24,400 nucleotides of DNA from a virus. The notes below the pieces were generated by a model. The model was not told the origin of the DNA and ran no database searches. It saw only the letters and a list, made by a program, of their open reading frames with translations. This document shows positions 1 to 24,400 of this stretch, in pieces. Numbering within the stretch: the first letter of the stretch is position 1; each line of letters begins with the position of its first letter. The position numbers were made by a program, and so were the translations under genes. Location of the stretch: positions 1 through 24,400 of IMG/VR virus record IMGVR_UViG_3300020001_000007; one strand, written 5' to 3'.

Positions 1-1
1 C

Positions 2-43
2 CCAATTAACCAATCAGACCAACAGGGAAATGGCCAGTACTAA
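2..43 (+). CDS. C-terminal end of an upstream gene (partial)
   Basis: An open frame enters from the left edge and ends at a TAA at 41-43. Its last residues are hydrophilic and Gln-rich (INQSDQQGNGQY). It overlaps the start of the next gene by 14 bases, as tightly packed phage genes often do. Too little is visible to name a product; position suggests another virion protein. It could be a chance open frame. Confidence 0.35.
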   Translation, partial: PINQSDQQGNGQY

Positions 44-923
44 TTTAAGATCAATGATTGATAATACATTGAGATTGCAAGCAGAGAGAAACAGGAACCA
101 TGATCTTGCTAAAGAAAAATTTGCACATGACAAATCTTATGATTTCAGAAAGCTAGGATTGGAAAAAGAAAAATTTAAGCATGAAACTTCTTATAAAAAA
201 GAAGATTTAGGTTTGCGCAAGGAGTTACTTGATTATCAAAAGAAACTGTTAGAAAAAAAGGATAAAAAAGAGGAAGGGGACTTATATAAAAAATCTAATG
301 AAAAAGCTGCCGAGGAAATAAGAGCATCTTTTAGCTCGCTGCCATCCTTGAAAAGTAACCTGAAAGAATTGAAGGACGTTGCTTCTAAACTGGATACAGG
401 AAAAATCAAGGGAAATATTTCAGAGTACCTTCCTTCCATGGGTGATATTCCTGTTGTTGGTGGATTGATAGCAGCCGGAGAATCCCAAGATGTGGATACT
501 TTTCAAGCTGTAAAAAATCAACTTGTCCTTGATTTAGGCAACCAATTAAAAGGTTCCAATATTGCATTGGGAAAATTGAAAATTATTGATGCTACCAAAC
601 CGAGCTTGACGAACACAAGAAAAGGAAACCTGGGAATCATAAATCACATGGGGGATTTAATTGATTTAGTTGAAGAGAAAAATAAATTTATGGCAGAAGG
701 TTTAAAGCAAAAGAAAAATGCAATAGATATTGAAAATGCCTTTAACCAGTATGCGGATGCAAAGCTTGAATTTGAGGAAAAAAATCCTAAAGAAAAGTTT
801 CCTAACAAGCCAAAAGACTTCCTTGAACTTTCCGATTTGGAGGGAGGAAACACTATAGGGGATGATGGTGTTGACCTAACTTCTATGAGTGATGAGGATT
901 TGAGAAGAATTGCAGGGGAATAA
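30..923 (+). CDS. Coiled-coil phage protein, probable virion/ejection component
   Basis: A 297-residue hydrophilic protein with no signal peptide or obvious membrane segment. Residues 26-79 hold about three 18-residue repeats (LAKEKFAHDKSYDFRKLG, LEKEKFKHETSYKKEDLG, then a weaker copy starting LRKELLDYQ), very rich in Lys and Glu and predicted to form a long charged helix or coiled coil. The middle (about 135-215) is more globular, with small hydrophobic turns, and the C-terminus is acidic and ends in 'SDEDLRRIAGE'. It lies 4 bases upstream of the probable ejection protein and on the same strand, so the two are probably co-translated. Known podoviruses pair such proteins as internal virion proteins; that role is inference from neighbourhood and composition. 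The start overlaps the preceding frame, and an AGGGA lies immediately upstream. Confidence 0.6.
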   Translation: MASTNLRSMIDNTLRLQAERNRNHDLAKEKFAHDKSYDFRKLGLEKEKFKHETSYKKEDLGLRKELLDYQKKLLEKKDKKEEGDLYKKSNEKAAEEIRASFSSLPSLKSNLKELKDVASKLDTGKIKGNISEYLPSMGDIPVVGGLIAAGESQDVDTFQAVKNQLVLDLGNQLKGSNIALGKLKIIDATKPSLTNTRKGNLGIINHMGDLIDLVEEKNKFMAEGLKQKKNAIDIENAFNQYADAKLEFEEKNPKEKFPNKPKDFLELSDLEGGNTIGDDGVDLTSMSDEDLRRIAGE

Positions 924-927
924 GTAG

Positions 928-3096
928 ATGCCAATAACACCAGAAAAAGCGCGGGCAGAGTTAGCAAGAAGAGAATCCCTACGTTTATCGAAGAGGGAAC
1001 CTAATGCAGATTCAAAAAAAATTACGCCCGAAATGGCAACCGCAGAATTGGCAAGAAGAGAAACGTTGCCCATTTCAAAGGAGGAGCCACAAGCCCATGA
1101 ATCAGGTAGACCCGAAGGTAAGCCAGAAGAAAGTAAGATGAGTCGTTTTGGAAGGTCTATGGCTCGATTACCAAGGAATACGGTGGCAGGATTGCTGGAT
1201 ATGGGGGACTTTTTAGCCACTCCGATAAGGGAGGGTTTAAATATGGGCGCAAAGGCGCTAGGAATTGATAAACAAATCCCGACATTGGCGTCAGAAACAA
1301 CAAATCTTATTGATCAATCAACAAATGGGTTAAGCGCCCCCCAAAATGATGCAGAAAAAATAGAGGAATCTGTGCAAAGGGGATTAGTATCATTGCCAGT
1401 AGGTGGAGCTTTGGGAAAACTTGCGCAAGGTGCGAAATATGCTCCTCAAGCTGTAAAATCAGTAGGTAATTTTTTGAGGGGATCAAATGTACTAACCCCC
1501 ACTAATATTGCCTCAACAGCTGCTACAACAGGCTCTATCCAGCATTCAATCAATAAGAATCCAGAAGATACGTCAGGAGCAATCATTTCAGGTTTGGGAG
1601 CAGGATTGGGCGTTTCTTCTGTCCCTGCTGTAGCAGGGTTATTGACCCAAAAAGGAAGGGGATCAACTTTATCCAGGCTGGCAAATAAGACAGCCGAAAA
1701 GCTAAGTATTAATCCGGAAGCTGTTGAGGCGTTTAATAAATCAGGAATAACGCCAACTTTGGCAGATGTATCTAAAAGCGATAGGGTAAAAATGATTTCA
1801 TCAAAGATGGAAAAAATTCCTATTGTTGGCGCTCCCTTACAGGAAGCAAGGGATTTACAAAAAAATAAATTATTAGAAGGATTGAGGCAGGGCGAAAAAA
1901 GCCTTACCCATTCAGAAGCTAGTAAAATTGCTAAAAAAGGGGCAAAGAACTATCAGGGGGATAAAAACCTGGAATTTAAACAGATGTTTTCCAAAGTGGA
2001 AAAAGACATCCAAAAATTGCCTGATGATACTGTCGGCACAGAAGTTATAGATAAATATTTTGAACCTATGTTTGAAAAATTCAAGACCGCGTCTCAGGAA
2101 AGAAGATTTAAAAAATCCCCTATTGGTAAGATTTATACAGAATTATACCAGGACGCAAAAGAGAATGGAGGGAAATTGCCTTATCACTCCATGAAAAGAT
2201 TTTTAGATGACGTTAATGATACAGTCACGACGCATGGCTTGATAGGAAAGGTTAGCGAAGGAGAATTAAAGGGATTTGGGGGGGCCATTGCAGAAAACAT
2301 AGTAAAAGATTTAGAGCCTAAGTTTAAGACCCTTGGGGAATCATCTTATAAGAATTGGAAGGAAGCGAAAAAATATTATGCTCAATATGCCGAGCACGAC
2401 ATCCCCAAACTGAATGAGATTTACAAAAAAGATAAAAAGGGGGCGACGGAGGCTTTTCTTGACATTGTCACTAACCAGAAAAAGGGAGCGGAAAAAGCTA
2501 AAATAGTACTTAACGGATTGGATGGAAAAGAGAAAATAGAGTTAACAGATGCTATTCATCATCAATTTGGAAGGACGACAGATGGTACATTTAGCCCTCT
2601 TAAATGGGTAAGGGAATTTAAGTCATTGCAGCCTGAAGCGCAAAAAGTACTTTTGTCTCCTCTTGATAAATCATCCCAGAAAAAACTAAATCATATAGTA
2701 GAAACGATAGATCATATGAAATCTACTCTTAATGAGGCTAATACATCAAAAACGTCTTATTACACAGCATTGGGAACTATTGCGACATTAGCAGCGAGGG
2801 CCGCATCCCACTTGGTTGGTGGCGATCCGTTACCTGCTGTTCAGCTGGCCGCTGGACTTTTTGCGGGAAGAGTAATTTCAGATAAGTTCCTTTCTAATCC
2901 AAAATTCATTAATTGGCTTTACAAAGGAATGAATGCTAAAAACATGAATCAATTTGAAAAAATACTCAACAATGTTCCTCATGTTGGAGAAGGAAGAAAA
3001 ATCTTGCAAAAAGAAATTCAAACATTCCAGCATGACTTAACTCAATCCAAAAAAGAAAATGAAAAGGGAAAATCAAAAAAAAATGGAGAGGATTAA
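928..3096 (+). CDS. Probable phage DNA-ejection (internal virion) protein
   Basis: A 722-residue protein. Its N-terminus is a tandem duplication of about 31 residues, 'ITPEKARAELARRESL' then 'ITPEMATAELARRETL', each ending in SK-EP. A Gly/Ala-rich middle (about 75-245) contains weakly hydrophobic amphipathic stretches. Around 265-320 there is a 'FNKSGITPTLADV...IPIVGAPLQEARDLQ' segment resembling phage DNA-transfer proteins. A long helical Lys/Glu-rich region follows, then a hydrophobic Ala-rich segment near 640-680 that could touch a membrane. Large size, helical repeats and amphipathic segments fit proteins ejected ahead of the DNA in podoviruses. The family is inferred from pattern, not from a defining motif. 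An AGGGG lies about 9 bases before the ATG. Ejection proteins are made late and packaged in the capsid. Confidence 0.6.
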   Translation: MPITPEKARAELARRESLRLSKREPNADSKKITPEMATAELARRETLPISKEEPQAHESGRPEGKPEESKMSRFGRSMARLPRNTVAGLLDMGDFLATPIREGLNMGAKALGIDKQIPTLASETTNLIDQSTNGLSAPQNDAEKIEESVQRGLVSLPVGGALGKLAQGAKYAPQAVKSVGNFLRGSNVLTPTNIASTAATTGSIQHSINKNPEDTSGAIISGLGAGLGVSSVPAVAGLLTQKGRGSTLSRLANKTAEKLSINPEAVEAFNKSGITPTLADVSKSDRVKMISSKMEKIPIVGAPLQEARDLQKNKLLEGLRQGEKSLTHSEASKIAKKGAKNYQGDKNLEFKQMFSKVEKDIQKLPDDTVGTEVIDKYFEPMFEKFKTASQERRFKKSPIGKIYTELYQDAKENGGKLPYHSMKRFLDDVNDTVTTHGLIGKVSEGELKGFGGAIAENIVKDLEPKFKTLGESSYKNWKEAKKYYAQYAEHDIPKLNEIYKKDKKGATEAFLDIVTNQKKGAEKAKIVLNGLDGKEKIELTDAIHHQFGRTTDGTFSPLKWVREFKSLQPEAQKVLLSPLDKSSQKKLNHIVETIDHMKSTLNEANTSKTSYYTALGTIATLAARAASHLVGGDPLPAVQLAAGLFAGRVISDKFLSNPKFINWLYKGMNAKNMNQFEKILNNVPHVGEGRKILQKEIQTFQHDLTQSKKENEKGKSKKNGED

Positions 3097-3100
3097 ATTA

Positions 3101-3196
3101 ATGCGGAATTGGGATTTTATGGATTATTTTTGTCTTCTGTCTGTTTTAGTCCAATTTATGGAATACGGAGTAAGAAGTAATTTTTGCTCAAGTTAA
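3101..3196 (+). CDS. Possible 31-residue peptide downstream of the ejection protein gene
   Basis: An ATG 4 bases after the stop of the 722-residue gene is preceded by AGGA at 8-base spacing, and the frame runs 31 codons (MRNWDFMDYF... to NFCSS). The middle is mildly hydrophobic. The ribosome site and coupling are the only support; the amino-acid sequence carries no recognised motif. It may equally be non-coding. Confidence 0.25.
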   Translation: MRNWDFMDYFCLLSVLVQFMEYGVRSNFCSS

Positions 3197-3298
3197 TAAT
3201 CATTCCGCGGCAGCGCATATTTGTGGGGCGCTTCTTCTTTCTTAACCACCGCAGTATAAACAATTTGATCTCCATTTTCTCGAATATGCGTATGTTCT
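3193..3298 (-). pseudogene. Possible remnant or start-less small gene
   Basis: On the minus strand an open frame reads 'HIRENGDQIVYTAVVKKEEA' and then ends PHKYALPRNDY before a TAA at 3193-3195. The composition looks like genuine protein, unlike the other frames here, but no ATG, GTG or TTG lies in frame between the preceding stop and this stretch. A minus-strand TTGACA promoter lies just upstream. It may be the C-terminal end of a decayed gene, or use a rare ATT start. An alternative ATG frame of 39 codons (MEIKLFILRW...) overlaps it but looks less protein-like. Confidence 0.25.
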
Positions 3299-3302
3299 AT
3301 TA

Positions 3303-3332
3303 TATATAGAATATATTAATAAGAACTGTCAA
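3303..3332 (-). promoter_or_regulatory. Candidate sigma70-type promoter, leftward
   Basis: On the minus strand a perfect TTGACA (3332-3327) is followed after 18 bases by TATATA (3308-3303). It faces the candidate start-less gene at 3193-3298. It is back to back with the rightward promoter at 3355, with 22 AT-rich bases between the two -35 boxes. Confidence 0.4.
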
Positions 3333-3354
3333 CATTATATATATAAAATATTTA

Positions 3355-3383
3355 TTGACATTATGTGTTTCAGCCTGTATCAA
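3355..3383 (+). promoter_or_regulatory. Candidate sigma70-type promoter, rightward
   Basis: TTGACA at 3355-3360 is followed after 17 bases by TATCAA at 3378-3383. The predicted start is about 28 bases before the ATG of the 59-residue gene. The perfect -35 box and ideal spacing support it; the -10 box matches the consensus at four of six positions. Confidence 0.45.
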
Positions 3384-3417
3384 GGGAAAGCAATAAAAAA
3401 TAAGAAGAGACAATAAA

Positions 3418-3597
3418 ATGCAAGATAAAGAATTTACGATTTCTTTGACTAAAGATGAAGTTGATCTTGTTAATGATGTTCTTAAGGGCGTTATGGAGCA
3501 GTGTTTCCGAGGGCGAGACCTTAAAGATTTTGAAAATAATAAGAGAGCCAAATCCACACTTTCCCTTTATAATAAGATAGAAAGTCTCTACAAATAA
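3418..3597 (+). CDS. Small hypothetical protein, 59 residues
   Basis: The ATG at 3418 is preceded by an AGAAGAG ribosome site and, further up, by a TTGACA/TATCAA promoter. The product begins MQDKEFTISLTKDEVDLVND and ends NKIESLYK. It is charged and probably helical, with no Cys pair and no membrane segment. It stands alone on the plus strand and converges with the leftward barrel gene, whose stop lies 12 bases away. A gene with its own promoter at the end of a virion module fits a lysogeny- or establishment-type 'moron', but I do not recognise the family. Confidence 0.6.
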   Translation: MQDKEFTISLTKDEVDLVNDVLKGVMEQCFRGRDLKDFENNKRAKSTLSLYNKIESLYK

Positions 3598-3608
3598 TGT
3601 AAATCCAT

Positions 3609-4316
3609 TTAAAGTGTATATTTAAACCTCAAGTTGAACGTGTGGGCAGTTGGCTTGAAAGAAAACCCTCCAGCTGTATCTATTTTAATATTCATGATGG
3701 CAGGATAATTGATAACTTCATATTCGATGCCAATTCCAAAATTCTTGTTAATGAAATAATCTATACCACCGCCAATCAGGATGCCTTTTTGTACCCTATG
3801 TATGCTTGCGATGTCCTTTGGATTTAAAAGATAATTTTGATTTCTGAAAGTCAATGCAAAGCGGCTTAATGCTATTCCTGATTTTAGGTAAAATACATTG
3901 TTGCAATGGACAAACCCGATTTTTGCGGCAATGCCCCCCTTGTGATTGTTTTTCATATACATAAAATAGTTAATGTAACCTGGAAGGCTATTCTCTTCTT
4001 TTTCAATGACAATGTTGGCGTATTGGTAAAAACCTTCTACTGCAATATAAAGATTTCTATCAAAAATCTTTTGGTAACCAGCAAAAATACCTGTTGCGAG
4101 ACCCTTTTCTCCAATACTTATTACCCTGTCAGATATCTGAAAGTTAAGGGTTCTATTCAATTGTCCTACAAGAGTGCTATACCCAAGGCCTAATCCGCCA
4201 TAAAATCCATCATTGATGGTAGAAACTTTATTAAGGCGCGGCTCGCAAGAGATACTCACGTTTGCGTTAGCTGCTATAAATAAAGTTAATATAAAAACAA
4301 ATAGTTTACTGATCAT
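3609..4316 (-). CDS. Outer-membrane beta-barrel protein
   Basis: A 235-residue protein with a Sec signal peptide (MISKLFVFILTLFIAANANV, cleavage probably near residues 17-20). The mature part has alternating hydrophobic/polar strands typical of small eight-stranded barrels: a first strand 'GFYGGLGLGYSTL', a 'YFINKNFGIGIEYEV' strand near the C-terminus and a last strand 'HTFNLRFKYTL'. This fits the OmpA/opacity-type surface-antigen superfamily common in intracellular alphaproteobacteria. It is the last gene of the leftward recombination operon, 40 bases after the 208-residue gene, with a GAGGG ribosome site. Phage-encoded barrels such as lambda Lom modify the host surface during lysogeny; that role here is inference. 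A second unrelated-looking barrel is encoded at 20214-20882. Confidence 0.75.
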   Translation of the reverse strand: MISKLFVFILTLFIAANANVSISCEPRLNKVSTINDGFYGGLGLGYSTLVGQLNRTLNFQISDRVISIGEKGLATGIFAGYQKIFDRNLYIAVEGFYQYANIVIEKEENSLPGYINYFMYMKNNHKGGIAAKIGFVHCNNVFYLKSGIALSRFALTFRNQNYLLNPKDIASIHRVQKGILIGGGIDYFINKNFGIGIEYEVINYPAIMNIKIDTAGGFSFKPTAHTFNLRFKYTL

Positions 4317-4356
4317 TTGATGTTCCCTCTTGCATTAAACCTATCATGCCTTACAC

Positions 4357-4983
4357 TCATGCGCAACAAACTAAAAAGTCTTCGTGGTTATCAACTTTTG
4401 TTCCTGTTATTACTTCATAATGTGGCCAAAATTCATCAGGAAGGTCTTCATTAAAAAAATCATACCCCGTTCCAAATCCTTCGTCATTTTCTATGAAATT
4501 ACGGCCAGCATTCATAATTTTTTCGTAAGTTATAGGGGAAGGATCGCCTTCCCCTCTGGGATACATTTCCCTATTTTTAAGTACGGCTTCATTGATTTTC
4601 TCAGCATAATCTTCCATCCACTTCTTAGATTGTTCGCGCGATTCTTCTGGATTAAAAGAAGGGAATGCGGGATGTTCCCAGACATGCCTGAGTGACTTTA
4701 TTGTTCGCGGATAAAGGACGAGCCAGAAGCGTTGCCCCTGTTCAACAGGTTCCTTTAAAAATGGGTCAACAATGCCCACTGTTTTAAGCCTCCAAACATC
4801 TCCATCACTTCCCTTTTGGTATTCTGCTTCACCATCTGCTGTCACATGCTCACCTGGTTTTAGCTCTTCCTTAGCTACCATAGGTTCAACGGCCAAATGG
4901 ATAGCATCCCGCTTCTGTGTGTCGTCTATAATAGTTCCTAGCGTTTCTAGTGCGTCTGTAAAGACGCTGCGCTTGTCACTCAT
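4357..4983 (-). CDS. Conserved tailed-phage protein of unknown function
   Basis: A 208-residue soluble acidic protein. It shows features I recall from a widespread phage family: an N-terminal 'KRDAIHLAVEPMVA', a 'LKPGEHV' turn, 'VGIVDPFLKEPVEQGQRFWL' and 'YPRTIKSLRHVWEHPAFP', followed by a helical 'SREQSKKWMEDYAEKI' segment. The function of the family is not known to me. It follows recT by about 50 bases and precedes the barrel gene on the same strand. An AAGGAG ribosome site lies 7 bases before the ATG. It ends in VCCA. Confidence 0.65.
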   Translation of the reverse strand: MSDKRSVFTDALETLGTIIDDTQKRDAIHLAVEPMVAKEELKPGEHVTADGEAEYQKGSDGDVWRLKTVGIVDPFLKEPVEQGQRFWLVLYPRTIKSLRHVWEHPAFPSFNPEESREQSKKWMEDYAEKINEAVLKNREMYPRGEGDPSPITYEKIMNAGRNFIENDEGFGTGYDFFNEDLPDEFWPHYEVITGTKVDNHEDFLVCCA

Positions 4984-5032
4984 GGTTTTCTCCTTCTATT
5001 AACTATTTATTTGTCATTATATTTTGTCATAT

Positions 5033-6100
5033 TTATTGGAATAATAGAGTAGATTTGGCTATTTTTTCTTCATTATTTATTTGAAATGTCCTTATTTCAT
5101 CTCTGGCTGCCAGGTATTGCTCTTTACTCAACATAGAAAAGTCCTCTACTTGATATTCTTTCAACAAATGACCTTTCAAGGCTTCATCACCTTTGACTAA
5201 AGTAATCAGGTCGTTCAATTCCATCTCATCTATTCTGTCACTATCCATTGGCAATATCTCTTCTGTTCCCTGTTCAGTAGGAGAGGTAAATTTTTCTGAA
5301 AGCATTTGGCTCAATGAAGATGATTTTGTTGTTGGTTTTTCATATTTAGAAATAGAACTTTCAATTAAAAGTTCATTATATTGTTCCCCTTGGTCTCCTC
5401 CTTCATCAAGGCTTATTGCTTGAGATAACTCTATGCTCACAGGAAGGTATTTGAATAACCTTCTGATAACTGTTTTCCTTGCCATTTGCTCGTAGTCTGT
5501 TTGCCATGGCCCATAATTAGAAGCTTTAGAGCGTGCTTTTATAGAGTTAACCTCTTCGATGGACATGACTTCAAATTGATTGCCCCCCCCTTTTATTGAT
5601 ACGCAAGCATATACATAGATCATTTCCCCCCGGTTTTCCCTGGCCGGTATGTGCCTGAGTTTAGGGGTCAGTCCATATTCAAACTCGAAAAAATCCTTTT
5701 CATAAACTGCATTGACCTGGGGACTACTTACGACTCCTGACCTCGTAGCCAATTCCAGCATTCCCTTGTAGCCAATAATAACTTGGCATTCTACTGTATT
5801 TTTTTTCTTATTCTCAAAAGGAATCAGATGGACATGTCCAAGGTGTCCACCAGGTTCAAGACCTAACTGGCTGCATTGTACAATACATCCGGCAAAAGAT
5901 ATTGGGTCGCATTGTTGAAGTTTGGGAATTCTGCGTAGTTCTGTCATGACTACCCTCAACATACGATCTGGTGTCATGTGCTTTGGAAGGGCCATCTTGA
6001 TTTGTTCCTTTAGAACAGGATCATTGAGCCAATCCATAATAGATTTTTTCTGCTCGGATATTTGTCCCGTCGTCTGTAATTGTGAATTTGTTGTATTCAT
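5033..6100 (-). CDS. recT: RecT-family single-strand annealing recombinase
   Basis: A 355-residue protein. The RecT core occupies about residues 20-235: 'LPKHMTPDRMLRVVMTELRR', 'CDPISFAGCIVQCSQLGLEPG', 'HVHLIPFENKKKNTVECQVI', 'IGYKGMLELATRSGVV', and 'WQTDYEQMARKTVIRRLFKY'. The family binds single-stranded DNA and anneals complementary strands after a 5' exonuclease has resected the ends. The roughly 100 extra C-terminal residues, acidic and low in motifs, exceed the usual 270 of Rac RecT and may contact partners. The exonuclease gene lies directly upstream; its TAG overlaps the recT ribosome site GGAGGGAAAA, so translation is probably coupled. The gene belongs to the leftward early operon. 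Confidence 0.93.
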   Translation of the reverse strand: MNTTNSQLQTTGQISEQKKSIMDWLNDPVLKEQIKMALPKHMTPDRMLRVVMTELRRIPKLQQCDPISFAGCIVQCSQLGLEPGGHLGHVHLIPFENKKKNTVECQVIIGYKGMLELATRSGVVSSPQVNAVYEKDFFEFEYGLTPKLRHIPARENRGEMIYVYACVSIKGGGNQFEVMSIEEVNSIKARSKASNYGPWQTDYEQMARKTVIRRLFKYLPVSIELSQAISLDEGGDQGEQYNELLIESSISKYEKPTTKSSSLSQMLSEKFTSPTEQGTEEILPMDSDRIDEMELNDLITLVKGDEALKGHLLKEYQVEDFSMLSKEQYLAARDEIRTFQINNEEKIAKSTLLFQ

Positions 6101-6109
6101 TTTTCCCTC

Positions 6110-7039
6110 CTAATTTATACGTAATGATTTGTTTTTTGTTTCTTCCAGAAATTGCTCATATACCGAATAAGCCTCGGGACATCTTTCTTTAAATGATTTT
6201 TTATCAAGGTTTCGCCTTTTTGATTCTATCCAAAAAGCAAGTTTTTTTCCTTTTGTATCTAAAAGGGACGAAGCACCTTCCATGTTATTGCAAAGCTCAA
6301 GACGTTTTTCTTCCTTTAGTTTTTCCAGTTCCTCTACTTTTGACCTGATATCCTGAATAGACTGAACTAAAGCCATATCTTCTTCTGTTGCTATCTTTTT
6401 TATATCCTCTTCAGATGGGTACAAAATACTGGCATCCTTCATATTAACAGGCATGGGGGGCATTCTTTTTTCAATGTTTTCTTTCCAAAATTGGCGCTCC
6501 ATGTTGATGATTTGGCTTTCGAGTTCTGGATTTCTGTAATAAGTGTATACCCTGTGCTTTAAGCCGCCGTGTCCACCTGAGAATACAGGGATATCAACCT
6601 GGGTTGTTTTGTAAATATGTTCCGATACGATGGCGTTATGAGCGCACTGCAAGAGATATGGAGTTGGTATGTTATCCGTTCCTTCTTCCCCCCACTCTTC
6701 CCCTAAAAACCCTGTCGTTTTGCATTCAAGGATAATAGTACTGTCTTTGACCAGAAAATCTACATTGCAACGCATCCAATGGTATTCAGGATGCACAAGA
6801 GCTTTTTCTGGCTTTTCTATTTCAACTCCCTTGCGACGTGCATATACTTCTGCTGCATACTGCTCAAGGTCATTGCCAACCTCTATTGATTCACTCGTAA
6901 TGTCTTCATCTTCTTTTTCGCCAATCTTAAGAAGATAAATATCAAGGGGCGTTTTGTAAGGGGATAGTCCAGCTATATAACCAACATCAGAACCGCCAAT
7001 GCCTAAAAGCCTCTCTTTTTTTTGTTCTGATGTTAACAT
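6110..7039 (-). CDS. YqaJ-type phage exonuclease (lambda-exonuclease-like)
   Basis: A 309-residue PD-(D/E)XK nuclease. Visible motifs are GGSDVG (15-20), the acidic 'GNDLEQYAAEVYARR' helix with E59, D94 in 'RCNVDFLV', E105-C-K107 in 'IILECKTTG', and Q131 in 'YLLQCAHNAIV'. These are the metal and DNA contacts of the YqaJ/lambda Exo fold, which degrades one strand of double-stranded ends 5' to 3'. The C-terminal part (about 215-290) is helical, with a 'SKVEELEKLKEEKRLEL' coiled coil. It works with RecT, encoded immediately downstream. The start overlaps the preceding gene by 7 bases (ATGTTAA). Confidence 0.92.
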   Translation of the reverse strand: MLTSEQKKERLLGIGGSDVGYIAGLSPYKTPLDIYLLKIGEKEDEDITSESIEVGNDLEQYAAEVYARRKGVEIEKPEKALVHPEYHWMRCNVDFLVKDSTIILECKTTGFLGEEWGEEGTDNIPTPYLLQCAHNAIVSEHIYKTTQVDIPVFSGGHGGLKHRVYTYYRNPELESQIINMERQFWKENIEKRMPPMPVNMKDASILYPSEEDIKKIATEEDMALVQSIQDIRSKVEELEKLKEEKRLELCNNMEGASSLLDTKGKKLAFWIESKRRNLDKKSFKERCPEAYSVYEQFLEETKNKSLRIN

Positions 7040-7437
7040 GCGCCTTTTTCCTTATTGTTTGATTGTACAAATCTAAATTTTTTGCCTAGTAGGGTATTAT
7101 TAACAATATTGTTTCTTTCCTTTTTGTAATAAACCCATTCTCCGTTTCGCAATTCCCTTATTTCAATCCTGTGGCCATTATTGATGATATTTGAAGCCGT
7201 ATAGATTTCAAACGGTTCCCATACTGTCTTATCATCGCTTTCTATCTTCATTTGAAGGTCGCCATCATCAAAGGTTTTCTTTCTTTCCACTTTTATGTAG
7301 GAGGCGTTCTTATCAATAGCTTTCTGAAGGGCTGTACGTGGGTCACGTGATAGGAACCTGTAAGTGTAATCTTTTACAAATGTTCCATTTTTTATTGATT
7401 CCCAACCTTTGGCAGATGAACTCAAAACATTAGTCAT
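7033..7437 (-). CDS. Hypothetical early-operon protein, 134 residues
   Basis: No family recognised. The protein is soluble and mixed alpha/beta: 'YRFLSRDPRTALQKAIDKNA' may be a helix, followed by strand-rich sequence ('HRIEIRELRNGEWVYYKKER') and a basic C-terminus. It overlaps the exonuclease start by 7 bases and begins within the stop of the upstream 260-residue gene (ATGACTAA), so the three are translationally coupled. An AAGGAAG ribosome site precedes the ATG. Position suggests an accessory of recombination or host takeover; this is guesswork. Confidence 0.6.
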   Translation of the reverse strand: MTNVLSSSAKGWESIKNGTFVKDYTYRFLSRDPRTALQKAIDKNASYIKVERKKTFDDGDLQMKIESDDKTVWEPFEIYTASNIINNGHRIEIRELRNGEWVYYKKERNNIVNNTLLGKKFRFVQSNNKEKGAC

Positions 7438-8212
7438 TGTTCGCTTCCTTTTTATTTGATATGTTCAGTAAAAATGTCAATTCGTCCTTAATCTCTCTTA
7501 ACATCATTAAACAGGCTTCTTTCTCTGAAATATAGGCTTTTATAATAATATCTTCATTAGCATAAATTTCCATTGATTTTATAAACGCTTCAAGATCTTT
7601 AGCTAGGTTCTTTATTCTGGCATCTATGTAAAAGGAATGCCATTTCAGATCTATTATGGACTTTTCAGACATTTTTTCATCCTCTTCGATCTCTTCGATT
7701 TCCCTTAGAACCCAATCGATTGTTTCTATGTCCACTGAAGCGTAATGCTGATCTATTCCTGTCCCTCTAAAATCAAATGCATTGAAGATATCTTTTTTAT
7801 TTTCAAGATTTATCTTTAAAACGTCTTTCTTAGATTTTTTCTTTTCTTTAAGTTTTTCTATTAAAGAACTCTTCAGGATATAGTCTACCTCCTTGTATAC
7901 CTTCCATCTAAATGGCACATCTTCTTTTTTAGGTTCTACATTTTCTATTTCAGGATTATCATCTTTTATATTATTTGCAATATTATCTAATTTTAAAGGT
8001 TCGTTGTTTTGCTTTGTTAACAATTCCAGACATGAGTTTTGGGTTAGAAAATCAATTATCCTTTTTTTATCTGATGGAGAAATTTCCGTATAACTCCCAC
8101 TTGAATCAAGTAAAAAAAATTCATCATCATTATCATTGTGTTCAAGAAATTTAATTACATTATTCAAATTAATAATCGTCCCATCCTCAAGTTCAATCCA
8201 TCTATCTGCCAT
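7430..8212 (-). CDS. Hypothetical early-operon protein, 260 residues
   Basis: No family recognised. Residues 1-35 are strand-rich ('WIELEDGTIINLNNVIKFLE'). A Lys-rich middle (about 95-150) contains 'LIEKLKEKKKSKKDVLKINL'. An acidic run 'REIEEIEEDEKMSEK' and a helical C-terminus follow, so it may form coiled coils. A GGAG ribosome site lies 8 bases before the ATG, overlapping the stop region of the upstream gene. It ends 8 bases inside the next gene. No Cys clusters, signal peptide or membrane segment are visible. Confidence 0.6.
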   Translation of the reverse strand: MADRWIELEDGTIINLNNVIKFLEHNDNDDEFFLLDSSGSYTEISPSDKKRIIDFLTQNSCLELLTKQNNEPLKLDNIANNIKDDNPEIENVEPKKEDVPFRWKVYKEVDYILKSSLIEKLKEKKKSKKDVLKINLENKKDIFNAFDFRGTGIDQHYASVDIETIDWVLREIEEIEEDEKMSEKSIIDLKWHSFYIDARIKNLAKDLEAFIKSMEIYANEDIIIKAYISEKEACLMMLREIKDELTFLLNISNKKEANND

Positions 8213-8213
8213 C

Positions 8214-8474
8214 TTAATTCTCCAACTTTGATTTGATTAAATTTTTCAATCGGAAATTCCTCATTTTTTCAGCCTCTTCTCTTGTATGGACAAAAGTAAT
8301 GGTTTTGGTAAATTTGTCCAGGGCAACCATAATAATATCAACCTTTCCTGATGCAATGAGAGACTCGATAAAATCGATAGGAATTTCTAATATGTCATCT
8401 TCTACCGCAGTTATGCCATGCATTTCGAACTTTTCCACTACTCCATATATTTTTTGATCATTGTATTGTGTCAT
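8214..8474 (-). CDS. Hypothetical early-operon protein, 86 residues
   Basis: The start was set at the ATG of MTQYNDQ because a textbook GGAGG lies 5 bases before it. A longer frame beginning 12 bases upstream (MEEK) merely translates that ribosome site. The product reads 'YGVVEKFEMHGITAVEDDIL', then 'IPIDFIESLIASGKVDIIMV', and ends in a basic helix 'MRNFRLKNLIKSKLEN'. No recognised family. It is the second gene of the leftward early operon. Confidence 0.6.
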   Translation of the reverse strand: MTQYNDQKIYGVVEKFEMHGITAVEDDILEIPIDFIESLIASGKVDIIMVALDKFTKTITFVHTREEAEKMRNFRLKNLIKSKLEN

Positions 8475-8497
8475 TTTTTCCTCCATTTTCCCATTAG

Positions 8498-8716
8498 TTA
8501 TATTTTGAATAATCCGCGATAAGGAAGGAATGCATAGAATGCCCCTTTAGCAGATTTTAAGATCCAGCATCCAGGTTCAGTGATTGGGTAATGTTTAGCA
8601 GAAGGGTAATCTTTGGTAGAATCATAACATTTTGATTTTTCAACAAAAGTTAGTTTCATGAACCCTATTTTAACTTTTTTCCCTACTTCAAATACGATTT
8701 CTTTTGCTTGTCTCAT
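8498..8716 (-). CDS. Hypothetical first protein of the leftward early operon, 72 residues
   Basis: A small basic protein (MRQAKEIVFEVGKKVKIGFM... to AFLPYRGLFKI) with a GGGAGG ribosome site 6 bases before the ATG. It is the promoter-proximal gene of the leftward operon, about 25 bases downstream of the predicted transcription start. No family recognised. The N-terminal half is strand-rich and might be a small barrel fold. First-gene position in phage early operons is typical of host-takeover or regulatory proteins, but nothing in the sequence proves this. Confidence 0.55.
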   Translation of the reverse strand: MRQAKEIVFEVGKKVKIGFMKLTFVEKSKCYDSTKDYPSAKHYPITEPGCWILKSAKGAFYAFLPYRGLFKI

Positions 8717-8747
8717 TTTTTCCTCCCTTAGTTATGCTTGCATTCCT

Positions 8748-8777
8748 ATTTAATCACAAGGGTCAGCATATTGTCAA
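8748..8777 (-). promoter_or_regulatory. Candidate early leftward promoter
   Basis: On the minus strand a perfect TTGACA (8777-8772) is followed after 18 bases by TTAAAT (8753-8748), which has a TGA just before it. The start would fall about 25 bases before the first gene of the recombination operon. The perfect -35 box and position in front of a seven- or eight-gene operon support it. The -10 box is weak, so an activator or a different register is possible. Confidence 0.5.
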
Positions 8778-8927
8778 CACTTTTTTACACAAAAATACAA
8801 AATAACCAAAAATAAGTATAATTATGTAAACATTACATCATTTTCAAAGGCATTTGAGAAATATTGGAAGAACTCTGAAAAGGTCTTGATTATAGGAAGG
8901 AACTACCACATATTTAACGGCATGGTA

Positions 8928-8966
8928 ATAAAAAATAAACCTCCTAACTTTGAGAAAGGAGGCTTA
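8928..8966 (-). terminator. Rho-independent terminator, leftward
   Basis: On the minus strand CCTCCT (8963-8958) pairs with AGGAGG (8946-8941) around an 11-base loop, followed directly by the T-rich TTTATTTTTTATT. It would stop transcripts coming from the right, that is from 8967-9206, before they reach the early leftward promoter. No gene lies in that stretch, so it may end a short untranslated RNA or insulate the early operon. Confidence 0.55.
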
Positions 8967-9064
8967 TTGAAGCATAAACTTAACTAAGAGGAAAACAAGA
9001 TAAAGATAAATTTAGTGGACTGAAATGAAAACACCAAATTTATGATTGTCTTACATATTACAAA

Positions 9065-9182
9065 GATCGAGAGATATTAGGCCCTAAGAGATAATATGCC
9101 ATATCTTTAATAGATAACACGTCCTGTCTTTATAGGGCACATTATCCATTATTGCAATGTTTTTTTTAACTTATAATAATAC
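9065..9182 (+). promoter_or_regulatory. Operator-like palindromes and initiator promoter region
   Basis: The 490 bases between the leftward operon and the initiator gene contain no plausible gene. This part has clustered short dyads: TTAGG-C-CCTAA near 9077-9090, and several AGATA/TATCT half-sites between about 9070 and 9120. A TATAAT lies at 9172-9177, with TTGCAA at 9152-9157 as the nearest -35-like box. That spacing is 14 bases, but 16 if the overlapping TAATAA is used. The initiator ATG follows at 9207. The cluster is a reasonable place for a repressor or for the initiator to bind; no repressor gene is in the window. Confidence 0.35.
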
Positions 9183-9206
9183 TTTGTTTATGAGAAAGAG
9201 ATAATT

Positions 9207-10271
9207 ATGTCCTATATTACTGAAAGACCTGATAAAATTTCAGGGCTTTCCCATATCTTCTCCCCACTCCCCAACTGGATTCTGTCAAGAAAAGAGATAA
9301 GTTCCAATGCTAAAATGATTTACGCTCGCCTTTTGCAATACAAGGGGAAGAAAGATCATGCTTATCCCAGGCGTCAGGAACTGGCTGATGAGTGTGGCCT
9401 TGAGGTCAAAACAGTTGCAAGAGGTCTGCAGGAGCTTAAAAAAAACAATCTTATCTTTGCAGAACGGCGAGGGAATGCCCGCTCAAATGCTTATAAATTC
9501 CTTGTGCATCCCTGGATGTCAGATGGGAAGACATACAAATCTAAAAGCGTAGAGGCACAAGTCACTTCTATTGACAAAATTGATGGGACAGATTTGTCCT
9601 CTCAAAACAAAATTGATGGGACAGATTTGTCCTCTCATGATGGGACAGATTTGTCCCATCCCTATGAAAAGATAATTGAAAATAAAAAAGTAGAAGAGAA
9701 AAGGGATTTTTCGACAACATCTTATGATTTTAAAAAAGAGTTCAAAGAGGAATTCGAGGAGTTTTGGAATGAATATCCCCTCAAACGTCACAAAAAGCTT
9801 ACCTCCACGAATTTTATAACAGCCAGGGAGATAGCTTCTTTTGCCGATATCATGAAAAAAGTTAAATCTTACAAACGCATGGCTCAACACAACAATGCAG
9901 AGAAATTTTATATGAGCTCCCACAAATGGTTAGAGGAAGAAAGGTGGAATGATGATTACGGGGAGTTTGAGAAAGAGTGGAAAGCCACAGAAGCCCTCCT
10001 TGTTGCCTCTGTTCTCCCCGAGGAATACAAGGATAATTGGGAAATAATTTCAAAGCAGCTTAAGGAAAGGAAAGGAAAGGCACTACACAAATCCTGGTTT
10101 GAAAAGATATGTCTGGCATGCGTAAAAGGGGATACAGCTACGATTTACACTGCTGGACGATTTGTCAAGAATTATACCGCACAACATTTTTCCTCAGATA
10201 TCCTTCCCTTAATCCAGGATATTTACCCGAGTGTAAGCCATTTGAAATTCAAGGTGATTCCTCCCAAGTGA
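9207..10271 (+). CDS. Phage replication initiator (lambda O-like arrangement)
   Basis: A 354-residue protein in three parts. Residues about 15-105 form a winged helix of the HTH_36/O-type: 'WILSRKEISSNAKMIYARLL', then 'AYPRRQELADECGLEVKTVA' and a 'RGLQELKKNNLIF' recognition region. Residues about 122-155 are a repetitive linker, 'KIDGTDLSS' twice plus 'DGTDLS', encoded by DNA iterons. The C-terminal half has the 'FEEFWNEYPLKRHKK' and 'SSHKWLEEERWNDD' motifs frequent in phage and plasmid initiators. It ends in about 75 residues (W274 onward) resembling DnaA domain I ('LHKSWFEKICLACVKGDTAT', 'AGRFVKNYTAQHF'), which in DnaA contacts the helicase. No separate helicase or loader gene is visible, so it probably binds the internal origin and recruits host DnaB. 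Confidence 0.82.
   Translation: MSYITERPDKISGLSHIFSPLPNWILSRKEISSNAKMIYARLLQYKGKKDHAYPRRQELADECGLEVKTVARGLQELKKNNLIFAERRGNARSNAYKFLVHPWMSDGKTYKSKSVEAQVTSIDKIDGTDLSSQNKIDGTDLSSHDGTDLSHPYEKIIENKKVEEKRDFSTTSYDFKKEFKEEFEEFWNEYPLKRHKKLTSTNFITAREIASFADIMKKVKSYKRMAQHNNAEKFYMSSHKWLEEERWNDDYGEFEKEWKATEALLVASVLPEEYKDNWEIISKQLKERKGKALHKSWFEKICLACVKGDTATIYTAGRFVKNYTAQHFSSDILPLIQDIYPSVSHLKFKVIPPK
9574..9660 (+). repeat. Iterons of a probable replication origin inside the initiator gene
   Basis: Two identical 31-base copies lie at 9574-9604 and 9607-9637 (period 33), and a third partial copy at 9638-9660. All share the 19-base core TGATGGGACAGATTTGTCC. Each core contains the dyad GGACA-GATT-TGTCC. In the third copy the arms extend to nine bases (GATGGGACA/TGTCCCATC). 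The next 80 bases (9661-9740) are A- and purine-rich, as in a DNA unwinding element. Lambdoid origins have the same arrangement: iterons within gene O followed by an AT-rich stretch. The repeats also keep frame, giving the KIDGTDLSS peptide repeat. Confidence 0.75.
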
Positions 10272-10299
10272 TAACTCGTGCGCTGGAAAGGTTTTAGGC

Positions 10300-10488
10300 T
10301 TAGCAAGGTAACAAGGGTCGGATCAACCTTGATAACCCAAAAAACAGCGATGGGAAGGAAACAAACAGCCAGAACCAGAACAGCCAGATCGTAACCCAAT
10401 GGCTAAAATACCATAGTTTCCATAGCATTTTCCATGTTATTGCCCTGGTTGGTTCCTGATAAATTTCACAAGATGAATTTTCCCGCAT
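10300..10488 (-). CDS. Possible small membrane protein downstream of dksA
   Basis: The 350-base gap between the initiator and dksA holds one candidate. It is a 62-codon minus-strand frame with a hydrophobic, Trp/Phe-rich segment (about 20-52: 'LWKLWYFSHWVTIWLFWFWL' onward) and a basic tail, which could span a membrane once. A weak GGA lies 5 bases before the ATG. It would follow dksA on the same strand after 130 bases. Codon composition is not persuasive, and the frame may be chance. A holin-like role cannot be excluded, but nothing demonstrates it. Confidence 0.25.
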   Translation of the reverse strand: MRENSSCEIYQEPTRAITWKMLWKLWYFSHWVTIWLFWFWLFVSFPSLFFGLSRLIRPLLPC

Positions 10489-10618
10489 TTTTTCCAAAAA
10501 TAAAAATGCTAACCAAAAATTAACTTTTAATATCTACGCTAAGGCGTCAAAAACGATCGCTGGCAGATTTTGGGAGTGGGGGGTATAGAATTCCATGTCT
10601 CGTCAACTTGAGGCCACT

Positions 10619-11011
10619 CTACGGCCTTCTATGAGCGTTTTTGATGGTAGGCCGATTTTCGCGAAATGTTTGAGCTTCTATGCTGAACCTTGCAACAAGA
10701 TTGGCTTCCAGGCGATTTATGCCGATTGGCTCACCTGTTTGTTCACAATAACCGTATGTCCCGTCTTCTATGCGCTGCAACGCTTGTTCTATGTTGCGGA
10801 GGGTTTTATGCTGTCGGTCTTGTTCTTTTATTTCGATATTGCGGGAAATTTGATTTGCTACTACATCAAAAAAATCTATATCTGGTTTAGTAGAAGGGTA
10901 ATTTTCTGTTTTCCGATTTTCCAGAATGTTTTGCTTCCACTTCAAGAGCCTATTCTTGAAATGTTCTAACTGGTGAGAAGTTATATAACTTTCAGAATCC
11001 TCATAAACCAT
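10619..11011 (-). CDS. dksA: DksA/TraR-family transcription regulator (single-Cys type)
   Basis: A 130-residue DksA homologue. The coiled coil runs from about 12 to 82, with a tip acidic pair D46-F-F-D49 matching the DxxD that reaches the RNA polymerase active site. The globular part is 'RIEDGTYGYCEQTGEPIGIN' followed by R100, L101 and E102. Only one of the four zinc cysteines is kept (C89); the others read T92, F109 and A113. This matches the alphaproteobacterial 'SIEAQ' type rather than E. coli DksA. The N-terminal coiled coil appears several residues short. DksA binds the polymerase secondary channel and, with ppGpp, reprograms stable-RNA and amino-acid promoters. A phage copy probably redirects host transcription. 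A promoter and a terminator hairpin precede it. Confidence 0.88.
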   Translation of the reverse strand: MVYEDSESYITSHQLEHFKNRLLKWKQNILENRKTENYPSTKPDIDFFDVVANQISRNIEIKEQDRQHKTLRNIEQALQRIEDGTYGYCEQTGEPIGINRLEANLVARFSIEAQTFRENRPTIKNAHRRP

Positions 11012-11031
11012 TTACTATTTTTCCCTATCGT

Positions 11032-11062
11032 TCTAAAAAAAAGTAGGCCAAAAGTAGCCTAC
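11032..11062 (-). terminator. Terminator hairpin in the dksA leader
   Basis: On the minus strand GTAGGC (11062-11057) pairs with GCCTAC (11048-11043) around the loop TACTTTTG, followed by eight Ts. It lies about 22 bases before the dksA ATG and downstream of a candidate dksA promoter. It may therefore act as an attenuator as well as block readthrough from the right. Confidence 0.6.
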
Positions 11063-11096
11063 CTTAGAGGAACGCACAAAATCTATTATCTTGTAT

Positions 11097-11125
11097 ATTT
11101 TAAATAAAAACATGAACATAATCAA
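11097..11125 (-). promoter_or_regulatory. Candidate dksA promoter, leftward
   Basis: On the minus strand TTGATT (11125-11120) is followed after exactly 17 bases by TAAAAT (11102-11097). A transcript from here would run through the T8 hairpin at 11062-11036 before reaching dksA at 11011. An overlapping GATAAT a little further on is an alternative -10 box. Confidence 0.4.
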
Positions 11126-11152
11126 TAAAATTTGCAATATGGTTTGAATGAA

Positions 11153-11168
11153 AGCATACTTTTATGCT
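11153..11168 (+). promoter_or_regulatory. Short inverted repeat before rusA
   Basis: AGCATA and TATGCT are separated by CTTT, 11 bases before the rusA ATG. It may be an operator, or an RNA hairpin limiting access to a start that lacks a visible ribosome-binding sequence. Confidence 0.35.
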
Positions 11169-11179
11169 ATGAGTCTCTC

Positions 11180-11587
11180 ATGGAATCCATAACCTTCACT
11201 GTGCCTTTCCCTCCCACATGTAACCACCTATACGTTTCTTCATCCCACAAGAAATGGTCAAAAAGGTTGAAAAAGTGGTATTATCCGCGCTACATGTCCA
11301 AAGAAGCAACGCAGTATAAAAAACTTGTCTCGGAACTTATCTTTTACAAATTTCCAAAAGTAAAGTATGAAAAAGTTCCCGTTGGGGTTTATATAATTAT
11401 TTATCCTCCGGATGATAACAGGATAAGGGATATGCATAACGGGGAGAAAATATTGTTTGATTCCATAGAAGCCTCGGGCATCATTGATAATGATTGCCAG
11501 ATTGTTGACAGAAGCTCAACAATTGCCTACAAAATGGATAAAGGCCAATGGGTGATAACAATAAAACAGTTTGAAAGAAAAAATTAA
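11180..11587 (+). CDS. rusA: RusA-family Holliday-junction resolvase
   Basis: The start was placed at the ATG of 'MESITFTVPFPPTCNHLY', the conserved beginning of RusA ('i.i..pPpskNh.Y'); the open frame extends further up only from a TTG. The core is 'PPDDNRIRDMHNGEKILFDS' followed by 'GIIDNDCQIVD'. RusA dimers cut four-way junctions using three Asp residues and a Lys. Here D84, K90 and D105 align with D70, K76 and D91, but the position of D72 is His (H86). Either activity is altered or H86 or a neighbour substitutes. A dyad AGCATA-CTTT-TATGCT (11153-11168) lies just before the start, and no clear ribosome site is seen. Confidence 0.85.
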   Translation: MESITFTVPFPPTCNHLYVSSSHKKWSKRLKKWYYPRYMSKEATQYKKLVSELIFYKFPKVKYEKVPVGVYIIIYPPDDNRIRDMHNGEKILFDSIEASGIIDNDCQIVDRSSTIAYKMDKGQWVITIKQFERKN

Positions 11588-11589
11588 AA

Positions 11590-12243
11590 ATGAGTCAATT
11601 TCTGGATTATAATGAAGCTTACGCAATACTTCACGATAGAATTAAGGCGCAACAAGTGGAAATTGAATATTGGGCAAAGAATTCATTTCATACCCCCTTT
11701 TCAGGTCAATCAATCTCTTTATCACAAGTTTTTCCCATACCAAATCGTTTTGTAAGTTTTTTGATTCCTTTTGTGAGTGACCTACCAAATAGCGATAAAT
11801 CTTATTTATCTACTTCTCCTCCTTTTGACCATACTTTATGTTTTTACTTGGAAAAAAATGTAATGAGTTTTTTCCCTCCTCTGCATACCAGATTAGTCCT
11901 TATTCAAGACCTTCCAGGTCGCCTATGGCACCGTGAGGGACGGTCGGAAATCAACCCTCATTCAGATTTTCCCGCATTAGAAAAAGCTGCGCAAAATGGT
12001 ATATTAAGGTTTTATAATCCCGAAACTTATAATTTTACTTACTATAAAAATTCCAAAAATGGGTCTTCCCATGATAAGCTATGGTACTATACGTCTGAAG
12101 GAGAAAAATACCTATCAGGTAAAGGGGGAGAATTTTTCTTGTTGCAAGATATAGTAAATATTGAAAGAATATTTTTTAATAGACCACGAAATGAGTGTCT
12201 GGAAGAATTAGGTTTTGACCCTAAGGATAAGGATTTTGAATGA
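11590..12243 (+). CDS. Hypothetical protein, 217 residues
   Basis: No family recognised. The N-terminus is a helix (MSQFLDYNEAYAILHDRIKA). Two Phe/Pro-rich strand-like stretches follow ('SLSQVFPIPNRFVSFLIPFV', 'DHTLCFYLEKNVMSFFPPLH'), then a Tyr-rich 'YNFTYYKNSKNGSSHDKLWY' stretch and an acidic C-terminus. It lies 2 bases after rusA and shares ATGA with the next gene, so rusA and the next three genes form one rightward unit. No signal peptide. It could be a nuclease or replication accessory, but no motif shows it. Confidence 0.6.
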   Translation: MSQFLDYNEAYAILHDRIKAQQVEIEYWAKNSFHTPFSGQSISLSQVFPIPNRFVSFLIPFVSDLPNSDKSYLSTSPPFDHTLCFYLEKNVMSFFPPLHTRLVLIQDLPGRLWHREGRSEINPHSDFPALEKAAQNGILRFYNPETYNFTYYKNSKNGSSHDKLWYYTSEGEKYLSGKGGEFFLLQDIVNIERIFFNRPRNECLEELGFDPKDKDFE

Positions 12244-12623
12244 CAGATGGAAAGAAAGAAAAAGAATCCCTGAAAAATTCTGAGAACACTAAATTCTATC
12301 AACTTATAAAGCTCCTCAATGACTCAGAATCCCACTGGAAATTCTGGATAGATAAGAAGAATTTTGGAGATATAAACGGTCTTGTCCCTATCGAAAGATT
12401 CATAGAAAGGGAAAGAGGAAGTATATACTCTCCTTTTATTGATAAAATATCGGACAGATGCTTTAAATTTGTAGTAATAGATATTATAGAAGAAGATTCA
12501 CAAGAACTTCATACAAATGAAAATGATGTAAAAAGGAAAAAAATATATTCAGATAAAGGTATTATTTATTTTAAACATAACAATATTGATTTTTTGTATA
12601 AAGAGGTGAAAAAGATTTCGTGA
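12240..12623 (+). CDS. Hypothetical protein, 127 residues
   Basis: No family recognised. A soluble charged protein, Lys/Glu/Asp-rich: 'KFYQLIKLLNDSESHWKFWI', 'IERFIERERGSIYSPFIDKI', and a strand-rich C-terminus 'GIIYFKHNNIDFLYKEVKKI'. Its ATG overlaps the preceding stop (ATGA) and its TGA overlaps the GTG start of the next gene. This indicates translational coupling within the rusA unit. Confidence 0.6.
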   Translation: MTDGKKEKESLKNSENTKFYQLIKLLNDSESHWKFWIDKKNFGDINGLVPIERFIERERGSIYSPFIDKISDRCFKFVVIDIIEEDSQELHTNENDVKRKKIYSDKGIIYFKHNNIDFLYKEVKKIS

Positions 12624-13045
12624 GTAATGAGAGGCCGATTTTGCAAAATGGAAATAAAATTGGGAATGGGCGATCAAAGGGAACTCCCAATAAAAAAACG
12701 GAATTCTTCCATTTCATTAGCGACAATATGCAAAGCTTGCTTAAATTACAGATGAAATCTGCCCTCGGGGGAGACTTGGACTCACAAAGGTTTTTGATAA
12801 ATAAAGGAATACCTACTCCAAAGCCTGGTCGTTTTGTTAAAACCTATCTGCATGAAATAAAAACCATCGAAGATGTCGCGATTGCCCAGCGAGAAGTCGT
12901 GAACGCCCTTAGCAATGCAGAAATAACTATCGAGGAAGCAGAGAAGCTCTTTGAGATTATCGCTCAACAACAGAACACGATAACGACTCTTGAGATACTG
13001 CCTCGGCTACTAACTGTGGAAGAGGCTCTTAAACAAAAAGCTTAG
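12620..13045 (+). CDS. DUF5681-like phage protein, candidate small-terminase-type
   Basis: A 141-residue protein starting at a GTG that overlaps the previous TGA. Residues 9-26 have the basic 'NGNKIGNGRSKGTPNKKTEF' element seen at the start of DUF5681 proteins ('G.P.GR.KG..NK'). The region 'KTIEDVAIAQREVVNALSNA' followed by 'EITIEEAEKLFEIIAQQQNT' matches the family's '...A...v..a...GeiT..EA..l...i' segment. Such genes often sit near terminase or transposase genes, and their function is not established. Terminase large subunit begins 2.2 kb downstream on the same strand, and no other small-subunit candidate is visible. A DNA-binding role in packaging is therefore possible, though unproven. Confidence 0.6.
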   Translation: MSNERPILQNGNKIGNGRSKGTPNKKTEFFHFISDNMQSLLKLQMKSALGGDLDSQRFLINKGIPTPKPGRFVKTYLHEIKTIEDVAIAQREVVNALSNAEITIEEAEKLFEIIAQQQNTITTLEILPRLLTVEEALKQKA

Positions 13046-13086
13046 GAAAAATTCTCGGCCTTACCTGTTTCATAATTGTATTGAGG

Positions 13087-13166
13087 TAGCCCTGACGGGT
13101 GTTGAACCCATATCTCTCGATGTAGAACGATCGAGCATCCTAACTTTTCTCTTAGACGACAGGGTC
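13087..13166 (-). tRNA. Degenerate tRNA-Glu-like sequence
   Basis: Read on the minus strand this 80-base stretch folds as a tRNA. The acceptor is GACCCTG/CAGGGCT with an A-C mismatch at pair 2, T8-C9 are followed by a GTCTA D-stem, and the T-arm is ATGGG-TTCAACA-CCCGT abutting the acceptor. The D-arm (TCGTCTA...GTTAGGA) and the end GCTACC resemble alphaproteobacterial tRNA-Glu. It departs from a normal tRNA in a D-loop about 5 bases too long without the GG pair. The anticodon arm is CTCGAT/ATCGAG with an 8-base loop containing TTC but no U before it, and the encoded end is CCT, not CCA. It is probably a decayed tRNA, a non-translating tRNA mimic, or an integration-site relic. Confidence 0.6.
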
Positions 13167-13171
13167 TTGAA

Positions 13172-13237
13172 ATCACCCTTTCCTATGGTTTCTAGATAGA
13201 AAAGGGGATGGTGTTATTTATAGCCTTTCTAGAAAGG
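13172..13237 (-). other. Hairpin and palindrome beside the tRNA-like sequence
   Basis: An imperfect 13-pair hairpin (13172-13186 with 13196-13209, one bulge and one mismatch, nine-base loop) lies 5 bases upstream of the tRNA-like sequence on the minus strand. A perfect 14-base palindrome CCTTTCTAGAAAGG follows at 13224-13237. Neither has a convincing T-tract, so they are unlikely to be simple terminators. They could be processing signals of a leftward transcript that ends in the tRNA-like element. Confidence 0.4.
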
Positions 13238-13245
13238 TTTGTATA

Positions 13246-13521
13246 TTACGTAATCTTGTCTAATAAATCTTTTTTTCCAACTTCAAGTGCAGTTAATAAA
13301 GTAGATATTTCTTCGACATTACCATGATATCCACATATAGTAAGTCCTAGTCTTTTTTTAGGTTGTTCATTTCCATCTATTGTTGCAATAAAAAAAGCCT
13401 TCAATTCTCCTATTTTATTAATTTTTTCAACATATTTATTAAAACTGGTAGAAGCTTTTTCAGATTTCGGTTTTTTATCTCTAGTTTCTTTTATTTGATT
13501 GATATCGATTACGTTGGTCAT
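13246..13521 (-). CDS. Hypothetical protein, 91 residues
   Basis: No family recognised. The N-terminus is charged ('IDINQIKETRDKKPKSEKAS') and followed by a helix 'FNKYVEKINKIGELKAF'. A strand-turn region 'FFIATIDGNEQPKKRLGLTI' and a C-terminal helix 'ISTLLTALEVGKKDLLDKIT' complete it. It starts 4 bases after the Hfq-like gene stop and is the last protein gene of the leftward cassette, before the hairpin and tRNA-like sequence. Confidence 0.55.
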   Translation of the reverse strand: MTNVIDINQIKETRDKKPKSEKASTSFNKYVEKINKIGELKAFFIATIDGNEQPKKRLGLTICGYHGNVEEISTLLTALEVGKKDLLDKIT

Positions 13522-13525
13522 GTTC

Positions 13526-13786
13526 TTATTTTTCTTCTGATATTATAATAGTTGCGATAGCAGGTTTAAAAATGAGGCACAAAGTTTCTTGATTCCTCTC
13601 TGTTTTCTTCAAGATAACTGAAGAATTGTCAAATTCACAGACAATTCCATGTAGTTTAATGCCACTTACGAGGTATATAGTCGCATTATGACCTGTCTTA
13701 AATATGTTTTTAATGAATACGTCTTCTATATTATTAATCACCTTAGAACTCACCACTTCCTCCGTTTTAAATAATTTTTTCCACAT
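13526..13786 (-). CDS. Hfq-like Sm-fold RNA-binding protein
   Basis: An 86-residue protein whose residues 20-82 align with Hfq. 'IEDVFIKNIF' matches the N-terminal helix (LQDVFLN in alphaproteobacteria). 'ATIYLVSGIKLHGIVCEFDN' matches Sm1 (...IYLVNGIKLQG.I..FD). 'LCLIFKPAIATII' matches Sm2 (QMVYKHAIST). The Sm1 Asp, the distal-face Tyr and the proximal-face Lys are kept, but the conserved His of YKHA is Pro (P75), and three or four extra residues sit between Sm1 and Sm2. Hfq is a hexameric RNA chaperone pairing small RNAs with mRNAs. The ATG was chosen because GGAAAGG precedes it; a longer frame starts at TTG inside the previous gene. A dominant-negative, phage-specific or host-mimicking role is possible. 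Confidence 0.8.
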   Translation of the reverse strand: MWKKLFKTEEVVSSKVINNIEDVFIKNIFKTGHNATIYLVSGIKLHGIVCEFDNSSVILKKTERNQETLCLIFKPAIATIIISEEK

Positions 13787-13803
13787 TTTTTTTGCCTTTC
13801 CTT

Positions 13804-14073
13804 TTAAATAAAACAACGACTTCTTTCATAATAATCTTCTATATCATTAACCACATTTGTGAGGAAGGATAGTAATGATTTTTGACTGCACGATCTCTTA
13901 TCATAATTAATTGACCCGCCTGCATCAATAATGTACGCACTATAATAATCTGGTTTTTCTCTTAAATGAGCTATTGCCTTACCGTTCTTAGTAATATCGT
14001 ATTGAGACTGAGAATTTTCAAAAGTATTATGGGTTTCATATACTTCATATCCTTTTATTTTAAGTGGCTTCAT
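13804..14073 (-). CDS. Hypothetical protein, 89 residues
   Basis: The start was placed at the second ATG (MKPLKIKGYEVYE), which has GAGGA 8 bases upstream inside the end of the preceding gene; the first ATG lies before that site. The first half is strand-rich ('YEVYETHNTFENSQSQYDIT', 'AIAHLREKPDYYSAYIIDAG'), the second a helix 'SLLSFLTNVVNDIEDYYERS'. It follows the antitoxin-like gene immediately, where a toxin would usually be. However, it lacks recognisable RelE/YafQ signatures, so I do not call it a toxin. Confidence 0.55.
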   Translation of the reverse strand: MKPLKIKGYEVYETHNTFENSQSQYDITKNGKAIAHLREKPDYYSAYIIDAGGSINYDKRSCSQKSLLSFLTNVVNDIEDYYERSRCFI

Positions 14074-14074
14074 T

Positions 14075-14452
14075 TTATTTTTCCTCTTCATTGTTGTTAA
14101 GTCGCACTTTAACTTTGAATGGTAACCCTTGGTGTCGGATTATTTCATTGTAAAAAATATTGAATAAGGAGGTAGGCGTTAATCCTAATGATTTTATGAT
14201 CTTATCGGCCTCTTCCTTGATCTTTTTGTCAATGCGGCACATATATCCAACCTTTTTTTCCTTATTATGTTGAGGAATATCAAAGGGAATTTGCCTATTT
14301 TCTATTATCATTTCATAAAATAGTTTAATCACAGAAGTAGGAGTGTATCCTAACTTTCGTATAATTTTTTCTGCTTCTTTTTTAATTTCCTTATCTATAG
14401 TAGTAGATAAATATGAAACCCAAGTAGATGAAACCCATTTTTTCTTAATCAA
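14075..14452 (-). CDS. Tandem RelB/DinJ-type ribbon-helix-helix protein (orphan antitoxin-like)
   Basis: A 125-residue protein made of two copies of the RelB/DinJ DNA-binding fold. Residues 14-59 read 'YLSTTIDKEIKKEAEKIIRK', then 'LGYTPTSVIKLFYEMIIENR' and QIPFDI. Residues 70-115 read 'YMCRIDKKIKEEADKIIKSL', then 'GLTPTSLFNIFYNEIIRHQG' and LPFKV. Normal DinJ/RelB proteins carry one copy and dimerise, with the N-terminal strand entering the DNA groove; here one chain would form a complete dimer-like unit. The short C-terminus lacks a toxin-wrapping tail. The start is a TTG with GGAG 10 bases upstream, since no earlier ATG exists. No RelE/YafQ-type toxin is adjacent, so it may be a repressor or an antidote to a host toxin. 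Confidence 0.78.
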   Translation of the reverse strand: MIKKKWVSSTWVSYLSTTIDKEIKKEAEKIIRKLGYTPTSVIKLFYEMIIENRQIPFDIPQHNKEKKVGYMCRIDKKIKEEADKIIKSLGLTPTSLFNIFYNEIIRHQGLPFKVKVRLNNNEEEK

Positions 14453-14509
14453 TTAATATAAACTCCAGTTTTTCTCTATTCCTAATAGTTCTAGTCATTA
14501 AATATAGGT

Positions 14510-15094
14510 TCAACTAAGTTTGTCATGTGAGTCCTCCTTAATTATAAAACCGTAACCGTAACTGGAACCGTAACCGTAACCGGAACCGTCACCGGAACCG
14601 GAACCGGAACCGGAACCGGAACCGGAACCGGAACCGGAACCGGAACCGTAACCGTAACCGGAACCGTCACCGGAACCGGAACCGGAACCGTCACCGGAAC
14701 CGGAACCGGAACCGTCACCGGAACCGGAACCGTCACCGGAACCGGAACCGTCACCGTCACCGTAACCGGAACCGGAACCGGAACCGGAATAAGCTTTCCA
14801 TGGCTTTACATCCTTAATTGCTTTCTGAGCAATATCAGAAACTTCTAATATTTCTTTAGCATCCAAGATAATAATTACCGGAACTTCTGATGGGAATTTA
14901 CAATTATCTGGTTTTTTGGGTCCTGTTACAGAAAGTTCTGAAGCTGATGCGGCACCATCCCAATACCATAATCTACGGACATTCAATAGTTTTACTACTG
15001 TTCCTTCAATATTCTCTAATGTTCCAGAAAAAAGCCCAGAATTCATGCCACGCACTATCACATATTTACCTTTTAATTCAGATCCTATCATCAT
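14510..15094 (-). CDS. DUF6948-like protein with C-terminal Gly-Ser/Asp/Tyr repeats
   Basis: A 194-residue protein. Residues 1-102 match a phage family I know as DUF6948: 'GKYVIVRGMNSGLFSGTLEN', 'VRRLWYWDGAASASELSVTG', and PDNCKFPSEVPVIIILDAKE followed by PWKAY. Residues 103-182 are pure dipeptide repeats (GS, GD, GY), ending with a short unique tail IIKEDSHDKLS. The function is unknown. The N-domain looks like a small strand-rich fold, and the tail should be disordered and mildly acidic. AAGGAAGAAAG precedes the ATG, and a good leftward promoter lies upstream, making this the first gene of the cassette with the antitoxin-like and Hfq-like genes. Confidence 0.7.
   Translation of the reverse strand: MMIGSELKGKYVIVRGMNSGLFSGTLENIEGTVVKLLNVRRLWYWDGAASASELSVTGPKKPDNCKFPSEVPVIIILDAKEILEVSDIAQKAIKDVKPWKAYSGSGSGSGYGDGDGSGSGDGSGSGDGSGSGSGDGSGSGSGDGSGYGYGSGSGSGSGSGSGSGSGSGDGSGYGYGSSYGYGFIIKEDSHDKLS
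14549..14789. repeat. Hexanucleotide tandem repeat array
   Basis: About 40 units of the form CCGGAA, CCGTAA or CCGTCA run through the end of the DUF6948-like gene. On the coding strand they read as Gly plus Ser, Tyr or Asp codons. Higher-order blocks such as 'GGAACCGTCACC' recur, so unequal exchange or slippage probably shaped the array. It is far more GC-rich than its surroundings. Length variation in steps of six would keep the frame. Confidence 0.9.
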
Positions 15095-15144
15095 ACTTTC
15101 TTCCTTTTTGTTAAAAAAAATTAATTATTACCTCTCACAAAATC

Positions 15145-15173
15145 CTTATAACAAACCTGTTTCATTGTGTCAT
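15145..15173 (-). promoter_or_regulatory. Candidate promoter of the leftward regulatory cassette
   Basis: On the minus strand ATGACA (15173-15168) is followed after 17 bases by TATAAG (15150-15145); each box matches five of six consensus positions. It lies about 50 bases upstream of the DUF6948-like gene start and drives away from the terminase gene. Confidence 0.5.
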
Positions 15174-15271
15174 TTGATATGTGACTCTTCTAAAAATAAA
15201 TAGATAACTTGCCTTTCCTTTAAATCAGCGCAACAATATTTCTCGTAGGTTATTCAACGGGACTATATTGA

Positions 15272-16876
15272 TTGCGCACTTCTTCATTATTGAGACTGCT
15301 TGCTAATTTCGAATCCAGATTATCGCAAATTTCTCCTACTATTGACTTCCGATATCAGGATGAAGCCTCTGCCTGTGAGGAGGATTTCCATACCTTTTTA
15401 AGAGCAGCATGGCATGTTATAGAAGGAGATCGACCATTTATAGATGGATGGCACATCCAGGCCGAATGTGAGCACTATGAAGCCTTGTTCTACGGAAATA
15501 TATTAAAGCTCATTATTAACGTTCCTCCTGGTACCTGCAAATCAACGATTGGCTCAGTGGCCTTTCCTGCCTGGGTATGGACTAAAACCCCTTCCTCTCA
15601 ATTCCTTTATGCCTCATACGGTATGACCTTGGCTGTTCGGGACAGCGTAGCTTGGGGAAACAAATGCCAACTCACAAGGGATATTAATACTAAGACACGG
15701 TTTGCGAACGCTCAGGCTGGATACAGGATTGCAACCAGTATCGGTGGAACAACAACAGGGGAGCACGTTGACTACGAGTTCTTTGATGATCCTAACAATA
15801 CGGCGAATGTTGAATCAGAAGTTATACGAACGGACACTAACATTAAATTTGACCGTGTTTTCTCAGGTCGTTTCAATGATCCTAAAACGGGCCGTTTATG
15901 TGTTGTTCAGCAACGGACACACTTTCAGGATTTGTCAGGCCACATATTATCTAAAAATATTCCAGGTCTAATTCATTTATGTTTACCTCAGGAATATGAG
16001 GTAAGCAGACAGTGTACGACCATTCCCCTTAAGAGCACGAAAGGTGAGAAATGGGAAGATCCTAGAAAAGAAGAAGGGCAATTATTATGGCCTGAATTTT
16101 TTGATAAGAAATCCGTAGAACTAGGAAAAATAGACTTAGGTGGTGAATACGCTATTGCGGGACAGTATCAACAACGTCCTTCCCCAGGCCAAGGCGGTAT
16201 CTTTAAAAAGAAGGATTTTCAGTGGTGGAAACAGAAATACCCTCCCCGTTGTCATTTTGTACTGCAATCCTGGGATACGGCATTCAGCAAATCCGCAACA
16301 GCCTCCTGGAGTGCATGCACAACATGGGGCATTTTCAAAAATGACCATCAAGTCGATAACATTATCCTTTTGAGCCTATGGAGGGGAAGACTGGAAAATC
16401 CTGACGTAAGGAGAATGATCCTAAGACTTGCACATAACTATTACGACACACATACTAACTATCCTGCACCGGAAACACAGGCTTTCAAACCGGATATGAT
16501 CCTAATTGAAGGAAAAGCAAATGGGACCCCCCTTCTGCAAGACCTGCGCAGGGCTGGACTTATTATCAATAGTTTTGACCCTTTAAAACATGGAGGGGGG
16601 GATAAAACATCCAGGGGGCGTGCAATATCACACCTTGTAGAAGCTGGCCTAATCTGGATACCTTCGGAGCCTCCCTTATATACAAAATTAAGGCCATTTG
16701 CAGATCTTTTCGTTGAATCATGTGCATCTTTCCCCAATGATGATGACTCAAAGGACATAGTGGACACCATGAGCCAAGCTCTGATTAAATTCAGGTTGCA
16801 AGGGCTAATAGGACACCCGGACGATGCTTATATCCAGGAGGAATTCAATCCAAACCGAGGGAAAAGAATATACTAA
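15272..16876 (+). CDS. Phage terminase large subunit
   Basis: A 534-residue packaging motor. The ATPase domain has a Walker A variant 'VPPGTCKST' (84-92) and Walker B 'YEFFDDP' (168-174), preceded by a Gly/Thr-rich 'ATSIGGTTTGEHVD'. 'QQRTHFQDLSGHIL' is the usual motif after the ATPase core. The RNase-H-like nuclease has D335 in 'SWDTAF', E413 in 'ILIEGKANGTPLLQDL' and D498 in 'KDIVDTMSQAL', so all three acidic residues are present. The enzyme cuts the concatemer and pumps DNA through the portal. The frame begins with TTG at 15272 and no ATG is available before the conserved region; no strong ribosome site is visible, so the exact start is uncertain. The portal gene lies 690 bases further on, beyond an opposite-strand gene. 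Confidence 0.95.
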   Translation: MRTSSLLRLLANFESRLSQISPTIDFRYQDEASACEEDFHTFLRAAWHVIEGDRPFIDGWHIQAECEHYEALFYGNILKLIINVPPGTCKSTIGSVAFPAWVWTKTPSSQFLYASYGMTLAVRDSVAWGNKCQLTRDINTKTRFANAQAGYRIATSIGGTTTGEHVDYEFFDDPNNTANVESEVIRTDTNIKFDRVFSGRFNDPKTGRLCVVQQRTHFQDLSGHILSKNIPGLIHLCLPQEYEVSRQCTTIPLKSTKGEKWEDPRKEEGQLLWPEFFDKKSVELGKIDLGGEYAIAGQYQQRPSPGQGGIFKKKDFQWWKQKYPPRCHFVLQSWDTAFSKSATASWSACTTWGIFKNDHQVDNIILLSLWRGRLENPDVRRMILRLAHNYYDTHTNYPAPETQAFKPDMILIEGKANGTPLLQDLRRAGLIINSFDPLKHGGGDKTSRGRAISHLVEAGLIWIPSEPPLYTKLRPFADLFVESCASFPNDDDSKDIVDTMSQALIKFRLQGLIGHPDDAYIQEEFNPNRGKRIY

Positions 16877-17511
16877 TGAACTGTTACTGTATCTATTGGG
16901 TTGGAAATTATTCTCAAGATTTCAACTACTTTGAAACTTTTTCTTAATGCCTCGTAGGAAGGATGCATAAGGAAATCTAATCTTTGCCTAATGACTTCAA
17001 GGTAATTTTCATCAAAATATACGCGTCCCAGAAGAAAGGATACAAGACCGGTATAGATTGGAAATATTTCATTAAGGATGATGGAGATAAAACAATATTC
17101 CTCTCCATAAATTGTGGATTTCTTTTTCTGGATTATGTCCGTATTAATCTTCTTTTCCAAATCATCTGCATTTTCCTTTGCAATACCAAGTTTAGCGACT
17201 ATAGGAATGGACATTTCATTAATGATTGCATATATAGGGCTATTTTGGTTTTTCTCATGATTGTCATAAAAACCATAGTGACAAAATAAATCAGCATGCA
17301 AACGCACTATGTCTTGACTAGATTGATTGCAGATTTTTTGAATCATATTGAGATCATCTATGATTTTATGAAAGTTATCTTCTGTTATAATTAAAGAAGG
17401 CAATAAATTCCTATTTTTATATATAATCCCTCCAAATTGTATCCTTTCATTCTCCAGTTTTTCTTTTGCATTAACTATTTCGTCAAATTTTTTGTTCATT
17501 ATATCCGCCAT
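16873..17511 (-). CDS. Opposite-strand hypothetical protein between terminase and portal
   Basis: A 212-residue protein of unknown family. It is mostly helical: 'FDEIVNAKEKLENERIQFGG', 'NFHKIIDDLNMIQKICNQSS', and a C-terminal 'YLEVIRQRLDFLMHPSYEAL' region. A mid-protein segment, 'YCFISIILNEIFPIYTGLVS', is moderately hydrophobic. Its stop overlaps the terminase stop by 4 bases, tail to tail, and its start is back to back with the portal promoter. Such an insertion against the late operon is typical of a 'moron', a gene expressed from a prophage and often used for superinfection exclusion or defence. That is inference. Starts at the first ATG or the fifth codon are both possible; neither has a strong ribosome site. 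Confidence 0.65.
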   Translation of the reverse strand: MADIMNKKFDEIVNAKEKLENERIQFGGIIYKNRNLLPSLIITEDNFHKIIDDLNMIQKICNQSSQDIVRLHADLFCHYGFYDNHEKNQNSPIYAIINEMSIPIVAKLGIAKENADDLEKKINTDIIQKKKSTIYGEEYCFISIILNEIFPIYTGLVSFLLGRVYFDENYLEVIRQRLDFLMHPSYEALRKSFKVVEILRIISNPIDTVTVH

Positions 17512-17538
17512 TGTAAATAGTCAAACTTTGTGTATAAT
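17511..17538 (+). promoter_or_regulatory. Candidate portal promoter
   Basis: TTGTAA at 17511-17516, 16 bases, then a perfect TATAAT at 17533-17538. The start would lie less than 20 bases before the portal ATG, so the leader is very short. It overlaps the start of the opposite-strand gene and would restore late transcription beyond that insertion. Confidence 0.4.
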
Positions 17539-17562
17539 TTCATATATATGGTATTTTTATAA

Positions 17563-19863
17563 ATGGTTCAAATGGATAATCTATCTAATAATTCTACACT
17601 CTATCAATCCCCTTCAATAGCCGACATAGAAATTAATATCCAGGAAACAGAACAGAAACAACAGGAGTTTGTAACTCCTTCCCTGGAAGGGCATAATGAA
17701 AACCTCGCAGAAATATTACCCCAAAGCACATTAAACCGTTTATCTGCAAGGTTAATAGAATTAATTGAGGAAGATATTGAATCAAGAAAGCAATGGGAAG
17801 AAGTTCTATCGGAAGGCTTAAAACTCTTAGGTATAAAGCCTGAAGACAGGAATTACCCATTTGACAACGCATCAGGAGTTTATGGGCCATCTATGATGGA
17901 AGGGTTCGTAAATTTTACCTCAGTTGCCATTGCTGAGCTTTTGCCCTTAGAAGGGCCCATAAAGCAATATATAGTAGGGGAAGTGACAGATGAACTGCAA
18001 GACAGGGCAGATAGGATTGAATCTTTTTTTAACAATTTCCTTATAAATGATTGCAAGGAGTATTATTCAGACACAAAAAAAATGTTGTCTTGGGTATATG
18101 CTTCTGGTTCAATTATTAGAAAATCTTATTTTGATGAATATTTAGAACGACCAACAGTAAAATTCATCCTTCCTCAAGACTTTATCGTTAATTATGGAAC
18201 AAATGATTTAGAAACATGTTCACGAATGACAGAGGTAATCAATATTACAAAAGAAGAAGTTTTAAGAAACCAAAGAACAGGGATCTTTATCGATACCAAT
18301 TTATTTCCGGATGATTCTGAAGATGGTTCAATAATTCAAAAAACCCGTGACAACCTTGAAGGTATTACAAAACCAGCGAACCACCACAACAATGGAAATT
18401 ATACTTTTTATGAATCCCATGTCTCCTTTAGCGATTTTGAAATTGCAGAAAGCCTGGACGACTTTTCAGAATCTATTTACCGACCTTATATTGTAAAAAC
18501 ACACAAAGACTCTAAAAAAATTGTTTCCATTTATAGAAACTGGAAAGAAGAAGATGAAAAATGCATAAGAACAAATTATTACACAAAGTTTGGGTTTATG
18601 ACAAGCTTTGGGTTTTATGATTGGGGCGCTGTACATTTGATAGGAGGGCTATCACGCGCAAGCACAGCTACACTAAGGCAAATTATAGATGGTCAGACAT
18701 TAGCGAATTTCCCAGGTGGTTTCCGCGTAAAAGGAATGCCACTCCAGAATAACAATATACCTATTGGCCCATGTGAGTTTCCGGAAATTGAAACCGGTGG
18801 ATTGCCCATACAACAGGCAATCATGACAATGCCTTACAAAGAACCTTCTCCCCAGGTAAATATTGTAAGGAATGAACTGGACATGTCAGCATCCCGCATT
18901 ATGGGATCTGCTAATATGCAAATACCGGAATTCCAAACAAATGCCCCGGTTGGGACAACTTTAGCTCTCCTTGATGTATTGCATTTGGTACAATCCACAG
19001 TATTAAGGGGCTTAAGGGACTCCATGTCCCGGGAATTTGAAATACTTTACCGTTTATTTTCTGAAACAATCTCTGAGGAACCCTACGAATTTAGTCACGA
19101 CGGAGGAAAATCTTATATTAGCCGCCAGGATTTTATAGATGATATATCGATAATACCTGTTGCAGACCCACATGTTATTACAAAAATACAAAGAATTATA
19201 AGGTCACAATATCTACAGGATCTTTGTTTGAAATTCCCCAGCCTTTATGATGCGTATGAGATAAACAAGATTGCGCTTAAGGAAATTAAACTTACAGATT
19301 CCCAAATTGGTAAGGTTTTAATTAATCAGGAGAATGTTATTCCTTTAGACCCTGTAACTGAAAATCAAAACCTTATTATTGGTAAGGCGGCAAAAGCCAG
19401 TATAGAACAAGACCATCCATCTCATATAATCGTTCATGAGACTATATCTCAAGATCCTACTATTCCGCCAAATGTTTTAGCTACAACCGCGGCCCATATT
19501 GCACAACATAAGGCATTGCAATTCCAAATTCAGATGCAGCAATTAACTGGCATACAATTGCCTCCTGACCCATCTAAGTTACCTCCTGAAGCTCAGAACC
19601 AAATTGCTATGTTGGCCGCTCAAGCCTTAAGTCAACAACAGAAGGCACAGCAAAAGACGCAACCTCCCTTGCTTGATCCTGCCGCTGTCATGCTTGAAAA
19701 AGTTAAGGTTGAAGAGAAAAGCGTTGAACAAAGGGACGTTGCTTCTGAGCGTGAAGCCCAGATAAAAGCATTTGCAGCCCAACTTGACTATGATGCTAAA
19801 ATGAAAGCCTTGGAACTTAAAGAGGAAGAGTTGAGAATAAAGGCGCAAACAGGGAAAATATAA
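17563..19863 (+). CDS. Phage portal protein
   Basis: A 766-residue protein with the layout of large P22-type portals. The N-terminal helices 'LIELIEEDIESRKQWEEVLS' precede 'NASGVYGPSMMEGFVNFTSV', which leads into AIAELLP and GPIKQYIVGEV. A wing/stem region ('MLSWVYASGSIIRKSYFDEY', 'FILPQDFIVNYGTNDLE') follows, then 'LSRASTATLRQIIDGQTLAN' and 'NAPVGTTLALLDVL'. The last 170 residues are Gln-rich and helical ('QHKALQFQIQMQQLTGIQL', then 'AQALSQQQKAQQKTQ'), which suits a C-terminal barrel or coiled-coil extension. Portals form a dodecameric ring at one capsid vertex for DNA entry and exit and dock the terminase. MVQMDN allows two ATG starts; the first is used here. Coat genes probably lie beyond the window. 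Confidence 0.88.
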   Translation: MVQMDNLSNNSTLYQSPSIADIEINIQETEQKQQEFVTPSLEGHNENLAEILPQSTLNRLSARLIELIEEDIESRKQWEEVLSEGLKLLGIKPEDRNYPFDNASGVYGPSMMEGFVNFTSVAIAELLPLEGPIKQYIVGEVTDELQDRADRIESFFNNFLINDCKEYYSDTKKMLSWVYASGSIIRKSYFDEYLERPTVKFILPQDFIVNYGTNDLETCSRMTEVINITKEEVLRNQRTGIFIDTNLFPDDSEDGSIIQKTRDNLEGITKPANHHNNGNYTFYESHVSFSDFEIAESLDDFSESIYRPYIVKTHKDSKKIVSIYRNWKEEDEKCIRTNYYTKFGFMTSFGFYDWGAVHLIGGLSRASTATLRQIIDGQTLANFPGGFRVKGMPLQNNNIPIGPCEFPEIETGGLPIQQAIMTMPYKEPSPQVNIVRNELDMSASRIMGSANMQIPEFQTNAPVGTTLALLDVLHLVQSTVLRGLRDSMSREFEILYRLFSETISEEPYEFSHDGGKSYISRQDFIDDISIIPVADPHVITKIQRIIRSQYLQDLCLKFPSLYDAYEINKIALKEIKLTDSQIGKVLINQENVIPLDPVTENQNLIIGKAAKASIEQDHPSHIIVHETISQDPTIPPNVLATTAAHIAQHKALQFQIQMQQLTGIQLPPDPSKLPPEAQNQIAMLAAQALSQQQKAQQKTQPPLLDPAAVMLEKVKVEEKSVEQRDVASEREAQIKAFAAQLDYDAKMKALELKEEELRIKAQTGKI

Positions 19864-19960
19864 ACAGAAAACTTATTAAAATTCAATATCCATTGTGGTA
19901 TGATTACTTTGATAAGTAAATTTAGATAGACCCAAAAATTTTTTGAGAGAGGATAGTAAA

Positions 19961-20152
19961 ATGAATCGGGAAATGAAAGATACGTACCGCACAACAGGCA
20001 AGCAACACAAAAAAGCAAGCGGTGGAAAAGTCGGAGAGAAAACCCATAAAGCATCAGGGTATGAAAGTAGTGATTGGAGCAAGGTTGATGCTATGGTAAC
20101 CGGTAAACATCCGACTACAAACCTGTGTACCAATCGGGTAGCTGGCAAATAA
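19961..20152 (+). CDS. Small basic protein after the portal, 63 residues
   Basis: The ATG at 19961 (MNREMKDTYRTTGKQHKKAS) is preceded by GAGAGGAT at good spacing, so it was preferred over a frame beginning 18 bases earlier. The protein is short, basic, Lys/Gly/Thr-rich and probably disordered, with a 'HKASGYESSDWSKVDAMVTG' middle. No family recognised. A position between portal and the terminator suggests a minor head or packaging component. A strong terminator follows 8 bases after its stop. Confidence 0.55.
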   Translation: MNREMKDTYRTTGKQHKKASGGKVGEKTHKASGYESSDWSKVDAMVTGKHPTTNLCTNRVAGK

Positions 20153-20160
20153 TAACTAAT

Positions 20161-20195
20161 CAGAGGGTAGCCCTTAAGTTACCCTCTGTTTTGTT
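20161..20195 (+). terminator. Strong rho-independent terminator after the portal unit
   Basis: CAGAGGGTA (20161-20169) pairs perfectly with TACCCTCTG (20180-20188) around a ten-base loop, followed by TTTTGTT. It ends the terminase/portal unit. Flanking CTAATC and GATTAG could lengthen the stem. The barrel gene 20 bases further on would need readthrough or its own promoter, and none is obvious in the short gap. Confidence 0.8.
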
Positions 20196-20213
20196 GATTA
20201 GAAAGAATTAAAA

Positions 20214-20882
20214 ATGTTAAAGAATTTATTTTTTGTTTCACTCAAGGCATTTGCTGTTTTTGGATTGTTAGCGAACTTCTCAAACGCAAATGCAAACAAT
20301 CCTTGGGAGCAGCGTTTCTACGGAGGACTTTCCTTGGGAGGAGCTTCCTTAAACACACAAAATAATTTATCCGTTAGAAGTTCACAAATTTCTAAAAAAA
20401 CAAATGATACCAATGTTCATGGGGAGTTAATTGGTGGATATGAGATTTCCAATCAGAATATCTTTCTAGCTCTGGAAACTGATATAGGCTTATCAAGCGC
20501 AGCAACAGAAGAATTGTTAACCCTGGCTGGCATTCAACATCCTTTTACAATTGAATCAAAAAATGGATTTGGTTTTGCTGCCCATATAGGAAAATCTATT
20601 GATGAAAATCACAGGGTTTACCTTAAGTTAGGGATTGAAATCAAGAAATTCCAGACAGAACTGAAAGGTCTAAACCGTTTTACAGATCATAAGAAATCAT
20701 TTAATGGGATAGGTTTCGTTCCTGGGATAGGAATAGAAAAGAAACTGACTGACACGGTAAATTTCAGGACAGAGTATAAAGTTTCCCTTTATTCTGCTAA
20801 AAAGCTTGTTTCCGAGCATACTACTCATACTATCAAGACAGTAACACATCATCTAACGGCAGGGTTTTATTTCAAGACATAA
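20214..20882 (+). CDS. Second outer-membrane beta-barrel protein
   Basis: A 222-residue protein with a clear Sec signal peptide (about 1-27, hydrophobic 'AFAVFGLLANFSNANA' ending in an AxA-type site). The mature protein begins NNPWEQRFYGGLSLGGASL. It shows strand repeats ('ELIGGYEISNQNIFLALETD', 'GFGFAAHIGKSIDENHRVYL', 'IGFVPGIGIEKKLTDTVNFR') and ends 'HHLTAGFYFKT', a C-terminal strand with alternating aromatics. This is the same general class as the barrel at 3609-4316, but the two share little direct sequence. It follows a terminator on the same strand. Late or lysogenic surface alteration, adhesion or superinfection blocking are possible roles. Confidence 0.75.
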   Translation: MLKNLFFVSLKAFAVFGLLANFSNANANNPWEQRFYGGLSLGGASLNTQNNLSVRSSQISKKTNDTNVHGELIGGYEISNQNIFLALETDIGLSSAATEELLTLAGIQHPFTIESKNGFGFAAHIGKSIDENHRVYLKLGIEIKKFQTELKGLNRFTDHKKSFNGIGFVPGIGIEKKLTDTVNFRTEYKVSLYSAKKLVSEHTTHTIKTVTHHLTAGFYFKT

Positions 20883-20894
20883 GATTATTTGAGA

Positions 20895-20922
20895 GGATTT
20901 AGAACTCAGTTGGTTTAAATCC
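20895..20922 (+). other. Hairpin after the second barrel gene
   Basis: GGATTTA and TAAATCC form a perfect seven-pair stem around a 14-base loop containing CTCAGTTGGTT, which resembles a tRNA D-arm. No T-tract follows and no T-arm is present, so it is neither a convincing terminator nor a tRNA. The rest of the 120-base gap (20883-21002) shows nothing else I can support. Confidence 0.35.
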
Positions 20923-21002
20923 CCTTGATTGGTCTTGAATTTAATCAGCTGTCATAAAAAGAGTCCAAAATCATAAACCCTGCTATTGATAAATAAATTA
21001 TA

Positions 21003-21371
21003 TCATCTAATGCAAGCATCAATGCGGGCTCCAAGCGCCTTGTTAAAATCCTGACCTACGAGGCGTGGATCCCATGGACTATTACCAAGGGAAAACTCAT
21101 TCGAAAATTTAATATTTATAGATTCCAGGTTTCCCTTATCAGAGAATTTAACATCATTAATTGTCCATCCTTGGTGTTTTAGAACTGACAAAACCAATTC
21201 TTTAAAGTTAACACAGGTTGTTGGTCTTTCTAATAAATCTTTGTTAAGTATGTTAACAGGGGGAACAAATTGAATGCCTTCAGGGCTTTCGCTTCTATTA
21301 GTATCATTAATCTCGCCATTAGTAGCCATTTTCATGATTATTTCAGTAACTTGTTCTATTTTTGGTTTCAT
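21003..21371 (-). CDS. Hypothetical accessory protein, 122 residues
   Basis: Last gene of the leftward accessory block. The ATG at 21371 lies one base after the upstream stop; a longer frame would overlap that gene. The N-terminal helix is 'MKPKIEQVTEIIMKMATNGE'. A central Pro-containing region (IQFVPPVNILNKDLL) precedes 'FKELVLSVLKHQGWTINDVK' and a strand 'LESINIKFSNEFSLGNSPWD'. It ends with two Cys-free turns and ARIDACIR. No family recognised and no membrane segment. Confidence 0.5.
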   Translation of the reverse strand: MKPKIEQVTEIIMKMATNGEINDTNRSESPEGIQFVPPVNILNKDLLERPTTCVNFKELVLSVLKHQGWTINDVKFSDKGNLESINIKFSNEFSLGNSPWDPRLVGQDFNKALGARIDACIR

Positions 21372-21372
21372 A

Positions 21373-21561
21373 CTAGCTTCTACATAACAAATCAATTTCT
21401 GCTTCTCCATCTATTTTCATTATACACTTATCCCATATCAAAAATTTTTCTATTTCTGACAACTCTTCTCCATTGGCAATTTTCTTTTTAATGTCGACTA
21501 TAGTTTCTTTGTGAGCTTCGTCCATAAGTTTCCATATTTGACTTTGTGTTACAAAAGGCAT
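21373..21561 (-). CDS. Small hypothetical protein, 62 residues
   Basis: A short charged protein (MPFVTQSQIWKLMDEAHKET, ending EAEIDLLCRS) with a good AAGGGA ribosome site 7 bases before the ATG. Mostly helical, with an acidic middle 'KKIANGEELSEIEKFLIWDK'. It begins 1 base after the stop of the upstream gene and is followed directly by the next. No family recognised. Confidence 0.5.
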   Translation of the reverse strand: MPFVTQSQIWKLMDEAHKETIVDIKKKIANGEELSEIEKFLIWDKCIMKIDGEAEIDLLCRS

Positions 21562-21562
21562 T

Positions 21563-22033
21563 TTATTTCCCTTCGTTAGTCTTATCTTTATACCTCAACA
21601 GATTGCATTCAATCTTAAGCCATTCCCCGTTTTGATATATTCCAATATAAGAAAGGCCGTCAGAGTTATAAATACAATCACCCCTTGGGAACCTTTTCAT
21701 AACAATCTGATGGCCTTTCTTATATTGGTCATTAACTAACGAATCCTTCTGTTTTGAGTCATTTTTATTTGCCTCGTTTCGTATGTCTAATGCTCTTCGA
21801 TAATGCATATAAAAAGCATTTTCTTCTAAGGTAGGTTCTATAACACGATTCATTTTATTTTGTATCATAGAAAACGTTGCTTTATTTTTCTTGTCATCTA
21901 TATAAGAGATCATATCCTCAAAAGTCTTAAATTTTGGAAGCTTCTTATTAGCAATATTAAAGATACGTCGCATTTCTATTATTTCCTTAATACCTCTTAC
22001 AATACCTTTGAATATATCAAAAACCTCACTCAT
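21563..22033 (-). CDS. Hypothetical protein, 156 residues
   Basis: The start was set at [18 protein letters not shown] because this ATG overlaps the upstream stop (ATGAGTGA); an earlier start would lie well inside the preceding gene. Helical, basic N-terminal half ('[20 protein letters not shown]'), a Lys/Asp-rich middle, and a C-terminal strand-rich module. That module reads '[20 protein letters not shown]' then [18 protein letters not shown], a pattern common in small phage 'surface-turn' domains. No enzymatic motif is visible. Confidence 0.5.
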
Positions 22034-22295
22034 TGTACGGCTCATAAGAAGCATAGAAGATATCCTTCTTGCACGGATAAATCTCACCTTTGACGCCTTT
22101 GATAATCATGTCGCCTTTTTTGGCTGTCATAACACCTTCAAGCGTTTTAATAGAACATGAAGAGGTACCCCAAACCCCAGGTTCAGCATACGTAATAATT
22201 TCATTTGTCCACACTTTATTAAAAAACCAATCTGGCACGTAATCTTTTCCAAGCTCAAAAGCCTCAACGACTATGGGTTTCTTAACGTATTTCAC
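22026..22295 (-). CDS. Conserved small phage protein (KKP...TLEG...GD.I..G..GE.YPCK family)
   Basis: About 89 residues. It carries the pattern of a very widespread phage protein of unknown function. The N-terminus is '[20 protein letters not shown]' with DWF. The core is '[20 protein letters not shown]', followed by '[17 protein letters not shown]'. Homologues usually begin 'MkYrKKP', which suggests the GTG at 22295 with GAGG 9 bases upstream; an ATG nine bases earlier has its ribosome site directly adjacent and is less likely. A compact beta-rich fold is expected. It overlaps both neighbours and is part of the coupled accessory block. Confidence 0.7.
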
Positions 22296-22500
22296 ATCCT
22301 TCATCCTCTATTATAAGTGAGTGGACTTTCCTGTAGTTTGTTTCGTGAATCTTAAGCTCCCTTGCAAGGGCTTCTGATTTTTCCGCGAAGCTCTCACGCA
22401 TAAGTCTAAGCCCATAGCCTCTACTGAAACAACCACGGCAATAATCTTCTATTTCATCATCCGATAAAACAGTCGGATTCAAGTTGTAACTTTCTTTCAT
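22282..22500 (-). CDS. Small hypothetical protein, 72 residues
   Basis: A charged protein ([20 protein letters not shown], ending [10 protein letters not shown]) with a helical middle '[20 protein letters not shown]' and two Cys at the beginning and end. The 'LSDDEI...Y' N-terminus is common in short phage proteins. A GGAA ribosome site lies 8 bases before the ATG within the standard junction of this block. No family recognised. Confidence 0.5.
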
Positions 22501-22503
22501 TTC

Positions 22504-22896
22504 TCATTTTCCATAATCTTTATCTGTTCCTTTCTCCAAAGATTCTTTTATCTTCTCAAGAAGCTGGTTCTTTAGAGAAAGATCGTAAATCCTTACGTAA
22601 TCATTAAGAAAAATAATAGGAAGAGGCAAAATTACACTAAATACTCTCATATTGTGACCCCAGTCGAATTTCAGATGGTAAAATTTACTAACCTTTTCAT
22701 GCCTTTGGAAAGGCCATAAGAGACTTATCTTCTTTAGTGGAACCCTTACTTCTTGATAATACTTTTTAAAATGGGGATATAAATCACCACAACTATTGCA
22801 GTGAAGAAAATTAAGCTTAAAGGAACGCTTTATGGATTCTAAATTTGAGTTGTAAAGTTCTTCATAGGGATGGCGAGACGATAATTCATTTTTCAT
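22504..22896 (-). CDS. Hypothetical protein with a CxxC pair, 130 residues
   Basis: The ATG at 22896 overlaps the upstream TGA (ATGA), so it was chosen over a longer TTG frame. Residues about 32-36 contain 'FLHCNSCGDLYPHFKKYYQE', a half zinc-knuckle with a nearby His. The middle has 'KKISLLWPFQRHEK'. A hydrophobic stretch 'RVFSVILPLPIIFLNDYVRI' may be a buried strand pair or a weak membrane segment. The C-terminus is a charged helix. No family recognised. Confidence 0.5.
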   Translation of the reverse strand: MKNELSSRHPYEELYNSNLESIKRSFKLNFLHCNSCGDLYPHFKKYYQEVRVPLKKISLLWPFQRHEKVSKFYHLKFDWGHNMRVFSVILPLPIIFLNDYVRIYDLSLKNQLLEKIKESLEKGTDKDYGK

Positions 22897-23066
22897 TTCC
22901 AATTCCAATCATTCAAGAGATGTAAAGCGTCTGTGTAGGCGTAATGCTCGCCGTATAGGTAGTCATATTGATCATCATTGAAATCCTTAGCTTGAATTTC
23001 ATTAATTTTCTTATCAAGCGCAGAGATTTTATCCTCAAGATACGCTTTGATTTCTTCTATGGTCAT
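22893..23066 (-). CDS. Small hypothetical protein, 57 residues
   Basis: A short gene (MTIEEIKAYLEDKISALDKK, ending ALHLLNDWNWK) with a GGGGGA ribosome site 6 bases before the ATG. Its stop overlaps the next start by 4 bases, and its start lies 2 bases after the HD-protein stop. The predicted structure is a coiled-coil helix followed by a Tyr/Asp-rich segment 'FNDDQYDYLYGEHYAYTDAL'. This helix-plus-'Y.yG...AY.dAL' arrangement recurs in small phage proteins. Function unknown. Confidence 0.6.
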   Translation of the reverse strand: MTIEEIKAYLEDKISALDKKINEIQAKDFNDDQYDYLYGEHYAYTDALHLLNDWNWK

Positions 23067-23068
23067 CT

Positions 23069-23350
23069 TCAATCCCCCGAAATCTCAAGATCAGACAAAG
23101 TCAAAACACCCTCAGCAATAACAACCCCGAAGTGAGAATTAATAAGATCATAAGAAATACCGCAATCTTCCATGGAATCATGAAGCCAAGCAGTAGATAA
23201 TGAAAAAGGGTCTTTTCTAAAAGAAGAAAGGATTCCAACAACTTCACACAAATGCGTAAAATAAGGTACATTTGTATATTTTCTTTTCTGATCTTTGTGA
23301 CATTGCATAGCAAACATCATAGCTTCAAAAGACACATTTGTTATATTCAT
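23069..23350 (-). CDS. Short HD-domain protein of the RelA/SpoT-hydrolase (MESH1) type
   Basis: A 93-residue protein with the N-terminal half of a (p)ppGpp-hydrolase-type HD domain. 'AMQCHKDQKRKYTNVPYFTH' matches the A...H..Q.RKYT..PY..H signature. 'STAWLHDSMEDCGISYDLIN' supplies HD (57-58) and ED (61-62), and 'FGVVIAEGVLTLSD' matches the F...Va..V..LTD strand. Full-length hydrolases continue with about 60-80 more residues, including another metal-binding Asp; here the protein stops after LEISGD and the next gene begins at once. It may act as a minimal enzyme, a nucleotide binder, or be truncated. Its ATG overlaps the upstream stop (ATGA). Confidence 0.75.
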   Translation of the reverse strand: MNITNVSFEAMMFAMQCHKDQKRKYTNVPYFTHLCEVVGILSSFRKDPFSLSTAWLHDSMEDCGISYDLINSHFGVVIAEGVLTLSDLEISGD

Positions 23351-23505
23351 TTCTCATTTTTCCCCTCATGAAACCACCTCTTTTTGTTGTGGCACCAAAT
23401 CATCCCACATTTGACACAATATAAACGTCCAAACAGATCACGTCTCACTCGAACGAATCTTAAAAAATGAAGAACGCGGTGCAGTAAATCCTTAATCATT
23501 TTCAT
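23347..23505 (-). CDS. Small basic Cys-containing protein, 52 residues
   Basis: The start was set at MKMIKDLLHRVLHFLRFVRV, which overlaps the end of the upstream mini-gene; the longer frame would overlap that whole gene. The N-terminus is a basic amphipathic helix, followed by 'RLYCVKCGMIWCHNKKRWFH', a possible zinc site using three Cys and one or two His. A nucleic-acid contact is plausible. No family recognised. Confidence 0.5.
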   Translation of the reverse strand: MKMIKDLLHRVLHFLRFVRVRRDLFGRLYCVKCGMIWCHNKKRWFHEGKNEK

Positions 23506-23620
23506 TTTCCGATTGAATTTGATCCCAGCAATCTTGCGAGCAAACCTGATAAGGTTCTGACCCATACCCCATAAGAGTGCCGCACGTATAACAACTAACA
23601 ATACATCTATTCTCGCTCAT
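23492..23620 (-). CDS. Zinc-knuckle miniprotein, 42 residues
   Basis: A very short gene (MSENRCIVSCYTCGTLMGYG, ending SENEND). Cysteines at 6, 10, 13, 27 and 31 include 'CYTC' and 'VCSQDC', which can bind one zinc ion as in treble-clef or zinc-ribbon knuckles. The C-terminus is acidic. It begins 4 bases after the upstream stop, within the standard GGAATGAGAAATGA junction, and overlaps the next start. The clustered Cys pattern and coupling support it as real. Confidence 0.6.
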   Translation of the reverse strand: MSENRCIVSCYTCGTLMGYGSEPYQVCSQDCWDQIQSENEND

Positions 23621-23623
23621 TTC

Positions 23624-23797
23624 TCATTCCAATTCATTCATAAACCAAGTGCCTTTATCAACAATAATACTAGCCCTTCCATTTTCTGGGCTACATTGTA
23701 TAGCCTGGATTTCAGCAATAAATGGCCATGCACTTATGCGCACAATAGTATCGTCTGGCCATTCTTCCATAAATTTTATCAATTGTTCTTTAGTCAT
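23624..23797 (-). CDS. Small phage protein ('MT.eeLi..l...pDD' type), 57 residues
   Basis: The product begins MTKEQLIKFMEEWPDDTIVR and ends VDKGTWFMNELE. The start pattern (helix, then 'PDD..V.I' and strands) is widespread among short phage proteins of unknown function. It overlaps the upstream 43-residue gene by 8 bases (ATGACTAA). One Cys; no membrane segment. Confidence 0.55.
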   Translation of the reverse strand: MTKEQLIKFMEEWPDDTIVRISAWPFIAEIQAIQCSPENGRASIIVDKGTWFMNELE

Positions 23798-23921
23798 TTT
23801 GATTTTCCTTATCTATCTTCTCAAGCAATCCCTTTAAAAAGTCTTCCTCAACAGAAATAGTTTTCCCTCGTGTGTTAAGGTCGCTTAGTCTTTTTTCTAT
23901 GATATGTTTAATTTTTTCCAT
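23790..23921 (-). CDS. Small hypothetical protein, 43 residues
   Basis: The product begins MEKIKHIIEKRLSDLNTRGK and ends KIDKENQND. It is entirely helical and charged. It is the first gene after the tRNA-like element in the leftward block and overlaps the next start. Only a weak GAG precedes the ATG. Support is mainly the coupling and the in-frame fit between neighbours. Confidence 0.4.
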   Translation of the reverse strand: MEKIKHIIEKRLSDLNTRGKTISVEEDFLKGLLEKIDKENQND

Positions 23922-23987
23922 GATACTCAGGCTCCATTTAATGTAAGTATACTAGCACTATTTCGATCATTTAGTATCATTTTGCAG

Positions 23988-24112
23988 TCTTGGGGGTAGG
24001 GATTACACCTACATTCTAATCATACTAGGAAGTCGACGAAAAGTATGACTTAGAGTTTTTGGACATCCTTCTTATTTATAGCGCTAGAAGTTAGTCATTA
24101 AACTACCCCAAT
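23988..24112 (-). ncRNA. Structured RNA with a tRNA-like cloverleaf
   Basis: This 125-base gene-free stretch folds on the minus strand into four arms. The closing stem is TTGGGG (24111-24106) with CCCCAA (23995-23990). A D-arm-like GTTTAATGACTAAC follows two bases (TA) later. Next comes CTTCT...AGAAG, with a 13-base loop. A long hairpin TCTAA-G-TCATAC/GTATGA-TTAGA has a 17-base loop. Last is GTAGG-TGTAATC-CCTAC, a five-pair stem with a seven-base loop abutting the closing stem exactly as a T-arm abuts an acceptor. The 5' end resembles tRNA-Gly (GTAGTTCAATGG). The T-loop consensus and a normal anticodon loop are missing, so it is tRNA-like rather than a standard tRNA. Confidence 0.45.
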
Positions 24113-24119
24113 TTCATTT

Positions 24120-24359
24120 TCAATAAGTTCCATCCTGTAATTTTTTTACTATAATTTGTTCGTCTATCTGAGATGAAAGGCTAGAGAACATTATATAAAG
24201 TTCATTCACAAGGTCATTATTCTCAGGACTTCCCCATTCGTTTTTTCGAGCAGCGGATAATATCATACTCAACGTTTGGACATGACACGGATATAAAGCG
24301 TAATTGTGCAAAACCTGGTCAAGCCTTGGGTGAATCTTTTGCCTTATTGTCATTTTCAT
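24120..24359 (-). CDS. Hypothetical protein, up to 79 residues
   Basis: The product starts MKMTIRQKIHPRLDQVLHNY and ends KLQDGTY; the second ATG (24353) has better spacing from GGAA and may be the true start. Helical, with 'MILSAARKNEWGSPENNDLV' and 'NELYIMFSSLSSQIDEQI'. It ends 8 bases before the tRNA-like element. No family recognised. Confidence 0.5.
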   Translation of the reverse strand: MKMTIRQKIHPRLDQVLHNYALYPCHVQTLSMILSAARKNEWGSPENNDLVNELYIMFSSLSSQIDEQIIVKKLQDGTY

Positions 24360-24400
24360 TTTCCATAATGTTGATTATCCGATTTTATCAATAAAAGTAT

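Follow-up and report, generated by a model that had tools for sequence, protein, structure and literature searches.

GGACA dyads within a phage initiator gene, conserved as DNA across reading frames, as a probable replication origin

A cluster of three GGACA-N4-TGTCC dyads, located in the linker-coding part of a gene for a winged-helix initiator, very probably constitutes the replication origin of the phage carrying it: winged-helix dimers would bind the dyads, an A-rich stretch would open, and the C-terminal parts of the protein would bring in DnaB. Our analysis establishes the repeats themselves, their conservation at the DNA level across reading frames, the covariation of recognition helix and iteron, and the domain content of the initiator. 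The DNA analysed (hereafter, the window) comprises all 24,400 bases of an IMG/VR virus record, in which Pfam and PHROG scans recognised genes for RecT, RusA, YqaJ exonuclease, portal and terminase. The record thus represents either a tailed phage or part of a prophage and, since it may be a fragment, another origin could be located elsewhere.

The initiator gene (9207-10271, plus strand) encodes 354 aa, comprising a winged helix, an iteron-coded linker, a helical 'FWxxYP' domain and a DnaA domain I-like tail, and has RusA, DksA-like, RecT and YqaJ genes as its neighbours in the window. The winged helix (9294-9455, plus strand; aa 30-83) was matched by Pfam to HTH_36 (PF13730; 1.4e-9, 38 bits against a cut-off of 25) and modelled by AF2 with pLDDT >90, and the initiator was also matched by phrog_270 (replication initiation protein; 5e-26). 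With an N-terminal HTH_36 domain and similarity to phage initiators, the protein is, judging from its sequence, an HTH_36 phage replication initiator (PF13730/phrog_270); the dyads repeated in its linker, 3' of the winged helix, are a typical, although not strictly defining, trait of such initiators. The recognition helix is EVKTVARGLQEL, with K68 and R72 at the two positions conserved in the helix table, R72 being nearly invariant. The linker (aa 110-171) is predicted to be disordered (AlphaFold pLDDT below 50). The helical domain (9717-9971, plus strand; aa 171-255, 'EEFWNEYPLK..'), with AF2 helices at 177-228 and weak matches to phrog_9327 and phrog_10293, resembles a small protein encoded beside a DnaB-type helicase in another locus (L007). 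A tblastn search with the full-length initiator against phages and plasmids gave no match, the relatives from the whole-protein search were C-terminal ones only, and Foldseek with the whole model returned nothing below 1e-3.

Other minus-strand genes of the window encode a DksA/TraR-like zinc-finger protein (10619-11011), a phage-encoded Hfq-like protein (13526-13816; PF17209, 9e-14), a protein with two RelB-like stretches (14075-14452), and a protein in which a DUF6948 domain is followed by a long GS/GD/GY dipeptide repeat (14510-15094). The phage record also carries two OmpA-like outer-membrane beta-barrel genes (3609-4316, minus strand; 20214-20882, plus strand).

Two identical 31-base repeats (9574-9604 and 9607-9637) and a third, partial copy (9631-9661, 71%), with starts spaced by 33 and 24 bases, lie in the linker that joins the winged helix (aa 30-83) to the C-terminal part, as the preliminary description of this DNA had reported. 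The three copies share, also in agreement with that description, the 19-base core TGATGGGACAGATTTGTCC with its dyad GGACA-GATT-TGTCC, and all are on the plus strand: iteron 1 at 9581-9599 (dyad at 9586-9599), iteron 2 at 9614-9632, with a core identical to that of iteron 1 and a 31-base unit, 9607-9637, identical to 9574-9604, and iteron 3 at 9638-9660 (core at 9638-9656). Iteron 3 has the strongest dyad, the perfect nine-base one noted earlier, with arms GATGGGACA and TGTCCCATC around GATT at 9639-9660. The repeats keep frame, as had been read, and encode KIDGTDLSS twice and then DGTDLSH. They are followed by the A-rich stretch that had likewise been pointed out (9662-9721, plus strand; GC 0.27, A 0.52), which adjoins iteron 3 and is, by analogy with lambda, a candidate unwinding element; the 50 bp starting at 9661 rank in the bottom 4-5% of the record for GC. 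The 15-mer GGGACAGATTTGTCC occurs three times in the record, always at these repeats; with up to 3 mismatches, 6 matches were found (3 sites, both strands) against 0.6 expected, and none of 100 shuffles reached 6. No further copy of TGATGGGACAGATTTGTCC was found elsewhere in the 24.4-kb record. DnaA-box matches with one mismatch are scattered over the window, with none near the repeats. The GC skew of the record changes sign near 9 kb, which is uninformative on the origin because the genes also switch strand there.

Within the window, the three sites are all in one frame, and three sites in a single frame cannot separate selection on DNA from selection on peptide. When the same peptide was randomly recoded with synonymous codons 200,000 times, three dyads appeared in none of the recodings and two dyads in 42, a result that by itself is no proof of DNA-level selection, since tandem duplication would also give repeated dyads. 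We therefore rely on comparison with other genomes. The exact 15-mer GGGACAGATTTGTCC is present in 26 other viral contigs, several of which carry winged-helix initiator ORFs with dyad clusters in the linkers, including one gene with dyads in all three frames (L012). Paired GGACA-N4-TGTCC dyads, defined as two dyads 4-34 bases apart and hence limited to spacings of 18-48 bp, were found at at least 120 viral loci, compared with 8 for a reversed control pattern. Using a homologue profile grown from the first 115 residues of the window initiator, we found an ORF homologous to its winged helix at 92 loci among the matches listed; among these matches, the exact dyad lies inside 88 of 93 winged-helix-homologous ORFs, mostly 17-62 aa after the domain, and HTH_36 is the Pfam assignment for 56 of the 61 dyad-bearing proteins aligned. 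Loci found through the dyad were picked by the motif, so that counts of the dyad in them are biased, whereas reading frames and domain content are not.

Among the matches listed, dyads occupy two frames in 38 and three frames in 14 of 65 non-redundant genes (52/65 together), and encode, depending on the frame, GTDLS/GTKMS, DKNVP or GQKCP. Dyad spacings, again among the matches listed, peak at 21-24 bp (115/171) and 31-34 bp (19/171), approximating DNA turns, and are distributed modulo 3 as 72/50/49, with no preference for multiples of 3 beyond that. Third codon bases differ by 10-15% in the dyad arms versus 27-29% elsewhere in the gene (the pairs not being independent), and the bases outside the GGACA arms vary freely. 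The nearest relative of the N-terminal half of the window initiator (L345; 40% over aa 17-143) has CGACAAATATGTCG twice and one near copy; an outer base of the dyad is changed symmetrically on both arms, and the peptide reads TNMS versus TDLS in the window. Thus, whichever of the three frames it falls in, the dyad is kept in homologues while the peptide changes, the opposite of a conserved peptide over a drifting DNA core, the outcome which the preliminary description had set against its reading. On these comparisons, the conservation of the dyad reflects selection on DNA, not on peptide.

Among doublet loci from genome_contigs, a related winged helix was found in only 8 of 118, with the dyads within it in 6, so that the DNA pattern alone is not diagnostic in cellular genomes. 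Pairs of GGACA-N4-TGTCC were observed in Verrucomicrobia, Planctomycetes, Acidobacteria and Fimbriimonadales (L153-L270 of genome_contigs), with no related winged-helix ORF near them in the stretch fetched. In L018 (3195-3230) and L033 (985), the dyad has CI-like/S24 or other regulator-like genes as neighbours and is perhaps an operator.

To relate the iterons to the protein, we considered initiators found by protein similarity alone. Such initiators often adjoin DnaC/DnaB genes, and most of them carry short repeats of other sequences in the same linker: TTAACA-N4-TGTTAA in Lactobacillus phage c5 and a Monoglobus plasmid, TTGAC-N6-GTCAA in a staphylococcal phage, GGCCA-N4-TGGCC in a Geobacillus phage and TGACA-N4-TGTCA in Leuconostoc phage LLC-1. 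In this protein-found set, a recognition helix of the form [KR]-x3-R (in the aligned 12-mer, K/R at position 3 and R at position 7) is present in 10 of 10 unique helices accompanied by GACA dyads versus 2 of 20 without them, kinship being ignored; the two exceptions are L306, which has degenerate dyads, and the Geobacillus phage with GGCCA. The window helix EVKTVARGLQEL (K68, R72) fits the pattern. A Fisher test inside the motif-found loci is uninformative because nearly all of them carry the motif. Furthermore, genes of the L308/L309 type share 84-94% DNA identity upstream and in the C-terminal part and 69-75% over the winged helix and iteron linker, a drop indicating that the two were exchanged together. 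This covariation of helix and iteron, along with the clean module swap, supports the view that the N-terminal domain recognises the repeats.

We are somewhat inclined to a wider reading, namely, that there is a large set of HTH_36 initiators whose genes reveal the origin: a [KR]-[TSQH]-x-x-R helix would specify GGACA-N4-TGTCC iterons in its own linker and other helices other dyads, helix and iterons would move as one cassette, and the present, probably alphaproteobacterial, branch would have captured DnaA domain I and would recruit host DnaB without a phage loader. In a group of Firmicutes and Fusobacterium phages (L281, L283, L285, L287-L290, L292), a conserved AT-rich stretch, AATAATACAAGTATTAATAATACA (peptide ENNTSINNT), directly follows the iterons and is likely to be the unwinding element in those phages. 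An HTH protein of Caedibacter taeniospiralis pKAP298 (L370) has a linker with six 21-base tandem repeats (DKTGKKM), which are probably the in-gene origin of pKAP298.

Alternatively, the dyads could be an autoregulatory operator, at which the winged helix binds its own gene and blocks transcription, with the origin located elsewhere. The dyad class can indeed occupy operator-like places, being found near the CI-like repressor gene in L018 and just upstream of the initiator ORF in L089. However, the window sites lie ~380 bp inside the gene rather than at a promoter, the record has no dyad elsewhere, the linker position is constant over the family, and lambda, pSK41 and Tuc2009 have their origins at this very position, which makes an operator in place of an origin improbable; roadblock regulation and origin function could coexist. 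Far less probable is that KIDGTDLSS is a functional peptide repeat produced by tandem duplication, with the DNA dyad incidental. The identity of two copies over 31 bases and the common frame of all copies in the window gene are what such a duplication predicts, but the reading is contradicted by the use of all three frames in the family (GTDLS, DKNVP, GQKCP), often within one gene, as well as by the predicted disorder of the linker, the constraint on third codon bases and the lack of three dyads in any of the synonymous recodings. Equally hard to credit are RNA hairpins or an intrinsic terminator on the antisense strand: although a consensus scan gives terminator-like minus-strand sites at iterons 1 and 2, we rejected this reading because the sites are about as many as in shuffles (3 versus a mean of 2.3), the stems have 5 pairs only, and the bases outside the GGACA arms vary freely, unlike in a selected long hairpin. 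Least probable of all is a spreading palindromic repeat that landed here by chance, in the way that palindromic elements are inserted in Rickettsia genes: the repeats are palindromic, in frame and in a probably alphaproteobacterial context, but there is no other copy in the record, and the reading is contradicted by the family-wide picture: in many phages, the dyads are tied to a single protein family and a single position, are spaced at roughly helical turns and vary in sequence with the recognition helix.

The C-terminus of the initiator, overlooked in the preliminary description, is, by its profile matches, a homologue of DnaA domain I (10035-10217, plus strand; aa 277-337; Pfam DnaA_N, 1.5e-7, above the cut-off). 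Residues 270-353 match DnaA-length ORFs in >50 of 385 alphaproteobacterial genomes, the match of the tail to TIGR00362 is weak (5e-5), and the tail aligns with domain I of Bacillus subtilis DnaA (4tps; E 0.03), with the Trp and the RF-motif Phe kept. Phe46 and Glu21 of Escherichia coli DnaA contact DnaB (PMC5448010); the equivalent of Glu21 is not obviously kept in the tail, for which AlphaFold confidence is low. Scanning part of the window ORFs gave no DnaB/DnaC-like Pfam or PHROG match and no lambda P-type partner loader; as no helicase or loader was recognised among these ORFs, it is plausible that the tail recruits host DnaB directly. Fusions of a winged helix with DnaA_N are found in a few alphaproteobacterial genomes (L395, L404, L406), are rare in viral collections and, among the 61 aligned dyad-bearing proteins, are unique to the window; no relative of the DnaA-like tail was found in viral_contigs. 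L396 is also among the initiator-like proteins with a C-terminal DnaA_N in alphaproteobacterial genomes, and several such genomes have more than one extra DnaA_N gene.

For the proposed in-gene origin, we envisage that N-terminal winged-helix dimers would bind the three GGACA-N4-TGTCC dyads, the spacing of which, about two and three DNA turns, would allow an O-some-like complex to form. Such a complex would strain the adjacent A-rich stretch (9662-9721), which would open, and the C-terminal helical domain together with the DnaA domain I-like tail would bring in the host replicative helicase, DnaB. The KIDGTDLSS peptide would act as a disordered tether; its repetition is a side effect of the DNA sites and does not point to a second function.

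The in-gene origin plan is itself already known from lambda O, pSK41 RepA_N, Tuc2009 and pPR9, in-gene origins having been described in a handful of models. The widely shared dyad, the correspondence between helix and iteron, and the DnaA tail may be new; no description of the shared dyad and helix correspondence was found in the open-access papers searched. Because the dyad and the matching recognition helix recur across many unrelated phages, such origins should be predictable from sequence, and origin finding in uncultured phages would become sequence prediction. The match of dyad and helix offers a natural code for protein-DNA recognition that is open to testing; in addition, a disordered linker can accommodate one DNA site in each of its three frames, and specificity cassettes appear exchangeable between phages with the helicase-recruiting part unchanged.

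Among known systems, chromosomal DnaA has a domain I homologous to the window tail; unlike DnaA, the window initiator has no AAA+ or DnaA-box domain and carries domain I at its C-terminus. The preliminary description had compared the arrangement with lambda gene O, and the same plan does hold (PMC7466680), with pSK41 RepA_N and pPR9 equally close (PMC5703833). Lambda O with ori-lambda, and its Stx phage relatives, share iterons in the middle of the initiator gene beside an AT-rich tract (PMC7466680), the layout seen in the window, and lambda O likewise has an N-terminal DNA-binding part and a C-terminal helicase-recruiting part; the window initiator shows weak profile similarity to 'O-like' PHROGs. 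However, the iteron sequence differs, and lambda has a separate P protein whereas the window has the DnaA domain I-like tail. With no P-type loader found among the window ORFs scanned, the window origin would work like that of lambda O without being a member of its type. The Rep of Lactococcus phage Tuc2009 (orf16, annotated 'contains origin of replication') has linker repeats 22 bp apart; the GGACA dyad is absent from Tuc2009 and TP901-1. In pSK41 RepA_N, the winged helix-turn-helix of the N-domain binds boxes in the centre of the rep gene and the linker peptide is dispensable, but the protein belongs to the RepA_N domain family and its DnaD-like C-domain binds primase (PMC5703833). Pfam gave no RepA_N (PF06970) match in the window initiator, and Foldseek lists the initiator structures 4pql, 4pta and 4pt7 for the window model with weak E-values. 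In pPR9, the pSK41 N-domain and origin have given way to a pfam13730 N-domain with its origin, and the mini-replicon works (PMC5703833). The pPR9 Rep (gene read in L371) differs from the window initiator in its pSK41-type C-domain and in repeats that are not GGACA dyads, and shares with it direct repeats in the linker and an HTH_36 N-domain swapped with the origin as one module. The joint swap of helix and iterons in L308/L309-type genes matches this published module replacement (PMC5703833).

Follow-up and report, generated by a model that had tools for sequence, protein, structure and literature searches.

Can a phage keep the fold of a tRNA after losing the features with which a tRNA reads codons, and is what remains then a gene on its way out or an RNA retained for another purpose? 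The question is posed by a short noncoding stretch, between a rightward ORF ending at 13045 and a leftward ORF ending at 13246, in the single 24.4 kb virus record IMGVR_UViG_3300020001_000007, which comes without an attached host genome; the window analysed here is the whole stretch of 24,400 nucleotides, and coordinates refer to it. The original prediction had placed a degenerate tRNA-Glu-like RNA with a 5′ hairpin at 13087–13209. Both parts are real, although the tRNA-like part starts at 13084 and occupies 13084–13166 on the minus strand. We consider decay of a tRNA-Glu gene the most likely answer; unrelated phages conserve non-decoding RNAs of similar build, and a second job for the element is a real possibility.

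Anatomy and origin of the tRNA-Glu-like element

The acceptor, D and T arms of tRNA-Glu are kept, as had been predicted, with 21 of 22 pairs formed (17 Watson-Crick and four G-U). The one mismatch, A2xC71, breaks pair 2-71 of the acceptor (GACCCTG/CAGGGCT). The D-stem (GTCT/GGAT) preserves U11-A24 and U13-G22 as in tRNA-Glu, the variable loop (AGAT) is short like that of tRNA-Glu, and the T-arm (ATGGG-TTCAACA-CCCGT) is flawless. Because the four G-U pairs would vanish on the opposite strand, the minus strand is favoured as the RNA. The changes fall mainly in loops, a bias that is not significant with only ~4 events. The D-loop (AAGAGAAAAGTTA) is over-long at 13 nt and contains no adjacent GG, and the anticodon stem (CTCGAT/ATCGAG) closes an 8-nt loop (CGTTCTAC) in which TTC is retained and G replaces U33; these departures, like the acceptor mismatch, had been read correctly from the start. 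The 3′ end is A-CCU, so the absence of CCA claimed earlier is right in effect: CC is present, and CCA is not encoded. By itself, the folding energy of the element is ordinary (z -1.05).

Covariance-model scoring bears out the tRNA-Glu-like character of the element. The Rfam tRNA model aligns 13084–13166 (minus strand) end to end at 25.6 bits, against a gathering score of 29; the E-value of the match is 0.19 when the window is compared with all 4227 families and ~5e-5 when the tRNA family is taken alone. R1, a covariance model made from 39 viral tRNA-Glu genes, gives the element 45.6 bits (E 2e-11), with the next match in the window at 8.2 bits; because the members of R1 were chosen by a pattern drawn from the element, this score is somewhat inflated, whereas the Rfam score is independent. 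Ordinary viral tRNA-Glu genes score ~73–90 bits with R1, a range outside which the element falls, and ARAGORN run on the window does not call it. Across all IMG/VR contigs, the pattern GTCTAA..TAGGA..GGGTTCAANNCCC from the element gave 55 matches, 49 of them ARAGORN-called tRNA-Glu genes. The nearest tRNA (L140) is identical to the element over the complete 5′ acceptor strand and in the D-arm flanks (GACCCTGTCGTCTAA..GTTAGGAT), and the element matches tRNA-Glu at many conserved positions. The descent of 13084–13166 from a tRNA-Glu is well supported by these comparisons. A chance cloverleaf in intergenic DNA, with which the ordinary folding energy and the absence of a call by ARAGORN or at the Rfam gathering score would agree, has a negligible probability and is ruled out by the R1 match, ascertainment bias allowed for, and by the independent Rfam score.

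The features that the element has lost are those of decoding, and it is in this sense that the earlier description of it as degenerate or decayed is supported. In the 39 viral tRNA-Glu genes, the D-loop GG, U33 and A37 vary little or not at all (G18 invariant, G19 nearly so); the element lacks all three. All 55 pattern matches span 54–58 nt, compared with 61 nt in the element, though much longer loops were permitted. A functional tRNA-Glu has a 7-base anticodon loop with U33, adjacent G18-G19 and a fully paired acceptor; the element has none of these and can probably no longer read codons. We weighed against this an unusual tRNA-Glu whose enlarged D-loop and 8-base anticodon loop still allow it to decode GAA/GAG. 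The TTC anticodon, the U11-A24 and U13-G22 pairs and the short variable loop would suit such a tRNA; two viral tRNA-Glu (L150 and L153) combine an extra D-loop hairpin with a normal CTC anticodon loop, and phage tRNAs can be shielded from nucleases by anticodon-loop changes (PMC10264068). The loss of U33, the added anticodon-loop base, the missing adjacent GG, A2xC71, the lack of an encoded CCA and the silence of ARAGORN nevertheless make continued decoding very unlikely. A stop-codon suppressor was also considered: the loop has CTA, yet TAA (18), TGA (10) and TAG (4) all serve as stops in the window, and recoding was dropped.

Surroundings and a second tRNA-domain-like element

A leader hairpin at 13172–13209 (minus strand) precedes the element in the same orientation, with a gap of 5 nt to G1. 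Spacing and orientation agree with the original prediction; 13 pairs had been counted, and we find 14, with one bulged U and a 9-nt loop. On the minus strand the hairpin has a folding energy of -14.6 kcal/mol (z -2.66), matched by 2 of 200 shuffles, and the plus-strand fold of 13172–13209 is no better than shuffles (z -0.53). An intrinsic terminator was rejected, as no T-run follows the hairpin on either strand and a terminator scan of 12500–15300 was empty. Just upstream of the hairpin stands a perfect 14-bp palindrome, CCTTTCTAGAAAGG (13224–13237), present as one exact copy, which is possibly an operator or a small hairpin. It is enclosed by TATACA-17-TATAAA upstream of the element; chance alone would produce matches of this kind here, and a promoter of the element's own was set aside, the match being kept as a lead.

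The predicted position at the end of a leftward Hfq-like cassette was confirmed. The element lies downstream of the last cassette gene (13246–13521, minus strand), a 91-aa ORF with no Pfam or PHROG matches that ends ~80 bases upstream of G1; the Hfq-like protein itself is encoded at 13526–13816 (minus strand; Pfam Hfq PF17209, E 9e-14). Near the Hfq-like gene, 14075–14452 (minus strand) encodes a member of the RelB antitoxin family, matched over two stretches, and a DUF6948 protein (14510–15094, minus strand) bears a C-terminal Gly-Ser-Asp repeat tail that arises from 12- and 18-base DNA repeats. The window also encodes two outer-membrane beta-barrel proteins (OmpA/OMP_b-brl; 3609–4316, minus strand, and 20214–20882, plus strand), an unusual phage cargo. 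At 9070–9150, just upstream of an HTH/DnaA-N replication-like gene at 9207, is a cluster of imperfect repeats (GATATTAGGCCC, GATAATATGCC, GATAACACGTCC and the inverted GGGCACATTATC), possibly operators or iterons. An inverted repeat at 21642–21728, with 23-nt arms that are 96% complementary and 41 nt apart, lies within the ORF at 21563–22087. The best matches of the terminase and portal proteins, at ~30–43% identity, are phages such as Roseobacter phage CRP-901 and Pelagibacter phage HTVC023P.

A second tRNA-domain-like element, missed by the original prediction, occupies 23989–24112 on the minus strand and starts ~8 nt past the stop codon of the ORF at 24120–24359. It comprises an acceptor of six pairs (ATTGGGG/CCCCAAG), T8, a D-arm (GTTTAATGACTAAC) and a T-arm (GTAGG-TGTAATC-CCTAC) with a perfect T-stem; its long, expanded middle contains a strong internal hairpin, and the fold has a z of -2.59. 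A tRNA-body descriptor (acceptor, T8, D-arm and directly stacked T-arm) matches the window exactly twice, at 13084–13166 and 23989–24112, compared with 0.06 matches expected from shuffling, an expectation that is optimistic because the descriptor was written with both elements already seen. Applied to the T4 region as a control, the descriptor picked out 8 of 8 tRNAs and had no further match on their strand. Neither the Rfam tRNA model nor R1 matches the second element, and its T-arm found nothing as a search pattern. It is possibly tRNA-Trp- or tRNA-Tyr-like.

Decay, retention or attachment site

Relatives of the first element were sought by several routes. A blastn search against INPHARED returned only chance matches of 22–23 bases, and a stricter element pattern had no matches. 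IMG/VR protein scans with the neighbouring gene, the terminase and the Hfq-like protein yielded no close relatives; a portal profile search of IMG/VR yielded 80 distant relatives, 30–37% identical, and a portal search of genome contigs gave one distant portal, on a contig listed under an Actinomycetota MAG. In a search of 43 other virus records, no tRNA exceeded the Rfam cut-off. Related phages had been put forward as a source of further copies, and none was detected by R1 in 85 loci (contigs of the portal relatives in IMG/VR and named phages), where nothing scored better than E 5. No relative of the element was found by these routes.

A model of decay emerges that we hold to have about an even chance of being correct, in which a leftward operon ends in a decaying phage tRNA-Glu gene, the element. 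An ancestral phage would have acquired the gene, perhaps since GAA is among its commonest codons (61.6 per 1000 codons in the window). Short changes have enlarged the D-loop, leaving a run of A where two conserved G should adjoin; the anticodon loop has gained one base and lost U33, one acceptor pair is disrupted, and the encoded 3′ end is without CCA. Lying last in the operon, the element would be co-transcribed with it. RNase P and RNase Z might still cut at the kept acceptor, T-arm and D-arm, and such cleavage would leave the upstream mRNA with the 14-pair hairpin at its end. The more distorted element at 23989–24112 would be an older relic of like kind. Three observations argue for decay over upkeep: i) no tRNA above the Rfam cut-off occurs in the other virus records, ii) R1 detects no convincing copy among the relatives, and iii) a second, worse-preserved element is present in the same fragment. 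Other observations weaken it. Nearly all pairs survive, four of them strand-specific G-U pairs, and the 5′ hairpin beats chance. Phages tend to shed useless DNA, and this one keeps two such elements. Nor is lost decoding proof of lost function, because in unrelated phages tRNA-Glu-like RNAs that do not decode are maintained under pairing constraint.

Those RNAs came to light when IMG/VR was searched for tRNA-Glu D-arms whose D-loop is enlarged; the search returned two families. Family A (L149:9666–9758, minus strand; L155:12443–12534, minus; L164:11021–11113, minus; L174:3895–3986, plus) has a hairpin inserted in the D-loop, and six pairs capped by a loop of 4–5 bases make up its anticodon arm. 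The structure is paired in 72 of 72 cells, and six pairs are changed on both sides across three distinct sequences. In L149 and L155 the RNA lies ~10 bases before an exonuclease gene, the best relatives of which come from Cellulophaga phi38:1 and from crAss-like phages; in the crAss-like phage DAC15, an annotated tRNA-Leu occupies its place. ARAGORN missed the family A RNAs. In family B (L156:1460–2237, L158:2–890, L167:8106–8986 and L170:33–140, all minus strand), up to four tRNA-Glu-like paralogs are clustered together, on several contigs; the paralogs have a common acceptor (GGTCTGT/ACAGACT) with varying D-loop and anticodon hairpins, and the contigs carry Bacteroidota-type secreted proteins. 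Neither family was located in INPHARED by sequence search, and the window proteins have no match in the loci of either. In addition, tRNA-Glu at L150:4205–4294 and L153:9307–9396 (both minus strand), with an extra GC-rich D-loop hairpin and a normal CTC anticodon loop, are missed by ARAGORN.

Families A and B show that loss of normal decoding can coexist with a preserved fold in a tRNA-Glu-like RNA. They do not show preservation of the window element, because it is without their adjacent GG and fully paired acceptor. Descent of the element from family A was rejected: R2, a model of that family, scores the element at 28.7 bits, ordinary tRNAs match equally well, and the match shows shared tRNA-Glu ancestry only.

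Nearly as good as decay, and somewhat short of an even chance, is that the element is a retained, non-decoding tRNA-like small RNA, serving as a decoy or as a processing or stability element at the operon end. Its binders or cutters could conceivably include RNase P, RNase Z, EF-Tu, glutamyl-tRNA synthetase, a tRNA-cutting defence enzyme or the phage Hfq-like protein; both a decoy role and a connection with the Hfq-like protein are inferences. Retention is favoured by the pattern of kept pairs and altered loops, by G-U pairs that point to the minus strand, by the stable 5′ hairpin and by the occurrence of two tRNA-domain elements in 24 kb, the second beginning ~8 nt past a stop codon. A precedent exists in T4, whose small stable RNA rnaC has a T-arm and an acceptor, and families A and B are tRNA-Glu-like, without a normal anticodon loop and conserved in unrelated phages. 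The adjacent GG and fully paired acceptor that both families keep, and the element does not, count against it, as does the want of relatives in which covariation could be shown.

More tentatively, the element may belong to a class of non-decoding phage RNAs on a tRNA-Glu body that is scattered and has gone unrecognised. Such a class would keep the acceptor, T-arm and D-arm, would have a rebuilt D-loop and anticodon arm, and would have tRNA-binding proteins, of the host or its defences, as targets. If the element is a relic only, it captures, unremarkably, the loss of a tRNA gene by a phage; if it has been retained for a use, it points to phage RNAs that mimic tRNA-Glu without translating, and standard tRNA finders miss them. 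Families A and B indicate that such RNAs persist, fold intact, in other phages, and as conserved families with clear structures they would make the question of T4 rnaC/rnaD-type function testable.

A decayed integration site, also proposed originally, fares worse. Phages often integrate at tRNA genes, and the virus record L175 carries an attP-like tRNA-Glu end with a normal anticodon arm and CCA and without the 5′ half. The element, in contrast, has both tRNA halves, an altered 3′ half and no CCA, and no integrase was found among the window proteins scanned, the phage fragment being incomplete. Lacking the intact host tRNA 3′ end beside an integrase gene that marks an attP, it is highly improbable as an attP, decayed or active, matching a host tRNA-Glu gene.

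Comparison with known systems

tRNA pseudogenes were reported in a comparison of T4-like phages (PMC1524935). The element resembles phage tRNA-Glu genes and pseudogenes in its tRNA-Glu D-arm, acceptor, T-arm and TTC anticodon and in its place in a leftward cassette; unlike them, it has enlarged D- and anticodon loops, a broken acceptor pair and a CCU end, and it stands isolated, outside any tRNA cluster. Phage tRNAs with altered anticodon loops escape tRNA-cutting defences (PMC10264068, PMC11555353). Those tRNAs are likewise phage-borne with a changed anticodon loop, but they are taken as functional, whereas the element has also lost the loop length and U33.

Family A is like the element in having a tRNA-Glu body, an enlarged D-loop, an abnormal anticodon loop and no CCA, and in occurring as one copy per record between two genes. 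It differs in its adjacent GG, fully paired acceptor and covariation, and in its phages, which carry the crAss/Cellulophaga-type exonuclease; beyond tRNA-Glu, no relation by descent between the two is shown.

T4 rnaC and rnaD encode species 1 and 2, small stable RNAs of unknown function (PMC9697503). The T4 RNAs differ from the element in their proven expression and in their place beside true tRNA genes; rnaC, at 139 nt, also retains less of the cloverleaf. Like the element, rnaC is not called by ARAGORN, and the Rfam tRNA model does not call it either. In RNAs of the rnaC type, as in the element, a T-arm is stacked directly on the acceptor and the decoding features are lost; rnaC is a phage RNA that has a tRNA T-arm and acceptor without being a decoding tRNA.

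Follow-up and report, generated by a model that had tools for sequence, protein, structure and literature searches.

On the minus strand of the window, by which we mean the whole stretch of DNA analysed here (a single IMG/VR record, 24,400 bases long), an 86-codon ORF with an intact frame runs from an ATG at 13786 to 13526. Its translation is MWKKLFKTEEVVSSKVINNIEDVFIKNIFKTGHNATIYLVSGIKLHGIVCEFDNSSVILKKTERNQETLCLIFKPAIATIIISEEK, and it encodes a protein of the Hfq family. Hfq is a bacterial ring protein that pairs small RNAs with messenger RNAs and is a hub of riboregulation. The ORF and the genes around it are as follows.

10619–11011, minus strand: DksA/TraR-family protein (TIGR02420, 93.2 bits, cut-off 115.5; Pfam DksA_N and zf-dskA_traR)
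12620–13045, plus strand: conserved 141-aa lineage gene in the position of the small terminase, with homologues in the related genomes G001, G056, G089, G091 and G092; no family match, and none in PHROGs
13246–13521, minus strand: 91-aa ORF, starting 4 nt past the hfq stop; last gene of the operon, no Pfam match
13526–13786, minus strand: Hfq-family ORF (P0001), 86 aa, Sm domain at residues 20–82
13795–13802, minus strand: Shine-Dalgarno-like AGGAAAGG, recognized from the sequence, 8 nt 5' of the hfq ATG
13804–14091, minus strand: 95-aa ORF, stop 17 nt 5' of the hfq ATG
14075–14452, minus strand: tandem RelB/DinJ-like antitoxin-type protein (TIGR02384, 105.8 bits), overlapping the 95-aa ORF
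14510–15094, minus strand: DUF6948 protein with a long Gly-Ser-rich tail (PF22253, 74.1 bits)
15272–16876, plus strand: terminase large subunit, TerL (phrog_38, E 5e-70; 45–63% identity to lineage relatives)
17563–19863, plus strand: portal protein (phrog_1216, E 1e-7; 35–62% identity to lineage relatives)

An Hfq-like protein at exactly 13526–13786, with an Sm1 region resembling that of bacterial Hfq, had been proposed in a sequence-only reading of the window. This identity is borne out by Pfam, PDB and fold comparisons, and the minus strand is added here. In the profile search against Hfq/Sm families that the same reading had suggested, residues 21–84 match Pfam PF17209 Hfq above its cut-off (E 6.9e-14, 51.7 bits, cut-off 27), and the nearest PDB entry by sequence is Caulobacter Hfq 6gwk (E 3.4e-9). 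Both Sm1 elements, IYLVSGIKLHG and FDN, are present. The NCBIfam Hfq models also match, although the scores are under their equivalog cut-offs (TIGR02383, 48.8 vs 61.7 bits). No Hfq-type match was found in PHROGs version 4, and Pfam PF23874 Phage_Hfq gave no match at E up to 1. The protein belongs to the Hfq/Sm superfamily. It is named here an Hfq-family protein, not Hfq, because it lacks features that define the equivalog family of RNA chaperone Hfq (TIGR02383).

In Hfq, the proximal residues are Q8, F42, K56 and H57, the lateral residues are N13, R16, R17, S38 and F39, and the distal Y25 is crucial for A-rich RNA (PMC5379935). It is normally the proximal pocket that is conserved, and the annealing activity is set by the rim arginines (PMC6561178). 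According to the alignments, two changes of the window protein are located at or just before Sm2.

13559–13570, minus strand: FKPA replacing the Sm2 motif YKHA, residues 73–76; the equivalent of E. coli His57 is Pro75
13577–13588, minus strand: four-residue insert ETLC, residues 67–70, in loop L4 between β3 and β4 (strands 56–63 and 66–73 of the model hairpin)

The FKPA change had been noticed before and is present as described, and the few residues thought to be inserted before Sm2 are exactly these four. The changes extend to other sites. In E. coli numbering, the proximal pocket carries Q8E, Q41N, F42S and H57P with D9 and K56 unchanged, and the rim carries N13K, R16F, R17K, R19G and S38E with F39 unchanged. 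On the distal face, Y25, G29, I30, K31 and L32 are retained and N28S and Q33H are altered. The nine cellular references, without exception, show Q(F/Y)KH in the proximal pocket and NR(K/R)F in the rim. The equivalog-type U pocket (Gln8, Phe/Tyr42, Lys56 and His57, with YKHA) is therefore broken in the window protein, which reads E, S, K and P, and the basic rim patch (Arg16, Arg/Lys17) is replaced by F and K. In contrast, the distal set (Tyr/Phe25, Gly29, Ile/Val30, Lys31, Leu32) is complete, reading Y, G, I, K and L. Identity to E. coli is found at 6 of 8 distal sites vs 3 of 12 other sites, a weak contrast drawn from the window protein alone (Fisher p 0.065).

The N-terminal EDVF, previously likened to alphaproteobacterial Hfq, is present, but the simple likeness does not hold: since all cellular references read Q-D-x-F, its E replaces the uracil-contacting Gln8. 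An effect on the proximal face, suggested before from the Sm2 region, is likely, to judge from the residues, and it exceeds what was proposed, as Gln8, Phe42, His57 and the rim Arg16 are all changed. Thus the identification was right, and the caution on Sm2 understated the extent of change. The H57P substitution and the L4 insert could weaken the hexamer. Compared with bacterial Hfq (PF17209; Caulobacter crescentus 6gwk, E. coli), the window protein shares the Sm fold, Sm1, Lys56 and the distal-face residues at 34–39% identity, but it has lost Gln8, Phe42, His57 and Arg16, and has the L4 insert, an 18-residue N-terminal extension and a short C-terminus.

An AlphaFold model was obtained for a single chain with seven aligned sequences as input. 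It consists of a helix (residues 20–31) and five strands (34–39, 44–52, 56–63, 66–73 and 77–82), with pLDDT of about 94–97 over residues 21–80; the N-terminal 19 residues are uncertain. Using Foldseek against the PDB, the top match is Caulobacter Hfq 6gwk (E 2.4e-6), with TM-scores by target up to 0.92, and the model overlays E. coli Hfq 3rer with an rmsd of 0.9–1.0. The Sm fold, on which the sequence-only reading depended, is thus predicted with high confidence, and the β4/β5 hydrophobic pattern is retained together with the fold. The matches include 6xyj, a crystal structure of E. coli Hfq carrying a long L4 insertion, and 3m4g, an H57A Pseudomonas Hfq; therefore, the insert site and the His57 position both have structural precedents.

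The gene lies in an antisense four-gene operon running from 14452 to 13246 on the minus strand (the RelB/DinJ-like gene, the 95-aa ORF, hfq and the 91-aa ORF), in which the genes overlap or are separated by gaps of at most 17 nt. The operon adjoins the DUF6948 gene and is located upstream of TerL, between conserved phage genes. Its lineage-conserved flanks are on the plus strand: a RusA-like gene and three small genes upstream, and TerL and then the portal gene downstream. TerL (53–63% identity) and portal (43–62%) are common to the window and G001, G056, G088, G089, G091 and G092; for G026 and G030, the values against the window are 45–46% for TerL and 35% for the portal. The interval from the 141-aa gene to TerL holds cargo that differs from genome to genome in the lineage. 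In G092 the same interval contains a RelB-like gene, its product 47% identical to the RelB/DinJ-like protein of the window, and in G088 a DUF6948 gene, 50% identical to that of the window, is located just before TerL.

As the window is known from a single metagenomic record of 24.4 kb, a host gene joined to phage DNA by misassembly has to be considered, and a contig misjoin had been named before as fatal to the phage assignment. It is highly improbable: syntenic lineage genes flank hfq on both sides, homologues of the operon neighbours occupy this interval in G092 and G088, and the miaA or hflX neighbours typical of chromosomal hfq are absent here. Because of the synteny on both sides and the cargo neighbours shared with relatives, the window hfq is a phage gene, carried as cargo upstream of TerL, and the genome context supports the earlier placement on a tailed phage.

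Several other features of these phages were observed. The RelB/DinJ-type domain (14075–14452, minus strand) is duplicated in tandem and has no obvious toxin partner adjacent. The tail of the DUF6948 protein (14510–15094, minus strand) is a long (GS/GD/GY) repeat encoded by a GGAACC-type hexamer array. A tRNA-like sequence at 13087–13166 (minus strand), in the same cargo interval, scores 25.6 bits in Rfam, just under the cut-off of 29; its anticodon arm is apparently odd and ARAGORN makes no call. The relatives G026 and G056 carry tRNA-Asn. With the DksA/TraR-family protein and hfq, two host-type global regulators are present on one phage. Outer-membrane β-barrel type proteins are encoded at 3609–4316 (minus strand) and 20214–20882 (plus strand), the latter matching Pfam OMP_b-brl and having homologues in G091 and G092. 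Read from sequence, GroEL is present in relatives (L003:16000-17640; L093:2073-3740), and an apparent small heat-shock protein adjoins hfq at G026:3594-3986. A host search for the lineage found no host genome, the sole genome match being an Actinomycetota MAG (L083) with 37% portal identity.

Three phages of the same TerL/portal lineage, G026 (L092), G027 (L093) and G030 (L096), also carry hfq as cargo, at other positions. In G027 the gene runs antisense, with TerL on one side and a conserved minus-strand gene on the other, and the G026 and G030 genes are beside a tyrosine integrase and adjoin a phage structural gene. Lineage hfq thus occurs beside the integrase or between TerL and portal, whereas the window hfq is upstream of TerL. 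Finding the gene at three different positions suggests that it was acquired repeatedly or has moved. The G026 and G027 proteins have all canonical sites, and that of G030 has an intact proximal pocket, a changed rim and, like the window protein, an L4 insert. All three keep Q8, aromatic 42, K56 and H57, whereas the window protein is without Q8, aromatic 42 and H57.

The canonical relatives bear on the reading that the window protein is still an sRNA chaperone, which adds dosage, serves phage or host sRNAs, or supplies a host without Hfq. As G026 and G027 encode canonical proteins, the ancestral cargo function may be that of canonical Hfq, and some intracellular alphaproteobacteria (Rickettsia) are without hfq (PMC5105140). 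We nevertheless consider this supplementing role unlikely for the window protein, in which Gln8, Phe42, His57 and Arg16 are all lost and the score is under the NCBIfam equivalog cut-off.

About 140 other records, collected by portal or TerL similarity, gave one more Hfq match above the cut-off, in G093, where the stretch is possibly host DNA. This gene (G093:35477-35740, minus strand, locus L278) encodes a highly divergent Hfq-like protein (31 bits) that has FKAH and a long L4, and a WGR-like gene lies next to it. The genes around it (LysR, MFS, toxin-antitoxin, methylase) resemble a host flank, so we left it out of the phage cargo; it probably belongs to host DNA next to a lineage prophage. 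A 12.7-bit hfq 'remnant' in G092 contains stops and is unconvincing. As most of the records are fragments, the absence of hfq from most relatives is weak evidence.

Trees were built from 60–80 usable columns, and the protein is too short for them to decide its origin; they neither establish nor reject a single clade of the four lineage Hfqs (p-AU 0.069). When viral and genome contigs were scanned with the single protein, no relative was found. The branch of the window protein is very long, at 4.2–7.0 changes per site. This length, and the fact that most relatives are without hfq, would be expected of a captured host hfq that is now functionless and drifting towards loss. Such decay is improbable, given the intact frame, the good ribosome-binding site, the tight operon spacing and the high-confidence fold, and given that the distal site and the core are spared by the substitutions.

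Motif scans of 2.9 million viral contigs gave 57 matches (6 confirmed) and, with a strict YKHA-type motif, 22 matches (10 confirmed). Among the ten is a T7-like phage (L298) with hfq directly 3' of a head-assembly gene; this canonical-YKHA gene (L298:5974-6246) is within the structural module, an unusual site for a regulator. Also among the ten are a 77.6-kb phage that encodes Erf and an exonuclease (L302) and three Firmicute phage regions of the temperate type (L094, L297 and L300). A 328 kb jumbo phage (L097, IMG/VR 3300020477_000990) has an Hfq at 7144–7350, with E-N-K-N at the proximal sites, I-D at the rim and the distal face kept; its losses are as in the window protein. Among isolates, a small protein of the Pseudomonas phage Nickievirus hairong matches Pfam Hfq with 31.4 bits, and fold matches in BFVD include proteins of Pseudomonas phage nickie and Mycobacterium phage Tonenili. 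These proteins and PF23874 Phage_Hfq have an Sm/Hfq-like fold on tailed phages, as the window protein does, but there is no PF23874 sequence match and the fold matches are only 15% identical. Archaeal plasmids and the Pyrobaculum spherical virus are further known carriers of Hfq-like proteins; these place an Hfq-like domain on mobile elements, as in the window, but they are archaeal and the plasmid ones are fused to a zinc finger (PMC3543421).

Apart from hairong, what look like phage hfq genes in the INPHARED isolate collection are on chromosomal contigs filed as phages. MT835489 (MT835489.1; miaB-mutS-mutL-miaA-hfq), Acinetobacter 'phage MD-2021a' (mutL-miaA-hfq) and the Salmonella contigs are pieces of bacterial chromosomes. 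CAKLQH020000029.1 and the candidate CAKLQF020000030.1, also filed as phages, look like bacterial contigs with an apparently chromosomal hfq (miaA/mutL). The match in Vibrio phage CZ01 is a chance one inside a long reverse-strand ORF. A bacterial chromosome contig (L095) and what looks like a host-side gammaproteobacterial hfq (L301) were set aside, and the L304 match is not an hfq ORF.

The sequence-only reading had held hfq on tailed phages to be rare. The few confirmed motif matches agree with this, but several unrelated phage types carry the gene and Pfam has a 'Phage_Hfq' family (PF23874). As T7-like, 77 kb, jumbo and Firmicute temperate phages carry hfq in addition, phage hfq is rare but recurrent, and not unique. 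In the papers searched, no description of tailed phages with their own bacterial-type Hfq was found.

The fully basic 16–17 pair is missing in seven of the 11 phage Hfqs compared: the window (FK), G030 (RD), L298 (QT), L302 (SD), L094 (LR), L097 (ID) and Pseudomonas phage hairong (IV). The pair is kept in the other four, G026, G027, L297 and L300. Two of the 11, those of the window and the jumbo phage L097, have additionally lost Gln8, aromatic 42 and His57. Cellular Hfq without the rim patch exists, as in S. aureus with K16/A17 (Table 1, PMC5348863). We treat this rim-loss trend as a lead and not as a result, because few proteins were compared, the search itself partly determined which ones, and cellular Hfqs are sometimes patchless.

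As the A-rich face is kept and most of the U-binding and pairing residues are lost, the window protein may act on RNA unlike host Hfq. Our preferred reading, put forward tentatively, is that it is a fast-evolving phage-borne Sm protein that binds A-rich mRNA at the distal face as a binder or repressor, not an sRNA matchmaker. The residue pattern fits this, with the distal face kept and the U pocket and rim gone. The protein would assemble into an Sm ring, and the distal face of the ring would bind single-stranded A-rich segments (A-A-N/A-R-N) in mRNAs of the phage or the host. The bound mRNAs would then change in translation or stability during infection or lysogeny, and the capture of sRNA U-tails and sRNA–mRNA annealing would be poorer than by host Hfq. 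By analogy, the nearest case studied by experiment is Hfq3 of Bacillus anthracis, also a mobile-element Hfq, in which the rim arginine patch is missing (IEEQ for RRER) and which acts in cells via distal-face residues; unlike the window protein, it is from a Firmicute, plasmid-borne, and keeps the proximal Gln (PMC5348863).

The main rival is that the phage protein enters host Hfq rings and, lacking proximal and rim residues, disables sRNA regulation in infection. The retained fold and β4/β5 hydrophobic pattern would allow this, and a monomeric Bacillus Hfq1 is dominant-negative on E. coli Hfq (PMC5348863). Mixed hexamers of wild-type and tagged Hfq can also be made (PMC8266614). The window protein has 34–39% identity to host-type Hfqs of the alphaproteobacteria that are the phage's likely hosts, but at about this identity co-assembly is uncertain, and the canonical Hfqs of the related phages G026 and G027 would not poison rings. 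We therefore regard such poisoning as rather unlikely, though worth keeping in view. A wider scheme, which we hold to be speculative and doubtful, is that tailed phages repeatedly capture hfq, strip the rim arginines and then the proximal pocket, and keep the A-rich-RNA face, resulting in 'distal-only' rings that would serve as mRNA binders or poison subunits.

A compact phage lineage in which canonical Hfqs occur alongside proximal-pocket-less ones would offer a direct test of which Hfq surfaces a phage needs. The same lineage could show whether phages rewire or disable the sRNA networks of their hosts.
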